Assembly (NCBI GenBank): GCA_028280845.1
Contig: JANQKZ010000033.1
Location: forward strand, 62,001-126,000
Reading direction: 5' to 3'
Source of the DNA: Opitutales bacterium
GTDB taxonomy: Bacteria > Verrucomicrobiota > Verrucomicrobiia > Opitutales > JABSRG01
DNA length: 64,000 nucleotides
The stretch's first letter is position 1; every line of letters begins with the position of its first letter. The notes under the pieces are model-generated. The model saw only the letters and a list, made by a program, of their open reading frames with translations, was not told the origin of the DNA and did no database searches. Shown one piece after another: positions 1 through 64,000 of the stretch. A program made the translations under genes and the position numbers.

Positions 1-13
1 ACCTCCTTGGGAG

Positions 14-32
14 GGCTGCATGGTATGCAGCC
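14..32. repeat. Short perfect hairpin in the gene-free left edge
   Basis: GGCTGCAT and ATGCAGCC form an 8-bp perfect stem around a 3-base loop. The hairpin lies in the 185-base stretch downstream of the minus-strand sulfatase, in which no gene is visible. The T-rich stretch that follows on the plus strand is weak, so this is not a convincing intrinsic terminator. It could serve a gene lying left of the window or belong to the REP-like palindromes seen elsewhere. Confidence 0.5.
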
Positions 33-185
33 GGGAGGCCTTTATTCTTCGGAACCCGGCGAACGGCGCTATACGGCTTTCCCAATTTACATGGCAGAGG
101 TTTCCAGTGGCTCGCCATACCGTTCAAGGTTTCGAACGGTTTTACGGCGGGATACCATCCCGCCCTCCCACGAAATCAATTCAGA

Positions 186-2984
186 TTATCGACTATAAAT
201 CGCCTGTAGCTTAGCCAACAAGGAGGCATACATGCCCGGCCGTTCGTGCTCCAGGGTGCCCCGGGCTTCATCCTCGACCAGCTCATGCAGATCCCAAGTG
301 CTGCAGGGGTCGGCATAACTCCACTCCAGCGAGCCACTGAAATCGGTCCAGTAATGAGGCCGTTCGCTGAGGAAGGGTTGCACAAACCGTCCAGCCCAAC
401 TGGGTTGGCCCGGATCATCCAATCGCGGTCGCGGATCAATGACATAGAGGACTGTCGGGGTATCGCCAACCCGGAAATACCGAGCCCACTCCTGGTTCCG
501 CGTCACTTCCCGCATGTGGCCACCAAGGGTTCCAAACGTATTGAGTTGGTTCCACATCTGCTTGGGTTCCGATCCGGTAAACATCCCTTCGTAGGTCCAG
601 TTCAACTCAACCCACCACATATCGTTGAATCGGGGATCCTCGAAGATTGCATTTCTTCCGCCGGCATTCCAATTCATCATCTCACAGGGAGGAAGGGCTT
701 CCCAACTGTCGGGAATATGCTGGATGTGACGTTCCATCATCAAGCCGGTCCCAATCGTCAGTACCCGAATATTGGGTACAAGTTCAGGATGCGCTCGAAG
801 CGCCCGGCCGAAATTACGCATGGCCCCCCAGACCAGGACATAGAGGGGCGAGTCATCCCGGGAGGCTGCCTCCCGGAAACGGTCCACAACCTCGTCCTGA
901 GATGGAGCAATTAGGCTGCGAACCCTATCCGGCTCCGGGTAGCCCAGGCTCGCCCAGTTCAAGGCTTCAAAATCGGCGGCATACGCATCGACCGCCATCA
1001 GGCAGGCCTCCAGACCCTGCGGTTCACCCATCCGGTCGGGAACGATTCCCTCGATTCTCAACTCATTGGCATACCAGAGGAGATGGATCAGCGACTGGCG
1101 ATCATCCGGGTCGCCCATATCGATATTGATGTCCGTGAAGATAAAGACCCGCGGCCGGGGATCCTCACGGGAAAGGCTTAGGGTTTCCAACTGAATTTCC
1201 GGGACTTCTCCCGCTTCCACCTGGAGCCCCTGAAGCTCCAGGCGCAGGGTCTGCGAGCCAGCGTCCAACCAAACCGGCGTGGGGGAAATCCATCCCGTGG
1301 CGTGGGAAGCCCTTGCTTTTCCATTCACGATAAACTCCCCGCGCAACTCGCCCAAGTTACTGCCTTGAAATTTCACCCAGAAGGGTCCGGCATTGGCGAC
1401 TTGCAGATCATATTCTGCCCATTGGCCCTCTTGATTCCAGCCATAGAGGCCATTCACGGCGTTTTGCAGGCTGGGACTCACTCCCTTGACCAATTTGGCT
1501 GCGATGTCTCGAGGCCCCTCGCCTTCCACGCGCAAGCGGGGGTGCCCGAAAGACGACGGTTGGTTTAAAATTTCGGTGAACCAGTCATCCAGCAGGGCAT
1601 CCATGGCCTGCCGTTTCTCGGGCAAGGTCGTGGCCAGGTCGGTCGTTTCCCCAGGATCGGCCCAGAGGTCGAAGAGCCCCGTTTTCAGGGGGCGGTTGCC
1701 CGCTGTATCCGGTTGATCCTGGTTGCGGACCAGTTTGTAGCGCCCCAGCCGGACCGACATGCTCTCTGCGGCTGGATCCATCTGGCTTTTTGTCGATGCC
1801 GTCAACGGGTTATACTCACCCGCAATTCCACGGGGATCGTAGGGACGCAGGCCAGTGATCCATCCCGGGTGAGACCAATTAAAAATAGGCCGGGCCACCT
1901 TTTGAGACTTATCCAGGAGGTTTAGCGCCTCCACCTGAGACACTCCATCGAGGGGAAGGGTGTTGCCCTCAATCGGTAATTGGCACAATTCCGCCAGGGT
2001 CGGCAAAATATCCGCCTGATCGATCGGCTTTAGCACCACGCCGGGCTCCAGATTCCCTAGCCAGCGGATTAAACAGGGAGCTCGCACTCCGCCTTCCCAT
2101 ACATCCCCTTTCCATCCCCGCATTCGGTCTGGTTTACGCAACTGACGATCGGCATCCGTGAATAGGTGTCGGCTGATGGAAGGCCCATTATCACTCGTGA
2201 ATAAGATCACCGTGCTATCCGCCAATCCTTCTGTTTTCAGAAATTCCAATAGACGTCCGATTTGAAAATCGAGATGGCTGATCATTCCAAAGTGTTTGGC
2301 CAGATTCATCGATAAACCCGCATCCAAATAGGGTTGGATAAATCGGTCGGGCGCATCGAGCGGGGAATGGGGCGTCATCGAAGCCAAATAGAGAAATGCC
2401 TTCTCCCCCATCTGCTGTTTCAGAAAGGCGATGGCTTCATCCACCATCCATGCGTCCCCCCATTGACCAGTTAAGCTCCTTTCCACATCTCCATCTTCCT
2501 CTCCCTCGGTGAAAAACACCGCATTCCGATGTCGGTAAAGCTGCAGACGCTTCGCCACATCAAATCCGCGGTGCCAGGCCTCGTATCCCGGCTCCACTCC
2601 CAAGTGCCATTTCCCCCAATAGCCAGTCCTCCACCCGGCACGCTGGAAAAGATCTCCCAAGGTCACCTCATCCAAATTAAGAAAGTCCTTGCCGCCGTGG
2701 ACATGGCTCACCCCGGTTTTTAAGAAATGTCGACCGGTCATGAGCGTGGCCCTGGAGGCTGCACATACCGGATTCACGGTGAAGTCCTGAAGTTCAACCG
2801 ATTCCGTTGCCAGCCGATCTAAAGCCGGGGTAGACACGAGCCTGTTTCCATGCCACCCCACATCTCCATAACCCAAGTCATCTGCCTGAATGATAATGAC
2901 CCGGTCCGGGCTGGGGTTTGCCGCTAGAACCAGGGGAAGGAAAACTAAAAGACTTTGGATGAATGGAAGAACTCGTCGGGGCAT
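186..2984 (-). CDS. Exported sulfatase fused to a DUF1593 nucleoside-hydrolase-like domain
   Basis: A 932-residue protein. Residues 1-21 are a Sec signal peptide (MPRRVLPFIQSLLVFLPLVL). Residues about 25-480 are a type I sulfatase: metal-binding D35/D36 in 'IIQADDLGYGD', the formylglycine motif C74-A-A-S-R78, GKWHLG near 124, and 'FTSDNGPS' near 263. Residues about 485-605 look like a beta-sandwich of carbohydrate-binding type. Residues about 610-932 match the DUF1593 pattern ('TDINIDMGDPDDRQSL'), which belongs to the nucleoside-hydrolase-like fold and occurs in polysaccharide-degradation proteins. A normal sulfatase is 450-600 residues, so this is a true fusion in one open frame with no frameshift. 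It probably acts in the periplasm or outside the cell on a sulfated glycan. The substrate and the reaction of the C-terminal domain are unknown. It is transcribed alone, 67 bases downstream of the Fur-like gene. Confidence 0.9.
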   Translation of the reverse strand: MPRRVLPFIQSLLVFLPLVLAANPSPDRVIIIQADDLGYGDVGWHGNRLVSTPALDRLATESVELQDFTVNPVCAASRATLMTGRHFLKTGVSHVHGGKDFLNLDEVTLGDLFQRAGWRTGYWGKWHLGVEPGYEAWHRGFDVAKRLQLYRHRNAVFFTEGEEDGDVERSLTGQWGDAWMVDEAIAFLKQQMGEKAFLYLASMTPHSPLDAPDRFIQPYLDAGLSMNLAKHFGMISHLDFQIGRLLEFLKTEGLADSTVILFTSDNGPSISRHLFTDADRQLRKPDRMRGWKGDVWEGGVRAPCLIRWLGNLEPGVVLKPIDQADILPTLAELCQLPIEGNTLPLDGVSQVEALNLLDKSQKVARPIFNWSHPGWITGLRPYDPRGIAGEYNPLTASTKSQMDPAAESMSVRLGRYKLVRNQDQPDTAGNRPLKTGLFDLWADPGETTDLATTLPEKRQAMDALLDDWFTEILNQPSSFGHPRLRVEGEGPRDIAAKLVKGVSPSLQNAVNGLYGWNQEGQWAEYDLQVANAGPFWVKFQGSNLGELRGEFIVNGKARASHATGWISPTPVWLDAGSQTLRLELQGLQVEAGEVPEIQLETLSLSREDPRPRVFIFTDINIDMGDPDDRQSLIHLLWYANELRIEGIVPDRMGEPQGLEACLMAVDAYAADFEALNWASLGYPEPDRVRSLIAPSQDEVVDRFREAASRDDSPLYVLVWGAMRNFGRALRAHPELVPNIRVLTIGTGLMMERHIQHIPDSWEALPPCEMMNWNAGGRNAIFEDPRFNDMWWVELNWTYEGMFTGSEPKQMWNQLNTFGTLGGHMREVTRNQEWARYFRVGDTPTVLYVIDPRPRLDDPGQPSWAGRFVQPFLSERPHYWTDFSGSLEWSYADPCSTWDLHELVEDEARGTLEHERPGMYASLLAKLQAIYSR

Positions 2985-3051
2985 TCACCGAGTCTTTCCA
3001 TCCACCCCCCACTGGCAAAACCGATTTATTCTCTGTTGAGATGAAGACCGC

Positions 3052-3489
3052 TCAGGCCCGCTCCACCTCGATCCGGATATCCATGTTTTTCGCAATATAT
3101 CCCTTCTGTTTGGCCAAAAACTGCAACCGCAACCATAGGCAGTCATCCTCAAATGGAATTTCCACCCCCTCTTCCCTACTCACCATGATTATCTTCCCTT
3201 TCGAATGCGTATTTCCCTCGTAGAGTTGCTTGTCCTCATCCGAAAAGCGCTTACGAATGATCCCACTCTCAAGAAGGATGGGCAGTGTCCGGTAGACCGT
3301 GGCCAGGGAGATAACCGGGTCTTCTTTTTTTGCTAGCCGACACAACGTCTCCGCGTCAAAGGCATCTTTCAGCCCTAGGGCAGCTCTCAATATAACACGC
3401 CGCGGCTCCGTTAACCGCATCCCAGATTCTTGGATGTAGGCGATGCACGCCTTTTCCAGATCCCGCCCGTTAGATTCCTCAGGCTGCAC
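3052..3489 (-). CDS. Fur-family-like regulator lacking canonical metal ligands
   Basis: A 145-residue protein with the winged-helix layout of the Fur/PerR/Zur family: 'MRLTEPRRVILRAAL' followed by the recognition helix in 'ISLATVYRTLPILLESGIIRK' (about residues 58-78). Where Fur proteins carry the HxHxxH cluster and two CxxC zinc knuckles, this one has 'NTHSKGKIIMVSREEGVEIPFEDD', with a single histidine and no paired cysteines. Normal Fur length is 130-150, so the protein is not truncated. It may bind DNA without metal sensing or use other ligands. Its start overlaps the stop of the upstream gene by 11 bases, which suggests translational coupling. The fold is clear; the function is open. Confidence 0.8.
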   Translation of the reverse strand: MQPEESNGRDLEKACIAYIQESGMRLTEPRRVILRAALGLKDAFDAETLCRLAKKEDPVISLATVYRTLPILLESGIIRKRFSDEDKQLYEGNTHSKGKIIMVSREEGVEIPFEDDCLWLRLQFLAKQKGYIAKNMDIRIEVERA

Positions 3490-3874
3490 AGTCCGAGTCC
3501 TTGTATTGGACTTTCAAATCTATTCGGGGGGCGATTATACAGGGATGATCCCTCACCTGGTCGATAACCCGTTCACAAAAAGCACTAAACCCTCCCTCGA
3601 CAATACGAACCGGAAGTGTGCCCGAACAGATGTCATTGGATACAATTTCCAATTCGATGTTGGCCTCAATCCAAGCCTTCAGGGGGCCCAGGACCTTGCG
3701 CTTTCGCTCATCCGCTCCTTCGAGTAAGGTATAAAAACACTTGAGGCATCGCCCAGCCCGACGGTTGGGTTGTTGCGTCATCGCATGCAAATCCAGGATC
3801 CAATCCGCCTGTCGTTTGAACGGTTCGCAAAGGGGTAGGATCAGTTGTTCGGGGATGACAGTTTCTCGGGACAT
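3479..3874 (-). CDS. Unknown protein coupled to the Fur-like regulator
   Basis: No family is recognised. The product is about 131 residues from the ATG at 3874; a TTG at 3895 in the same frame would add seven residues. The ATG was chosen because an AGGG lies about ten bases upstream. Visible features: 'GRCLKCFYTLLEG' with a CxxC pair, an acidic/aliphatic middle ('IEANIELEIVSNDI'), and two further cysteines near the end. It has no signal peptide or membrane segment, so it is probably cytoplasmic. Because its 3' end overlaps the Fur-like gene by 11 bases, the two proteins may act together, for example as a sensor and regulator pair. That is inference only. Confidence 0.6.
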   Translation of the reverse strand: MSRETVIPEQLILPLCEPFKRQADWILDLHAMTQQPNRRAGRCLKCFYTLLEGADERKRKVLGPLKAWIEANIELEIVSNDICSGTLPVRIVEGGFSAFCERVIDQVRDHPCIIAPRIDLKVQYKDSDCAA

Positions 3875-3921
3875 TTCCTCACGACCCTGCCGCAAATAAG
3901 ACGCAGTCTCAATAATAAAAT

Positions 3922-3951
3922 GAAAAAAATCGGAGATCCCGAGAGATCTCC
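3922..3951 (-). terminator. Intrinsic terminator after the four-cysteine mini-gene
   Basis: On the minus strand a perfect 7-bp stem (GGAGATC / GATCTCC, six-base loop) is followed directly by GATTTTTTTC. It lies 23 bases beyond the stop of the 64-residue gene and upstream of the next gene pair, so the mini-gene is probably monocistronic. Confidence 0.75.
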
Positions 3952-3973
3952 AATCTGGTGAAAAAGGTTAGTG

Positions 3974-4168
3974 TTATTTGGCGGTAAACTCGCCGCACCA
4001 ATCTTCAGCCTTGGTGACTGGGAATCGGCTTTCTACACGAGTTTCATCATCAATGGTCAACACGATAGTTTGGGGGGCCTTGGCCCGGCACTCCCCTGCT
4101 CCATCGGCGAGGTCTTTCCAGTTAGCGCAAACGCTACAGGTCTTGGTCGTTGTGGCGGTCGTTTCCAT
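3974..4168 (-). CDS. 64-residue four-cysteine mini-protein
   Basis: A small acidic protein with four cysteines: C11 and C14 (CSVCANW), C27 (GECRAKAP) and C58 (DWCGEF). The spacing CxxC-x12-C-x30-C with W and P landmarks suggests a small metal- or disulfide-stabilised fold, such as a zinc-ribbon-like or ferredoxin-like knuckle. The N-terminus (METTATTT) is Thr-rich with no signal peptide. It has its own intrinsic terminator downstream. The family is not recognised by name. The regular cysteine and aromatic pattern and the terminator support a real gene. Confidence 0.7.
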   Translation of the reverse strand: METTATTTKTCSVCANWKDLADGAGECRAKAPQTIVLTIDDETRVESRFPVTKAEDWCGEFTAK

Positions 4169-4710
4169 AGTAATTATTTAGAATGAGACTAAATTAACAC
4201 AATTGAACCTTACCGCAAGTGATCTAACCCGTTCTCAAGCAAATTTTAATGAAACACAGTATCAGGAAAAGAGAGATCTGGTCTCATTAAGTGATTAAAG
4301 AAAGAATACGAACCCAGTCGAGTTGCGGCCGAATCAAACCGGAAGGTCATAGGACAGTAAGTGGAAATCCATCCGCAACTTGATGCTAAATTGAGGAAAA
4401 CCCTTAGAAGAGGTGCGGACTGCCGGGTCAATTTGGCCATTCCCACATAGTGAAGCAAAAGTATTAAATACATACCAAGGCTGAGGGGGTGAATAAAAAA
4501 ACTCCCCATCTAGTGTAGTATCAATCTACTCCTCTATCCCTTTGTTAGTTGAGTTTCCTGCTCAGAGTATGGTCCATATCATCTTTTTCAAAGAAGACCT
4601 CACTCAGGTCTCTAACCTTCGTCTCGGAGAGGCGACGGCAACCCCTGGCTCCGCCTCCAGAGGCTTACAGCTCAACCAAACAATCTGTTTTAGCGCCATC
4701 GCGGGTGGCA
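4169..4710. other. Gene-free stretch
   Basis: No convincing gene, RNA or repeat is visible. Short open frames on both strands here lack protein-like composition. The right end runs into the degenerate coding region beginning near 4711. Confidence 0.5.
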
Positions 4711-5005
4711 ATGGCAGACCTTCCCATTTTGGAAAAACGTCTACCCGAAGTCCTTTCGAAGCCGGTCGATCACATGATTTACTACTATTATCCCAGAAAT
4801 GTCGAAGACCCGGATAAAATCATGGGAGTTATTGCGGAGAATTTAAGGAGGAAACTCGCCTGAGGAACAGGTCAGCAATTCGAGAGCGACTTTTTTAGAC
4901 CAAGTGGATGTTTCTCTTACCATCAACATGAATAGCTGGGCACCTGATAGTGAGTATTTCGCTTTCGTCCGTTTTTCGATTAAACCTCGGGTAGAAACGG
5001 CTTAA
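4711..5005 (+). pseudogene. Frameshifted remnant of an unknown gene
   Basis: Two adjacent protein-like segments lie in different frames. From the ATG at 4711 to TGA at 4861-4863 the frame encodes about 50 residues ('MADLPILEKRLPEVLSKPVD', then 'YYYYPRNVEDPDKIMG', ending 'ENLRRKLA'). From 4862 the +1 frame continues 'EEQVSNSRATFLDQ', then 'SLTINMNSWAPDSEYFAFV', to TAA at 5003-5005. Both have charged-helix and strand composition typical of real protein and join smoothly at one frame change. The best reading is the 3' part of a decayed gene. The alternative is a genuine 50-residue peptide alone. No family recognised. Confidence 0.4.
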
Positions 5006-5149
5006 AGCGCAGTAGACATGAATTCACCCCGGATTTGGTTACGTGTAACTGACTACCCGTCTGGTATAACCCAAGCTGTTCGCCTAGTGGGTAGAGCCAA
5101 GAAGCTTCACCGCATCTTGCCAGGAACAAACCTCAATACCCCTGAAACG

Positions 5150-8002
5150 ATGAAAAAAAACTGTTACTCAGCATATAAGTGGTGTGCGTGGATTTCATGC
5201 CTTGGAATCTTAGCGGCCTGTCCGGTTTTAAGTCAGGAAAATGACGAAGATGAGATCCAGGAATTGTCTCCCTTCCTCATCAATAGCGAAAGTGACGTTG
5301 GATACGTTGCCACAAATACTTTGGCCGGGAGCCGTCTGAATACCCGGCTCGCGGATACCCCTGCCGCCATTTCTGTCTTCACATCCGAGTTCATCAATGA
5401 CCTCGCACTTTCCGATACGTTTGACGCGGTAGAGTATGGTTTGAATACCTCAAATGACTTCGAAGAAACGACGGACGTGCAAACCGGAAACTTCTTGGAA
5501 GAAGATAATATTCGGATCCGAATTCGGAGCCTTCCCACAGGGGTCGTGGCCCGGAATTTCTTCCGTTGGAATCTTCGGTCGGACTCCTATAATACAGAAC
5601 GGATCGATTTCTCCCGTGGCCCCAATTCCATACTTTTTGGCCGAAGTGGTCCATCCGGTGTGATCAGCGCTTCCACCAAGCAGGCCAAATTTCACGATAT
5701 TCGTGGCCTTCAGGTTCAATTGGATGACCGCAATCGATTCCGGACTTCCCTGGATTGGAATCAACCCATCATCGACAACAAACTCGCTGTTCGGGTAAAT
5801 CTCCTTTATGATAAACATGACTCGTGGCAAGATATCGCCGAATATGAATCTCAAAGGGGCCATCTGGCCGCAACTTGGGTTGTCGCGGAGAGCGATACCT
5901 ACGAAACGATTCTAAGGGGAGAGCTGGAAGTTTCCCGAACCGAAGAAGTCCGGGTGCGCCCATGGTCAGTTCTGAATGGGTTTAATAGTTGGAGAGACCA
6001 GGGATCTGCCCTCATCCCAACGGCCAGAGGCGATCGCCCGGATGGTGTAGGTCGAACCAGTTCCAGGCGCTACCTGTCTTATATCCAGAACCCAGGGCAT
6101 CAATCCCTGATGGACTGGGAGGATATGGCAAGATCTGATGGATACCAGACCCTGTCCGACGGCACCTGGTACGGCGGACAAAACTTGTTTGATTTTGAGC
6201 AATTCAACCAGGAGCTTGCCATCTGGGGCCCCGGGTCCGCCTTAGACCAGGATTATGACACCTATTCCATATACTTAACCCAGAGTCTCTGGAACGATTT
6301 GAATATTGAATTAGCGTACAATTACCTCGACCGCTGGGATCATAATACCCGCCCTATCAATTGGAATTCACCGCTGCGGGTCGATCCCAACCAGCAACTT
6401 CCTGACGGATCTCCAAATCCAAATGTGGGAAAGTTTTACGTCGAAGACCAGGTCCAATACAATATTCGTGAGCGCGACCAGAAGACCTTCCGGGCGACTA
6501 TCGCCTACAATCTCGACTTCGAAAAGTTCAATGCGGGCTGGGCCGGACGGCACACCCTGGCATTCCTCTACCAGAATGAGGACCAGGATTATGAAGGTAA
6601 GAATTTCCGGGAAGCCAACACGACCCCGACCAGCCATGATTGGCGCAACAGCCGGAATCGTATCTACCGTCGCACATACCTGGACTTCGATTCTCCAAAC
6701 GGTCAACGCTTCCACATCAATTATCAGAACAATCCCATTCCTGCACAACAGGTAGAAATTTGGGATAATGGCAATCCTCAGACTGCCGTGGTGACCCCGG
6801 CCTTTTTCCAACGTGGATACGGAAAAGAAAAGGAAAGCCTGGAAACTATGATGTTCGCCCTGCAGAGCTCCGTCTGGAACGGCCGCATTGTCGGCACCTT
6901 CGGCTGGCGCAGGGATGAAATAGAGCTGAGGGATACCGATGCTATCCGCAACTCGAACGGAGAAGAATTGGAACTGGATTGGAACGACCCGGTGACCGGC
7001 GATGGAAATACTAAGACCTACGGTGTTGTTTTTCACGCCCTCGATTGGTTGTCCCTTCATTATAACCATTCGGATTCCTTCGACCTTCAGGATGGTGACC
7101 GCGACATCCGTAACAATCTCATCCCCAACCTGACTGGGGTGACGGATGATTTTGGGATCCGCATCAATGCCTTAGATAATCGAATCATTTTCACTGCAAC
7201 CTACTTCGACACAGCAGGTGAAGGAATTGCCAATCTGAATAAGGGTAATATCCGCAGCCCCATTGTGAACATGCTCGAATCCGACTACCTGTTGAATGAT
7301 ACCGAGGCTCAAGCAGCCCTCGCCGACACCCCAGGCGGTAACAGTATCCGAGATACGGTTGATACCGTTGCGACTGGCTGGGAGTTCGAGCTGCTGGGGA
7401 ATGTCACGGACAACTGGAGAATTTCCGCCAATTTCTCCCAAACGGACTCTTCCACCACCAACCGGGCGCCTTTGACCCAGGACTACGTCTCCACCTGGGA
7501 ACATGTTTGGCTGCCCGTCCCCGGCGATGAAATTACGGATTCGGATGGCGGAGAACAGACCTTCGACGAAGCACGGGCTGCGGTTTACGACGGTTTGGCA
7601 TTTGAAACGAATCAAAACGGATTCCGGCAGTTTGGAGATAGTGAGTATCGCGTCAACGGCACTACCAACTACGACTTCTCCGATGATTCCTTCCTCAAGG
7701 GCTTGTCCATAGGGGGAAGCGTACGCTGGCGCAGCAAGCCTCCGATCAGCCGCTTTCTCAACCCAGACGGCAGTGTGGATATGGAGTACTCCCGCTCCGA
7801 AGATTTCTACCTGGATCTTCGTTTAGCATACCGCATGAATCTGCTGAATGATAAACTCCGGTGGAATATCCAATTGAACGTAAGGAATCTGCTGGATGAA
7901 ACGGACGTGCTCTACACCCGCACAGACGTAGATGGAACCCCAGTGCGCTATCGCTTCAGGGATCCCCGCCACATCCTCCTCACGAACACTTTCAGTTTCT
8001 AG
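5150..8002 (+). CDS. TonB-dependent outer-membrane receptor (Opitutales type)
   Basis: The start at 5150 (MKKNCYSAYKW) gives about 950 residues and places a signal peptide at the N-terminus; the frame extends 44 codons further upstream, but without a signal. After cleavage comes 'EIQELSPFLINSESDVGYVATNT', then 'LAGSRLNTRLADTPAAISVF', the plug-domain signature of TonB receptors frequent in Verrucomicrobiota. The plug is followed by 'IDFSRGPNSILFGRSGPSGVI' and a long aromatic-rich barrel ending 'ILLTNTFSF', with the C-terminal phenylalanine recognised by the outer-membrane assembly machinery. It imports an unknown ligand with TonB energy. No SusD partner is present. It converges on the symporter/sulfatase operon and may serve the same sulfated-sugar pathway. 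Confidence 0.9.
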   Translation: MKKNCYSAYKWCAWISCLGILAACPVLSQENDEDEIQELSPFLINSESDVGYVATNTLAGSRLNTRLADTPAAISVFTSEFINDLALSDTFDAVEYGLNTSNDFEETTDVQTGNFLEEDNIRIRIRSLPTGVVARNFFRWNLRSDSYNTERIDFSRGPNSILFGRSGPSGVISASTKQAKFHDIRGLQVQLDDRNRFRTSLDWNQPIIDNKLAVRVNLLYDKHDSWQDIAEYESQRGHLAATWVVAESDTYETILRGELEVSRTEEVRVRPWSVLNGFNSWRDQGSALIPTARGDRPDGVGRTSSRRYLSYIQNPGHQSLMDWEDMARSDGYQTLSDGTWYGGQNLFDFEQFNQELAIWGPGSALDQDYDTYSIYLTQSLWNDLNIELAYNYLDRWDHNTRPINWNSPLRVDPNQQLPDGSPNPNVGKFYVEDQVQYNIRERDQKTFRATIAYNLDFEKFNAGWAGRHTLAFLYQNEDQDYEGKNFREANTTPTSHDWRNSRNRIYRRTYLDFDSPNGQRFHINYQNNPIPAQQVEIWDNGNPQTAVVTPAFFQRGYGKEKESLETMMFALQSSVWNGRIVGTFGWRRDEIELRDTDAIRNSNGEELELDWNDPVTGDGNTKTYGVVFHALDWLSLHYNHSDSFDLQDGDRDIRNNLIPNLTGVTDDFGIRINALDNRIIFTATYFDTAGEGIANLNKGNIRSPIVNMLESDYLLNDTEAQAALADTPGGNSIRDTVDTVATGWEFELLGNVTDNWRISANFSQTDSSTTNRAPLTQDYVSTWEHVWLPVPGDEITDSDGGEQTFDEARAAVYDGLAFETNQNGFRQFGDSEYRVNGTTNYDFSDDSFLKGLSIGGSVRWRSKPPISRFLNPDGSVDMEYSRSEDFYLDLRLAYRMNLLNDKLRWNIQLNVRNLLDETDVLYTRTDVDGTPVRYRFRDPRHILLTNTFSF

Positions 8003-8021
8003 TAGTTTGTCTGCAAATAGC

Positions 8022-8052
8022 AGGGCCGAAATAGGGGTCGGCCCTTCTGTTT
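8022..8052 (+). terminator. Terminator after the TonB receptor
   Basis: AGGGCCGA and TCGGCCCT form an 8-bp perfect stem with an eight-base loop, followed by TCTGTTT, 20 bases beyond the receptor's stop codon. The T-run is imperfect, so efficiency is uncertain. Confidence 0.6.
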
Positions 8053-8087
8053 GCCGCCTGGAAATTCATGACAGCTTAATTAAATCA

Positions 8088-8125
8088 AAACCCCTTCCGC
8101 TATGAGGTAAGCGGAAGGGGTTTTT
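8088..8125. terminator. Bidirectional intrinsic terminator between convergent genes
   Basis: CCCCTTCCGC (8091-8100) and GCGGAAGGGG (8111-8120) form a perfect 10-bp stem with a ten-base loop. It is preceded by AAAA and followed by TTTTT, so it can end transcription from both sides. It sits between the receptor (+) and the symporter (-). Confidence 0.85.
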
Positions 8126-8222
8126 GGTTGGGCAGATAGTTCCCACGCTTCGTCCCGTCGATCTGAAATGGAATCCACGGACCAGGGCGGTATGGGCTCG
8201 CCCAATACGGTCCTAAATATAT

Positions 8223-10037
8223 TTATATCCCATACTTTTTCATACGGGGTAAGAGATAGGATCCAAATACAATGCTTGCAGCTGTAAATACGATTCCCCA
8301 GCCCCAGTAGGCAAAAAGGAGGCACCCAACAGCCATCAGGAGATTGAAGAAAAACCCGGAAGCCAAAAAAATAAGGGCGATGTCTTCAGAAAAATTATCC
8401 GGTGAGGGGTAGTCCTTGCATTTATCTTTGATCGGCCCCCAGAACCCGTAAGGTCTTACCCGCTTATAAAAATCGATCAAAACTTTCTCATCTTCCGGCT
8501 TGGTCAATAGGGCTACCAATACCCAACCACTGGTAGAGAAAAAGAGAACGGAGCTCACCATCACCGCCAGTTTTCCGTCGAAACCCCTTATTCCCGAGAC
8601 ATCCATGATCGTCTGGGTTGGATCAAACCCTGAGGCTCCAAAGACCAGCGAGGGGTGATAGAACACCAGGGTTATCGGAACTGCGATTATCTGGGCAAAG
8701 AGGTCAGCTTTAATATTGATGCGCCACCAGAACCAACGAGCCCAACGAATGATACCCGTGGCCGATTGATAGGTCACAAAAAATAAAATAATATCCCAAA
8801 TCTCATCAAACTGGAATGCGAGGAGCGCTCCGAGTACGGCACTTCCAATAAGACAAACCCGAGTGGCCATAACATAGTGTTTGTCCTCATATTTTCCCCC
8901 GGAAAGCGGCCTGTAGATATCGTTTACAAAAACCGAGGCATTGTGGTGGGTCACGGTATCCACCGAGGACATAAACGCGAAGAGAAAACCGGCCACCATT
9001 AATCCTTTAAGCCCTGCCGGCATATATTGGTTAATTAGTAAGGGATAGGCTAATTCAAGATCGGCTTTTCCCCCTCCAAGCGGCCCAAAGTTTTCTAGAA
9101 GAAAGGTGTCGGAAATCAAAAATATAGAGATTACTCCGCAGAAATACCAGGGCCACCCACGAATCAGGTAGGTATTGGTGATCCGCCAGAACCCGGTCAT
9201 TAAGACCTCTTTCTCGTGTCGTACGGCCATGTACCGGTGTGTATCCGTAGCTGCCCCATCAATTCGGCTCACCTGTAACACCACCAGCCAGAAAAACAGC
9301 ATAAAACCCATCTCGGGAGAAAAACTGAGATACCGGGAACTATCAGCCAAAGTCCCTAATTGTTCTTTCAATCCAGTACTGCCTCCTATCTCCCAATAAA
9401 CAATCCCAAACAGGATATAGGAGCTGCACACTGCGACACTGAATTCAATGACATCCGTCCAAACGATACCCAGCAGACCGGCTAAGGTGGAATAGAAGAG
9501 AGCGGCCCCCATGACTCCCAAGGTGATCAAAACGGCCGTTTCCACGGGAACGCCAAATATATCAACCGTCCCGGTGACCCCAAATAACACTTTGGTCAGT
9601 TTCAATAATCCCAGCAATCCCATGGCCACCAGGGCGGATCCGTGAAGGATGGAGACATGAAAGGCATTCAGGAAGCGAGCGAGGTGCTGCAGTTTGCCGC
9701 CGTAGCGGATTTGGTAAAACTCCACCACAGTGGTGATCCGGGCCCGGCGGTATAATTTGCCCATGATGACCACGTTGATGATACTCGAAAGTATGCTTCC
9801 CCAGTAATACCACGCTCCTGCAAAACCGGTTTCCCTCACCTTGCGGCTGTGGTGCAAGGGTGAGTCCGCATTATAGGCTCCGGCCGAGGCAGAAGTCCCC
9901 GCAAGCCACCAGCGCAATTTCCTTCCCGCCAAAATAAATTCTTCACTTGAGGCAGAGGATTTTTTGCAGAACCGGATCCCGAAACTTACGATAAATCCCA
10001 GTAGAATAACGATTACGCTGTAATCCCAGCTCGTCAT
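8223..10037 (-). CDS. Sodium:solute symporter (SSS family)
   Basis: A 604-residue integral membrane protein with about 13 hydrophobic helices. The start 'MTSWDYSVIVILLGFIVSFG' and the unwound first core helix 'AGTSASAGAYNADSPLH' followed by 'GAWYYWGSI' match the SSS/LeuT-fold family that couples sodium entry to uptake of sugars, amino acids or acids. The length is normal for the family. Its ATG directly abuts the stop codon of the upstream sulfatase (TAAATG), so the two are translated from one message. The neighbouring LacI-type regulator and sulfatase suggest that the cargo is a sulfated sugar or uronic acid; this is inference. Confidence 0.92.
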   Translation of the reverse strand: MTSWDYSVIVILLGFIVSFGIRFCKKSSASSEEFILAGRKLRWWLAGTSASAGAYNADSPLHHSRKVRETGFAGAWYYWGSILSSIINVVIMGKLYRRARITTVVEFYQIRYGGKLQHLARFLNAFHVSILHGSALVAMGLLGLLKLTKVLFGVTGTVDIFGVPVETAVLITLGVMGAALFYSTLAGLLGIVWTDVIEFSVAVCSSYILFGIVYWEIGGSTGLKEQLGTLADSSRYLSFSPEMGFMLFFWLVVLQVSRIDGAATDTHRYMAVRHEKEVLMTGFWRITNTYLIRGWPWYFCGVISIFLISDTFLLENFGPLGGGKADLELAYPLLINQYMPAGLKGLMVAGFLFAFMSSVDTVTHHNASVFVNDIYRPLSGGKYEDKHYVMATRVCLIGSAVLGALLAFQFDEIWDIILFFVTYQSATGIIRWARWFWWRINIKADLFAQIIAVPITLVFYHPSLVFGASGFDPTQTIMDVSGIRGFDGKLAVMVSSVLFFSTSGWVLVALLTKPEDEKVLIDFYKRVRPYGFWGPIKDKCKDYPSPDNFSEDIALIFLASGFFFNLLMAVGCLLFAYWGWGIVFTAASIVFGSYLLPRMKKYGI

Positions 10038-11393
10038 TTAAGTCTCGGCGGAACGCTTATCCACGGTCCCTTCTAGCTCGGAGCCCATACGTGAGATCAG
10101 GGAATCCATGGCCTCTCCGTATCGGGGACTTGAAATGGGTCCTTTTAACAAAGGATCATTCAGGGCTTTCATGTTGTTAAATAACACTTGGCGAAGCTCC
10201 TGCAAAAGGTGCTTTTTTGAAGGGTCGTTGACCAGGTTTTGTTGTTCCTCCGGGTCTACCTCCAAGTCATATAGTTCCTCATCCGCATTACGAGTGATCC
10301 CATCCTTTAACCAGAAGGAACGCTCCATTGTCCCAAGGCGTAAATCCGCCAGGATCGATTTTTCAAAATAAAGGGTATATTTATATCGCCCGGTTCGCAC
10401 ACACCGGGTCGGATCATAGCAATCATGGAAGGTTTTTTCAGCGAAAATGTACCTGAAAGAATCATCTCCTTCCTCTCCTTTCAAGAGGGGAACCAGGCTT
10501 TTACCCGGAAGGGAATACGGAGATCCCAAGTCCAATATTTCCAGAATGGTGGGTATTATATTTATATTACTTACAAGGGTTTCGGATTTTTTCCCCGCTT
10601 CCCATCCCCCCGACGGATAACGCATCAGAAGAAACGTTTCCAGACCATCATCCCGGAAGGTGCCCTTTAATCCGGGAAAATCAATTCCATGATCCGTTGT
10701 AAAAATGACGAGGGTATCCTGCTCCAAATTTCTTTCCCGGAGCGCGTTCAATATTTGCCCCAGAGCCGCATCAATCTCCTTAACACTTCCCTGAAACTCC
10801 GAAATGTCATTAGTCAGTTCCTCCCCTTCATGAAGATGAGGAAAGCTAAGGCGGCCTTTCTCATCGAAGGGACTGGCTCCAAATTTAGAAAAGGACCTAT
10901 GGGTTTCATGAGACCCCATTTGGAGGTAAAAGGGTTGATCACCTTCCCTCCGATCTAACCAATCCTCAACTTCCTCCGCGATCTCACCGATAGATAAACC
11001 GCCATTCTGCAAAGGCTCCACTCCTCCGATGTAATCATCAAAGGGCAAGGTTTGGCAATCACGGGTTTCATGAATAAATCCCGCCAGACAAGTAGTATAG
11101 CCGACCTGTTTCAAAATGGAGACCAAGTGCCCATCTTTAGGTTGAAGATCCCACAGGCATCGCTCATCTACCAATCCATTTACCCCGCATTGGTGCGGAT
11201 AAAGACCCGTAAAAAGGGACGCCCGACTCGGGCTACATAACGGGGCGGTGGAAAAAGCATTATTAAACTGGAATCCTTGTTTAGCGAAGGCATCCAGGGA
11301 CGGTGTTTGAAGGGTGGGCTTCCCATAACACCCCAGGTAGCGCCCCGTATCGTGAGAAACATAAATTAAAACATTGGGCCGCTTCGATTTCAT
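10038..11393 (-). CDS. Signal-less sulfatase, heparan N-sulfatase-like
   Basis: A 451-residue type I sulfatase with the formylglycine motif C53-S-P-S-R57, the metal site near 'YVSHDTGRYLGCYG' (D15), and a late 'FTTDHGIDF' metal motif. The 'SHDTGR' start resembles heparan N-sulfatase-like enzymes. The mature core begins at residue 5, with no signal peptide or lipobox, so the enzyme should be cytoplasmic. That is unusual, since most sulfatases are exported, and it fits co-transcription with the symporter: import first, desulfate inside. It is divergent from the LacI regulator across a 146-base intergenic space. An anaerobic-type or FGE maturase would have to be encoded elsewhere. Confidence 0.92.
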   Translation of the reverse strand: MKSKRPNVLIYVSHDTGRYLGCYGKPTLQTPSLDAFAKQGFQFNNAFSTAPLCSPSRASLFTGLYPHQCGVNGLVDERCLWDLQPKDGHLVSILKQVGYTTCLAGFIHETRDCQTLPFDDYIGGVEPLQNGGLSIGEIAEEVEDWLDRREGDQPFYLQMGSHETHRSFSKFGASPFDEKGRLSFPHLHEGEELTNDISEFQGSVKEIDAALGQILNALRERNLEQDTLVIFTTDHGIDFPGLKGTFRDDGLETFLLMRYPSGGWEAGKKSETLVSNINIIPTILEILDLGSPYSLPGKSLVPLLKGEEGDDSFRYIFAEKTFHDCYDPTRCVRTGRYKYTLYFEKSILADLRLGTMERSFWLKDGITRNADEELYDLEVDPEEQQNLVNDPSKKHLLQELRQVLFNNMKALNDPLLKGPISSPRYGEAMDSLISRMGSELEGTVDKRSAET

Positions 11394-11455
11394 CCAAATG
11401 GTTGATTGTCCGACAGGGGGTTACTCCATCTGCGTCTCAGAATAACACAAAACGA

Positions 11456-11491
11456 TTCATTGCAAACCGACTGTTTCACCTCTGCAATGAA
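11456..11491. promoter_or_regulatory. Candidate operator between sulfatase and LacI gene
   Basis: TTCATTGCA (11456-11464) and TGCAATGAA (11483-11491) form a perfect 9-bp inverted repeat with an 18-base spacer, in the short divergent intergenic region. A second palindrome, CGAATTCG, follows immediately. LacI-family proteins bind inverted repeats in such positions, so this is a plausible autoregulatory and operon operator. The wide spacer is atypical for LacI, so the exact site is uncertain. Confidence 0.45.
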
Positions 11492-11539
11492 CGAATTCGG
11501 TTACAAGTAACTACTGGCTTTCCTGGTCAGTGTAGTGCA

Positions 11540-12586
11540 ATGAATGAAAAACCTCGCCCAACCCTCCAGACCATCGCTGATATCGCAGGCATTTCAAAAA
11601 TGTCTGTCAGTCGATGCCTGCGGAATCATCCTAACAACAGCGTAGAAACCAGGGAACGGGTCAGAAAGATTGCAGAAGAGATCGGTTACCGTCCGCATCC
11701 TCTGGTTTCCTCCCTCATGCAGGAAATCCGGACGAAGAGAAAGTCCACTCATAGCGGGATGGTCCTTGCGGTACTAGACGACTTTGTAGGCCCTCGCCCA
11801 GACCAAATGGCTATATCATGGAAAGAACATATGGATGGAATAAGGAACCGGGCGGATGAGTTAGGTTATGGCGTTGAGATTATCCGCTACAAAGAGCAGT
11901 CCTTGAGTGAGGAAAGGCTGGTTCGGATCCTATGGAGCCGAAATATCAGAGGGATTATCATCCCGTATCATTACCAGCTTCTCGAGCTGCAGGATTCTCA
12001 TTTGTCGTGTTTTGCAGCCGTTTCACTCGGTTATACTCTAGTTACGCCTCCTCTGGACAGGGTGTGTCCTGACTTTTATGGAGGGATGACCTTGGCCCTG
12101 GATGAAATCAGGGAGAGGGGGTATTCGCGGGTTGTGTATGTAACGGAGCATCGGTCCCTCCCCCGCAATCATGGGAAATTAGCCGCAAGTTTTCTCTTCA
12201 GGAAATCAAGCAACCGGGGAAAAATGGACATGAAGCTATGCACTTCCATAGAGAAAGAGGGGGAAAAAATCCTCAAGTGGATTGAGCGGCAGCAACCCGA
12301 AGTTGTCGTCAGTGAGCATCACCGGGTATATGGAGTTTTAAAGGGTGCCGGCTACTCAATTCCCAGAGACCTGGCCTTTGTCCAAATGAATTGGACACCG
12401 GCCTTTTCTCCATGCAGCGGGGTCAAGAATCGAAATCATTTGCAAGGTGAAATTGCAGTGAATTTATTAAATTCCAAACTGACTACAAATGATTTTGGCA
12501 TTCCCAAAGACCCTATCACCCACTTGGTAAAGAACCGATGGGTGGAAGGGGAATCACTCCCCTCCCTCGTGGAACCAACTTCGTAA
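11540..12586 (+). CDS. LacI-family transcriptional regulator
   Basis: The ATG at 11540 (MNEKPRPTLQTIADIAGISK) places the helix-turn-helix at residues 8-30 and gives 348 residues, the usual LacI size. The frame runs open to 11303 but that extension overlaps the divergent sulfatase and its promoter. The DNA-binding part reads 'IADIAGISKMSVSRCLRNH', followed by the hinge region 'EEIGYRPHPLVSSLM', a form common in Verrucomicrobiota. The rest is a periplasmic-binding-protein-like ligand domain. It probably represses the divergent sulfatase-symporter operon and responds to an imported sugar. Confidence 0.9.
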   Translation: MNEKPRPTLQTIADIAGISKMSVSRCLRNHPNNSVETRERVRKIAEEIGYRPHPLVSSLMQEIRTKRKSTHSGMVLAVLDDFVGPRPDQMAISWKEHMDGIRNRADELGYGVEIIRYKEQSLSEERLVRILWSRNIRGIIIPYHYQLLELQDSHLSCFAAVSLGYTLVTPPLDRVCPDFYGGMTLALDEIRERGYSRVVYVTEHRSLPRNHGKLAASFLFRKSSNRGKMDMKLCTSIEKEGEKILKWIERQQPEVVVSEHHRVYGVLKGAGYSIPRDLAFVQMNWTPAFSPCSGVKNRNHLQGEIAVNLLNSKLTTNDFGIPKDPITHLVKNRWVEGESLPSLVEPTS

Positions 12587-12677
12587 GTTTCCGTCGCGCA
12601 GAAAGCCGCATCATTTATCATGCAACCAGGCAGGGGGCATGGAAGATATCACGCGAGACCCCCGGTGGAAAAAAGCC

Positions 12678-12714
12678 CCGGACTCCCTTCGTCAGCCTGA
12701 GCAAAAAAGTCCGG
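12678..12714. repeat. Inverted repeat between convergent genes
   Basis: CCGGACT (12678-12684) and AGTCCGG (12708-12714) form a 7-bp stem around a 23-base loop in the 186-base gap between the LacI gene and the cupin gene. No T-run follows, so it is a weak terminator candidate at best. Nothing else is seen in this gap. Confidence 0.35.
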
Positions 12715-12772
12715 ATAAACCCGGAGCAAGTTTGAGTCGATAGCTTCGTGTCCTTTGTGGTAAAGTCGGGGA

Positions 12773-13345
12773 TCAATCCAAATCCGGTTCTTCTTCGATA
12801 AACGTCCTGGTCGAGGCATGCAGGATCAGCTCGTCGCGGAAACTGGGTTGCGAGACCGGTGCGAGCCCTGGCGTGAAGGTCATCAGGACACGGACCGGAC
12901 GAATCGGATCGGCGGAGGTCAAGCCATGGCGAACGTCCGGCGGGATGACGATGTAGGTTCCAGGGCCGACATCCACCACCTGCTCCCCCAGGACCATTCG
13001 GCCGTGACCTTCCAGCACATGATAGGTTTCCAGCGTCTCACCATGCACATGAACCGGGGAATCCACAATATCCAGGACCGCCACCTTGGCACAGTCGATG
13101 ACGACTTTTTTGGAGGCATCCCCTTCATGGGACGGAAATTCAAGCCGTTCATCAATGAGGAACGCCTTCAACCCGCAAACGCTGGGTTCCATGTCGCCGG
13201 TTGCCAACGCCTCCACTGGGATCCTTGCCACCACAGCCCTTTCCGCGGAGGACTCCACGGGTGCCTGGGCCCTCAACAGAAATCCTTGGCTAACCAAGGT
13301 TCCCTGGGAATTGCGTTTCTGGCCGCCGCCCTCAAGGTTGCTCAT
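12773..13345 (-). CDS. Cupin-domain protein
   Basis: A 190-residue protein with one cupin barrel. Motif 1 is H99-V-H101-x4-E106-x6-G, and motif 2 ends 'IPPDVRH140GL', supplying the usual 3-His/1-Glu metal site. The N-terminal 60 residues are not assigned. There is no signal peptide. Single-domain cupins act as sugar isomerases, dioxygenases or ligand sensors, and the sequence alone does not say which. Its C-terminus ('RTFIEEEPDLD') is strongly acidic. It stands alone, convergent with the LacI gene, with a 431-base gene-free region upstream. Confidence 0.85.
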   Translation of the reverse strand: MSNLEGGGQKRNSQGTLVSQGFLLRAQAPVESSAERAVVARIPVEALATGDMEPSVCGLKAFLIDERLEFPSHEGDASKKVVIDCAKVAVLDIVDSPVHVHGETLETYHVLEGHGRMVLGEQVVDVGPGTYIVIPPDVRHGLTSADPIRPVRVLMTFTPGLAPVSQPSFRDELILHASTRTFIEEEPDLD

Positions 13346-13776
13346 CGATTTTCTGAAGGATTGCCGTTTCAGCTTTCTTTATAAATTACATCCCCAGGGC
13401 ACAAAAAGGAGCCACTGTTCACAATGCATATTTTCCAACTGCATGGCAAATTTACATCGTGATTGGTGTTCCTGTATATACTTTCCGCAGTTGGCGCTAG
13501 CTGCCTCAGGACCCGGTGACCTGCCCCGTTACCAGACGGTTTGTAATGAGAGAATTCTGACTGATAGGAATTTGCTTTAGGGCGGCTTCCGCCATGCTCC
13601 ACTTTTCAATATTCTAGGGGTGAAGTGACGAGGGTCAGTGCTTGGTCTTTTTTCTTTACCAAGCCGGTGCTTAGGTTTTTTAGGGGTTGAGGATCACAGT
13701 ATAACCCTCGCTTAAATGAGATCGTTTTTGATTTGGCGTGAAAAGGAAGAAACCTTTTCACTTTCCAACGCCCACT
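13346..13776. other. Gene-free stretch with a weak hairpin
   Basis: No gene is supported. GCTTGGT (13640-13646) and ACCAAGC (13658-13664) make a 7-bp stem with a T-rich loop; a T-run (13675-13681) follows slightly downstream. It might mark the end of a transcript or be part of the promoter region of the cupin gene. Confidence 0.4.
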
Positions 13777-15747
13777 CTAATTGTTGGTGTGAACCGCTAC
13801 TCCTCCGTTCTTTAGCACCTGGTCCAGGGCCATTCCAATGAACATGGGATACGAGTAGTTTTTATACCTTCCCCAGACCGGGCCCGAAATTTGGGAGAGT
13901 GCCTGTTGGACCTCCGGGATGTATTCCGAGGGGATGATCCCCAACTCCGCCAAGCTGCGCGCGGCCTGAAGGGCGATCGTTGGTTCATTGAAAAGGTACG
14001 TAGTCACACATTCAATCAAGAAGCTTACCGCTTGGGAGTTCCCGGGGGATACGGCAGCCATCAATTCGGCCGCGGTGATGCACACTGTGGGGCTGGAATC
14101 AGAAACAAGTAGCTCGATCACAGCTGTGGCCTCTCCCCAAAGATCAGGCCGGCCGAGTAACCCGGACGCGGCCCAATACCGAACCCCACTTTGCGGGGCC
14201 TTCGATAATTCAATAAAGGTTTTCAGTGTCGTTTGAGGATGACTCGCCGTTTTGGCCGCCTTGTAGATCTTATCCAGCGGATAGCGCAGGGGGTCGCGGA
14301 CCATGTCGTAGACCGAATCATGAGCGGCCCTCCGCATCATGGCACCCTCTGGGAGGAAGGCGGAGTCTCGTATTTCAAGAACCCATTCGTCGAGCTCCTT
14401 AGAGAGTTGCGCTTTGATTTTTTGATGAGCAGGGTCGTTCGCCAGGTTTGTTAATTCCTGCGGGTCTTTATCCAGATCATATAACTCTTCGAAGGGTTTC
14501 GCAGCGTACTTTTGTTTGAGACCGGGAGGGCTATCCGGCTTCTCCATTTCGATACGCAATTCTTTAAAGAACGATTTTCGTTCGAAGATCACCGCGGGAC
14601 GAATGTAGGGCAGGTGAGGTTTGAAATGTCGGATATAGAGAAACCTCCCATCCCATACACAGCGAGACAGGTCGTTGACATCGTCTGCCCGGTCACGGGC
14701 ACCAAATAGAAATTTGTTTTTCGTTCCGTTGCTCGAATCTGATCCTAGAAAGGGGCTCCCCTGGAGGTATTCAGGTAGCTCGATACCCGCGAGGGCAAGG
14801 ACTGTGGGCGCAAAATCCACAAAGCCGACCAGTTCAGTAGTCTGTGTTCCCATCTCGCGGGGAGAGAGGTGCTGGAATTTTTCCGGTATATGAACCATCA
14901 ACGGTACCCGGAGTCCTGTATCATATAGCCAGCGTTTGTAACGGGGCAACCCGGCCCCGTGATCCGAAAAGAAAAAAACGATGGTATCCTCAAGCAATCC
15001 GTCTGCTTTCAGGTCAGATAGGACATCACCGAAAAATTCGTCCAAACTGGAAATCAAGTCATAGTGATGAGCGATCGTCTTTCGAATGCCGGGCGTATCC
15101 GGAAAGTAAGGTGGGATGGGGGCTCGGGCAGGGTCGCGGTACTCTGCTTCAATCGTTGGAGGGTCTTCAACACTGAGGGTATAACCTTCGTGGGTGCCCC
15201 CAAAATTAACGACGTGGAAAAAAGGTTGTTTGGGATCGGGTCGATTTCTCCAATGGGCAGACTTGCTGGAGTCATCCCAAATGCCTTCGGCACTGAAGTT
15301 GTAGTCAGTTTTTCGGTTGTTCGTGCAGTAATAGCCCGCCTCTCTCAAATAGATTGGGAATGGTTTGACTTCCTTAGACTGCGGGACTTCGGACCTGAGG
15401 TTCATCGTTCCGAGGCTGGTGGAATAGCATCCGGTGATCAACGTGGACCGCGCAGGGGCGCATATCGGCATGTTGGACCAGGCTCGACGATAGAGAACAC
15501 TTTGTTCCGCAAATTTGTCTAAGTTGGGGGTGTGGGCATATTCATCCCCGTAGGCCCCCAGCCACGGACTCATGTCCTCTGTACTGATCCAAACGATGTT
15601 GGGTTTTTTTGCGGCGTAATTGGACTGAAGGAGTGCCGTCACCGCAGATAGCGACAAGAAGACAAGCTTCCTGAAGGGCGACCATTTGCGAGGAAAATCC
15701 CGGAAACCAATCAATAATTGACGATTTACAGATTTCTTTACGCTCAT
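13777..15747 (-). CDS. Exported sulfatase with C-terminal HEAT-like repeats
   Basis: The start at 15747 (MSVKKSVNRQ) lies seven bases after the stop of the upstream oxidoreductase and gives 656 residues; the frame continues upstream into that gene and the extension was rejected. A membrane-targeting segment 'KLVFLSLSAVTALLQ' precedes the sulfatase domain 'KPNIVWISTEDMSPWLGAYG'. The formylglycine motif is C96-A-P-A-R100, and a late metal motif reads 'FFFSDHGAGLPRYK'. The last 130 or so residues are helical pairs resembling HEAT repeats ('SGVRYWAASGLLGRPDLWGE', 'PTIALQAARSLAELGI'). It shares a transcript with the Gfo/Idh/MocA protein and probably acts in the periplasm on a sulfated glycan. Confidence 0.9.
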   Translation of the reverse strand: MSVKKSVNRQLLIGFRDFPRKWSPFRKLVFLSLSAVTALLQSNYAAKKPNIVWISTEDMSPWLGAYGDEYAHTPNLDKFAEQSVLYRRAWSNMPICAPARSTLITGCYSTSLGTMNLRSEVPQSKEVKPFPIYLREAGYYCTNNRKTDYNFSAEGIWDDSSKSAHWRNRPDPKQPFFHVVNFGGTHEGYTLSVEDPPTIEAEYRDPARAPIPPYFPDTPGIRKTIAHHYDLISSLDEFFGDVLSDLKADGLLEDTIVFFFSDHGAGLPRYKRWLYDTGLRVPLMVHIPEKFQHLSPREMGTQTTELVGFVDFAPTVLALAGIELPEYLQGSPFLGSDSSNGTKNKFLFGARDRADDVNDLSRCVWDGRFLYIRHFKPHLPYIRPAVIFERKSFFKELRIEMEKPDSPPGLKQKYAAKPFEELYDLDKDPQELTNLANDPAHQKIKAQLSKELDEWVLEIRDSAFLPEGAMMRRAAHDSVYDMVRDPLRYPLDKIYKAAKTASHPQTTLKTFIELSKAPQSGVRYWAASGLLGRPDLWGEATAVIELLVSDSSPTVCITAAELMAAVSPGNSQAVSFLIECVTTYLFNEPTIALQAARSLAELGIIPSEYIPEVQQALSQISGPVWGRYKNYSYPMFIGMALDQVLKNGGVAVHTNN

Positions 15748-15754
15748 GCTCGAT

Positions 15755-17173
15755 TTATACAATTCGTTTTGCACGCGGTTGTAAATCCGTGAGCTCAGCA
15801 ATCCTTTGTGGTTTGCCACTTTCTATGCTTTTTCTGGCCGCTACACCAATCAAAATGGACATGGCGCCATCCCGAACGCCGGCAGCACGCCCGAAAGGAT
15901 CTTTCTTCTCCGGATGTTCAAAAATTTGGGCGTGCAGTCGTCGGTCACCCCCACCATGACCTCCTCTTTCGAAATTAACGGGAATAACGTCATGCTTATT
16001 CCAGAGCTTGTGCAGGATAATCGGCTGTGTTTCTAAGTCATCTCCGCCAGTTTGCTCCATCTCCGCCGCATGGAGTTCTGCCTGGTCTACATTTACCTCG
16101 GTAAAGTAAGGCACGTCTTGCCAGGCCTCGATTCTACCTTTGGTGCCGTTTAAGGCCATTTTCCACCCTTCGTAGGGAGAGTAGGTGGTGAGAGAGTAAT
16201 TTAAAATTGTGTTATTGGCGTACTTTATCTGAGCAGACATTTTATCATAAATATTGATGTCGCGGCGAAAGAGGCAGTTGTCACGGATGTAACCGTCGTG
16301 GTGTTCGTTGTCCACATAGAGCGCCATGCTGCGCTTGTCTTTCGTAATGTCCCAATAGAAATCGCATTGATTCTTGTGTGGGCAAGTGCGGCAATTTTTA
16401 CCCCGGAAAGGTCCATTTTCTCCATAGTGTTCCAGGTCGCCGTAGGCGAAAACTTCCTCAGGATCGGAGTCCAGCCACCAGTTTAAGAGGTCGAAGTGGT
16501 GGGTGGCTTTGTGAACCCAGAGGGTTCCTCCGACCTGAGTCAAGCCATGCCAGCGACGAAAATAGGATGCGCCATGGTAGGTGTTGAGATACCAGCTAAA
16601 ATCGACCGAGGTCACCTTCCCGATGTCGCCGTTCATCAACATTCCCTTGATCTTTGTCATGTACGGGCTCCAGCGATAGTTGAACCCGACGATGAGGTTT
16701 TTCCTGGATCGCCTTTCAGCGTCTAATATGGCCTGGCACTTGTCTTCATCAGTGGTCAAAGGTTTTTCGGTCAACACATCAACCCCCATGTCCAAGCCTT
16801 GAATGATGAACGTATGGTGGGTGGAATCGGTCGTCGTGACGATAGCAAGGTCAGGTTTCGTCTCCGCTATCATCCTTTTAAAATCGGAATAAACCGGGCA
16901 AGAGACTCCCATGTATTTTAATGCATAATTTAATCGACCTGGGTTGTTGTCACAAAGGCCAACAAACTCCAGTGATTTAGAATATTGGTCGACTAGCCGT
17001 TTTCCCCAGAAACTGGTGCCACGGATTCCCGTTCCCACCAACACGACTTTTAACTTGCGGCCCCCAATTCCCAATTTCAGGGGTTCTGTTGCAAAGGCCG
17101 CTCCTGCTGCCAACATGCTGATTCCAGTTAAAAACTGTCTGCGGGTGGGATTTATCGAATGTGATACAGGCAT
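15755..17173 (-). CDS. Tat-exported Gfo/Idh/MocA-family oxidoreductase
   Basis: A 472-residue protein with a twin-arginine signal ('TRRQFLTGISML', residues 10-21). Then come the Rossmann fingerprint G47-T-G-I-R-G52 and the family motif E136-K-P138, which contacts nicotinamide and substrate. The C-terminal half is the usual alpha/beta substrate domain, with a cysteine cluster 'NCRTCPHKNQC' that could bind zinc. Family members oxidise, reduce or rearrange sugars and sometimes act as glycosidases by a redox route. Export with a bound cofactor is common in Verrucomicrobiota and Planctomycetes. It is first gene of a two-gene operon with the HEAT-repeat sulfatase (seven-base gap), suggesting sequential action on one sugar. 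Confidence 0.93.
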   Translation of the reverse strand: MPVSHSINPTRRQFLTGISMLAAGAAFATEPLKLGIGGRKLKVVLVGTGIRGTSFWGKRLVDQYSKSLEFVGLCDNNPGRLNYALKYMGVSCPVYSDFKRMIAETKPDLAIVTTTDSTHHTFIIQGLDMGVDVLTEKPLTTDEDKCQAILDAERRSRKNLIVGFNYRWSPYMTKIKGMLMNGDIGKVTSVDFSWYLNTYHGASYFRRWHGLTQVGGTLWVHKATHHFDLLNWWLDSDPEEVFAYGDLEHYGENGPFRGKNCRTCPHKNQCDFYWDITKDKRSMALYVDNEHHDGYIRDNCLFRRDINIYDKMSAQIKYANNTILNYSLTTYSPYEGWKMALNGTKGRIEAWQDVPYFTEVNVDQAELHAAEMEQTGGDDLETQPIILHKLWNKHDVIPVNFERGGHGGGDRRLHAQIFEHPEKKDPFGRAAGVRDGAMSILIGVAARKSIESGKPQRIAELTDLQPRAKRIV

Positions 17174-17330
17174 GGGATTATCTGGTTAAGGAAATACAAC
17201 TTAGAAAAATAGGCTAAATAATCATGATATACACCGAAACTCTATTGTTCAAACTTCTCCCATCTGGTATGAAAAAAATACCTCATGTCTTTGGCCGAAA
17301 TCGTATTTTCCCAAGGATATAAATTTTCTA

Positions 17331-17468
17331 ATGAAGCAACTCTACTTTTATCTTTTTTGGCTGTTTACCTGCGCCTTTTGTGCAAACGGAAGGAAAAGAA
17401 ATATTGTATTTATCATCACGGATGACGAGAGCCAAACTTGGATATCAGTAAACGAATGGTCACACTAG
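17331..17468 (+). pseudogene. 5' stub of a sulfatase gene
   Basis: The ATG at 17331 opens a 45-residue frame: signal peptide 'MKQLYFYLFWLFTCAFCANG', then 'RKRNIVFIITDDESQTW', which is the conserved beginning of type I sulfatases including the DD metal pair. It ends at TAG 17466-17468, before any formylglycine motif. The following 75 bases show no continuation in any frame. This is a truncated remnant, recognisable because the signal peptide and first strand are intact. The rest was lost by deletion. Confidence 0.7.
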
Positions 17469-17543
17469 AAGAGAATTTTCTGAGGAGGCTTTGGTTTAAG
17501 GGACCGCATTAGAAAATGGATTTCTATCTAGATTAATCGACCA

Positions 17544-17912
17544 TCATTCGGACTGATGGTTGGGGAGCGGAAATATCCATATTGTAATGGCCCGATCACG
17601 TAGGGAACGCAATGCCACCGCTCCATAGTTTCCTTGTTCCAATAGCAGGTAAGCCGCAGAGGCCATTCCCCGCTCCGGGAATATGCCTTTGATTTTACAG
17701 AATATCGGATTGGCAGACCGTGGGACCGTATCCAGTAAAAGACCTGCGTTCCATGGATCATTGTCGGGCAAGCCCCTTATTTCTATGGTGACGGGTTGAT
17801 ACTCTGGTTTGGATAATTCAACTACCCCAGATGCCCGAACCGCCTCTTCAATGGGGTTGTTTTCACTAAAATCTATTGTTAAGGTTTTCACGGAACTGAG
17901 TGCTACCGTCAA
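17544..17912 (-). CDS. Unknown 122-residue protein downstream of the LpxR-like gene
   Basis: The TTG at 17912 lies four bases after the stop of the LpxR-like gene, so translation could be coupled. The product reads 'VALSSVKTLTIDFSENNPIE' at the start and has a hydrophobic stretch 'MASAAYLLLEQGNYGAVALR' near residue 85. It has no signal peptide, no lipobox and no recognised family. The composition is protein-like with amphipathic strands. It could be a real small cytoplasmic partner or the remaining part of a larger decayed gene. The TTG start lowers confidence. Confidence 0.45.
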   Translation of the reverse strand: MTVALSSVKTLTIDFSENNPIEEAVRASGVVELSKPEYQPVTIEIRGLPDNDPWNAGLLLDTVPRSANPIFCKIKGIFPERGMASAAYLLLEQGNYGAVALRSLRDRAITIWIFPLPNHQSE

Positions 17913-17916
17913 TGGG

Positions 17917-18981
17917 TCAAAACCTGCGGACTACAATTAATTGTCCCCAAGAGTGGGTATCCGGCTGGCCTTCATTTTCCCGAGTACGGAAAACGTGTGA
18001 ATAACCAAAGCCCCACTGACGCCAGCGGACCGTAAAACCTCCTACCGCACTCCCTATAAACGTCTCGCTATTTACAGAACGGCTGTCCCTCCAGGTGTTG
18101 CCGTCCAGGAAAAGAGTCCTCGCCAGGAGGAGCCCCTCAAAACCAAAGTACCCACTCCAATCTAAACCCTGTGGTTGTTTGGTAAAATCCATCGGAATTT
18201 CAGGTCCCGGTCCAAACCGTTCTGTCGGGAAATAGTAAAGAGGCCCACTTTTTCCAAAACGTATCAAACTCCGTCCAACTAAGCCTATTTGAAGGTTGCC
18301 TAAATCCGCCCCGACCTCCACATCAATAATTCCAGGGTTTTCTAATCCCATATTTACTTCACCAACCCGGTGACGTTCACGATAATGCAGGTTAACCGTT
18401 GGTTCGTCGCTAAGTTGTTCACTCCAACTGTATTTAGGGTCATTGGTGATATCATGTACGATATCCTGAAGCTCTTTCCCCAATGCCGAAGGACCTACCC
18501 AACCAAGAGATAGGCCGATAGATCGAGATGTGTTTTCGGTTTTTTCACGAATCCATGCACCGCCTCCAATCCATCCTGCGTAAGGGCGGTCGAAGGGACC
18601 CAAGTCCACTTTTTCCGGATCATTGGGAGTGAATATTGAATGCCCAATGTAATATCCCCCGTTTACAATTCCATCTGTTCGAGGGAGTAGATTTTTTGCG
18701 AACTGGGAGACTTTTTGAGGAAAGAATCCAGGGGTTTCATGGGCAAATACTCGTGTAAGTCGAACCCCGCTGGAATAAAATTCATCTGTCCCAGAAAAGG
18801 AATCGTTATCCAGAGTAAACATTCTGATGGAACGTACTCCCTCAGGTTCGATCGCTTTGGCAAGGGCATGTTCTGGAAAAACTATGGTCAAAATGCATAA
18901 CTGGGGGAGTCCCCATTTCCAGACGGCCGCCCTGCTTTTTGTTTTTAGGGAAGTCTGAACACTAGAACTTATCCATTTCAT
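17917..18981 (-). CDS. LpxR-family lipid A 3'-O-deacylase-like outer-membrane protein
   Basis: A 354-residue protein with an N-terminal signal region ending around 'FPEHALAKA'. The mature start 'SIRMFTLDNDSFSGTDEFYS' followed by 'SGVRLTRVF', and the later 'GPFDRPYAGWIGGG', match the DUF2219/LpxR family. In that family an Asn-Asp pair near the mature N-terminus sits in the calcium-dependent active site. The body is a beta-barrel and ends 'GQLIVVRRF' with the terminal phenylalanine. The family removes the 3'-acyloxyacyl chain from lipid A at the cell surface. It is divergent from a TetR gene, with an operator-like palindrome between them, so it is probably TetR-controlled. A promoter with TTGACT and TATCAA boxes would place the transcript start almost on the ATG. 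Confidence 0.82.
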   Translation of the reverse strand: MKWISSSVQTSLKTKSRAAVWKWGLPQLCILTIVFPEHALAKAIEPEGVRSIRMFTLDNDSFSGTDEFYSSGVRLTRVFAHETPGFFPQKVSQFAKNLLPRTDGIVNGGYYIGHSIFTPNDPEKVDLGPFDRPYAGWIGGGAWIREKTENTSRSIGLSLGWVGPSALGKELQDIVHDITNDPKYSWSEQLSDEPTVNLHYRERHRVGEVNMGLENPGIIDVEVGADLGNLQIGLVGRSLIRFGKSGPLYYFPTERFGPGPEIPMDFTKQPQGLDWSGYFGFEGLLLARTLFLDGNTWRDSRSVNSETFIGSAVGGFTVRWRQWGFGYSHVFRTRENEGQPDTHSWGQLIVVRRF

Positions 18982-18985
18982 ATTA

Positions 18986-19018
18986 GTTTGATAATTTAGT
19001 TCGATAAATTAGTCAAAC
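18986..19018. promoter_or_regulatory. TetR operator-like palindrome overlapping the LpxR-like promoter
   Basis: GTTTGATAATTTA (18986-18998) faces TAAATTAGTCAAAC (19005-19018) across six bases, an inverted repeat with one bulged base. On the minus strand TTGACT (19016-19011) and TATCAA (18993-18988) are spaced 17 bases apart, a plausible sigma-70 promoter for the LpxR-like gene lying inside the palindrome. A repressor bound here would block it. The palindrome is 54 bases upstream of the divergent TetR start. Confidence 0.6.
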
Positions 19019-19072
19019 AAAAAGAAAAAAAATAGCTTGATCTAGTAAAATGTCTCTCAATGCTGTGGTTAA

Positions 19073-19702
19073 ATGGCAAAGAAAGGGCAAAAAACCGAAA
19101 CTGAACTCCGTCTCTTTGAAGCGGCCCTCCGGGTATTTGGGGATAAAGGGCACTATGGGGCGAACACTCAGGAGATAGCAGATCAGGCTCAAGTCACCAA
19201 AGCCTCCCTCCATTATTACTACCGGCACAAAGATGACCTCTACGAAGCCGCTTTTGAATACGCAATTGGAAAGGTATCGGAAAATCTCTACACTCACATC
19301 CAGGAGGGAATGAGCGCAGAAGAAACCCTACGTACATTCTGCGACCGTGTCATTCGATTTTATCACGATCATCCCTGGTTAATTAAAATGTTTATTCACG
19401 AATGTCTCAACGGCGGGAAAATCGGACGAGCATATATCGTGGAACTTGGCTTGGAGGAAGGAAAACCATTATCTCGCTTCATTGAGAATATTAACCGTGC
19501 AGTGGAAAGGGGAGAAATACGACCAGTGGACCCATATCAGCTTTTTTTTACTACCCTTGGTTCATGCGCTTTTCCCATCGTAACCCAGTCACTGTTTTCT
19601 TCGTTGTTTCCCGAATTGAGGGAAGATCCATCCGCTTTTTTATTGGCCCGGAGAGAGCATGTGTTTGAAACGATATATTTCGGGCTTACCCCTTCGAGTT
19701 AA
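19073..19702 (+). CDS. TetR-family regulator 1
   Basis: A 209-residue TetR/AcrR protein. The helix-turn-helix region is at about residues 25-55 ('GANTQEIADQAQVTKASLHY', then 'YYRHKDDLYEAAFEYAI'). The helical ligand domain that follows has 'PVDPYQLFFTTLGSCAFPI'. It is clearly paralogous to the TetR gene at 26113 ('GANTQEIAEGAKIAKASLHY', 'SVDPYQLFITTWSACLF'). It is divergent from the LpxR-like gene, whose promoter carries a matching palindrome. It most likely represses that gene and itself, with a hydrophobic or envelope-active compound as inducer. Confidence 0.92.
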   Translation: MAKKGQKTETELRLFEAALRVFGDKGHYGANTQEIADQAQVTKASLHYYYRHKDDLYEAAFEYAIGKVSENLYTHIQEGMSAEETLRTFCDRVIRFYHDHPWLIKMFIHECLNGGKIGRAYIVELGLEEGKPLSRFIENINRAVERGEIRPVDPYQLFFTTLGSCAFPIVTQSLFSSLFPELREDPSAFLLARREHVFETIYFGLTPSS

Positions 19703-19828
19703 ACAGGGTCGTAAAATTTAATTTTAAATCCTGAGTTGTCCAATGAACAGACCAGGTGAATTACATCTAGTATTGAACCGCTGAGAGAAAGACCCAAAGC
19801 AGCATCTTTGCTATTTGTGTCAGGCTGT

Positions 19829-21343
19829 TTATAAAGAGGCGATTTCGGTGATGGTTCCATCCCATCCTCCCCCCAGTGCTTTATAGAGGGATACCAACTC
19901 GATTAAGACACTTTGCTGGGCTTGAGACAAGGCACTCCGATTGGCAAGGTGCTGACGCTGGGCGTCTATGAGGTGGACGAGGCTGTCCTCGCCCGCCTCG
20001 TAGCGTATGGCAGCAAGGTTCGCGCTTGAATGGCTTGCCTGAACCGCTTCTTGGAGGAGCGTGGCACGGTCGCGTTCACCGGCGTAACGGGCCAGAGCCG
20101 TTTCTGCCTCCCGAAGGGCATTTAGGACGGAGTCTTCCCAGGAGAGGAAGGCGTTCTCTGCCTGAAGCTCGGCAAAATCCACTTGTTTGCGGAGTGCCCC
20201 TGCGTTGAAAATAGGCATGCGGATTTGAGGATTGATCAACCAGGTGCGGCTAACCCAATCCAAAAGATCATCCGATGCATTGCTGGCGAGTCCTGCCCGA
20301 CTAGTCAAAGAAACGGAGGGATACAATTCTGCGGTGGCTACCCCGATATTGGCCGTTGTTGCAGCGAGGTACCGCTCTGCTGAGATTACATCGGGCCTGC
20401 GCCTCAGGAGGTCAAAGGGTAGACCCACGCCGACTAATTCGGGTGGGGATGGCATGGGTTCTTCTCTAAGAAGACGGTCGAGGAGTTCTGCTGGTGGCTG
20501 ACCGGAAAGGTAGCTTAGCGCGTAGGCCGAGGCCGAAATCTGGGCCTCGAAAATAGGTAACCGGGCCCGGGTTTGCTTTAATTCAGCTTCTGCTCTGGCT
20601 ATTTCAAATTGATTCCCTTCTCCAACTTCGTTTCGCCAGATCGCTATGCGGAGTGTTTCTGCTTGTAACCGGATATTCTCTTTTGTGATTGCCAATTGGT
20701 TTTGACCCCCTCTGAGAAGGGCATATTGACGCCCTACTTCAGCTAATACTGATATCAATATCTCGCGTTGCGAAAATCCAATAGCCTCTAATTCCGCCGC
20801 TGCTGCTTCGACGGAACGGCGATTTTTGCCGAACAAATCTATCTCGTAACTGGCGTCAAATCCGGCTGAAAATGTGTTGTTCAACAGTTCGGGTTCTCCC
20901 CCGGGCAATACTTCATCAATCCCAGGGAGCAGGGGATTATTGGAACTCCTGCGATGCCGCTGGAAATCGGTGCTCGCATTTACCTTGGGAAAAAACACCG
21001 AGAAGGTAATTTCGTATTGGAGCCTTGCTTGCCGCACGTTGTTGAGGGCTATTTCCAGGCTACGGTTATGTTGAAGGGATTGATCAATCAAATCGGTAAG
21101 GCTGGGGTCTTTCAGGGCGTGCCACCATTCCTGCTCGACAAAATCCTCTGAAAATAGTGATTCGCTGGAAATCAGGTTCCTTTGTTCCGATGCAGACCAG
21201 GGAATTGCTTTGGCTGGACTTCCCGGCTGTTGGTAGTCCGGCCCTAAGGTGCAAGACGATAACAAAAGGGGGAAAAGGGATAGGATTATCCACATCCGGG
21301 AATAGCCTTTTGGTTTTCTGATGAAAGGTAATGACCTAAACAT
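19829..21343 (-). CDS. Outer-membrane efflux lipoprotein (OprM/NodT-type TolC homologue)
   Basis: A 504-residue protein with a lipoprotein signal ending L-L-S-S-C31, followed by 'TLGPDYQQPGSPA', the classical beginning of NodT/OprM outer-membrane factors. Two long helical repeats follow, with 'EIDLFGKNRRSVEAAAAELE', 'GLPFDLLRRRPDVISAERYL' and 'GEDSLVHLIDAQRQHLANRS'. It forms the trimeric channel that receives substrates from the RND pump. Its start overlaps the RND stop by eight bases, so it is the last gene of the adaptor-pump-channel operon. Normal length for the family. Confidence 0.94.
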   Translation of the reverse strand: MFRSLPFIRKPKGYSRMWIILSLFPLLLSSCTLGPDYQQPGSPAKAIPWSASEQRNLISSESLFSEDFVEQEWWHALKDPSLTDLIDQSLQHNRSLEIALNNVRQARLQYEITFSVFFPKVNASTDFQRHRRSSNNPLLPGIDEVLPGGEPELLNNTFSAGFDASYEIDLFGKNRRSVEAAAAELEAIGFSQREILISVLAEVGRQYALLRGGQNQLAITKENIRLQAETLRIAIWRNEVGEGNQFEIARAEAELKQTRARLPIFEAQISASAYALSYLSGQPPAELLDRLLREEPMPSPPELVGVGLPFDLLRRRPDVISAERYLAATTANIGVATAELYPSVSLTSRAGLASNASDDLLDWVSRTWLINPQIRMPIFNAGALRKQVDFAELQAENAFLSWEDSVLNALREAETALARYAGERDRATLLQEAVQASHSSANLAAIRYEAGEDSLVHLIDAQRQHLANRSALSQAQQSVLIELVSLYKALGGGWDGTITEIASL

Positions 21344-24300
21344 TGGGCACTTTCTCCCGAGGTTTAATATTAAAGAAGTAAGTGTAGAGAACGGGCACTA
21401 CTCCCAAGGTGAGAACCGTTCCCACAGCTAGGCCAACCGCAATTGCTGCCGCCATGCCATAAAATAAAACGTCCGTGAACACAATGAGCGGCAACAATCC
21501 TAAAACGGTGGTTGTGGTCGACATGATAATGGGGCGCAATCTGCGAACTGAGGCGGAGATCACTGCTTCCCAGGCGCCGCTTGAATCGCCTTCAGCCCGC
21601 TCGATGTCGATGCGGTCGATCAGGACAATGGCATTATTTGCCAGTATTCCGGCAAGGGCATAAAGCCCCAGGAGTACCATAAAACCAAATTGCGCCTGAA
21701 ACAGGTAAAGTCCAAGTACCGCCCCAATCAGCAGAAGGGGTAGGGTTATAAAAATGATCCCAGTCCGCCGAAAGGAATTAAATTGCCAGATCAGGGTGAT
21801 AAAAATCGCCCCGATGCAGGCGGGTAGGTATTTGGTGATAGCTGCCCGGGATTCAGCGGATTGCGCGACGACACCATCGTATTCAATTCTGTGGTTTAAC
21901 GGCAGTTCGTCGGCAATTTTCTGGATGTGTGGAGCAATGCGCTTTTGAAGTTCCTGAGCAGATATATTTGGATTTTTCGCTTGAACCGTAATCGTCCTCA
22001 TCAGGTTTTCCCGTTCCCGCTCGAGAAAGTCGGTCACAATTTCGATATCTGCTACCTGGACCAAAGGTATGTTTTCCTTTCGTGACTTTGAGTAGATGGG
22101 AATAGTACGAATCCGGTTCAAGTCATGCCGTTCATTATCCTTTGCTCGTAGAATTACCGGAAACAGTTCATCTCCCTCGCGGTACTCGGTTACCCGCTGG
22201 CCCGAGAAATACCGTTCCATGGCTAACGAAACATCCGTTGAGGAAACACCGGCCCGGCGCGCGCGGTCTTGGTCCACATTGATACGGAATCGAAAGTGGC
22301 GCCCCTCCCAATCATTGCGAATTTCAATTACATCTTCGGTCGCATATAATAAATTTTCAATGGTTAGGGCGGTTTGATAGAGCAACTCCGGATCGGGTCC
22401 TTTAACCTGGATATCAATGGTGGTAGGATCAATAGGGCCGAGAAACATTTTGGATACACGAGCCTCTACTTCAGGAAATGCGTATAGAATTTCTTCCCGT
22501 AATTTCTCAACCGTGGGGAGTACATATTTTAAGTCTTCAATATTAAGAACCATGAATCCTTTGTAAGTTGCAGGGTCAAAGGGAGACAAAGGGAGAACGA
22601 ATCGAGGGCCTCCAAAGCCCACATAGGCCACCCCACTTCTGATGTGGGGAAACCGATCCTGATTGAGGACAAAATCCAGCATATCCTTAACCGTTTTGTC
22701 AGTATGATCCATGGAGGCTGTGGGAGGAAGGTCGACATAAACTAAGATCTGCTCACGGTCTGATTCTGGAAAAAACTGTTGAGGCACATACCGCATACCG
22801 ACGACCGAGAGTAAAAGTAAAAGTACCATGGATCCAAGAAATACCAGACGGTGGCGCATTGTCCGGACCAGAAGCTGCCGGTAAGCCCCTCCCATGATTT
22901 CAAATATCCTGCCAGTTAAGTCTTTTTTTACTTTGGCGGACTCCCTAGCTCTGGCCGGAGCTTTGGCAAAGTAATAGCACAAGGTCGGGGTAACGGTAAG
23001 GGCAACAAACCAGGAGGTGGTCAGACTGATGAGGATTACCAGGGAAATGGATCGTGTGTATTCTCCTGAGATCGTTTCTGCCAACATCAGAGGAAGAAAG
23101 ACCAGGACTGTTGTCAGCGAGGAAGTGGCCAGTGGGATGGCCAATTCTTTTCCGCATTTGGCTAAAGCGTCATCCCGGGATGCGCCGTCCTCGAGTCTGC
23201 GAACAAAATCTTCCGCGATAACGATCCCGTTGTCCACGAGTAGCCCTAATGAGATTATCAGGGTGGCGAGGCTCATACGTTCGAGGTTGATCCCAGTAAA
23301 ATTCATCACGCTTAGGGTAATTAACATCACCGTGGGAACAATCGCCCCAACGATGAGGCCGGTGCGCATACCAAGGAAGAGGATTACCACGACAAGGACG
23401 ATCCCCAGGCTTTGAAGCACATTGACCGAAACACCATATACCGCGTTCTCGACTTGCTCTGCCTGGAAGGTTGCGAAATCAAGGGATACCCCGGGAGGCA
23501 GGGAACCTGCGATGGCATTCACCTTTGCCTTGGTTGCTGCTGAGAAATCGATTACATCCGACTCATCCATCATGGTAATGGAAAGAATAATTGCCGGTTT
23601 ACCGTTAAAATAGGCAGGTTGAAATCGGGGATCCACCGGACCTCGCCGGACCGTTAGCAGGTCTTGAAGGGGAATGAAATCTTCTTGTCCCGGTATCTGG
23701 ATGAGTGCTTCACGGAGTTCTTCAATCGATGAAAAATTCCCGGTTGGCTCAATTGGGATGGACCGGTTGCCACTGTCGACGGTTCCTCCTGGACGAATGA
23801 TGTTTTGGCTGGCCAGAAATCTTACTATTTCCTCCGGATCCAAGCCATAACTTGCCAGCCGCGTGGCCGAATATTCCATGAATATCCGTTCCTCTTGGAC
23901 TCCTAGAAGCTGGATTTCTTTCATTCCTTTTACCTCATACAGCAAGTCGCGTACATGCTGAGCGAGATCCAGTTTTTCTCCCCAATTATAGGATGGAGCA
24001 GTTAAGGCCAGGGTGATGACAGCGACATCACCAAAAGTGTCGTTTACTTGAGGAGGATGTGTTCCTTCCGGAAGTTCATCTCGTACCGTATCAATTTGCT
24101 GTCGTAAATCGTCCCAAATCTGATCCAGTTCGAAAAAGCGGTCGTAGGCTTCAACATGAATGATAGACATGCCCGGTAGGGAGGTGGATCGGATTTCCTC
24201 CACCTCCGGCATTTCAATAATGGCCTCCTCCAGCGTTTTTGTTATCAACAGCTCGACTCGCTCGGAGGGAAGCCCCGGATAGGCTGTGGTGATTACTGCT

Positions 24301-24437
24301 TCACGCATGGTAACTTTGGGATCTTCCCTGGCCTTCAACGTGAAATAGCTGATAACCCCGTAGACCATGAGGGCTCCCACTATAGCGAGAACCAGTCGTC
24401 GGTAACCAAATGCGATTTTGCTAATGCTCATGGTCAA
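21336..24437 (-). CDS. RND multidrug efflux pump with TriC-like proton-relay residues
   Basis: A 1033-residue inner-membrane RND transporter with the usual 12 helices and two large periplasmic loops. In TM4 the AcrB Asp-Asp pair is V-D402-N403 ('GLLVDNGIVIAED410'), and the TM10 lysine region reads 'LAGILANNAIVLIDRID', with Asn in place of Lys. This pattern is found in RND pumps of the TriC-like branch rather than AcrB itself. The pump exports hydrophobic compounds by proton antiport. The start could be the first or third codon (MTMSIS). It lies three bases after the adaptor gene and overlaps the channel gene. Confidence 0.94.
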   Translation of the reverse strand: MTMSISKIAFGYRRLVLAIVGALMVYGVISYFTLKAREDPKVTMREAVITTAYPGLPSERVELLITKTLEEAIIEMPEVEEIRSTSLPGMSIIHVEAYDRFFELDQIWDDLRQQIDTVRDELPEGTHPPQVNDTFGDVAVITLALTAPSYNWGEKLDLAQHVRDLLYEVKGMKEIQLLGVQEERIFMEYSATRLASYGLDPEEIVRFLASQNIIRPGGTVDSGNRSIPIEPTGNFSSIEELREALIQIPGQEDFIPLQDLLTVRRGPVDPRFQPAYFNGKPAIILSITMMDESDVIDFSAATKAKVNAIAGSLPPGVSLDFATFQAEQVENAVYGVSVNVLQSLGIVLVVVILFLGMRTGLIVGAIVPTVMLITLSVMNFTGINLERMSLATLIISLGLLVDNGIVIAEDFVRRLEDGASRDDALAKCGKELAIPLATSSLTTVLVFLPLMLAETISGEYTRSISLVILISLTTSWFVALTVTPTLCYYFAKAPARARESAKVKKDLTGRIFEIMGGAYRQLLVRTMRHRLVFLGSMVLLLLLSVVGMRYVPQQFFPESDREQILVYVDLPPTASMDHTDKTVKDMLDFVLNQDRFPHIRSGVAYVGFGGPRFVLPLSPFDPATYKGFMVLNIEDLKYVLPTVEKLREEILYAFPEVEARVSKMFLGPIDPTTIDIQVKGPDPELLYQTALTIENLLYATEDVIEIRNDWEGRHFRFRINVDQDRARRAGVSSTDVSLAMERYFSGQRVTEYREGDELFPVILRAKDNERHDLNRIRTIPIYSKSRKENIPLVQVADIEIVTDFLERERENLMRTITVQAKNPNISAQELQKRIAPHIQKIADELPLNHRIEYDGVVAQSAESRAAITKYLPACIGAIFITLIWQFNSFRRTGIIFITLPLLLIGAVLGLYLFQAQFGFMVLLGLYALAGILANNAIVLIDRIDIERAEGDSSGAWEAVISASVRRLRPIIMSTTTTVLGLLPLIVFTDVLFYGMAAAIAVGLAVGTVLTLGVVPVLYTYFFNIKPREKVPNV

Positions 24438-24440
24438 AGA

Positions 24441-25589
24441 TCAATCCTGCAGGGTTTGTATTCCCTCCCCGATGAGCTGTACCTGTTGACCGTCTCGCAG
24501 AAAGGCGGCGCCAGAGGTAATGACTTTATCGCCAGAGGACAGGTCGCCCTCAACAAAGGCGAAGCTCCCATTGAAATCAGCTATACTTACCTGATGGCGG
24601 TAGGCCACCCGCCCGTCCGAACTCACCAGGAAAATATAAGTGGTTCCCTGTTCTCCGGCTTGAATTGCACTGAGGGGTAAAGGGTAAATCGGGGTTTCAG
24701 CAGGAAGATAGTCTCCTGCGGAGGACTCCGTTAAGCTTTTATAGGGGAAGCGAAAAGCAACTTCTGCGGTCATCCCCGGGCGAAGACCCCGAACATGGTT
24801 TAAGATCCGAAGAACTACTGGAAATGCGTTAGCGGCTGTAGCCCGGCTACCCACTTCTGCTACTTCGACCGGGACGGATTGCACATCGACTCCCGGGAAA
24901 TGAACTTCATGTCTGGATCCAATACGGATTTCTCCGATTATGGTTTCTGGAACAAGAACCGAAACTTCCAACCCTCCATCACCTTGAATTTGAAACACAG
25001 GCTGTCCTGGCGAAACATTTTGGGAGGGTTCTACCATCCGTCGGCTGATGTGCCCGGAATAGGGTGCGGCCAAATTGGTGTCTTCCAGGTCTTCCAAGGC
25101 AATCTGTAAACGTGCCTCTGCAATCTCCACTTGATTGATCGTGCTTTCAAGGGCACTCTGAGCTGCATCAAATTGTTTTTGAGAGACCGCCCCTTCTTGA
25201 ACCAAAACCTTTTGGCGATTAAAGTCAGCCTGGACTTCATGCAATCTGGCTTGAGCTTGCAGCAACTCCCCCTTCCGCTGTCGAACTTGTAACTCAAAAG
25301 TATTTTTTTCCAGAGTAGCGAGAATTTGTCCGGGTTGAAACGATTCGCCCAATTCCAGATTGACCACTTCCACACTTCCTCCCACTTCGAAGCTGAGTGC
25401 GGTCATCTCGACCGGTTGCACGACACCGGATAAGTTCCGGGATATGCCTTGGTCTATTCTTTTCGCAGTGGTCCAATAGACGGGTTTGGGGATATCATCA
25501 AAGCTGTAGTCATCACTACGGCAGCCCATTAAAAAAAGAATGCCCGCCGCCATGATGGCACCAACTGTGTAGGTCTGATTGATTTTCAT
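24441..25589 (-). CDS. RND periplasmic adaptor (membrane fusion lipoprotein)
   Basis: A 382-residue adaptor with lipobox L-M-G-C23. Then the barrel-sandwich hybrid ('LSFEVGGSVEVVNLELGESF'), a coiled-coil hairpin ('RQRKGELLQAQARLHEVQAD') and 'TNLAAPYSGHISRRMVEPSQ', followed by beta-barrel and membrane-proximal domains. It links the RND pump to the outer-membrane channel. It is the first well-supported gene of the efflux operon. Its ATG overlaps the stop of the low-confidence leader frame (ATGA), and a strong intrinsic terminator lies about 85 bases upstream, pointing to regulated read-through. Confidence 0.94.
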   Translation of the reverse strand: MKINQTYTVGAIMAAGILFLMGCRSDDYSFDDIPKPVYWTTAKRIDQGISRNLSGVVQPVEMTALSFEVGGSVEVVNLELGESFQPGQILATLEKNTFELQVRQRKGELLQAQARLHEVQADFNRQKVLVQEGAVSQKQFDAAQSALESTINQVEIAEARLQIALEDLEDTNLAAPYSGHISRRMVEPSQNVSPGQPVFQIQGDGGLEVSVLVPETIIGEIRIGSRHEVHFPGVDVQSVPVEVAEVGSRATAANAFPVVLRILNHVRGLRPGMTAEVAFRFPYKSLTESSAGDYLPAETPIYPLPLSAIQAGEQGTTYIFLVSSDGRVAYRHQVSIADFNGSFAFVEGDLSSGDKVITSGAAFLRDGQQVQLIGEGIQTLQD

Positions 25590-25969
25590 GAGGATGTGGT
25601 ATTAAGGGGGTTGAGGAAGGCCCCCGAATGGATTGTGTTGGGTAGGCTGGGGTCTCCTGCATTTATTTGATGGAAGGAAAAAGTGGCGGCCCCGTGCCCG
25701 GGGCCGCCACAGGCGAATGCGCTTGTTGCTTCCAACCGTTCGCCGATCTCCCTTTTCTGTTGTTTTCTTAACAGCAGGATTCCGTGGTAATCGCTTGGGG
25801 GAGTATTTCTCCTTTTCAGCTTACTATTTCCTTCTCTTTTGCCTGGCGAACCCAGTGCCAGCGAAAAATTTGCCCCATGAGAACGGCCTAACGCATGCCG
25901 AATGCGCTCTGGCACCACCATGGGGATCGGCTGCATTCGATGGATAGACCTGCTTCTCTTGTTGTTCAT
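25586..25969 (-). CDS. Possible leader ORF of the efflux operon
   Basis: A 127-residue frame from ATG 25969 to a stop overlapping the adaptor start by four bases. The protein (MNNKRSRSIHRMQPIPMVVP...) is basic, low in structure and matches nothing recognised. It runs straight through a GC-rich terminator hairpin, so its composition is partly dictated by that structure. A candidate promoter puts the transcript start next to its ATG. It could be a leaderless leader peptide whose translation opens the hairpin, or simply an accidental open frame in an RNA leader. Confidence 0.25.
   Translation of the reverse strand: MNNKRSRSIHRMQPIPMVVPERIRHALGRSHGANFSLALGSPGKREGNSKLKRRNTPPSDYHGILLLRKQQKREIGERLEATSAFACGGPGHGAATFSFHQINAGDPSLPNTIHSGAFLNPLNTTSS
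25675..25710 (-). terminator. Strong intrinsic terminator inside the efflux operon leader (attenuator candidate)
   Basis: GTGGCGGCCCCG and CGGGGCCGCCAC form a perfect 12-bp stem with a four-base loop; on the minus strand TTTTTCC follows at once (A-run at 25678-25682 on the plus strand). It stands about 85 bases before the adaptor start codon and about 260 bases after the likely transcript start. Upstream in the leader are further complementary segments, including CCCCATG/CATGGGG ahead of an ATTTTT run and CGCAT/ATGCG. This arrangement suggests premature termination as a control step. Confidence 0.8.
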
Positions 25970-25976
25970 GAAGGAT

Positions 25977-26013
25977 AAATTATGTTATTTAACTTTTTAG
26001 TCAAATAAAAAAG
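25977..26013. promoter_or_regulatory. Promoter and candidate TetR site for the efflux operon
   Basis: On the minus strand TTGACT (26004-25999) and TAATTT (25982-25977) are 16 bases apart and can drive the efflux operon. The plus-strand stretch TTAGTCAAATAAAAAAG (25997-26013) closely matches TTAGTCAAACAAAAAG at 19009-19024 in the other TetR-controlled intergenic region. TTATTTAAC and GTCAAATAA form a near-palindrome around it. It lies between the efflux genes and the divergent TetR 2. Confidence 0.5.
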
Positions 26014-26112
26014 TTTGATTTTTATTGCAATTCAACTAAATCCTTGCTGTTCTGAATCCAGATCCAAGCAGGGAAGAGGATGGTTGGAAGTGGTCCTCAG
26101 GATGGATAGCTT

Positions 26113-26736
26113 ATGAATCAGTTAATCGAGAAAACGGACGCCGAAAAACGGCTATTTGAGTCGGCCCTACAAGTGTTTGCTGCGAAAGGGCTATACGGAG
26201 CAAACACCCAAGAAATTGCTGAGGGGGCGAAGATCGCCAAAGCCTCCTTGCATTACTATTACCGGAGAAAGGAGCGGCTCTATTACGAGGCCTTCGGTTA
26301 TGCCATAAACCAGATTGCAATAGACCTGATGAAGTCCATTCACCCAGGTAAGAGTTTCGCCATTACCCTCCAAAGATTTTGTGATACTTCTATCGATTTC
26401 TATTGGGAGAAGCCGCATATTTTGAAGTTATTTGTCCAGGAATCATTAAACGGGGGTGAGGTTGCGGCCTCCCACTTGAGACGATTGGCAGAACGGAAAA
26501 TAAATCCAATTGGGTTGTTTATCAAAAACACCCAACGTGCCGTGGATAAGGGGGAAATCCAGTCCGTGGATCCTTATCAGCTTTTTATTACAACGTGGAG
26601 TGCTTGTTTATTCATCACCGTGGCTTCTCCCATTGTCACTGAGATCGTTCCGATCATGAAAAAGGAACCCCAAGAATTTATCCGTGCCCGAAAAAAACAT
26701 ATATTTCAAGTCATCTACCATGGCGTGGTGACATAG
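26113..26736 (+). CDS. TetR-family regulator 2
   Basis: A 207-residue TetR protein with the helix-turn-helix 'GANTQEIAEGAKIAKASLHY' followed by 'YYRRKERLYYEAFGYAI', and a C-terminal ligand domain with 'VDPYQLFITTWSACLFITVA'. It is the closest relative of TetR 1 in the window. It is divergent from the adaptor-RND-channel operon, the standard placement of an efflux repressor. The intergenic motif shared with the TetR 1/LpxR-like region suggests the two paralogues may recognise overlapping sites. Confidence 0.92.
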   Translation: MNQLIEKTDAEKRLFESALQVFAAKGLYGANTQEIAEGAKIAKASLHYYYRRKERLYYEAFGYAINQIAIDLMKSIHPGKSFAITLQRFCDTSIDFYWEKPHILKLFVQESLNGGEVAASHLRRLAERKINPIGLFIKNTQRAVDKGEIQSVDPYQLFITTWSACLFITVASPIVTEIVPIMKKEPQEFIRARKKHIFQVIYHGVVT

Positions 26737-26765
26737 CCCTAATTATCATTAACCCCGTACATCAC

Positions 26766-27395
26766 ATGAGAAAATCAGCCCACCGAGCTTTAATCCAGGC
26801 AGCCATCGATTTAGGCTGCCGGAACTATGGTCCCCCTACCGTCCGTGAACTGGCCGAACACGCCAAGGTCACTCCCGCAGCAATCAATTATCATTTTCGC
26901 AGTAAGGAAGCCCTTCAGCGGGAGGCTTGGATCTATTGTGTGAAACAGGTATCAGCTCCCTTGGAAGGGCTCAAGAGCGATGCATCAGCCTATACAGCAA
27001 TCTCTATGTTATGCCAACGCATCATCGGGCTTTCAAAAGACCGCCCCGAATTATTGCGATTTATCCTGAGAGAAAACCTGGATTCAGAAAGTATGGATCC
27101 CCAAATTGCTCAAGAACTTTATGGGAATCCACATTCCTCCTGGTCACAATTCGCGAAAGTCATCCGAGTTGCCATCATTCGAGGGGAGATCCGGCAAATT
27201 GATCCCTATCACCTCCTGTTATATATTTTGGGCGCAATTCTTTTTCCATTCCAAATCAGGCAAACTGCCGCTGCGGTAATTCCTCACTTCCGGGGAAACC
27301 CGGAAACCTTTTGCGATTCCCATGCACGCTTTGTCATAACTAGCGTGGAATCGATTTTGAACCCTAACTTTGCGGTAGAACCCAGTGTGTTTTGA
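26766..27395 (+). CDS. TetR-family regulator 3
   Basis: A 209-residue TetR/AcrR-type protein, 29 bases after TetR 2. The DNA-binding region reads 'TVRELAEHAKVTPAAINYHF', then 'RSKEALQREAWIYCV'. The C-terminal part carries 'QIDPYHLLLYILGAILFPF', equivalent to the VDPYQLFFTT region of the other two, so all three share an origin, although this one is the most divergent. It is probably co-transcribed with TetR 2 and with the potassium channel, whose GTG start overlaps its 3' end by 11 bases. Confidence 0.9.
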   Translation: MRKSAHRALIQAAIDLGCRNYGPPTVRELAEHAKVTPAAINYHFRSKEALQREAWIYCVKQVSAPLEGLKSDASAYTAISMLCQRIIGLSKDRPELLRFILRENLDSESMDPQIAQELYGNPHSSWSQFAKVIRVAIIRGEIRQIDPYHLLLYILGAILFPFQIRQTAAAVIPHFRGNPETFCDSHARFVITSVESILNPNFAVEPSVF

Positions 27396-27822
27396 AGAAC
27401 GGGTCGTCGTTTTCCTCTGGAGCCTGCTATGCATCGCCCTCTGTGTGACAATACACATCCGTGGGATTTTCCTGCTTTTACGGTGGTTTCCCAGATCTCT
27501 GATTCGCTCAGAGTGGGTGGTCGCTGCGGTGATCATTCTCCACATGATCGAGGCTTACCTGTTTGCCTTGGCCCATTTCGTCATAGTTGAATGGCTGAAC
27601 ATCGGGACCATCGAAGGCGATTTCTCCGGCCATTTCATGGACTATGCCTACTACTCGCTAGTGTGCTATACCTCTTTAGGCTTTGGCGACCTTACCCCCC
27701 AGGGGGGAGTGCAACTCTTAAGTGGCCTCGAGGCCCTTACCGGTCTTGTCCTCATCGCCTGGTCGGCCACTTTTCTTTTTATTCAACTCTTCGAAGAAAG
27801 GCGGAATACCCAAAACAGGTGA
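27385..27822 (+). CDS. Small potassium-channel-type membrane protein
   Basis: A 145-residue membrane protein starting at GTG 27385, overlapping TetR 3 by 11 bases. Hydrophobic segments lie at about residues 8-35 and 44-73 and at the end ('SGLEALTGLVLIAWSATFLF'). Between the last two is the pore loop 'DYAYYSLVCYTSLGFGDLTP', whose S-L-G-F-G-D corresponds to the T-x-G-Y-G-D selectivity filter of the Ion_trans_2 family. Short proteins of this type form tetrameric cation channels. Coupling to a TetR gene suggests a role in membrane-potential or envelope stress; this is inference. Confidence 0.85.
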   Translation: MCFEERVVVFLWSLLCIALCVTIHIRGIFLLLRWFPRSLIRSEWVVAAVIILHMIEAYLFALAHFVIVEWLNIGTIEGDFSGHFMDYAYYSLVCYTSLGFGDLTPQGGVQLLSGLEALTGLVLIAWSATFLFIQLFEERRNTQNR

Positions 27823-28201
27823 GGATTATTGGGACACCGGAGTGATGCGTTGGTTTATCCCATACGGAACGGTTGGTCTAGGAAGAGAAACACTTCAGGT
27901 GAGAGGGGTATCCCGTATGTTTCTTGAACAGGAGGGAACGAAGCGTTTTAGAGGAAGGTTTTCAGTCCGGCTGAAGTGGCCCCGGATAAGCTGGACCGAA
28001 TTATGACTGCTCCGATCTTGACCAGCCCGAGGCCGATGGCGAAGCCCAATGCTGTTGGCTTTCAGGGCCTAAATTAAAACAGCACATGAAGGTGGCCTGC
28101 CTTCAGGCTGCATAATATGTAAATAGGAATCCTTCGGGGTGAGAACACGCCGGCTCTATAGAACTTTTCTTTCCGCGCTCACGCATGGCTGACCCAAAAC
28201 C
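27823..28201. other. Convergent intergenic region with a small hairpin
   Basis: This 379-base gap holds no supported gene. GCCTG (28095-28099) and CAGGC (28104-28108) form a short stem in 'GGTGGCCTGCCTTCAGGCTG', similar in style to the REP-like palindromes of the window. Nothing else is evident. Confidence 0.4.
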
Positions 28202-29500
28202 CTATTCCAATCGCTGGGCAGCCACCCACTCCATAATAGTGACCGGCCTGCCATCCACCATCACCGGGGTGCCATCATAATCCAGTCGACAAAGATTGGC
28301 GTGGTGATAGATCCAGGAAAGGTGGCCGTTGTAGAGATAACCTGAGCCACCGAATAGACCCGTGACATCCACCACATGATCATAAAGGGAAAGGTGGACA
28401 TCCTTCGCCCCGGCCACCTGCAACCGTTCATAAACGGGGATCACCGTTTGTGAGGCAACTGTGGTTCGATCATCTGCGGAATGAACAAACCAGATAGACT
28501 GATCCTTTAACTTTTCCAACTGGGTATCGGTCAGATATCTAGACTGGTAAGCAAGCGCACTGATAAAAGCGGCCGCGAACGTGTCAGGATTCTCAATGAG
28601 CAGTTTCAAGCTCATGTAGCCTCCATTTGAACAACCGCCGACATAGATTCGATCAGGATCAATGTTAGGATGCTTCTCTATAAATTGATCAAACAAACCT
28701 ATGAGGGCTTTATGATAGATATCATCTTCCTGGCCTTGGGTAAGTCCTCCAGACACGCCATGCATCCATCGGGTCGAGGTTTGAGGGACCAGCACATAGG
28801 CTCCCTGAAAAATGGTCTGAATTTCGTCAGACGCATAATTCGCTGCCCGGTTAGCCATTAAGACAATAGAAGGATCGGTTCCTCCTTCGCCACCACCATG
28901 TAACCAGATGATAAGAGGAGCCCCTTCTAAGCCAACTTCAGGGACATAGGATGCGTAGGTCAGGCGTGTCCCATCCGGGTGTGTATACACGCCGGTTAAG
29001 TCAAATGCGTCCACAATGGGTCGGATCCTGCGGGTTTCATTCGTAAAGACCTTTCCGGTATGGAGCTCCCGAACCATCAGGCTGTAATCAATCCAGTAGT
29101 TCCCACGCCCCGGGTTGGTCATATACTTCATAGGAGAACTCAATGGATCGTTCGGCGACACCGCTAACACCAGGGAAACAAAAGCCCCTTCCGAAAGCGG
29201 ATGGCCATCTTCATCGGAAACATAGGCATGGAGCACCTGAAGGGTCCCCTTGGCCTCACCCGGGTTCAACTCCCGGACATCCGTTTTTCGAGTCACCTCC
29301 ACCCGGTAGTTTCCCCGGTCCACCGAGTCTACCGTTTCGTCCATCGGAAGGATCACTTTGTTCGCCCCGGGTCCCCAATCGAAACCTGTCACCACGAGCG
29401 TATACGAATGGGTGTATTCCTTTGCGGTTAGACCGCCGAAAGCCAGGGGAAGCCATAACAGAGTCATGGACCAGAGGGGGAGTTTTTTCCACATAGCCAC
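28202..29500 (-). CDS. Exported carboxylesterase-like alpha/beta-hydrolase
   Basis: A 432-residue protein with signal peptide (WSMTLLWLPLAFGGLTA). Residues 30-165 form a beta-rich N-terminal domain. The hydrolase domain has the oxyanion motif H201-G-G-G-E-G-G, nucleophile 'GGCS291NGGYMS', an acid near D343/D344 ('HSADDRTT') and a candidate histidine in 'YNGHLSW'. This layout resembles PHB-depolymerase-like and prolyl-oligopeptidase-type esterases acting on acetylated or feruloylated polysaccharides. The start is ATG at 29500 or 29494. It is divergent from the secreted unknown protein at 29613. Confidence 0.87.
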   Translation of the reverse strand: MAMWKKLPLWSMTLLWLPLAFGGLTAKEYTHSYTLVVTGFDWGPGANKVILPMDETVDSVDRGNYRVEVTRKTDVRELNPGEAKGTLQVLHAYVSDEDGHPLSEGAFVSLVLAVSPNDPLSSPMKYMTNPGRGNYWIDYSLMVRELHTGKVFTNETRRIRPIVDAFDLTGVYTHPDGTRLTYASYVPEVGLEGAPLIIWLHGGGEGGTDPSIVLMANRAANYASDEIQTIFQGAYVLVPQTSTRWMHGVSGGLTQGQEDDIYHKALIGLFDQFIEKHPNIDPDRIYVGGCSNGGYMSLKLLIENPDTFAAAFISALAYQSRYLTDTQLEKLKDQSIWFVHSADDRTTVASQTVIPVYERLQVAGAKDVHLSLYDHVVDVTGLFGGSGYLYNGHLSWIYHHANLCRLDYDGTPVMVDGRPVTIMEWVAAQRLE

Positions 29501-29612
29501 AGGATATAGCGCCCGGCCGGATCGCTGCGAGATCGAATCTGATCAGACCGCCGGTAGTTCATTTTTTCATTTTCATCCCAAAGGGCCTCAGTAAATTCGA
29601 GGTATACCGCTT

Positions 29613-30977
29613 ATGCTTCTTGCCAAAAGAGTTTTAGTCAGCTGTCCCCTTCTGTTCGCAGCCCTGTTTTCGCAGTCAAATGACGAAGGTATTTATGACG
29701 GGGAAATCGACCTCGAAGCCTTCGAAGTCATCGTCAATGCAATCGATGTCATCGACGGATTTACAGGTGATGAATATATCGGAGATCACCCCGTGGTCTG
29801 GCAGTTTGTCGATACCTTTCGCGAGTATTTGATGACCTACCACAAAAAGCTGCTGCAGGATGAAATTGCTCACATGAATTTTCGATGGGAGACCGGAGTT
29901 AAAGCGGAACAGACTATGATTGCCCTGCTCGATTCCTTCGACATGGAAGGCTTCCAGGTAAACAAGGAACAATGGCTGGTCCGGGAAGATGCCATCACGC
30001 GCAGACTGATCACCAAACCCTTCTTTAAAATTGAAGCCCTGGTCGTCTGGGATCTGGAACGGTTGGATCGCATGCGACCTATCATGCCGGATACTCAGTA
30101 CGCCAAGGACATCCACTACAACGAGGAGCTGGGAAAATGGGAACGCCGCGTCACGACCAGGTGGAAAGTGAGTTACTGGCATCCTAACGATACGGATAAT
30201 GGAGGGTGGCAGGCCAATATCCTAAAGCAACAGGGCTTAAATCTAGATACCAACCGGGGCTTCCATCTCATCGAGAATGGACTCACTCACAAAGTCCACC
30301 CCGGAGCCTTTTACGATGTCAAACTCACCTACCCCATCTTCTTTTCTTACCGCGAGCCGGTGGAAGAGCAGGTCAAATATCTGAACGAAACCTACATCAC
30401 CAACCTCTACCATATATATGATCCCTACAGCTGGATTGCCCACCGGGAAACCCGGTTCCGGGGCGGGTTCGCCCAGGATGTTTATCGGCATGTCGAAGAC
30501 GAGCGCCTCAAGCTGAACGATCGCGAGTGGTTTGACCGGGTGTTTGCCAACCTGCTGAACGACGCCGTCACCATGGAATTTCTCGGTTATAATGAAGTCT
30601 ACGATCTTCACGCATGGTATACCTATCGCAACTTCCAGAATGTCCTCGGCGAAGGCCTGGACCTCCTTAACTGGAAAAAAGGAGAAAAACGCGAGGTAGA
30701 GCCCAGGGAGATCAATACGGGGATCTGGATCAATTTTAACCATCCGGGAGGCGCCCGTTGGATCGTCCTCGACGCCTACATGCGTCATACTGATCGCTTC
30801 CTGGCGGCCATACGCAACCGGCTCTTGAACCTGGAATCCCGAAGCTCTGGGAAACAATTGATCACAGAAGCCATTGAGGAGGTCACGGGAATGCCCTTCG
30901 ACAAATACTATCCCCTCGCTAAAAAAGCCCAGGAGGGCATGATCGCCCAGTTCCGCGACCGCGCCATCCGGAATTAG
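29613..30977 (+). CDS. Exported protein of unknown function
   Basis: A 454-residue protein with a signal peptide (LAKRVLVSCPLLFAALFS). The mature N-terminus is acidic ('DGEIDLEAFEVIVNAIDVID'). The remainder is rich in aromatic and charged residues ('QFVDTFREYLMTYHKKLLQD', 'NLYHIYDPYSWIAHRETRFR') and predicted mostly helical. No catalytic motif is obvious. GAGG precedes the ATG by about ten bases. I recall similar sequences as conserved unknowns in Opitutales but cannot name a family. The 3' end shares a 21-bp repeat with the following intergenic region. It precedes a sulfatase on the same strand. Confidence 0.8.
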   Translation: MLLAKRVLVSCPLLFAALFSQSNDEGIYDGEIDLEAFEVIVNAIDVIDGFTGDEYIGDHPVVWQFVDTFREYLMTYHKKLLQDEIAHMNFRWETGVKAEQTMIALLDSFDMEGFQVNKEQWLVREDAITRRLITKPFFKIEALVVWDLERLDRMRPIMPDTQYAKDIHYNEELGKWERRVTTRWKVSYWHPNDTDNGGWQANILKQQGLNLDTNRGFHLIENGLTHKVHPGAFYDVKLTYPIFFSYREPVEEQVKYLNETYITNLYHIYDPYSWIAHRETRFRGGFAQDVYRHVEDERLKLNDREWFDRVFANLLNDAVTMEFLGYNEVYDLHAWYTYRNFQNVLGEGLDLLNWKKGEKREVEPREINTGIWINFNHPGGARWIVLDAYMRHTDRFLAAIRNRLLNLESRSSGKQLITEAIEEVTGMPFDKYYPLAKKAQEGMIAQFRDRAIRN

Positions 30978-31005
30978 CTCAGTTGAGGTCACGGGAATGC
31001 CCTTC
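30879..31005. repeat. 21-bp direct repeat at a gene's 3' end
   Basis: The 21 bases at 30879-30899, within the end of the secreted unknown gene (beginning GAGGTCACGG), recur identically at 30985-31005 just after its stop codon. The copies are 106 bases apart. This suggests a local duplication or a trace of recombination at the 3' end. Confidence 0.7.
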
Positions 31006-31111
31006 CTCAGGCACGAGACCCCAAACACTACCCCCCTCCTGACGAAATTTGGCGGTTTTTCGCCGGTTCCTCTCATGTCATCTCATGACTTACCCTGTTA
31101 TGATAAATCGT

Positions 31112-32704
31112 ATGCCCCGTTTACCTTCCCCTTTGCTGGCTTTGGTTTTTCTCTGCTTAGCTACTGGCCTCTTTGCTGAGTCCAAGAGACCAAACATCAT
31201 CTTTTTCATCGCGGATGACATGTATCCCGAGATGTTTAACTGCCTCCCGGAGGGCCGCGGGAAAAACCTGACACCCAACCTCGACAAACTGGCAACCGAG
31301 GGGACCATCATGTTGAAGCAGTATGTCGTGTCCCCCGTTTGTACCCCAAGCCGTTACAACTGCCTTACCGGGAACTATGCCAGTCGAGCCCGGAATCCGG
31401 AGTTCTTGAGGAAAACGGAGGAGGAAGAGAATCAAACCGTCATTCAATGGAATTCTTTCATCACGAAGGAGGACAAGATCCTTTCCCATTACCTGAAGGA
31501 CCTTGGATACACCACCGGCTTCGTCGGGAAAAACCATGTGATCGAGGCCCAGGGGATCCGGCAACCAAAAGACTTTCAGGCCAGCGCCAAGGACCCCGCG
31601 ATGGCCAGGCTGGTCGCGGACAACTATCGCAGGGCCCGTCAGGCTGTCCTCGATTGCGGGTTCGATTACGCCGAGGCCATTTATCACAATAATCCCAACT
31701 TCATTGGCCTGGCCGAATTGGCCGTGCAAAACAACGACTGGATCGCGGAGAAAGGAATCGACTTTATCGACCAGAACCACGACCAGCCGTTCTTTCTCTA
31801 CTTCGCCACCACCATTCCCCATGGGCCTACGGAGCCCCCGCGCTCCTGGAAAGCAGACCCCAGGGTGACCGCCGCCGGTTACCTCGATTCAGCTCCGGAG
31901 GTGTGGCCGGTCCGGGACTCCCTCCGACGCCGCATCCAGATGGCGGGTCTCGAAAACGCGAATAACAAAGAACTCGTCCTCTGGCTTGATGACTCCATCG
32001 GCGCCCTCCTCTCCGCCCTCCAAAGACACGACATTCTGGACAACACCATCATCTTTTTCTTCAACGATCACGGCCAGCACGCCAAGGGCACCTTGTTCCA
32101 AGGCGGAGTCCACAACCCGAGTATAGTTTGGAAAAAAGGAGGCTTTCCCGTGGGTAACCTCTGCCAGGTCCCCGTCTCCAATGTCGACTTTGCCCCTACC
32201 ATTCTTGAAATGGTCGGCTTGCCCAACATGGACAGCCATTTCGACGGCAACAGCTTCAAAGCCGTCTTGGACGAGACCTCGGAAGCCAGCCGGGAATCGA
32301 TGTATTTCGAACTGGGCTACGCCCGTGCCGTCATCAAGGGCGATTATAAATACTACGCGGTGCGCTACCCGGAGTATGCCGAGAACTGGACCTTGGCGGA
32401 GCGCAAGGCGGTCCTCGAGGCCTACAACGAACAGCGTCGCTTCCGCAACATGGGCACTTACACCGAGGATCCCACCATGCCTTTCGGCCAGTTGGAATTG
32501 GTCCCCGGTGGCGGTGGAGCTGAACAAGCGGCCTATGGAACCAACCCGGCCTACTTCGATCCGGACAAGCTGTTCAACCTCACTCAGGACCCCAGGGAAC
32601 AAATCAACCTGGCCAACGATCCTCGCTACCAGGAAGTTCTCGTCGATATGAAAGAGGAGTTGAAACAATACATCGAAGCCCTCCCCGGGGAGTTTGATAT
32701 TTGA
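31112..32704 (+). CDS. Exported sulfatase
   Basis: The start at ATG 31112 (MPRLPSPLLALVFLCLATGL) gives 530 residues with a clean signal peptide; in-frame ATGs at 31085 and 31100 are alternatives. The core starts 'SKRPNIIFFIADDMYPEMFN' with the metal Asp pair. The formylglycine motif is C77-T-P-S-R81, GKNH lies near residue 150, and the second metal motif is 'FFFNDHGQHAKG'. The C-terminal 'LFNLTQDPREQINLANDP' is the typical sulfatase end. It belongs to the sulfatases that act on glycans in the periplasm. The substrate is not predictable by eye. Confidence 0.93.
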   Translation: MPRLPSPLLALVFLCLATGLFAESKRPNIIFFIADDMYPEMFNCLPEGRGKNLTPNLDKLATEGTIMLKQYVVSPVCTPSRYNCLTGNYASRARNPEFLRKTEEEENQTVIQWNSFITKEDKILSHYLKDLGYTTGFVGKNHVIEAQGIRQPKDFQASAKDPAMARLVADNYRRARQAVLDCGFDYAEAIYHNNPNFIGLAELAVQNNDWIAEKGIDFIDQNHDQPFFLYFATTIPHGPTEPPRSWKADPRVTAAGYLDSAPEVWPVRDSLRRRIQMAGLENANNKELVLWLDDSIGALLSALQRHDILDNTIIFFFNDHGQHAKGTLFQGGVHNPSIVWKKGGFPVGNLCQVPVSNVDFAPTILEMVGLPNMDSHFDGNSFKAVLDETSEASRESMYFELGYARAVIKGDYKYYAVRYPEYAENWTLAERKAVLEAYNEQRRFRNMGTYTEDPTMPFGQLELVPGGGGAEQAAYGTNPAYFDPDKLFNLTQDPREQINLANDPRYQEVLVDMKEELKQYIEALPGEFDI

Positions 32705-32919
32705 AGTCGGTGGGCCCGGCCTGGGTCATAACTCCAAGGCAGGGAGATTTAGCATCCAGCGAAGGCCACGGGCGGACCCGGATGGTATCGGATATTCCTC
32801 TCAAAGGAAACCCCCACAAAGACTTGGTGTCATGGTTCGGAGCCAACATCCACCAACACTCATCGGTGAGTTTCAGATGAAAATCGCTAACGAGCAGTTG
32901 CTTTTCCTTTCAACCCTGT

Positions 32920-34104
32920 ATGCTGACCCACATGACCTTTTTGCGCAAAACACTCATCACCCTGCTCCCCCTCTTCTTTACCCCCGCTGTATGGGCCACT
33001 CATGTATCGGAAGGTAAGGTCCCCGAAGAAACCGGCCTCCAGGTAAAAGTCATTGCGGATGAACTGTTCCTTCCATGGGCAATCGACTGGCTGCCAGACG
33101 GCAACGCGATCTTAACCGAAAAGCGGGGGACGCTTCGCCTGCTGAGGGATGGTCAGCTTTCGGGGCCCTTTGATTTCCCCGTGGAAGTCACCTCGGGCGG
33201 ATCCGGGGGCATAACCCGTGGTCAAGGAGGGCTGATGGACGTAGCCGTCTGCCCCAACTACAGGCGCACCGGGTGGATCTATTTCTCTTTTTCTAGTGGC
33301 GATTCCAAAGCCAATCGCACTGAGCTGGCCCGCGCCCGCCTGGAAGGAGAACAACTTGTCGACTTTGAACCGCTGTGGCGCAACCCCGATGACAAAAGAT
33401 CAGGGCAGCACTTTGGCTCCCGCATCCTCTTTTTGCCGGACAACACCTTGTTACTCAGCATTGGCGACGGTGGAAACCCACCCGTTTCCTTGGACGGAGA
33501 TGATATTCGCAAACAAGCCCAAAACCCTGGCACCGCCTTTGGAAAGGTCTTTCGCCTGAATCCCGATGGTTCTATTCCCGGGGACAACCCAAGCTTCCAG
33601 GGATCAGCCATCCCCGGCCTTTGGACCTACGGGCACCGAAATATCCAGGGTATTCATCGCGACCCCGAAACGGGCGATATCTGGGCCAACGAACATGGCG
33701 CGTTTAGAGGTGACGAGCTTAACCTGCTTCAGCCAGGCCAAAATTTCGGTTGGCCAGCCGCAACCTATTCGCGGAATTACGGCACGCGCTCAAAAATCTC
33801 CAGAGTGACCGAATTGGAAGGCACAATCGATCCCCAGTTAGTCTGGATGTCCACCCACGCTCCCTCGGGTCTGCGGGTCTACCGCGGTACGGAATTCCCT
33901 GAATGGAATGGAGCCATCCTCTCGGGGGGCCTCATCACCAGGGACGTCCGCGTGATCCAACACGCCCACCACCCCGACAAGATCAAGGAGAGCAGCATTC
34001 CCATCGGAAAACGCGTCCGTGACGTGCGTCTCGGCCCCGACGGCGGTCTCTACGTCCTGACCGACTCCCAAAGCGGTCAGCTCCTTCGCATCCTCCCCAA
34101 GTAA
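32920..34104 (+). CDS. PQQ-dependent aldose sugar dehydrogenase-like protein
   Basis: A 394-residue exported beta-propeller ('MTFLRKTLITLLPLFFTPAV' signal; ATG 32920 or 32932). Blocks typical of the soluble aldose dehydrogenase/GDH-B family are visible: 'LPWAIDWLPDGNAILTEKRG', 'GQGGLMDVAVCPNYRRTGWI', 'LLSIGDGGNPP', 'GLWTYGHRNIQGIHRDPETG' and 'WANEHGAFRGDELNLL'. Such enzymes oxidise aldoses to lactones in the periplasm using PQQ. No PQQ biosynthesis genes are in the window. It stands between the sulfatase and the REP-like element. Confidence 0.9.
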   Translation: MLTHMTFLRKTLITLLPLFFTPAVWATHVSEGKVPEETGLQVKVIADELFLPWAIDWLPDGNAILTEKRGTLRLLRDGQLSGPFDFPVEVTSGGSGGITRGQGGLMDVAVCPNYRRTGWIYFSFSSGDSKANRTELARARLEGEQLVDFEPLWRNPDDKRSGQHFGSRILFLPDNTLLLSIGDGGNPPVSLDGDDIRKQAQNPGTAFGKVFRLNPDGSIPGDNPSFQGSAIPGLWTYGHRNIQGIHRDPETGDIWANEHGAFRGDELNLLQPGQNFGWPAATYSRNYGTRSKISRVTELEGTIDPQLVWMSTHAPSGLRVYRGTEFPEWNGAILSGGLITRDVRVIQHAHHPDKIKESSIPIGKRVRDVRLGPDGGLYVLTDSQSGQLLRILPK

Positions 34105-34112
34105 TCATTATC

Positions 34113-34207
34113 GTAGGGCCCCCTGCTTGCAGGGTGGCCGAGAGGAGATTAATGGCCTGGTTTCGGAGGTGGGCAGGGGTTAGCCCGTTGCTAGCAACGG
34201 GCCCTAC
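34113..34207. repeat. REP-like double-hairpin element
   Basis: Outer arms GTAGGGCCC (34113-34121) and GGGCCCTAC (34199-34207) are perfect inverted copies. They enclose two perfect hairpins: CCCTGC-TT-GCAGGG (34121-34134) and CCCGTTGC-TA-GCAACGGG (34184-34201). The paired-palindrome layout in an intergenic region resembles REP/BIME elements mobilised by RAYT transposases; no such transposase is in the window. Confidence 0.75.
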
Positions 34208-34307
34208 CTGAGCAATCCTCCCAGCCTCCCGCTCCGTTAAACTATTCGATTGCCCCCTGTTCTCATGGGGGACATGCTCACCCTGCTTACCTAATCAGGA
34301 TACTGTT

Positions 34308-34625
34308 ATGATTCTATCGAATACGGAAAACATACCGGGTCGCCAGATCCAGGAACACTATGGGCTGGTCTCCGGCAATACCGTCCGCGCGAAGAATGTG
34401 GGGCGTGATATTGCCGCAGGTTTCAAAAACCTCGTGGGAGGAGAATTGAAAGGATATACGGAGTTGCTCGAAGATGCTCGTAAGGAATCGACCAATCGTA
34501 TGATTGAACAGGCCGAAGCCCTCGGGGCGAACGCTATTGTCAATATCCGTTTTTCCACATCCGCTGTCGCCCAGGGGGCGGCCGAATTATATGTGTATGG
34601 AACCGCCGTCAAAGTGGGTCTGTAA
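34308..34625 (+). CDS. ybjQ: YbjQ-family protein (UPF0145)
   Basis: A 105-residue protein reading 'GLVSGNTVRAKNVGRDIAAG' and 'TEARK'-like helices, then 'EALGANAIVNIRFSTSAVAQ' and 'ELYVYGTAVKV', which is the YbjQ fold throughout. Members form pentamers of unknown role, sometimes annotated as heavy-metal-binding. It has no signal peptide. It lies three bases before a second YbjQ-like gene with a membrane helix and then an M48 protease, forming a compact three-gene unit. Confidence 0.9.
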   Translation: MILSNTENIPGRQIQEHYGLVSGNTVRAKNVGRDIAAGFKNLVGGELKGYTELLEDARKESTNRMIEQAEALGANAIVNIRFSTSAVAQGAAELYVYGTAVKVGL

Positions 34626-34628
34626 GCC

Positions 34629-35114
34629 ATGGAACCAGAAGATGTCATTGGTTTAGTCTTCGCGGCCCTGATTTACGGGATCCCCGTGTTCCTCGCCGTC
34701 ATGGGCTTTGTCGTTGGCGGAATGTTGGAAAGCGCTCACTTCAAGTCCATAAAGGCACGAGAGGCAGGATTATCCCACTACCCGGCGGTCCCTACCCCGA
34801 GCCTGGACCCAGGCCGTTCGGTCGCCCACACCGAGCTGGTCGCCGCTTCGGTTGTGGTGTCCCTGGATTATTTTAAACGAATCCTCGCCAGCTTCCGAAA
34901 CATCTTTGGAGGCCGTGTCCGGTCCTACGAGTCCCTGCTCGATCGGGCCAAACGCGAAGCGATCCTCCGCTTGAAAGAGCAGTCTCCGGAAGCCCACATC
35001 ATAGTGAACCTCCGGGTGAATACTTCCCAGATCAGCTCGACTCAGGGGCGCAAGAAAGGCCTCGGGGCCGTGGAGGTCCTTGCCGCGGGAACTGCGGTCC
35101 AGTATCGGAGCTAG
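34629..35114 (+). CDS. Membrane-anchored YbjQ-like protein
   Basis: A 161-residue protein with one N-terminal membrane helix ('VIGLVFAALIYGIPVFLAVM') and a cytoplasmic YbjQ-like domain: 'VAASVVVSLDYFKRILASFR', 'LLDRAKREAILRLKEQS' and 'EVLAAGTAVQYRS'. It is a diverged paralogue of the preceding soluble YbjQ protein and probably oligomerises with it at the membrane. The gap to the preceding gene is three bases and to the M48 gene 20 bases. Confidence 0.82.
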   Translation: MEPEDVIGLVFAALIYGIPVFLAVMGFVVGGMLESAHFKSIKAREAGLSHYPAVPTPSLDPGRSVAHTELVAASVVVSLDYFKRILASFRNIFGGRVRSYESLLDRAKREAILRLKEQSPEAHIIVNLRVNTSQISSTQGRKKGLGAVEVLAAGTAVQYRS

Positions 35115-35134
35115 CTAACCTCTTATCCAGGCAG

Positions 35135-35920
35135 ATGAAGTTCGTTCCGCGGGATCTTGGCGATCTGGCCGACAACAGTAGCGGCGGGGGCACCCGCGGT
35201 ATGAGGAAAGAGGCCCTGGCCCTGGCCGGCCTCGTCCTCGTCACCCTCTTCGCCCTCTTCTTCGGGATCGGCCTGGCGGTCGACCTCATGGTAGCGGGGA
35301 TCTCCCCTCAGCGGGAGGCAGAACTGTTTGGATCCCTCGATCTCGACATAGAGGAAGTCACGGTCGTCCCGGAGGCCTTTGAGGAACGATGGCAACGCGT
35401 CGAAACCCTGTTACAACAGTTGATCACTTACGACCAAGTGCCCGCCTTGCCCTACCGGCTCCACTTCGTCGACACCCCGGAGCCCAATGCCTTCGCCTAT
35501 CCCGGAGGAACCATTGGGGTGACCCGGGGCCTCCTGGAATCCCTCTCCGGGGACATGGCCATCGCTTTTGTGCTCGCCCACGAGCTCGGCCACTTTGCCC
35601 ACCGCGACCATCTACGTGGCATTGGGCGCCAACTGGGATTTCGCTTATCGGTCCAGATCATTTTTGGAGGAAGCATGGATGCGCTCGTCGATCGCGGTCA
35701 GGATTTATTGCTGCTGGGCTATTCGCGAAACCAGGAAAGCCGTGCAGACCGATTTGCCCTTGAATGCATCGATGCCATTTATGGGGAGCGTGAGGGAATT
35801 GATCAGCTATTTCAGCAATTGGAAGAAGCCGATACCCTGCCCGACTGGGCCTACATGTTTTCCACTCATCCGAACCCGGAAGAGCGTCTCAAAAAACTGC
35901 GTCAAGCTCGCGATGGCTAA
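35135..35920 (+). CDS. M48-family zinc metallopeptidase
   Basis: A 261-residue membrane-anchored protease. A hydrophobic helix lies at residues 28-50. The catalytic zinc site is H149-E150-L-G-H153, with E201 in 'NQESRAD205' as third ligand, and a C-terminal 'FSTHPNPEERLKKL' box typical of M48 (HtpX/Oma1/BepA-type). It probably degrades or processes misfolded membrane or periplasmic proteins. It completes the YbjQ-YbjQ-M48 unit. Its stop codon overlaps that of the convergent RND gene by three or four bases. Confidence 0.92.
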   Translation: MKFVPRDLGDLADNSSGGGTRGMRKEALALAGLVLVTLFALFFGIGLAVDLMVAGISPQREAELFGSLDLDIEEVTVVPEAFEERWQRVETLLQQLITYDQVPALPYRLHFVDTPEPNAFAYPGGTIGVTRGLLESLSGDMAIAFVLAHELGHFAHRDHLRGIGRQLGFRLSVQIIFGGSMDALVDRGQDLLLLGYSRNQESRADRFALECIDAIYGEREGIDQLFQQLEEADTLPDWAYMFSTHPNPEERLKKLRQARDG

Positions 35921-38900
35921 TTCACAGAAACCGGTGCGTCATCCTCAACCCGTGCTTCCGGCGAACCGGCTCCAGCTTGCTTCCCGATTTGCCAATTCCA
36001 GTAGCGGCCGAACCCTTTGCCAATATCGTCCCGGATCAAGGTAATCACGGGAACCAGGAAAAGGGTAATAAAAGTCGCGAACAATATGCCCCATGCCAGG
36101 GAAATCGCCATCGGGATCATCCATTTGGCCTGGCGGCTCGTCTCAAACATAAGCGGAAGCAGCCCGGCAAAGGTCGTCAGCGAAGTCAGGAGAATGGGCC
36201 GGAACCGGCGCGCCCCCGCTTCACTGACTGCTTTGAAGAGCGGAATCCCATCTGCAATTTTGCCATTGATGTAATGCACCATGACCAGGCTGTCATTGAC
36301 CACTACCCCGCCAAGGGCAAGAAACCCGAGAACCGACATCAGGTTAAGTGTGATGCTGTCCACCAGCATCCAGTCCATGATGACATGCCCTAGAATAGCG
36401 CCGACAATTCCAAAGGGAATAACCGACATGACAATCAAGGGCTGGGTGTAGCTGCGCAAGGGGACGGCCAGCAGGATGTAGATCATGCCCAGAACGAGGA
36501 ACACATAAAACTGAATGCGCTGGCTATCCTCCCGGGCCTGCTCTGCCTGACCTGACAACACATATTCCATGCCGGTATAATCCGAGATCAGGCCCGGAAT
36601 AAAGTCACGCTGCAGCTCAGCCAGGATACCCGGCACATCGATCTCTTCATCCTCGGCGTTTGCCGATACGGTTAATTGTCGCCGCCGGTCAATCCGGTGA
36701 ATAGTCGGTAGGCTCCGGCCAGGAGTAACAGCCGCAACCGTATCAAACGGAACTTCCCGCCCACCCGGGGCGCGGATCATCATAGAGTTTAACGTCGCCA
36801 GGGTCTGGCGCTCCTCCAGGGGATAGCGCACCATGACCCGGACATCGTCCCGCCCGCGTTGGATGCGTTGGGCCTCTGCCCCATAAAAGGCCTGCCGCAC
36901 CTGCCGAGCCAAGTCCCCCGCCGTGATGTTGAGGAACTCTGCCTCTGGTTTCAACTGGAGCTCAAATTCAGATTTAGCACTCTCAAAAGAGTCCTGAATC
37001 TCGGACAACCCGGCGTAGGTTTTCAGTTGCTCCTGCATACGGGCCGAGACTGCTTTTAAGTCATCGAAACTCTGGCTGGTGAACCGAAGCGATAGTGATT
37101 GGTTCCCCCCCTGCCACCAGCCCAGGGAGAAGCGCTCTGCACCCTCAATGTCTCCAATCCGCTCGCGCAGGATTCGGGTCACATCGCCTACTCCGATGTT
37201 TTCGCCGTGCACATCGGCACTTTCCAACTCGATCACCACCTCACCGCGTTCAGGAATACCAATCGGAGCTCGACCCCATCCCCGACCCATGGGATTACCG
37301 CCGGATGTAGCGAACACATTCTTGACAATAGGCTTCCCATATTCCGCATTTACCTCCTCTTTATACCCTAACACAATGTCTTCGATACGGTCGATATGCC
37401 CTTTGGTCACTTCGAAGGCTGTGCCGGCGGGCATAAACAGCGTCATCGTGATCTGGTCTCGAGGAATCCGGGGATACATATTCCAGGTAATCCGCCCCGT
37501 CATAACCAGGGAAATCATGATAGCCAATATCCCCCCGAAGGCGGCTAAAGTCAGGTAGCGATGCTGCAGAGCGCGCTTGAGTGCCGGGCTATAGACCTTG
37601 GTCACGAACCGCTCTAGAGCGTCGGCCACTTTTCGTTGGAGCCGGGAAAGCTTGTTCAATCCCGTACGGTTGCCCTGGCCAATATTTTTGCAGTGCTTCA
37701 AATGGGCCGGTAAGATTAACTTGGATTCCACCAGCGAAAAAAGGAGCACCGGCGCCACGACGAGGAGGATCTGCTTGAGATGGTTACCGAACCACCCTGT
37801 CATCCCATACAGCGGGATAAAGGCCACCATAGTGGTCAAAACACCAAAGGTCACCGGAATTGCCACTTCCTGGGTGCCCTTGATGGCAGCATCCAGCGGG
37901 CTGTAGCCCTGCTGCATTTTTTCAAAAACATTTTCCCCAGTCACGATCGCATCATCCACGACAATTCCCAGCACCAGGATGAGGGCAAACAAGGTGATCA
38001 GGTTAATCGTCACCCCCATGAAATACATCAGGATAAAAGCCCCTGCAAAGGCTACCGGGATACCCAGGCTCACCCATAGCCCTAACGATGGCCGCAGGAA
38101 GAGGGAAAGGACACAGATCACCAGGAAGAAGCCCATCAGGGCACTTGAAGTCAGGGTATTTAAGCTCTGAATCACCCGTTGAGAGTCATCTGCCCAATAC
38201 TCCAGGGTAATCCCCTCCGGCAGCTCCTGCTGCTTTTCATTTAGATACTCCCGAACCTCCCGCGAGAGTTGGATGAGGTTCTGTTGTCCAGAGCGAAAGA
38301 CATCGATCACGATGCATCGTCGCCCGTTGTAATTCGCAATGATGGGCATCTCATCAAAACCATCGTTGACCACCCCTAAGTCGGCCAGGGTGAGTCGAGT
38401 TCCATCCTGAGCCGTGACCGCTACAATTTTGGCAAAATCATTATAGTCGTAGGCCTGGTTGGAGGTCCGGAGCAGCACATCGCCCGATGTCGTCCGAATG
38501 CTGCCTGCCGATAAGTTGATTGAGGACTCCCGGATCGCCCGCGTCAGGTCCTGCAGGGTCAATCCATACCGCTTCAAGGTTGCCTCAGAGACTTCCAGGC
38601 TGATCTCATAAGGTCGAGCCACTTTCAGCCCCGCTAGCGTGATGCTAGGCAAATTGGTAATATCATCTCGGATCTCATGGCCTAACCGAGTCAGATCGTG
38701 CTCACTTAAATCGCCGGAAACCACCACCGTAATGAGGCGTTCGATGAAATCCGGCGTGCTGACCCGGGGACGTTCCGCCTCTTCCGGAAAGGTATTGATA
38801 CCGTCCACCCGGTTCTTTACCTCATCCAGAGTTTTTCCCAGATCGTACCCATTTTCAATTTCGAGAACCACCGACCCCGAGCCCTCGCGGGCATAGGCAT

Positions 38901-39147
38901 TCATCTCCTTGACCCCCTCCACATCGTAAACCGCTTCCTCGATCCGCATTATGATCGCTTCTTCCACCTCAGAGGGAGTCGATCCGCGGTAGGGCACACT
39001 GATATTTACATTACGTTGCTGGAAATCCGGCCACTCCCGCAGGACCAGCTTTTCCATGGCAAAATACGCCCCGGCCGCCAGGATGGTGACCATCAGGATA
39101 TTCGCCGCCACCCCGTTGCGGGTAAACCATTCGATCATCCGGTGCAT
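35917..39147 (-). CDS. RND efflux transporter of the HAE1 type
   Basis: A 1076-residue RND permease. Motifs: first helix 'GVAANILMVTILAAGAYFAM', the TM4 Asp pair in 'GIVVDDAIVTGENVFEKMQQ', and a TM10 region reading 'GFLALGGVVVNDSLVMVHYI', where the AcrB lysine is replaced (V-N-D-S), as is usual for this subgroup. The pump is paired only with an adaptor; no outer-membrane channel gene is adjacent, so it must borrow one, perhaps the OprM-like protein at 19829. It exports an unknown amphipathic substrate by proton antiport. Confidence 0.94.
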   Translation of the reverse strand: MHRMIEWFTRNGVAANILMVTILAAGAYFAMEKLVLREWPDFQQRNVNISVPYRGSTPSEVEEAIIMRIEEAVYDVEGVKEMNAYAREGSGSVVLEIENGYDLGKTLDEVKNRVDGINTFPEEAERPRVSTPDFIERLITVVVSGDLSEHDLTRLGHEIRDDITNLPSITLAGLKVARPYEISLEVSEATLKRYGLTLQDLTRAIRESSINLSAGSIRTTSGDVLLRTSNQAYDYNDFAKIVAVTAQDGTRLTLADLGVVNDGFDEMPIIANYNGRRCIVIDVFRSGQQNLIQLSREVREYLNEKQQELPEGITLEYWADDSQRVIQSLNTLTSSALMGFFLVICVLSLFLRPSLGLWVSLGIPVAFAGAFILMYFMGVTINLITLFALILVLGIVVDDAIVTGENVFEKMQQGYSPLDAAIKGTQEVAIPVTFGVLTTMVAFIPLYGMTGWFGNHLKQILLVVAPVLLFSLVESKLILPAHLKHCKNIGQGNRTGLNKLSRLQRKVADALERFVTKVYSPALKRALQHRYLTLAAFGGILAIMISLVMTGRITWNMYPRIPRDQITMTLFMPAGTAFEVTKGHIDRIEDIVLGYKEEVNAEYGKPIVKNVFATSGGNPMGRGWGRAPIGIPERGEVVIELESADVHGENIGVGDVTRILRERIGDIEGAERFSLGWWQGGNQSLSLRFTSQSFDDLKAVSARMQEQLKTYAGLSEIQDSFESAKSEFELQLKPEAEFLNITAGDLARQVRQAFYGAEAQRIQRGRDDVRVMVRYPLEERQTLATLNSMMIRAPGGREVPFDTVAAVTPGRSLPTIHRIDRRRQLTVSANAEDEEIDVPGILAELQRDFIPGLISDYTGMEYVLSGQAEQAREDSQRIQFYVFLVLGMIYILLAVPLRSYTQPLIVMSVIPFGIVGAILGHVIMDWMLVDSITLNLMSVLGFLALGGVVVNDSLVMVHYINGKIADGIPLFKAVSEAGARRFRPILLTSLTTFAGLLPLMFETSRQAKWMIPMAISLAWGILFATFITLFLVPVITLIRDDIGKGFGRYWNWQIGKQAGAGSPEARVEDDAPVSVN

Positions 39148-39153
39148 CGCAAA

Positions 39154-40500
39154 TCAGCCTTGGGTTTTGGAAGGTGAGGACTTTCCTTGGGCCGAAACCT
39201 CCACTTTGTACGCCTCCAACTGGGTTTGCAGCTGTCGCATCTTTTGCCAGTTCTGATCCGCCCGGGCTTGTTCAAACTCCTGTTTCAATTCCGGAGGTAC
39301 CTTCTCCCAGTCGATTTCTTTCCTCCGGCTCTCCCCATCGACTTCCACCACATTGACCCGCATCCCGTTCACAGGAAAATTGATCTGGGTCCTACACAGC
39401 ATCTCTCCCGGGCGAATCCCCTCGCTCACCACCAGGTGATCCTCCGTGCTCCACTCCACCGTCAAACCACGCCGCTCCAGAGTATTGTCATGATTCACAA
39501 TTAAAACGTATTCATTCTTCCGGTACATTTTCCGGGGAATGATAAACCGTCGCGGCAAGGTCCGACCTTCTATTTTTGCTTCAACAAACGAGCCCACTTT
39601 CAGAGGCATCTCCCCCTGCCCCTTGCCATAGGGGTCATCCACCTGGGCGACGACAAACAATTGCCGGGACCCGGTATCAATCGCCCCCTCAGAGCGGACA
39701 ATTCGGCCCTCCCACTCAAACTGTTGTTGACCAAGCTCCCAGGTCAGGATGACTCGCGGAAACTCCTGAATCGGATTCTCCTCTCCGCGGAAAGACTCCT
39801 TCAAATCCATAAACTGCATCTGACGCTCGGTCAGGGGCAGGCGCACTTCGGCATAGTCCACCGCATATAACCGGGCCAGGACGGTTCCGGGGGTAACGAA
39901 CTGCCCCACATCCACATTCTGTCGCAACACCCGCCCCGCATAGGGCGCCACGATCCGGGTGTCATCCAGATTGTTCCGGGCCTGCTCAAGCCGGGCTTTG
40001 GCCGATTCCACATTGGCCCGGGCTAATTTCAGCTGCGGTTCCCGCAGGGCAATCGGGGTGGGGTCCTCGGTGATCAATGCACTCTCAAAATCCAGTTGGG
40101 CAATTTCGTAAGCGGCCTGCTCCTGTTCCAACTCCAGCTCGGCCTGCGCCAATGCAGCTTGGGCCACAATATAGGCCGTTTCATAATCCCTGGGATCCAA
40201 TTCCAGCAGGACATCCCCCTTCTCAAAAAATGCCCCATCTCGAAACTTAGGAGAGACCTCCAGAATCCGTCCCGACACCTCAGGGATCAAGGTACTCTCC
40301 GTTCGGGCTTGCACCGTTCCCTGGGACTCAAGCCATACCTGGTAGTCGACTGGGACCAGCCGCTCAACGGCAACCTCTGGAATGGTCTCCCGCTGTGGCC
40401 ATTTCCGCGGCTCAGGCTTCGTTGCGAAGAGCCAGATACAGACCGCTGTAGCCAGGCCCACCACAGCCAGAGGAGGAACAATTCGCAACCAGGATTTCAT
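39154..40500 (-). CDS. RND adaptor (membrane fusion protein)
   Basis: A 448-residue adaptor anchored by an N-terminal helix ('IVPPLAVVGLATAVCIWLFA') instead of a clear lipobox. The core has the lipoyl half-motif 'GRILEVSPKFRDGAFFEKGD', a helical hairpin rich in Glu/Ala ('AQAALAQAELELEQEQAAYE') and 'DTRIVAPYAGRVLRQNVDVG'. The C-terminal 60 residues are charged and helical, longer than in many adaptors. It is six bases upstream of the RND gene and certainly co-transcribed with it. Confidence 0.92.
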   Translation of the reverse strand: MKSWLRIVPPLAVVGLATAVCIWLFATKPEPRKWPQRETIPEVAVERLVPVDYQVWLESQGTVQARTESTLIPEVSGRILEVSPKFRDGAFFEKGDVLLELDPRDYETAYIVAQAALAQAELELEQEQAAYEIAQLDFESALITEDPTPIALREPQLKLARANVESAKARLEQARNNLDDTRIVAPYAGRVLRQNVDVGQFVTPGTVLARLYAVDYAEVRLPLTERQMQFMDLKESFRGEENPIQEFPRVILTWELGQQQFEWEGRIVRSEGAIDTGSRQLFVVAQVDDPYGKGQGEMPLKVGSFVEAKIEGRTLPRRFIIPRKMYRKNEYVLIVNHDNTLERRGLTVEWSTEDHLVVSEGIRPGEMLCRTQINFPVNGMRVNVVEVDGESRRKEIDWEKVPPELKQEFEQARADQNWQKMRQLQTQLEAYKVEVSAQGKSSPSKTQG

Positions 40501-40804
40501 CGATAAAAATCAGATATATGATTCATAAGGAAAAGAAGATAGAGCCCGAAAGCAAACGCCTTCAGCATAATTTAGATGGCGTTTGCCCCCCAAAAAACAG
40601 GCAAATCAAGGATGCAACCATGAATCCCCAATTACACGGCATTCGTTTTCAAAAGAACCACCTGTGTACGCAGATGCGAGCCGATCAACCGGAAACCCCG
40701 GCCTATCCACTCAAAACTAAGCATTATCTCCTGAACACTCACCATCCCACTCCGCCCACTTTTAGCTTTTGACCCGTAACCCACCCTCCTGATAATCCAC
40801 AGCC
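40501..40804. other. Divergent intergenic region
   Basis: This 304-base region lies between the divergent adaptor and alpha/beta-hydrolase genes and must hold both promoters. No clear boxes, repeats or RNA structures could be picked out. Confidence 0.4.
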
Positions 40805-41863
40805 ATGAAGCGGGAAGCGATTATTCATATCCACGGACATGAAGAACTGCCGAAGGGAAGCTTTCTGGATCGAACCAAAGAGGGGCTGATTCACTACCAG
40901 TCCGTGGCTCAGGTGGAAGAGTTGTCCAAAGGTCAAACAGACGCCCCGTCCTTCGATGCATCGACGCTTTCCGTCAAACTGCACTCAGGAGGGACCAAAG
41001 AGGTCGATCTCTACGAAGTCTTCTGGTTTGACCTCTCGCCCAAATTGACCGCGGAAAACGTCATGCGACAAATCCTGGGCGGATCCAAGCTCATCGGGTT
41101 CTGGTTTGAAAAATCCCTCAAAGAAATTCGAAAACAATATCCATGGATGGCGAGAGGGATCTATATATCAATCCTCATCCTCCTCCTCTGGTATTTCTGG
41201 ATCGTTTTAGCCTTTCTCGAGCTCATCACGTCAGTCGCCGTTTTTGATGGAATCAAAGCGGGGATCAGCAACCTGTTGCCTGGTGAGCTGCTTGCCTTCC
41301 TCAATTTCTTTTTTTCCTGGCAACTCTGGTTAGGAATCGCCTTCGTCTTTTCCTGGGTTTCCAGAAAGATGACTCAGGTAGTGGATATCACTAACTTTGG
41401 AAAAGCCTTCCTGGTTGATGAAAAATTAAGGCTTCAGATCAGGAAGCGCGTTTCGGACATGGTTTACGGGACCCTCCAGTCCAATCAATATGACCAGGTA
41501 ACGCTGCTAGCTCACAGTTTCGGGTGCGCCATCGTTGCCGATTTCCTTGCAGAGTTTACGACAAACAAGGAGGTCAAAGTCCGTGTCGTCACGATGGGCG
41601 GCCCCATCGCGCTACTCACAATAAGATCACCCTGGATGAAGGAGGAGTTAAGAAAAGCCCAGGCTAACCCCAACATCAGCACCTGGGATGATTACTTCTC
41701 AAAAGACGATTTTTTGTGCACCGCCACCCCGAATGAGGCCGAGCTGCCCAATTTTTCGGAGCATGAAATGACAGATCCCATGAGCAGGTTTGCCAACAAG
41801 ATCGGGTCTAACCATACCAGTTACCACGAAAAGGAATTTATCAATAATTCTCTTCTTTCCTGA
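40805..41863 (+). CDS. Membrane-embedded alpha/beta-hydrolase-like protein
   Basis: A 352-residue protein of unknown function. It begins 'MKREAIIHIHGHEELPKGSF', where H8-I-H10-G11 looks like a hydrolase oxyanion strand. Two membrane segments (about residues 117-147 and 161-185, 'LLAFLNFFFSWQLWLGIAFV') interrupt the fold. The nucleophile elbow 'VTLLAH-S238-FGCAIV' and following strand 'VRVVTMGGPIAL' then resume it. A catalytic acid/histidine pair may lie in the C-terminal 'NHTSYHEKEF'. It has no signal peptide. Such a fold with an inserted membrane hairpin suggests a lipid- or acyl-chain hydrolase at the inner membrane. Confidence 0.75.
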   Translation: MKREAIIHIHGHEELPKGSFLDRTKEGLIHYQSVAQVEELSKGQTDAPSFDASTLSVKLHSGGTKEVDLYEVFWFDLSPKLTAENVMRQILGGSKLIGFWFEKSLKEIRKQYPWMARGIYISILILLLWYFWIVLAFLELITSVAVFDGIKAGISNLLPGELLAFLNFFFSWQLWLGIAFVFSWVSRKMTQVVDITNFGKAFLVDEKLRLQIRKRVSDMVYGTLQSNQYDQVTLLAHSFGCAIVADFLAEFTTNKEVKVRVVTMGGPIALLTIRSPWMKEELRKAQANPNISTWDDYFSKDDFLCTATPNEAELPNFSEHEMTDPMSRFANKIGSNHTSYHEKEFINNSLLS

Positions 41864-42085
41864 TTTCCTGCCTTCCGGAATGGCCTTCTCCTCCAATCCG
41901 ACTAATCCTCGGTGATGTTTTCTGCTAAACAGGATTTCGCAAAGGTCGCGAAGCGAGCAAATTCACCGCACTCCGCCCCGCTTCACGCCCTTCGGTTTAC
42001 AGCTGAACCAAAGCTGAACACGGAAAGAAATCTGAATTCATCCCATTTCCCTGCTAAATCAACGAACGGTATTTTCGAATTTCAG

Positions 42086-42104
42086 ATTTAGGATTTAGGA
42101 TTTA
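42086..42104. repeat. AT-rich heptamer repeat upstream of the glycosidase
   Basis: ATTTAGG occurs twice in tandem and is followed by ATTTA, ending ten bases before the start codon of the DUF4038 glycosidase. Similar simple A/T/C-rich strings occur just upstream of the genes at 44856 and 62320. Confidence 0.55.
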
Positions 42105-42113
42105 AAAAGAAGC

Positions 42114-43667
42114 ATGCCCCTATCTGCTGACCTTCCGCCCGCCCCTCAGTGGCAAATGGTGGAGATGGAATTCATCTCCGAGCACACCTACGACAACCCC
42201 TATACCGAGGTGGAAGTCTGGGTCGATTTTACGCATGAAGATGGAACCGAAATTCGCCGTCCAGGATTTTGGGACGGAGGAAACTCTTTCAAAGTGCGCT
42301 TTGCCTCCACCGAGGATGCAGGCATCTGGACCTGGGAGAGCGATGCTAATGTCGCCGACCCGGGATTACAAAATCAGGAGGGTAAATTGGATGCCGAACC
42401 CAACCAGGGAGGCACCGTTTTTGATCGCCATGGCTTCTGGACCATCCCCTACGGCAGCCGCTACATGGAATATGCAGATGGCTCTCCTGCCATCATGGTC
42501 GCTGATACCCCGTGGGGGATTCCCTGGCGCGCCACGCACGAACAGGTAAAAACCTACGCGAAAGATCGAAAAGAGAAAGGCTTCAACGCCGCCTTGCTGA
42601 TGTCGGTCATGCCGGACATGAACATGAAAGGGCCGCGCGACCGCACACAATTCGATGGATTTGCCCGAGGCTTCGAAGACCTGCCCACTGGCCATATCAA
42701 TGCGTTGAACCCGGAGTACTTTCAATATTTGGACCAATCCATCGAAACCCTGGTGGAATATGGTATTGCCCCGGTCTGGCAGCCAGTCTTTCACGGCTAC
42801 GGATGGAGGGGAAAACAGGTGGCCGGCCCCGTTATCCCAGGAAACGAATATGCGCGCTATTGCCGGTACCTGGTCGCGCGTTATGGCGCTTATCCTGCCA
42901 TGTGGCTCATCCTTGGCGATGGTCATGGCGCCGAACCCGGCATTCAACCGGGCGGAGCAGAAGTGCATGCCTGGGACGCCTACCACCAGCCGACTGGTCT
43001 CCACTACGGCCCTCACTGGGACTCTCAGGCTCACCAGGGAGAGCCGTGGCTCGACTTTCAGTGGATTCAGACAGGCCACAATGGGGAACACCGGTCAGAT
43101 CGCCTGGCCGCACATTGGTTTCTCACTCCCATCAAGGCGGTTGCCAATGGGGAACCCACCTATGAAAACATAGGATCCTGGGGAAAGGCCTCAGGCTGGT
43201 GGCAGGGACACGAGGCCTGGCGTAACCTCTGTGCCGGTGGCACCATGGGGGTCGTGTATGGCGCCGGTAGCCTCTGGAATTGGAACCATAAGGGCGAGCC
43301 TTTCGACAATGACAGCTGGGCCCGCGCGCAAGAAAACTCCTGGCGAGACGCCCTCGATTTTGAGGGCTCCAAATACGTCGGAGTCATTTCAAAAATCCTC
43401 AAGGATCTCCCCTTCCACGGTGTCCAGCCCGATAATACCACCACCTATGGCCGCCCCGCTCTCTTTCACCCTCACCAGTTGCTCATCATTTATCTGGAAA
43501 ATGGAGGGGATCTCCGCGTCCTGCGTGACGACATCCCCAATGCCTGGCGGATCTACGACCCGAAAACCGGAGAGATCCTCCAAACCGGCACCTTAAAAGA
43601 CTCAGGTAAACATCTGGGTAACCTCGGTGAAGGCCCCCGCGTAGCCATCTTCTCTACGAGCTATTGA
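42114..43667 (+). CDS. DUF5060/DUF4038 glycoside hydrolase (apiosidase-like)
   Basis: A 517-residue protein. Residues about 10-90 match a DUF5060 beta-sandwich ('WQMVEMEFISEHTYDNPYTE'). A TIM-barrel DUF4038-type catalytic domain follows ('DGSPAIMVADTPWGIPWRAT', 'ARYCRYLVARYGAYPAMWLI', 'NGEPTYENIGSW'). The end is a beta domain common to these enzymes ('DIPNAWRIYDPKTGEILQTG'). The GH140 apiosidases belong here. No signal peptide is visible, so the enzyme is either cytoplasmic or starts further upstream than the sequence supports. It probably hydrolyses a pectic or hemicellulosic side chain. Confidence 0.85.
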   Translation: MPLSADLPPAPQWQMVEMEFISEHTYDNPYTEVEVWVDFTHEDGTEIRRPGFWDGGNSFKVRFASTEDAGIWTWESDANVADPGLQNQEGKLDAEPNQGGTVFDRHGFWTIPYGSRYMEYADGSPAIMVADTPWGIPWRATHEQVKTYAKDRKEKGFNAALLMSVMPDMNMKGPRDRTQFDGFARGFEDLPTGHINALNPEYFQYLDQSIETLVEYGIAPVWQPVFHGYGWRGKQVAGPVIPGNEYARYCRYLVARYGAYPAMWLILGDGHGAEPGIQPGGAEVHAWDAYHQPTGLHYGPHWDSQAHQGEPWLDFQWIQTGHNGEHRSDRLAAHWFLTPIKAVANGEPTYENIGSWGKASGWWQGHEAWRNLCAGGTMGVVYGAGSLWNWNHKGEPFDNDSWARAQENSWRDALDFEGSKYVGVISKILKDLPFHGVQPDNTTTYGRPALFHPHQLLIIYLENGGDLRVLRDDIPNAWRIYDPKTGEILQTGTLKDSGKHLGNLGEGPRVAIFSTSY

Positions 43668-43770
43668 AGACAAAAATAGTGGAGGCGGCCTGCCCCCAGG
43701 TCGCTGGAGGTCGCTTGCAAGTCAGGCTCCAACAAAAGCGGCATTCCCCAATCACAATTCACACCCCAAC

Positions 43771-44730
43771 CTATCGCTGGCGCAGCACCTCCAGCGCCTG
43801 GTGAGCCCCGCCACGCTTGTCGATATCCGACCCGATGAGGAGCATGCGGTGGCCATCCTCAATACGTTCGAGGATATTGTCCGCATTGGCGAAGGCGAGG
43901 AAGGGCACCCCTGCCCGGTCACAGGCGGCCTTGATCTTTGCCTCAGCCTGAGAGGTATCAAAACCTGCATCGCCTTGCCGACCTGAGGTCATGGTGAAAT
44001 CTCCCGGTCCAAAAAAGACCGCACCGATCCCCGGGACCCCTACAATCTCGTCGATATTGGATACGCCCACAGGGTCCTCGATCATAATGATGACCATGAG
44101 GTCGCCCTCCTGATTCAGGGGCCAGACATCGGCACGCTCATAGTATTCCTGCACGGAGACCCCCCACACATACTTGGCGATCGCCGGGGAAAACCCGCGA
44201 GTACCACGGGGCTCTTCCAACGGGTCACCCTGTGGACGGACATAGCGGCAGGCCGCTACAATGTTCCGGGCCTCCTCTGCCGTTCGCACAAATGGAACTA
44301 CCACCCCGTGCGCCCCGATATCCAGGACCTGCTTGATCATAGCGTGGACGGGTTGAGACCCCTCGGCCGGGATCCGGACAAAGACGGACAGGTTCGGTTG
44401 CAGGTTTCCCTTGGCCAGGATCTCCTGCCTGGACGTCAACCCATGGGTGAAGCTGCGCAGCTCCGTAATATCGTAAGGATAGTGCTCCATCGCGACAACG
44501 AGGAAGTCGATCATCGGCTCGGTCAGGGCCTCCTCTGCTGAGGGAAACCCATTGTATTCCACCAGGCTCCGCGCATTGGCCAGATCGCGGGAGAGACACC
44601 AGATCCCCGTGACCGGTTGGCCCGCCTCCAGCTTGGCCACTACCTTGTTCAGGTGAGGATCTCCGGGGTCGGCGATTATGGCATAAAGGGGAGCCAGGAG
44701 AGCGAAAAGCAGAGCAAAGGGGGGTTTCAT
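43771..44730 (-). CDS. Exported HpcH/HpaI-family aldolase or citrate lyase-like protein
   Basis: A 319-residue protein with a signal peptide ('MKPPFALLFALLAPLYAIIA'). The rest is an HpcH/HpaI barrel: 'MIDFLVVAMEHYPYD', 'LSVFVRIPAEGSQPVHAMIK', the metal ligands in 'VIIMIEDPVGVSNIDEIVG' (Glu) and 'GAVFFGPGDFTMTSGRQGDA' (Asp), and 'AFANADNILERIEDG'. The family cleaves 2-keto-3-deoxy sugar acids or related compounds in the cytoplasm; the export signal is unusual. It is divergent from a Tat-exported TIM-barrel protein at 44856, suggesting a periplasmic metabolic pair. Confidence 0.85.
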   Translation of the reverse strand: MKPPFALLFALLAPLYAIIADPGDPHLNKVVAKLEAGQPVTGIWCLSRDLANARSLVEYNGFPSAEEALTEPMIDFLVVAMEHYPYDITELRSFTHGLTSRQEILAKGNLQPNLSVFVRIPAEGSQPVHAMIKQVLDIGAHGVVVPFVRTAEEARNIVAACRYVRPQGDPLEEPRGTRGFSPAIAKYVWGVSVQEYYERADVWPLNQEGDLMVIIMIEDPVGVSNIDEIVGVPGIGAVFFGPGDFTMTSGRQGDAGFDTSQAEAKIKAACDRAGVPFLAFANADNILERIEDGHRMLLIGSDIDKRGGAHQALEVLRQR

Positions 44731-44855
44731 GCCATCACCTTGAGGGGAAGGCTCGGCAACGAAAATGCCTATCTTGGTTTACGCTAAGTAGCCCGCCATT
44801 CTCTGAAGTTTTCAATTTCCAATTTTTAATTATCGCTTTTAAATAGTCTTACCCC

Positions 44856-45722
44856 ATGAAACGCCGACACTTTATTCAGTCCGCCCTCACCCTTACCGCG
44901 GCATCCACCCTCCCATCCTGGGGGATGCACCACAAAAAGGGGAAGGCTCTCTTTTCTAAAATCGGCATCGCCAGTTCGCTTGCGAACGCCGTGGAACTCA
45001 AAGCAGCGGGCATCCAATTCCTGACGGAAAACACCAACCGGTTTCTGGTTCCCGATCAATCCGAGGAAGTCTTTCTGGCGAATCTTGAACTAGCCAAGGC
45101 TGCTCCGCTACCCATCCTGGCCTGCAATGGCTTTATCCGCCCGAAACACCTCCGCTCCGTCGGGGCCGATGCTCGCCACGATGAAGTCATGATCTGGGCC
45201 GAGGCCTGCTTCCGGCGACTGAGTCTGGCCGGAGGAACATTTATTGTTTTTGGAAGTTCGGGCTCACGGAGACTTCGCGATGGATGGCCCAAGGAAAAGG
45301 CAGATGAACAATTCGTAGCCCTGCTTAAGCGGATGGGCCCGGTCGCCCGGAACTATGGAGTCACCGTAGCCCTAGAACAGCTCCGCGCCAAGGAGTGCAA
45401 CTACATCAATCATGTTGCCGAAGGGGCCGCTATCGTCCGCGCTGTCGACCACCCGAATGTCCGCCAGCTGGCTGACTTTTATCATATGATCGAAATGGGG
45501 GATACCCCGGAGGACCTTGCCCAGGCCATGGATGTCATTGTCCATGTGGAAATTGCCGAGCCGGACGGGCGCAGCGTACCCGGGGTGAATAACTACGATT
45601 TCCGGCCCTACTTTAAAGTCCTACAAGACCATAACTACACAGGGGCCATCAGCATCGAAGGCCGATGGGAAATGGACCAGATCGCCCAGGCCGTAAAGAC
45701 CATCCGGGAGCAGTCCGCCTAA
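44856..45722 (+). CDS. Tat-exported sugar isomerase/epimerase-like TIM-barrel
   Basis: A 288-residue protein with a twin-arginine-type signal ('MKRRHFIQSALTLTAAS'). The xylose-isomerase-like barrel has the landmarks 'FRRLSLAGGTFIVFGSSGSR', 'NYGVTVALEQLRAKECNYIN', 'LADFYHMIEMGDTP', 'VHVEIAEPDGRSVPG' and 'YTGAISIEGRW', which supply the metal-binding Glu, Asp, His and Glu of hydroxypyruvate isomerase and tagatose-epimerase relatives. Export is common for this family in Verrucomicrobiota and Planctomycetes. Its 3' end overlaps the convergent ankyrin gene by 102 bases. Confidence 0.88.
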   Translation: MKRRHFIQSALTLTAASTLPSWGMHHKKGKALFSKIGIASSLANAVELKAAGIQFLTENTNRFLVPDQSEEVFLANLELAKAAPLPILACNGFIRPKHLRSVGADARHDEVMIWAEACFRRLSLAGGTFIVFGSSGSRRLRDGWPKEKADEQFVALLKRMGPVARNYGVTVALEQLRAKECNYINHVAEGAAIVRAVDHPNVRQLADFYHMIEMGDTPEDLAQAMDVIVHVEIAEPDGRSVPGVNNYDFRPYFKVLQDHNYTGAISIEGRWEMDQIAQAVKTIREQSA

Positions 45723-46235
45723 GAGCAACACTTCCTCCGCGATAGATAGCAAAAAGAGGAAAACTGCTGGGGATTCAAAGTGACTGGAAGTAACCAGGCC
45801 ATCTGCGAAGTCTCCTTTGGAATACACAATGTGGGGCAGGAGCTCCTGAATAAAGGCGACGTCCGCGGTGCGCACAAGGGTTTCAAAAATGGATTCATGG
45901 CGACTGGTCAGCAGCATGACAAACCGGTGCTTGGCCTCCGTGCTGGCCCCGGCATCTTTTAAAATATGGAAGGCTTCCGCATCTTTATTGCTGATCGCCA
46001 GCAAGATGATGGGCGAATATCGGGACGACATGAAGGCCGTAGAGCGTTCTTCAAAATTCGGGTTCGCCCCCTCCGCCAGTAATTCGCGCATCTTGTCGTG
46101 ATGCCCGGCGCGCACGGCACGAAGGAGTTCATGGTTCCGGAACTGGTCCAGCTCATGTTCCGTAAACCCATCGGCAAACAGGAACGCGGGCAAAAGACTG
46201 AGCAGGAGAAACAATACGGAGTGGATAGGATTCAC
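45621..46235 (-). CDS. Exported ankyrin-repeat protein
   Basis: A 204-residue protein with signal peptide ('MNPIHSVLFLLLSLLPAFLF'). Ankyrin repeats span about residues 35-150: 'ELLRAVRAGHHDKMRELLAE', 'YSPIILLAISNKDAEAFHIL' and 'ETLVRTADVAFIQELL'. The last 35 or so residues are encoded opposite the 3' end of the isomerase gene (102-base overlap) and read like antisense, so the gene may have lost its original stop. It is the last gene of the GH5/receptor/FG-GAP/TPR run, 44 bases downstream of the TPR gene. Confidence 0.75.
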   Translation of the reverse strand: MNPIHSVLFLLLSLLPAFLFADGFTEHELDQFRNHELLRAVRAGHHDKMRELLAEGANPNFEERSTAFMSSRYSPIILLAISNKDAEAFHILKDAGASTEAKHRFVMLLTSRHESIFETLVRTADVAFIQELLPHIVYSKGDFADGLVTSSHFESPAVFLFLLSIAEEVLLLGGLLPDGLYGLGDLVHFPSAFDADGPCVVMVL

Positions 46236-46279
46236 TCCCTCCCAACGCTTTCATTTCTCGGACTTGCCCTGGAACCGGG

Positions 46280-47776
46280 TCAACCACCCCCAAATTGATC
46301 ATTATAGAGCTGCTCCAGCTTTTGAATTTCGGAAATCGACATGCGGGGCTGGGCTCGGACGCGGGCTAGATATGTTTCACTCGCAGCCCGGTCCCCCGTT
46401 TGAATGGAATAAAAAGCCATCGAAGAAAGTGCCACCGGATGTCCCGGTTCCGCCGTCAGAGCATCCTTCATGGCATCAATCCCCTTTTCTACCTCGTTCT
46501 GACCAAAATAGAGCCGGGCTAATTCAATAAAGGCTCCCGCTTCATTGGGTCTCAATTCCGCCGCCTTTAAGAAAACTTCCTCGGCCTTCCAAGCCATGTT
46601 CTGCGCCATCAGGTATTTGCCCATCTCCATGTGCATGCCAGGGGAATTCGGGCAAAGTCGAAACCCACGCAGCAACGCAGCCTCCGCCTCATCGGGCCGC
46701 CGCAAATGGTCCAGTAAAGCTATCAGGTATACCCATCCATCCGCCAAATCCGGTTGCAGCTCCACCGACCGCTTCAGATGTTTTTCCGCTTTCCCGTAGG
46801 CCCGACTTTCAAAAGCCATCTGACCCAGCTGGAAATGATAGAGGGCTACTTCAGGATCCAGCTCGATGGCCCGCTCAAGGTAGGCAATCCCGCTTACCGG
46901 ATCCCCATTGAAGGCGGCCAGTCCACCCGCAGAAGCGAGCCGATAGGCATCGAAGCAGTCTTTCAGGATTTCCTCCATCCACGGGTCTGCGATATCGGAA
47001 TACATCCCCCACGCGCTGGTATTGAGCAAACCCCATCCGAGCTCAGAGTGCCCCAGCTGGTCGTAGACCGAAGCTAATAAATCAACCCCTACCCGGTAAT
47101 CACTGAATTTCGCTGCCTGCTCCAGATGCTTGCGGGCTTCCTCCAGTTCATCCTGGGCGATAGCAACCCGGCCCAGTCCCAGGTAAATATGCGCGGCCTC
47201 GGCATCCACAGTGAGCGCAGCCTTGTAGACCTCACGGGCAGATTCCACATCGTTTAACTTCAGCCAGGCATCTCCCATGCGCAACCGGGCGGGAATATAG
47301 GCAGGATCCAGGACGACCGCCTCCTCCCAAAGTGGAATCGCCTCTTCCAGGTATCCATAGCCCGCAACGATACTAGCCAACCTGTGGTATATCTTGGGAT
47401 CATCGGGCATGACCCCAAGCAAGCCCTCGTAGGCCAAAGATGCCTGCTCCAAGTATCCATTTGCATGATACAAAGCAGCCAGCTTTCCCAACCCCTCCAA
47501 ATGCCCAGGACCTTCCAAGGCCAAGGACTCAGCCCGCTCCAGCCGGCGTAAAAATTTGGGCTCCCGCATCAGGGTGACCGGCTGCTCAGGAACACTGGAA
47601 ATGATCCATTCCGTCTCCTCGTTTTCCTGCAGCACCCAATACACGCCCAGGCCTCCTCCGATCAGGAGGAGTATAAGAGAAATGAGGATAGTCCGGCTTC
47701 GCATAGAATTAGCAGGCGCAGACACTGGGCCCACCATAGGGGTTGAAGGCGGTTGCTGCGCCCGGAATGTTCTCAT
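46280..47776 (-). CDS. Membrane-anchored TPR protein
   Basis: A 498-residue protein with one membrane helix at residues 27-48 ('RTILISLILLLIGGGLGVYW'; an alternative ATG at 47704 lies just before it). The rest of the chain is tetratricopeptide repeats, about ten, for example 'ALYHANGYLEQASLAYEGLL', 'AHIYLGLGRVAIAQDELEEA' and 'ALYHFQLGQMAFESRAYGKA'. TPR arrays mediate protein-protein contacts. Its position 95 bases after the FG-GAP lipoprotein and upstream of the ankyrin gene suggests a periplasmic scaffold for that system. Confidence 0.88.
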   Translation of the reverse strand: MRTFRAQQPPSTPMVGPVSAPANSMRSRTILISLILLLIGGGLGVYWVLQENEETEWIISSVPEQPVTLMREPKFLRRLERAESLALEGPGHLEGLGKLAALYHANGYLEQASLAYEGLLGVMPDDPKIYHRLASIVAGYGYLEEAIPLWEEAVVLDPAYIPARLRMGDAWLKLNDVESAREVYKAALTVDAEAAHIYLGLGRVAIAQDELEEARKHLEQAAKFSDYRVGVDLLASVYDQLGHSELGWGLLNTSAWGMYSDIADPWMEEILKDCFDAYRLASAGGLAAFNGDPVSGIAYLERAIELDPEVALYHFQLGQMAFESRAYGKAEKHLKRSVELQPDLADGWVYLIALLDHLRRPDEAEAALLRGFRLCPNSPGMHMEMGKYLMAQNMAWKAEEVFLKAAELRPNEAGAFIELARLYFGQNEVEKGIDAMKDALTAEPGHPVALSSMAFYSIQTGDRAASETYLARVRAQPRMSISEIQKLEQLYNDQFGGG

Positions 47777-47871
47777 ATTTCAGGGTTAACATCAGATTCT
47801 GCAGTATAAACAGATGGCCTGGGAGGTCCAGCCCTACCAGTTCGCAAAAAGATGCGGGGGAATGCCTTCCC

Positions 47872-49164
47872 TTAAGGAGGAGTAGGTCTCCATATCAACA
47901 ACCGGCTCTGCCGGTCAAACGGGGGATACGCATGAAAGCCCGAAGTGACAAACGATGGGCGCCCGGAATTATCAAAGTCGCCCGCCACAAGGCAAACCAT
48001 GTAGGGGGGATCGGTGCTCAACACATGCTTGGTGAAGCGTTCATTCCCATCATTCCTAAACCACACTAAGGCGTCGGATTCGGGATTACTCCAGTCGTTG
48101 AAACTGGCGATGGCCACTACATCCATATTGCCGTCACCGTCGACATCGGCTTCCACCGGGTTATAGGCTCCTCCCAGGTCACCGATTCGATGAAATTGAA
48201 AGAATCCATTCCCCTTATTTTCAAGCCACTGCACACCGTGCCACGGTTTGGGTCCAGGGTTTGGAGTCGGCCCAAAGCCATCTCCGTTGGAGAAGACCAG
48301 ATCCGGTTTCCCGTCCCGGTTTAAATCACACAGGCTCATACCGCTGCTGGAGTAATCCTCATTCGTCGACCCCCAGATGACTTTGCTTTGAAAATCGCCT
48401 CGCCCATTATTGAGGAAGACATGAACCTCCTCCCATTGCTGCGAGACCAGAGCCGCAAAATCGAGGGTGTTGTTCCCGTCAAAGTCGGCTACCGCTATAT
48501 GAATAGCCCCGGACAGGTTGAGGAGTACTTCATGCTCAAAGTCCCAGGGCCCGACCCGCTTCATCCAGCTCACAACGCCCTGGTCATAGCCGAATTGGGC
48601 TACGGCCAGATCCAGGTCACCATCACCATCAAAATCTCCGGCCCGGGCATCCACCACCCGATCGGTATTATCAATGATCTTGTGCGGGGTAAACTGCTGT
48701 GAACCGTCATTTTCCAGGATAAAGACTACCCCGATCTTATCGTTATTCGGGAAAACAAAGCCCATCGACGACACAATGATGTCGAGGTCTCCATCAAAGT
48801 CCATATCCTCAGCTTCCACGTGGACCGGGGCACTCATATCTTCGGCCAGAACTTTTTCCACAAAGGACCCATCCGCTTGCTGGTGAAGCCAGAGCACGGT
48901 GTTCGCTTTAGACTCACAGGCAATAATATCGAGGCGCCCATCCTGGTCCAGGTCCACCTCCCGCACATTGGCCATCCACGGTTTGTCGCCCACGGGTTCC
49001 CCAATATGCTCCATGGTATAACGGTCCAGATCCAGTACGGGTCCGGCCTGCTGTTGCACCGGGGCTCTTGGGATATTCACGCGCGGCTTGGGCTTTTTTT
49101 CTCCACATCCGGCCAGGAATCCTAAAACGAAAATAAGGAGGAATAAAATGCTGAAGGGTCTCAT
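47872..49164 (-). CDS. FG-GAP/VCBS-repeat lipoprotein
   Basis: A 430-residue lipoprotein with lipobox L-A-G-C20. Seven calcium-binding FG-GAP/VCBS-type loops are visible: DLDQDGRLDI, DMDFDGDLDI, DFDGDGDLDL, DFDGNNTLDF, DLNRDGKPDL, DVDGDGNMDV and a degenerate DFDNSGRPSF. They would fold as a seven-bladed propeller with bound calcium, on the outer or inner membrane surface. It sits between a TonB receptor and a TPR protein in one run. Such a lipoprotein beside a SusD-less receptor could play the glycan-binding role of SusD; this is inference. Confidence 0.9.
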   Translation of the reverse strand: MRPFSILFLLIFVLGFLAGCGEKKPKPRVNIPRAPVQQQAGPVLDLDRYTMEHIGEPVGDKPWMANVREVDLDQDGRLDIIACESKANTVLWLHQQADGSFVEKVLAEDMSAPVHVEAEDMDFDGDLDIIVSSMGFVFPNNDKIGVVFILENDGSQQFTPHKIIDNTDRVVDARAGDFDGDGDLDLAVAQFGYDQGVVSWMKRVGPWDFEHEVLLNLSGAIHIAVADFDGNNTLDFAALVSQQWEEVHVFLNNGRGDFQSKVIWGSTNEDYSSSGMSLCDLNRDGKPDLVFSNGDGFGPTPNPGPKPWHGVQWLENKGNGFFQFHRIGDLGGAYNPVEADVDGDGNMDVVAIASFNDWSNPESDALVWFRNDGNERFTKHVLSTDPPYMVCLVAGDFDNSGRPSFVTSGFHAYPPFDRQSRLLIWRPTPP

Positions 49165-49248
49165 GACAGCAGGGTTGGTCTAAACAAGGAATCTGTAGAT
49201 ATTAAGATACTCTCCATTCTGTGTCTATTCGTGTTCATGCGGAGATCC

Positions 49249-51177
49249 TTAGAATTCGTGGGAAGCCATGACTCGTAGCCGCCGTGTTATCCCGGGAAAT
49301 CCGATTTTCTCCTCCCAGCTGTTGTTGAATAAATTGTCCAGGGTCAACCGAAGAGTAGTCCCGCTCCAGGCTTCGTAGGCCAAGGTCAGGTCTGACCGGT
49401 GATACGCATCAAGGGAACGATCCCCTGTTGGAATAGAGGAATCCTGGCGCTCACCAACATATTGAAACACCCAACCCATATCGAGCTCGTCCCGGAAATC
49501 CACGTAGATTCCAAACATGCCTGACCAGTCCGGGCGCAAGAGTAAGGTCTCATGGCTATCTTTTACCTCAACGTCCTGGAATGTGACCGAAGCTTCCACC
49601 TGCACATACGAGTTGAAGAAAACCCTGGAGTAGAGGGTAGCGCCAGTTACCTCCACCTCGGAAAGGTTTTTCAGTTGGGGTGGCGGGCCCGATGAAAAGT
49701 CCACCAGGTCCCGGTAGCGGTAGCCAAAGCCCTGTAGACCGAGAGTGAGCTGGAGATTGGAGAGATAAGATTCCCACCCCACTAACAGGCTGTCCGCCTC
49801 TTCCTTACGCAGGTCCGGGTTTCCCACGACTGGATTTCCCAAGGCAAAGAAACTGGGAAGCTTGTATCCACGCCCCAGCGTTGCAGTTAAAGAGGAGTCC
49901 ATGGACTCGAGATCCCACCGACCCGATAACTTTGGGCTCCAGGTTGCCGTATCTCCCTCGGGATTGTCCCATCGCAGCTCCCCTCGGAGTGTGACATCCT
50001 CAATCGGCTGCAATTGCAACTCGCCAAACCCGCTCCACATGTCGCGTTCCAACACATATTCCCCGGGGATTTCAAACCCGGGGGCGAGTTTCAGAACACT
50101 GTCACTCTTCCCTTTTTCCTTCGAAAAGGATCCACCCAATGCCACCTGCCAGCGATCCCCCAGATCCACCCGATCAAACAATTGCACACTCCACCGGGAA
50201 AAATCATTGAAGGTATCATTAGCAGGTATACCAAAAGGATCGCGTAGCCCGGGAGCCACCCCCGGAGATTGCAATGAATCCTCCAGGGAAAACCCCGTCG
50301 CGAGGAACTCCAATTGGTGGACGTCATTCAGCGGGTGTGACACCAGGACAGAGACTCCCTGAGCTTCACTTTCCCCTTGGTCCAAGTCGCGGATTTCTGC
50401 GAAATGAAACCCTCCACTGTCATCCGGAAAGTTGGTTCGCCGGGTATTCGCAAAAAAACCTGACACACGCACCCGCGTAAGCTCACCAAGTCGAAAAGCG
50501 CTGCCCAAATTCCCTCTCCAGGCCTCAAACGTGCCCCCAGGAACCGGCTCCCCAGAATCCAGATACGTCAGGCCGGCATTAAATTGCGCATCCTCCGCAA
50601 GCTCGTAGCTGCCAAAAACACCGGCTTTTATATACTCCTTGGTGCCAAGCTCAAAGCGAACCTCCCCTTTGTTCACCGGTTCCTCGTCTACCAGGCTTAA
50701 TGCAATCACTCCGTTCAAGCCCTCAGATCCATGGATGCTGGATTGGGAACCCGATCGTATGGTTAATCGCTGAACTGCCCAAGGATCGATTAATGCAAAA
50801 TTTGCTCCACCTCCCCGGGTATTGGTGGGATCATTGATTCGGATCCCATCCAATAGCACCATGGTAAAATTGGGCTCCCCCCCCTGCAAATAGACTTCAC
50901 TCGATGCCGCAGGAACCCCTGAATCAGACACAAACATCGAGCTAGTCAGTATTCTTACCCCCCCATGAAGAAGGCTGCTGGGGTTAGTCATCTCCAGTTT
51001 CTGCCGACTGAGCGATTCCCCGGATACTAGCAGGTCAGTCTCACTTCCGGGCAAACGCGTTCCAGAAATATAAAACGGATCCAGGCTTTCGACCTCAGCT
51101 TCCCCTTTCCCCGCCAGGTTTCCCCAGAACGGGATGGACAAAAAGAAGATGAATCCAAATGTAAAGGTCTGGGGCAT
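49249..51177 (-). CDS. TonB-dependent receptor, BtuB/CirA-like
   Basis: A 642-residue outer-membrane receptor with signal peptide ('FGFIFFLSIPFWGNLAG'). The plug domain contains 'SSEVYLQGGEPNFTMVLLDG', 'IRINDPTNTRGGGANFALID' and 'IRSGSQSSIHGSEGLNGVIA', all classical plug motifs. The beta-barrel (about 22 strands expected) ends 'GITRRLRVMASHEF' with the terminal Phe. At 600-700 residues it is of the BtuB/CirA size, shorter than SusC-like receptors. It lies 63 bases after the GH5 gene and 84 bases before the FG-GAP lipoprotein and probably imports oligosaccharides or a complexed nutrient. Confidence 0.92.
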   Translation of the reverse strand: MPQTFTFGFIFFLSIPFWGNLAGKGEAEVESLDPFYISGTRLPGSETDLLVSGESLSRQKLEMTNPSSLLHGGVRILTSSMFVSDSGVPAASSEVYLQGGEPNFTMVLLDGIRINDPTNTRGGGANFALIDPWAVQRLTIRSGSQSSIHGSEGLNGVIALSLVDEEPVNKGEVRFELGTKEYIKAGVFGSYELAEDAQFNAGLTYLDSGEPVPGGTFEAWRGNLGSAFRLGELTRVRVSGFFANTRRTNFPDDSGGFHFAEIRDLDQGESEAQGVSVLVSHPLNDVHQLEFLATGFSLEDSLQSPGVAPGLRDPFGIPANDTFNDFSRWSVQLFDRVDLGDRWQVALGGSFSKEKGKSDSVLKLAPGFEIPGEYVLERDMWSGFGELQLQPIEDVTLRGELRWDNPEGDTATWSPKLSGRWDLESMDSSLTATLGRGYKLPSFFALGNPVVGNPDLRKEEADSLLVGWESYLSNLQLTLGLQGFGYRYRDLVDFSSGPPPQLKNLSEVEVTGATLYSRVFFNSYVQVEASVTFQDVEVKDSHETLLLRPDWSGMFGIYVDFRDELDMGWVFQYVGERQDSSIPTGDRSLDAYHRSDLTLAYEAWSGTTLRLTLDNLFNNSWEEKIGFPGITRRLRVMASHEF

Positions 51178-51240
51178 TAGTAAATGGAATGGACGAAATT
51201 ACCGACCCTATGCAAGAGCCGATACAAGAACCCGCGACGA

Positions 51241-52272
51241 TTATTCAAAGATCGAGGCAGGTCGTGCAGTGTTCCTTATGCCATGCAGCCCGTTAATGAT
51301 CAAATCCCCGTATTCAGTGAGATCATCAGAACGGTCATACCGGTTGGACATATCTAAAACAACAGACTTGCCCCCATTGCCCCGCCAGGACCAGGAAATG
51401 TAGCCTAAGTTATAGCGGTCTGAGGTTTGTTGGAGGTAAGCGGCATCCACGCCATCATAATCCAGGCTTCCATGCTCGCCAAAGACGAAAGGTAACTCAC
51501 TGGCCAGCAGCAGGCGGACATTTTTATCAAATTCTTCCCGGGTATCCCACAGCCAATTGTAGGCATGAATGGAGAACACAATATTCCGTAAGGGATCCGA
51601 CTCGAGTATCCGGTGGCTGGCCCCGTTCACCGTGAAGCGGAAATCCTGCCCACAATGGTTTGCATCGATCATAATCAGGTTACGGTAGCCCGCTTCCCGC
51701 AAGCGCTGAACAGCGGTCACATAGGCGGCTTCATAAATTTCCCGCGCCAGGGTGATATGCCCCCATTCATTGGCTATGTTAATGATCACATGTTGGGCGT
51801 AGTAGGGATGAGCGAGGTGGGGAGCCAGCTCTACCCACCGATCAACAATACGCTCCAACAAGGCCGGATCTCCCTGGCAGGTCGCCCCGTGAAATTCCGG
51901 TATGGCCACCAACCCGGCATCCAGAGCCAGGTGAATCGACTCCATCATCAATTCAATCGAGGTCTTCTCCCCCCCATATTGGTTGTCATCCGATTCCCAC
52001 CACAGAATCCGCACCGCATTGGCACCGACTTCCTGTATCGGTATAAACGAATCCCTGCACAGGTCCGGAGTATCTCCATATTGCAGGCTGATCCCGCGAA
52101 GCAAAAAGGGCTCTCCATTCGGGTCAAACAATTCCTGACCCACGGCATGAAAGGATTCAAACAGGGTTTCCTTCGGTTCCGGGGGGGCGGCCTGGAGCAA
52201 AACCGAGAACCCGGTAAAAAAAACGATTAACAGAGAAGCTATTCCGTTAAAAAATGGGATAGGGGTATGCAT
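51241..52272 (-). CDS. GH5-family endoglycanase-like protein
   Basis: The start at ATG 52272 (MHTPIPFFNG) leaves a signal peptide ('ASLLIVFFTGFSVLLQAAPP') and gives 343 residues; an ATG at 52290 is an alternative. The barrel shows 'PFLLRGISLQYGDTPDLCRD', the acid/base Glu169 in 'IINIANEWG' and the nucleophile Glu266 in 'LPFVFGEHGSLD', as in GH5 cellulases and mannanases. It should cleave a beta-1,4-glucan or mannan outside the cell. It is the first gene of the run with the receptor, FG-GAP, TPR and ankyrin genes. Confidence 0.9.
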   Translation of the reverse strand: MHTPIPFFNGIASLLIVFFTGFSVLLQAAPPEPKETLFESFHAVGQELFDPNGEPFLLRGISLQYGDTPDLCRDSFIPIQEVGANAVRILWWESDDNQYGGEKTSIELMMESIHLALDAGLVAIPEFHGATCQGDPALLERIVDRWVELAPHLAHPYYAQHVIINIANEWGHITLAREIYEAAYVTAVQRLREAGYRNLIMIDANHCGQDFRFTVNGASHRILESDPLRNIVFSIHAYNWLWDTREEFDKNVRLLLASELPFVFGEHGSLDYDGVDAAYLQQTSDRYNLGYISWSWRGNGGKSVVLDMSNRYDRSDDLTEYGDLIINGLHGIRNTARPASIFE

Positions 52273-52415
52273 GCGAACAGCATACACCATCTTGTGCAGG
52301 TCGCTACGATTTTCCGCTTTCCGTTTATGAGATTATTGGTCAAGCCTGAAGTCGATAGGGCAACGTTGACCCTCCTAGAGTTGACCGCTGGATCCCGTTC
52401 ATCGAAAAGGCAGGG

Positions 52416-53885
52416 ATGCTACCCCTGTTTAGATTAAAATTTATCCGTTTTGTCCTCCTGCCATTTCTACTCTGCATGGTTGCGGGAGTAGGTTCTGGAT
52501 TCGCTGGCCCGCCCAACATCATCATCATGGTAGCCGACGATCACGGCTATGGGGATCTATCAGCCCTGGGGGCAGTGGACGATGTCTCCACCCCCCACCT
52601 CGACCAACTCGCAGCTGAGGGCATTCGCTTTACGCAAGGGTATGCCACCTCCCCCATTTGCACTCCATCTCGCATCGGCCTGTTGCTGGGAAAGTACCAA
52701 CAGCGATTTGGCAACTTCTGGTATGGGAGCCCGGGGTTACCCGACCCCTCAGTGCCCACGATCGCTGAGACGCTGAAAGGGGCCGGCTATGCCACCGGCC
52801 TCATTGGGAAAATCCATTTTAACTCCAACTTCGGTGTAGAGCAGCGCAACCACCCCCTGAACCACGGGTTTGATTTCTGGTACGGGTTCAATGGGCCCGC
52901 CAAACACTATCTCATTCACAATGCGGAAGCGGAGGCCGTCTTCATGGAAAAACTCATGGAGCACCAACCCGAAAAGAAAGGCTATCCGCTGATGTTTCTC
53001 GGTCCCATCTTTATCGATAAAACTGAGTATAACCAGGAGGGCTTTTCCACCACCCTCTTCAAAAACCAGGCAATCGACTTTATTGATCGCCACCAGGAGG
53101 ATCCCTTTTTCCTCATGATCTCCTGGAATGCCGTCCATGATCAGAACTACCAGCTTCCCGCCGATTACCTGGAGCAGCATGGGATTCCCCAGGCTCGGGA
53201 CTGGGATCCCTCCGTTGAAAGCTCCCAGGAATGGGGGGCAGCCACCTATTCCGACACGCTCAACCGACAGTACAACCTGGGGCAGCTCTATTACCTCGAC
53301 CAGGCGGTGGGGAAGATCCGGGACCACCTTCGCTCGCGGGGGCTCTTGGAAAACACGGTCATTATCTACACCTCCGACAACGGGGGCTCACTCGCCACTG
53401 GAGCACGAAACGACCCACTCAACAACGGGAAGTTTACTATGTTTGAGGGTGGCAATCGCGTCCCTTTCATCATCAGTTGGCCGGGAACCTTTCCCCAGGG
53501 TGAGATCTGGGACAATGTAGTCAGCGCTCTCGATTTCCACCCAACGGCTGCCGCCATGGCCGGGTTAGACCCTGAGTTAACTTTTGATGGCAAGAACCTG
53601 CTCCCCCTCCTCCTCGGAGATGAGCCTGACCTGGAGCACGAGACCCTCGTATGGGATGTGGGGGATCAATTCGCCATCCGGCATCGGGATTGGAAACTCC
53701 GCTTTTGCGCAACCGACGCCCGAGCCTGGCGACGCGACCCCCGACCCGGCATCCAATTGACCCGTCTCGATACCGATCCCGGCGAACAGAAAAACTGGAT
53801 TGAAGATTATCCCGAAATCGCCGGCGAACTCATGCAACGCTACCGGGAATGGCAGGTGGAAATCACCCAATTCCGTCCACGCTGA
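52416..53885 (+). CDS. Exported sulfatase, arylsulfatase-like
   Basis: A 489-residue type I sulfatase with signal peptide ('FVLLPFLLCMVAGVGSGFAG'). The core begins 'PPNIIIMVADDHGYGDLSAL' with the metal Asp pair D41/D42. The formylglycine motif is C82-T-P-S-R86 ('SPICTPSRIGLLLGKYQ'), and a second motif is 'IYTSDNGGSLATGARN'. It is of normal length and belongs with arylsulfatase A-like and galactosamine-6-sulfatase-like enzymes. It is divergent from the GH5 operon, so the two may share control and act on the same polymer. Confidence 0.93.
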   Translation: MLPLFRLKFIRFVLLPFLLCMVAGVGSGFAGPPNIIIMVADDHGYGDLSALGAVDDVSTPHLDQLAAEGIRFTQGYATSPICTPSRIGLLLGKYQQRFGNFWYGSPGLPDPSVPTIAETLKGAGYATGLIGKIHFNSNFGVEQRNHPLNHGFDFWYGFNGPAKHYLIHNAEAEAVFMEKLMEHQPEKKGYPLMFLGPIFIDKTEYNQEGFSTTLFKNQAIDFIDRHQEDPFFLMISWNAVHDQNYQLPADYLEQHGIPQARDWDPSVESSQEWGAATYSDTLNRQYNLGQLYYLDQAVGKIRDHLRSRGLLENTVIIYTSDNGGSLATGARNDPLNNGKFTMFEGGNRVPFIISWPGTFPQGEIWDNVVSALDFHPTAAAMAGLDPELTFDGKNLLPLLLGDEPDLEHETLVWDVGDQFAIRHRDWKLRFCATDARAWRRDPRPGIQLTRLDTDPGEQKNWIEDYPEIAGELMQRYREWQVEITQFRPR

Positions 53886-54086
53886 TCCCTAGAGCCTGGA
53901 TCCTGGCATATCCGTTGGCGAATCCGTTCCGGCCTCCGTCGCCCTGCTCCGCAATCATGCCGAATTTAATGCTCGATTGCCGAACAGACAGGTTGAAAAA
54001 CTACCGTTTCTTTGTAAATGTTGTAGTCTTTATATTCACAGGAAGGGTTGATCTCTGATCAACCTTCCATTCGACTCGAGGAATCT

Positions 54087-55211
54087 ATGAAAATGCGGGG
54101 TATCCTATCCTTCCTATTTAAACTGTTCATCGCCCTGATCGGTCTGGGTGCCATTTTTGGTGTGATCATTGCCATCAAGGGGAAGCAATTCTCCGAGACC
54201 CCCCCCTTGGTCTTTCCTCCGGAAACGGTGACCTCCACCGAAGCAGCCGAGATGATCTGGGAGCAGACGATACCCGCGATCGGCACTTTCCGGTCGGAGG
54301 ACGGAATCGATGTGTCCGCCGAAGTGTCCGGCATCATAAATAAAGTCCATTTCGAATCCGGCCAATTCGTCGAAGCGGGGGACATCCTGATCGAGTTGGA
54401 TACCTCAGTGGAACGCGCTCAGTTGGTTGCTGCGGAAGCTGCAGCCGAGCTGGCCCAGATCAGCCTCGCTCGGTTTCAAGACCTGCGCCGAACCAACAGT
54501 GCTTCCCAGGCCGATCTGGACGCCGCCGAAGCCACTGCCAAGGAAACCGCCGCTAATGTCAAAGCCATCCAGGCCCGCATCGCCCTGAAATCCATCCGCG
54601 CTTCCTTCGATGGGCGGCTGGGAATTCGGCGTATTGACCCCGGGCAATTTATCAATGCCGGCCAATCCATCGTTGCCCTGCAGGCCCTCAACCCCATCCT
54701 GCTCGACTTTACCCTGCCTCAAAACCGCTTGGGTCAGGTGAAAACCGGTCTGGAAGTTCGGGTTACCTTGAATGCCTGGCCCGGGGAATCCTTTACCGGG
54801 ACGATTCGAGCCATAGATCCCGTCGTCAATGAATTGACCCGTAGCTTCAACCTTGAAGCCGTCTTTCCCAATCCGGAAGAAAAACTCCGGCCCGGCATGT
54901 TCGGACAGTTGGAAGTCATCCTTCCCGATTCCCGGCGAGTCATCGCGGTCCCCACCCCGTCCATTTACCGACAATCCTTCGGGGATACGCTGTTTGCCGT
55001 GGTCCCCGGTGAAAGCGGCATGATCGCCGAACAACGATTTGTGCGCACTGGGATCCGGCGTGGAGATTACACCGCAGTCATCGAAGGCGTGGAACCCGGC
55101 GAAGAGATCGTCACGGGGGGCATTTTCAAGCTCAGTAACGGTCGATCCGTCATCGTTGATAATAGCCAGGCTCCTGTATTCTCCATCAATCCTCAGCCAG
55201 TGAACCGCTAA
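54087..55211 (+). CDS. RND adaptor, third efflux system
   Basis: The start at ATG 54087 (MKMRGILSFLFKLF) is preceded by GAGGAA at 54078-54083, a good ribosome-binding site, and gives 374 residues; the frame extends 13 codons upstream from a TTG. An N-terminal membrane helix, the lipoyl motif 'EVSGIINKVHFESGQFVEAG', a coiled-coil hairpin ('AEAAAELAQISLARFQDLRR') and 'SIRASFDGRLGIRRIDPGQF' follow the AcrA/MexA-like plan. Its stop overlaps the start of the RND gene (TAATG). It should join the pump to a channel encoded elsewhere. Confidence 0.93.
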   Translation: MKMRGILSFLFKLFIALIGLGAIFGVIIAIKGKQFSETPPLVFPPETVTSTEAAEMIWEQTIPAIGTFRSEDGIDVSAEVSGIINKVHFESGQFVEAGDILIELDTSVERAQLVAAEAAAELAQISLARFQDLRRTNSASQADLDAAEATAKETAANVKAIQARIALKSIRASFDGRLGIRRIDPGQFINAGQSIVALQALNPILLDFTLPQNRLGQVKTGLEVRVTLNAWPGESFTGTIRAIDPVVNELTRSFNLEAVFPNPEEKLRPGMFGQLEVILPDSRRVIAVPTPSIYRQSFGDTLFAVVPGESGMIAEQRFVRTGIRRGDYTAVIEGVEPGEEIVTGGIFKLSNGRSVIVDNSQAPVFSINPQPVNR

Positions 55212-58200
55212 TGAAGGACTCGCGCCGCACCTTTACCGATATTTTTATCGAGAGACCGGTTCTCGCCATCGTGGTGAACCTCGTCATCATCATTGCGGGG
55301 TTAAACGCCATCGCATCCGCCACCCGCGGCTCAGGGGACTTTACCGTCCGCCAATATCCGAAGTCGGAGAATGCCTCCATAACCGTCACCACCCCCTATA
55401 TTGGTGCCGATGCGGAATTGGTGCGCGGGTTTATCACCACCCCCCTGGAACGGGCCATCGCCTCTGCCGATAACATCGACTACCTCACCTCCACCAGTGC
55501 CCAGGGCCTTTCCACGATACGCGCCCGCCTGGAGCTGAATACCGACGCCACTAAAGCATTGGCGGAAATCTCATCCAAGGTCGACCAGGTTCGTGGCGAC
55601 TTACCGCCGGAAGCAGAAGTCCCGGTCATCAACATCGAAACCGCGGATTCAGAAATTGCTGCCATGTATTTGAGTTTCGGGTCGGACATTCTGGAAACAA
55701 ACCAGGTGACCGACTACCTGGTCCGCATTGTCCAACCTGCCCTCACCGCCCTCCCCGGCGTCCAGCGTGCCGAAATTCTGGGAGCGCGCAACTATGCCAT
55801 GCGGATCTGGCTCCAGCCGGACAAACTGGCCGCTTACAATATTTCCCCGTCCGAGGTGCGCCAGGCCCTAACGGCTAACAATTTCTTATCTTCGGTGGGA
55901 TCCACCAAGGGGCAATTTATCCAGACCAACCTCACGACCAACACCAGCTTGTCCTCCATGGAGGAGTTTAAGCAACTGGCCATCCGCGAGATCGATGGCA
56001 CCATCATTCGGATTGAGGATGTGGCTGAAGTGGCCCTCGATGCCGAATTTTATGACGTGGATGTGCGCTTCTCCGGCCAGGAGGCCGTCTTCATGGGAAT
56101 CTGGGTGCTTCCCAACGCCAATGCCCTCGACGTCATCGGTAGAGTCAAAAGCGAGATGGTAACCCTACGGGATCGGTTTCCCGTGGGATTCTGGGGTGAT
56201 GTTGCCTATGATTCCACGGAGTATATTTCCACCGCCATCAAGGAAGTTGTAATTACGCTGCTCGAAACCCTCGCCATCGTGGTCGTGGTCATCTTCCTTT
56301 TCCTCGGAGCCCCCCGGGCCGTTGTTATCCCGGTCTTGTCCATCCCCCTCTCGCTGATTGGTGGCATTTTCCTTATGCAGGTATTTGGGTTCAGCCTCAA
56401 CCTGCTCACCCTCCTCGCCATCGTCTTATCTGTCGGCCTCGTGGTGGACGATGCCATCGTGGTCGTAGAGAATGTGGAACGGCACCTCAGGGACGGCCAT
56501 AGCCCCTTTGAGGCTGCCATCATGAGCGGGCGAGAACTCGCCGGCCCCATTATCGCTATGACCATTACCCTCGCCTCGGTTTACACACCCATTGCCTTTG
56601 CCGGTGGGTTGACCGGAGCCCTCTTCCAGGAATTCGCCATCACTCTGGCTGGTACCGTCGTCATTTCCGGTTTCGTCGCCCTCACCCTCTCCCCCATGTT
56701 GGCCTCCCAGCTGCTGAAAGCCAAAGATGAGGACAAGGGATTCTCCGGGCATATCAACCGGAACTTCGACCGGCTGCGTTTGCTCTACGGGCGGATTCTG
56801 GCCAGCATCATGCGCGCCCGGCCCGTCGCCTACATCGTTTGGATTGCGATCGTCCTCTCCCTGCTGCCACTCTTCATTATGTCCTCCATGACGACGGAAT
56901 TGGCTCCCACAGAGGACCAGGGCGTCGTCTTCGGCATTGTCAGCACCGATGCCCAGAATACGGTCGAACAGACCAGCCTCTACACGCGCCAGGTAAACGA
57001 CGCCTTCATGGCCCTCCCGGAGGCTCAATACAGTTTCCAAATCACCTTTCCCACCGGTGGGTTTGGTGGAGTTCTCATGGATAATTGGGGCGAGCGGGAC
57101 CGCACCATTTTCGATATTCGGATGGAATTGATGGGGAATCTGATGGGCATCCCCGGCATCCAGTTATTCCCCATCCTCCCGGCAGCCCTCCCTGGCGGAA
57201 GCAATTTCCCCGTGGAATTCGTTATCGCATCTACGGACAGCATCGAAAACATCGCTGAGCTAGCCCGAACCATTGCCGTAGAGGCTACCGCCAGCGGTCT
57301 CTTTGCCTTTCCTCCCGAAATTGATATTAAAATCGATACCACGGAAGCCCAGCTCGTCCTTGACCGGGACCGCATTGCGGACCTCAATCTGAACATGCAG
57401 CAGATCGGCCTCGATCTGGGCACCATGTTGAGTGGCGCATTTGTCAACCGGTTCAACATCGACGGTCTCAGCTACAAGGTTATTCCCCAGGTGCAACGCA
57501 TCGGTCGTCTCAACCCGGAGGATCTAACCCGCATCCACGTTTCCGGGCCGAATGGGGAACTCGTTCCTCTATCCAGCTTTGCCCGGATCGAAGAACAAAT
57601 TGTGCCTCGTTCCATTAACCGGTTTAACCAGCTCAACGCGGTGACGATTTCCGGTATCCCCGCCGCCCCCCTGGATTCGGCCCTCAAGGCCTTGGAAGAT
57701 GCCGCCGCCAAAACCCTGCCTGCCGGTTATGTAGTGGATTATGGAGGAGAATCCCGCCAGCTCCGCACAGAGGGTAGCCGGTTTCTCCCTTCCCTGGGCC
57801 TTGCCCTTACCCTCATTTTCCTTGTCCTCTCCGCCCAGTTCAACTCCTTCCGTGACCCCATTATCATTTTGCTGGGGTCCGCCCCCCTGGCCATGTTTGG
57901 TGCCCTGATCTTTACCGCTCTGCGCGCCCCGGGTGATCCCTGGACCCCTCACTGGAGTTGGGGCTGGACCACATCTTTAAACATTTATTCCCAGGTAGGG
58001 ATTATCACTCTTATCGGGCTGATTGCCAAAAATGGCATCCTGATCGTCGAGTTTGCCAATGTCCTCCAGCGGCGGGGTCGTTCCAAGCTGGAGGCGATCC
58101 AGGAAGCGTCAAAGCTTCGCCTTCGCCCCATCCTGATGACCACGGCCGCCACGGTTTTCGGTCATATGATGCTCATCTTCGTCACTGGCGCAGGAGCCGA

Positions 58201-58378
58201 AGCCCGGAACTCCATCGGCCTGGTCCTCGTACTCGGAATGGCCATCGGCACCTTCTTCACCCTCTTCCTTCTTCCCCCGCTCTACTACCTGATTGCCAAA
58301 GACCGTAAGGCAGGGGAAGCCTCCTCCCGCAAACAAATGCAGAAACAACACGAGGATCTTGAATTGGAACCGGCGTAG
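55211..58378 (+). CDS. RND efflux transporter, third system, AcrB-like
   Basis: A 1055-residue RND pump. The proton-relay residues are canonical: Asp-Asp in TM4 'GLVVDDAIVVVENVERHLRD' and Lys in TM10 'IGLIAKNGILIVEFANVLQR'. The periplasmic loops include 'FTDIFIERPVLAIVVNLVII' and 'TTELAPTEDQGVVFGIVSTD'. This one is closest to the AcrB/MdtBC-like branch, unlike the two other pumps in the window. It shares an overlapping stop/start with its adaptor. No outer-membrane channel is encoded next to it. The C-terminus is charged ('KQMQKQHEDLELEPA'). Confidence 0.95.
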   Translation: MKDSRRTFTDIFIERPVLAIVVNLVIIIAGLNAIASATRGSGDFTVRQYPKSENASITVTTPYIGADAELVRGFITTPLERAIASADNIDYLTSTSAQGLSTIRARLELNTDATKALAEISSKVDQVRGDLPPEAEVPVINIETADSEIAAMYLSFGSDILETNQVTDYLVRIVQPALTALPGVQRAEILGARNYAMRIWLQPDKLAAYNISPSEVRQALTANNFLSSVGSTKGQFIQTNLTTNTSLSSMEEFKQLAIREIDGTIIRIEDVAEVALDAEFYDVDVRFSGQEAVFMGIWVLPNANALDVIGRVKSEMVTLRDRFPVGFWGDVAYDSTEYISTAIKEVVITLLETLAIVVVVIFLFLGAPRAVVIPVLSIPLSLIGGIFLMQVFGFSLNLLTLLAIVLSVGLVVDDAIVVVENVERHLRDGHSPFEAAIMSGRELAGPIIAMTITLASVYTPIAFAGGLTGALFQEFAITLAGTVVISGFVALTLSPMLASQLLKAKDEDKGFSGHINRNFDRLRLLYGRILASIMRARPVAYIVWIAIVLSLLPLFIMSSMTTELAPTEDQGVVFGIVSTDAQNTVEQTSLYTRQVNDAFMALPEAQYSFQITFPTGGFGGVLMDNWGERDRTIFDIRMELMGNLMGIPGIQLFPILPAALPGGSNFPVEFVIASTDSIENIAELARTIAVEATASGLFAFPPEIDIKIDTTEAQLVLDRDRIADLNLNMQQIGLDLGTMLSGAFVNRFNIDGLSYKVIPQVQRIGRLNPEDLTRIHVSGPNGELVPLSSFARIEEQIVPRSINRFNQLNAVTISGIPAAPLDSALKALEDAAAKTLPAGYVVDYGGESRQLRTEGSRFLPSLGLALTLIFLVLSAQFNSFRDPIIILLGSAPLAMFGALIFTALRAPGDPWTPHWSWGWTTSLNIYSQVGIITLIGLIAKNGILIVEFANVLQRRGRSKLEAIQEASKLRLRPILMTTAATVFGHMMLIFVTGAGAEARNSIGLVLVLGMAIGTFFTLFLLPPLYYLIAKDRKAGEASSRKQMQKQHEDLELEPA

Positions 58379-58414
58379 AAAATGCCGCATACGAGGTGCT
58401 TAGTGGTTGTTGCA

Positions 58415-58478
58415 GGAGCGACTTTACGCCGCGATGGATTGACAACATCTGTGTTCGGTCGCGACGCAAGGTCGCTCC
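58415..58478. repeat. REP-like inverted repeat after the RND gene
   Basis: GGAGCGACTTTACGCCGCGA (58415-58434) and TCGCGACGCAAGGTCGCTCC (58459-58478) pair at 17 of 20 positions around a 24-base spacer. The sequence style, with GGAGCGAC ends, is that of intergenic REP-type elements. The rest of the 205-base gap shows no gene. Confidence 0.7.
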
Positions 58479-58583
58479 CAAAGTACCTCCCCATCACGGT
58501 CGCGGTGTAAGCGTAGTCGAAATCTATAGGGAGGGCGAGTTCAGCAAAGCCCGGGAGCCCCGCACCACGCATCCGGGAACCCC

Positions 58584-59438
58584 TCAAAGCACATCCGGCA
58601 CCAACCGCTGCTCCCCAAACGGCGGCCGCGTATAATGCCCCACCGGTGGACGCTCGCCGATCTCGATCGGGTCCGGCGTCAGGTCCTGGTAGGGAATCTT
58701 CGATAAGAGATGCGAAATACAGTTGATCCGCGCCCGCCGCTTACAGTCGGCCTCCACCACATACCAGGGGCTTTCCTCGGTATCGGTATGGGCAAACATG
58801 ATGTCCTTTGCCATTGAATACTCCACCCATTTGGCCCGGGATTCCAGATCCATGGGAGACAGTTTCCATCGCTTGGTCGGGTCTCCGTTCCTCGCCTGGA
58901 AGCGCTTCTCCTGCTCTTCATCGCTCACTGAGAAGTAATATTTGATCAGGATGATGCCCGAGCGAATCAGCATGTGCTCGAATTCCGGACACGCCCGGTA
59001 AAAGTCGTCCAGCTCTTCCTGGGTGCAAAACCCCATCACCCGCTCGACCCCCGCCCGGTTATACCAGCTCCGGTCAAAGAGCACCATCTCCCCCGCCGCC
59101 GGAAAGGCCTGTACATACCGCTGAAAATACCACTGCGTCTTCTCCCGCTCGGTCGGCGTCCCCAACGCCACCACCCGGCAGATTCGCGGATTCAAGGACT
59201 CCGTGATCCGCTTAATCACCCCCCCTTTTCCGGCAGCATCGCGCCCCTCAAACAATACGATCACCCGTAACCCCTGCTCCTTGATCCAATACTGCAACTT
59301 AATCAGCTCCACCTGCAGCCGGGCCAACTCCGCTTCATACCCTTTCTTCGAAACCCCCTTGTCCTTTCCTGATTTTGCCTGCTTGGACTTACCTTTGTCC
59401 TTCCCCGGCTGCCGTGCCGCTGCTTTTGCCTTACTCAT
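58584..59438 (-). CDS. ppk2: Polyphosphate kinase 2 (PPK2)
   Basis: A 284-residue protein. The first 33 residues are a lysine-rich low-complexity tail. The PPK2 core follows with Walker A 'VLFEGRDAAGKGGVIKRITE' (G65-G73), the Walker B-like 'FDRSWYNRAGVERVMGF' (121-137), and the lid 'KRWKLSPMDLESRAKW'. It is of single-domain class I length. It uses polyphosphate to phosphorylate nucleotides (ADP or GDP). The lysine tail may bind polyphosphate or nucleic acid. It is convergent with the RND operon and divergent from the GH94 genes; no direct pathway link is evident. Confidence 0.95.
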   Translation of the reverse strand: MSKAKAAARQPGKDKGKSKQAKSGKDKGVSKKGYEAELARLQVELIKLQYWIKEQGLRVIVLFEGRDAAGKGGVIKRITESLNPRICRVVALGTPTEREKTQWYFQRYVQAFPAAGEMVLFDRSWYNRAGVERVMGFCTQEELDDFYRACPEFEHMLIRSGIILIKYYFSVSDEEQEKRFQARNGDPTKRWKLSPMDLESRAKWVEYSMAKDIMFAHTDTEESPWYVVEADCKRRARINCISHLLSKIPYQDLTPDPIEIGERPPVGHYTRPPFGEQRLVPDVL

Positions 59439-59681
59439 GCTGATTTACTCGAGTTTGAGCTGCAAGGTACAGTTAAAATACCAAAGGCACAAGGGTGTTT
59501 CCAGCCCTCCCTGAAACCTGGATTCCGGAGGGAAGCAAAAGAGTCCATCCTTTTTGTCTCTTCTAAATCAAAAGGCAGCAGATTCTATATCAAAAGACGG
59601 GATTTCTAATGGATGCTCCGGCAGGATTTCTGCATAATTCCAGCCTATCCCAACCCCTATCTCATTTCTTAGATCTGCGTT

Positions 59682-62141
59682 ATGTCTACCCCTACCTTAC
59701 CGACTGATTCCTCCCCCGCCCCCCCCCAGTCAGACGCTTCGGCACCGCACAACTACGGGTTTTTTGATGACCATAATGGGGAATACGTCATCACCCGACC
59801 CAACACTCCCCGGTCCTGGACAAACTACCTGGGCGATACGGAGTACGGAGCCATCATTTCTAACAACGCCGGAGGCTACAGCTTTTTCCGATCCGCCGCA
59901 GACGGACGGTTTACCCGGATGCGTTTCAACAACGTTCCCATGGATCAACCCGGTCGTTACTTCTATCTGCGAGACCGCGCCGACGGGGATTTCTGGTCCA
60001 GTTCATGGCAACCCGTCGGTAAACCGCTGGACACCTTCGAGTCCACCTGCCGCCATGGGACCGCCTATAGCATGATCCAATCCCGCTACAAGAACATCGA
60101 GACCGAGGCCACCTACTTTGTCCCCCTCGGTCAGCGCTTCGAAGTCTGGCGGCTCAAGGTCACCAACCACCGGGACACGCCCTTCCAACTTTCTCTTTTT
60201 ACTTACTGCGAGTTTACCAACCACTGGAACATCGATCAGGACCAATTCAACCTGCAATATTCCCAATACATCGGGAAGGCGAGTTTTCAGGACAACATGG
60301 TGGAAATGGCGATCAACGCGAACCTCCCTCGCGACTGGGATAGCTTTAAGCGGGATGGCAACGCCATGCTCAGCTGGATGACGCTCCTCGGAGCGGAGAT
60401 CCAGGGCTTCGATCTCAGCCGGGATGCCTTTATCGGCCCATATGGAAGCTATGCCTCTCCCGATGTTTTGAAAACCGGTCGGACTACCCAGTCCACCACC
60501 TATGGAGATAACTCCTGCGGCACCCTCCACACCGAGTTTGACCTCCCCCCCGGAGAGACACGGGAAATCCTCGTCCTCATGGGCGTAGGAGCCGCTGGCA
60601 TAGAAGGTCGCCAGGCCGTGGAACGCTTCGGAGATCCCGAAGTGATCCAGGAGGAGCTCAGTAAATTAAAATCATTCTGGCATGCCAAACTCCAAAGCCT
60701 TTCAGTAGAGACCCCCGATCCGGATTTTGATTCCATGACCAATGTCTGGAATGCCTACAACTGCCTGATTACCTACGCCTGGTCCCGCTCCGCCTCATTT
60801 GTTTATAACGGGCACCGCAATGGGCTCGGGTTTCGCGACACGGTCCAGGACCTTCTCGCCGTAATCCCAGCCATTCCCGAGGAAGCCCGGGAACGGTTAG
60901 AGCTTATGCTCACCGGCCAGTTCTCCAATGGGGGGGCCCTCCCGGTAGTCAAAACCTTCGGTCACGAGCCGGGAAAGACGGCTATGATTCCACGCGAGGA
61001 CTTTCGCTCTGACGATTGCCTCTGGTTCTTCAATACCGTTCCTGCATATGTGGCGGAAACCGGAGACCTCGATTTCTATAAAATGGTGCTGCCCTATGCG
61101 GATGAGGGGGAAGCCACCGTCTTGGGCCACCTGCGCCGCGCCTTGGAATTCAATCTCGAACGCACCGGGAAACACGGACTTCCCTGCGGGCTCGCCGCCG
61201 ATTGGAATGATTGCCTCAAACTGGGATACTATGGGGAAAGCCTGTTTGTCACCTTCCAGGTCCGCCTCGGCCTCAGCGAGTATGAGAAGATCGCCAAGGT
61301 CCTGGGTGAATCCGAGGAAGCCGCCTGGGCTCATGACCATCGGCAAACCCTCGATCAACGCATCCAGGAATTCTGCTGGAGCCAGGATCGGTTCATCTGG
61401 GCCATCGCCGAGGATGGCACCTTTTACGGCACCCAGGAATCCAAAGAAGGAGCAGTCTACTTAAATACCCAGGCCTGGGCCGTTCTTTCCGGGGCCGCGA
61501 CTCCGGAACAGGCTGAAACCTGCATGGAGACCTTAAACCGGTTCCTCGCCACCAGCTATGGCGTACAGCTGTGTGCTCCCCCTGTCACAACCATGCCGGT
61601 CGAGATCATGGCGGCCCGGCTCTTCAATCCGGGCACCAAGGAAAACGCGGGCATCTTTAATCATCCACAGGGATGGGTCGTCATGGCCGAATGCCTGCTC
61701 GGCCACGGCGATCGGGCCTACGAATATCATGCTGCCTACATGCCGGCCAAATTTAATGACAAAGCCAACATCCGGCAGATAGAGCCCTATGTGCACGGCC
61801 AATCAACACACGCATCTATGAGTCCGCAGTATGGCAATGCCCGGATTCCCTGGCTCTCCGGTACCGCCGCCTGGTCCTATTACTCCTCCACTGCCTATAT
61901 CCTGGGAATCCGACCCGAACTGAAGGGCCTCCGTATCGATCCCTGCCTGCCGTCCAACTGGCCCGGCTACAGGGCAACCCGCCGCTTCCGTGGCATGAAC
62001 ATCCACATCGAAGTAAACAACCCCGAGGCCGTCCAAAAAGGCGTTGTCTCCATGACCCTTGATGGCCAGCCCGTTGAGGGGAACCTCCTTCCCGTCGACC
62101 AACTCCAGGACGGCAGCCAGATCGTTGTCACCATGGGCTGA
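59682..62141 (+). CDS. GH94 glycoside phosphorylase 1
   Basis: An 819-residue GH94 enzyme without signal peptide. The N-terminal beta-sandwich has '[20 protein letters not shown]' and '[12 protein letters not shown]'. The (alpha/alpha)6 catalytic barrel has the catalytic acid region '[20 protein letters not shown]' (D507, D510) and '[20 protein letters not shown]'. GH94 enzymes phosphorolyse beta-linked disaccharides such as cellobiose, chitobiose and cellobionic acid. The '[16 protein letters not shown]' stretch resembles chitobiose-phosphorylase-type members more than classic cellobiose phosphorylase. It lies upstream of a second GH94 gene, so two related substrates are probably processed in the cytoplasm. 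Confidence 0.93.
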
Positions 62142-62219
62142 AACAGACCACATAGGGGCTGCGCTCGCGCAGGCCCGGGGCCGCTCCGATCACAAAACTG
62201 AACCCATTATCATTGCGAT

Positions 62220-62233
62220 CCCGCAAGTGCGGG
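62220..62233. repeat. Short palindrome between the two GH94 genes
   Basis: CCCGCA-AG-TGCGGG is a perfect hairpin within the 178-base gap. GC-rich palindromic text also follows the first stop codon. It resembles the REP-like elements at 34113 and 58415. Confidence 0.5.
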
Positions 62234-62319
62234 AGAAACAATCCCCTGGATACCAGCCACACCTGCCGCAGCCCAGGCGAAAACATAGTAAATTTCACAA
62301 CTCACATTTCACATTCCAC

Positions 62320-64000
62320 ATGAACACCTACGGCCACTTCGACGACGCAAATCGCGAGTATGTTATCACCGATCCCGCCACTCCGTGGCCCTGGATCAAC
62401 TACCTGGGAACCGAAGACTTCTTCTCCCTGATTTCCAATACCGCTGGAGGGTATTCCTTTTACAAGGATGCCAAGTTCCGCCGGATCACCCGATACCGCT
62501 ATAACAACGTCCCCATGGATAGCGGGGGGCGCTACTTCTATATTAAGGATGGGGATACCATTTGGTCCCCCGGATGGAAACCCACCAAGACGCCCCTCGA
62601 CCATTACGAATGCCGCCACGGCATGAACTATACCCGGATTCGCGGAGAAAAGGACGGCATCGCCGCCGAACTGCTCTGCTTTGTCCCTCTCCATACCTGG
62701 GCTGAGGTGCAGAAACTGACCCTCATCAATACCGGCCAGGCACCCAAAGCCATCAAGCTCTTCTCCTTTGCCGAGTGGTGCCTCTGGAATGCCGCCACCG
62801 ATATGGAAAACTTCCAGCGCAACTTCTCCACCGGAGAAGTCGAGATCGACGGCTCTACTCTGTACCATAAAACCGAATACAAGGAGCGTCGCAACCACTA
62901 CGCCTTCTACGGTGTCAATACACCCATCAACGGCTTCGACACCGACCGTGAAAGCTTCATGGGCCTCTACAACGGCTTCCACGAACCCCAGGCAGTCATC
63001 AACGGGGCGCCCCGCAACTCGGTAGCCCACGGCTGGTCCCCCATCGCTAGCCACTACATCGAAATCGAGCTCGCCCCTGGCGAATCGAAAGACCTGGTCT
63101 TTGTCCTCGGCTACGTAGAAAACGCAGATGACGAGAAGTGGGAATCCAAAGGCGTCATCAATAAAACCAAGGCCAGGGCCACCCTCGCCCAATTCGACAC
63201 TGCGGAGAAAGTCGACGCCGCCTTAGCTGAACTGAAGGCCTACTGGGACCAACTCCTGGGTGTATATACACTCCAATCCGGAGATGAGAAACTCGACCGC
63301 ATGGTGAACACCTGGAACCAGTATCAGTGCATGATCACCTTCTGCTTCTCCCGCTCAGCCTCCTTCTTCGAGAGCGGCATCGGGCGCGGCATGGGGTTTC
63401 GCGACTCCAACCAGGATCTCATCGGTTTCGTCCACCAGGTTCCTGAGCGCGCCCGCCAACGCATTATTGATATCGCTTCGACCCAATTTCCGGACGGCGG
63501 ATGTTATCACCAGTACCAGCCTCTGACCAAACGGGGAAACAACGACATTGGTGGTGGGTTCAACGATGACCCGATGTGGCTCATCCTCGGCACCATCAGT
63601 TACATCAAGGAGTCTGGAGATTTCGGCATCCTGGACGAGATGGTTCCGTTCGATAATGACGAGAGTTTAGCCAAGAGCCTCTTTGATCACCTCACGATCT
63701 CCCTGGACCACGTCATCAACAATCTCGGCCCCCATGGCCTTCCCCTCATTGGTCGAGCCGACTGGAACGATTGTCTTAACCTGAATTGCTTTTCTCACGA
63801 CCCCAACGAATCCTTCCAGACCACGGAGAATAAGACCGAGGGCACCAAGGCGGAGTCACTCATGATCGCAGGGCTCTTCGTCCTCTATGGCCGCGATTAT
63901 ATTAAACTTTGTGAAGTTCTGGGAAAGACGGAAGAGGCGCAGCGCGCCCAACAGCACGTGGACGCTATGGTGGAAGCCGTTAAAACCCACGGATGGGATG
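62320..64000 (+). CDS. GH94 cellobiose-phosphorylase-like protein (partial, cut by window end)
   Basis: The ATG at 62320 opens a frame running to the window end (about 560 residues) with no stop; the family is about 810 residues long. It starts '[20 protein letters not shown]', then '[20 protein letters not shown]', '[20 protein letters not shown]' and '[17 protein letters not shown]', which closely match known cellobiose phosphorylases. The catalytic region is '[20 protein letters not shown]' (D481, D484). It should split cellobiose with phosphate into glucose-1-phosphate and glucose in the cytoplasm. A minus-strand open frame across this region is a shadow. Confidence 0.93.

Follow-up and report, generated by a model that had tools for sequence, protein, structure and literature searches.

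A strong intrinsic terminator within an open leader frame precedes an RND efflux operon of an Opitutales bacterium and suggests possible translation-coupled attenuation

In the 64,000-nucleotide window analyzed here, a single stretch of an Opitutales genome to which all unprefixed coordinates refer, an RND efflux operon is preceded by a leader that carries an unusually strong intrinsic terminator. The terminator lies inside a 127-codon open reading frame whose end overlaps the start of the first efflux gene, and the leader is preceded in turn by a promoter that a TetR-family repressor would control. Taken together, these elements lead us to propose, as a possible reading that falls somewhat short of probable, that the operon is governed by TetR-gated, translation-coupled attenuation.

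The efflux operon occupies the minus strand and encodes an RND efflux periplasmic adaptor (24441-25589; a lipoprotein of the HlyD/MFP family matching TIGR01730 at 1.3e-63 as well as PF13437 and PF16576), an RND efflux permease (21336-24437; PF00873, 1.1e-159) and an outer-membrane efflux channel of the NodT/TolC type (19829-21343; TIGR01845, 3.7e-105). Divergent from it on the plus strand lies TetR1 (26113-26736; PF00440 and PF17938), a TetR-family regulator and the probable repressor of the pump promoter. Adaptor, permease, outer-membrane channel and divergent TetR gene together constitute the layout of a TetR-regulated RND efflux operon, with 523 nt separating TetR1 from the adaptor. Past the distal end of the operon are TetR2 (19073-19702, plus strand), a paralogous TetR-family regulator 47% identical to TetR1, and an LpxR-like gene (17917-18981, minus strand; PF09982, 6.3e-66). 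Directly after TetR1 follows a third TetR-family gene (26766-27395, plus strand), which a genome search places at 24% identity to TetR1.

The hairpin at the center of this leader reads GTGGCGGCCCCG-GGCA-CGGGGCCGCCAC on the minus strand from 25710 to 25683 and is followed by TTTTTCCTTC. Its stem comprises 12 perfect base pairs, 11 of them GC, closed by a 4-nt loop, with a folding energy of -29.3 kcal/mol; the T tract TTTTT (25678-25682, minus strand) is similar to the T tracts found at gene-end terminators elsewhere in the genome. Positions 25710-25678 therefore present the GC-rich stem and T tract by which an intrinsic terminator is recognized. The perfect stem and TTTTT of the initial annotation are thereby confirmed, and 88 nt separate the end of the T run from the adaptor ATG (25589). 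Given that the plus strand of the hairpin has no T tract, the element acts leftward only, and a bidirectional reading was rejected. A bidirectional terminator does occur elsewhere in the window, at 8091-8120, where a perfect 11-bp stem is flanked by T tracts on both strands.

Hairpins of this quality are rare in the genome. We counted perfect stems of at least 8 bp with at least 70% GC and TTTT within one base in 864 kb of the same 4.79-Mb genome (C6, C55, C17, C22, C39 and the C18 window), which yields 19 hairpins, the one at 25710-25683 being both the longest and the most stable. Six Markov resamplings of the same 864 kb contain no comparable hairpin. Thirteen of the 19 come after a same-strand gene, as terminators should, and only two lie between a divergent upstream gene and a same-strand downstream gene. 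The gene that neighbors the leader points away from the hairpin, which rules out its being the terminator of an upstream gene. A mobile or repeated element was likewise rejected, since the hairpin occurs once in the genome and the next-best match has 3 mismatches, and the viral contigs searched do not contain it. Its rarity, strength, position and non-repeat nature thus mark it as a genuine terminator, though unusually placed, and we regard the terminator at 25710-25678 as almost certainly real. On the minus strand of another contig, between divergent genes, a further strong terminator holds a leader position (L098:16052-16073, G000:C39), ~310 nt ahead of a 133-aa ORF; it shows a weak, sub-threshold match to the small RNA RcsR1 (18 bits against a cut-off of 60).

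The AT-rich promoter region at 25986-26045 (18% GC) separates the TetR1 gene from the efflux operon. The best minus-strand two-box score in 25561-26140 belongs to TTGACT - 16 nt - TAATTT (25977-26004), the predicted efflux promoter. Its -10 box, TAATTT, is weak (3/6 matches), and its score of 5.05 is ordinary, near the 60th percentile of the best scores in random 580-nt pieces; the location of the promoter accordingly rests on a shared motif and not on the score. Exactly two copies of the 18-bp pattern TTTTTRTTTGACTAAWWW are present in the 4.79-Mb genome, one at 25994-26011 and one at 19006-19023, and they adjoin the paralogous genes TetR1 and TetR2, respectively. With one mismatch allowed, 0.01 occurrences of the motif would be expected in the window. 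The copy at the pump promoter, TTTTTATTTGACTAAAAA (25994-26011, minus strand), covers the -35 region including its hexamer TTGACT, and an inverted repeat, AACTTTTT-N9-AAAAAGTT (25991-26015), overlaps it. On the strength of this sharing we designate it a probable TetR-family operator; its features would suit binding by a TetR-family repressor, which is the probable ligand of the motif. The TTTTTRTTTGACTAAWWW pair would then probably define a two-promoter regulon that links lipid A modification (LpxR) and efflux.

Both copies of the motif also share their distance to a start codon. Counted from the first base of TTGACT, an ATG follows after 35 nt in each case, namely ATG 25969 in the leader and the start of the LpxR gene. 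As this is the spacing of leaderless genes, the transcript would start at the AUG, and we predict that transcription begins on the A of ATG 25969 or on the base preceding it (25969-25970, minus strand). The distance from the -10 box to ATG 25969 is 7 nt, one more than the genome peak at 6 nt. Among 87 intergenic two-box promoters in the genome sample, nine have an ATG 6 nt after the -10 box against ~1.5 per position, and 15 have one at 5-7 nt. Ahead of gene starts in the sample, TAnnnT peaks at -12/-11 and TTGAN at -35/-34, and the Shine-Dalgarno signal of the genome is weak. These patterns are a statistical sign of a leaderless transcript class across the genome. Some Verrucomicrobia are listed among organisms with scarce Shine-Dalgarno interactions (PMC10783764). 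The absence of a Shine-Dalgarno sequence at the adaptor is uninformative, since the genome makes little use of it.

The initial annotation placed the terminator far downstream of the likely promoter, and the predicted promoter indeed lies ~290 nt upstream of it. Downstream of 25675, where a main promoter would have spoken against that account, none is apparent: the stretch from hairpin to adaptor (25590-25690) holds no promoter-like sequence, its best score of 0.7 ranking roughly in the bottom 10% of random 101-nt pieces. A strong terminator, an only credible promoter ~290 nt upstream and the lack of any promoter-like site between hairpin and adaptor together make premature termination well supported, and the sequence leads us to expect with good confidence that it happens in the leader in vivo.

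The open frame that crosses the hairpin and overlaps the adaptor start, another feature of the initial annotation, is confirmed. It runs on the minus strand from ATG 25969 to the TGA at 25588-25586 (127 codons, 25586-25969) and meets the adaptor start in an ATGA overlap. The hairpin corresponds to codons 87-96, leaving ~260 nt of frame ahead of it. In dinucleotide shuffles the openness of the leader frame itself arises by chance in 2.1% of cases, and that of any frame in 6.3%. Its codon usage is non-coding under genome-wide and local models alike, its GC content by codon position is flat (0.52/0.51/0.56 vs 0.59/0.41/0.63 in genes), it matches no Pfam or NCBIfam family, and it has no relative in the one genome of the same family. 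An ordinary protein gene was rejected on the grounds of the codon usage, the missing family and the missing relative; if translated, the frame more probably serves regulation than encodes a conserved protein. As to translation itself, the leaderless spacing speaks for it and the codon usage against it. On a transcript terminated at the T tract the frame would have no stop codon, and trans-translation would be expected for that reason. The leader also contains a 20-codon frame with two Trp codons, MGQIFRWHWVRQAKEKEIVS (25878-25816, minus strand), a possible leader peptide, which stops ~105 nt ahead of the terminator.

The structured leader first described is not confirmed. The RNA upstream of the hairpin folds like its shuffles, with z = -0.98 for 25985-25711 and z = -0.78 for 25970-25711, and the whole-leader value of -2.3 is due to the terminator hairpin. 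The complementary segments of the initial annotation do exist (CCCCATG at 25925 with CATGGGG at 25879; CGCAT at 25906 and 25721 with ATGCG at 25896), as do crossing or mutually exclusive 7-bp complementarities (CGAATGC with two copies of GCATTCG; GTTCGCC with GGCGAAC), but the excess of alternative helices they belong to is marginal. The leader has 6 helices of at least 7 bp against 1.4 in shuffles, a number reached by 1% of random genome pieces. Once helices are weighted by stacking energy, the leader ranks in the top 3-35% of GC-matched pieces and the top 8-35% of intergenic pieces, which weakens the significance of the alternative folds. The 5' arm of the terminator pairs upstream over 9.2 nt vs 8.1 nt expected, a value matched in 43 of 200 shuffled leaders; by this measure the leader contains no antiterminator above chance, and forbidding the terminator hairpin costs ~33 kcal/mol. 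A search of the leader with the Rfam 15 covariance models gives no hit at the gathering score and none below E 0.8, and a known RNA family, whether riboswitch or other cis-regulatory RNA, was rejected. Immediately before the terminator, the minimum-energy fold places a small hairpin, GGCGAA...UUCGCC (25712-25744, minus strand). In addition, GAAGGAAA (25834-25827, minus strand) is complementary to TTTCCTTC (25680-25673, minus strand), which lies over and beyond the T tract; this pairing could form only after the termination decision.

The mechanism that we propose is a two-stage switch, assembled from parts read directly in the DNA, namely a terminator, a promoter/operator motif shared with the LpxR gene, an ATG at leaderless spacing and a frame that stays open up to its ATGA overlap with the adaptor. 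In its first stage, the TetR-family repressor encoded at 26113-26736 would act on the operator at the -35 box. In its second stage, transcription from ~25970 would meet the terminator and by default release an RNA of ~290 nt. The transcript, probably starting at or next to the AUG and hence leaderless, would open the 127-codon frame to ribosomes; a ribosome following close behind the polymerase would occupy the 5' arm and keep the hairpin from forming, which would permit read-through, and the ATGA overlap would then pass ribosomes on to the adaptor by translational coupling. If the pump is made, the hairpin must be suppressed, and the only visible means of doing so is the frame that runs through it. 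In E. coli, a trailing ribosome suppresses intrinsic terminators that lie late in a coding region but not those within its first 100 bp (PMC4824070). Suppressing a hairpin of 12 bp is difficult, and coupling by itself may not suffice. The attenuation originally suggested, by RNA structure, ligand or leader translation, thus survives in part: premature termination stands, and the leader-translation branch gains from the leaderless spacing common to the LpxR promoter and from the frame through the hairpin, whereas the branch of RNA structure or ligand gains nothing, given the missing Rfam match, the ordinary folding energy and the lack of an antiterminator above chance. In a more specific and quite unlikely version, the leaderless frame would itself be the sensor, such that only ribosomes starting on leaderless mRNA carry the polymerase past the terminator and turn the pump on. 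Were this so, efflux would respond to the condition of the translation apparatus, including initiation-factor ratios and ribosome-targeting drugs.

The leader and the pump stand apart from those of related genomes. No homologous leader was found among the 52 nearest genomes, 372 genomes of the order and 387 of the phylum, in a wider contig scan or in plasmids, and the same three sets of genomes contain no close relative of the adaptor or the permease. Elsewhere, the best-matching adaptors, from Colwellia and a Chromatiaceae bin, are 37-38% identical, and the best-matching permeases 52-53% identical. Regulator and adaptor are 163-183 nt apart in two Colwellia loci, vs 523 nt here, and the loci of the nearest adaptors contain no protein match to TetR1 or TetR2.

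This isolation bears on one rival explanation, in which the terminator is a constitutive brake on basal pump expression behind the TetR promoter, or the relic of a lost gene, and no regulated antitermination takes place. An operon without a close homologue in the phylum sample may have been transferred, its leader may be a recent junction, and no antiterminator is visible; the 12-bp stem without a mismatch and the intact T tract show no decay, however, and the frame crosses the hairpin to an exact ATGA overlap, so that we hold this explanation to be unlikely. Comparable in probability is the view that the ~290-nt RNA is itself the product, either a TetR-controlled small RNA or an unrecognized small-protein mRNA, with expression of the pump left to incomplete termination or to a weak promoter close to its start. 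A promoter and a strong terminator ~290 nt apart are the anatomy of a small RNA gene, the predominance of same-strand genes before strong terminators (13/19 in 864 kb) agrees with it, and the other leader-position terminator, at C39:16052-16073, has its small RNA-like match, albeit one far under the cut-off. Against this stand the absence of an Rfam family, upstream RNA that is not unusually structured, a codon usage at odds with a normal small protein and a stretch past the hairpin that holds no promoter-like site.

A ligand- or protein-responsive RNA switch, with alternative folds of 25970-25711 governing hairpin formation, appears less probable still. The crossing 7-bp complementarities and the helix count (6 of at least 7 bp vs 1.4 in shuffles) are what such a switch would draw upon, but the folding energy is ordinary (z -0.98), upstream pairing of the 5' arm is within chance (43/200 shuffles), loss of the hairpin would have to be paid for with ~33 kcal/mol, the energy-weighted helix excess reaches only the top 3-35%, and Rfam gives no match even at E 0.5.

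Several known systems resemble translation-coupled attenuation as proposed here. The pyrL leader frame of E. coli has 44 codons. In pyrBI/pyrL, a closely coupled ribosome prevents formation of the terminator hairpin, an effect used in regulation (PMC5021804). Both leaders place an intrinsic terminator inside a leader frame, translated in the case of pyrL, upstream of the first gene. Unlike pyrL, which responds to UTP, the frame described here has 127 codons, is probably leaderless, overlaps the first gene and has unusual codon usage. Control of efflux by leader translation and termination is exemplified by PA5471.1, upstream of armZ in mexXY regulation. Antibiotic-responsive attenuators with erm/ABC-F leader peptides likewise place resistance functions under leader translation and termination (reviewed in PMC5418344). 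The efflux function and the proposed roles of leader translation and termination are shared with these leaders; in contrast to their short leader peptides and competing hairpins, the present leader has no antiterminator above chance, and its 20-codon frame lies 105 nt off the terminator. The mdtU-mdtJI spermidine exporter of E. coli starts transcription 278 nt upstream and combines a uORF with premature Rho-dependent termination (PMC7815308). It and the present operon both encode exporters behind a long 5' leader that contains a uORF, and premature termination, predicted for the present operon, would be a further shared trait, but the mdtU uORF is conserved and termination there depends on Rho, whereas the terminator here is intrinsic and the uORF has no known relative. 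With RND operons of the AcrR/MtrR type, the present one has in common the divergent TetR-family gene and a putative operator over the promoter; it departs from them in that TetR1 scores far below the cut-offs of named efflux-repressor models, MtrR for example, and in the extra 381-nt stretch from predicted transcript start to adaptor, with a terminator inside.

To our knowledge, no described attenuator has a leaderless uORF joined to the first gene by an ATGA overlap. Measured against open-access full texts, each part of the arrangement is known, and the combination of a probable leaderless frame, a strong internal terminator, an ATGA overlap with an RND adaptor and TetR gating is at most a variant of translation-coupled attenuation. 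If one of the rival explanations is true, the locus would be an example of an ordinary brake or of a small RNA under TetR control. If translation-coupled attenuation is true, an environmental RND pump would stand under two layers of control, a TetR repressor and a translation-dependent terminator. The leader would then be a simple reporter of coupling on leaderless mRNAs, and expression of the pump would track the coupling of ribosome and polymerase in a lineage with scarce Shine-Dalgarno signals.
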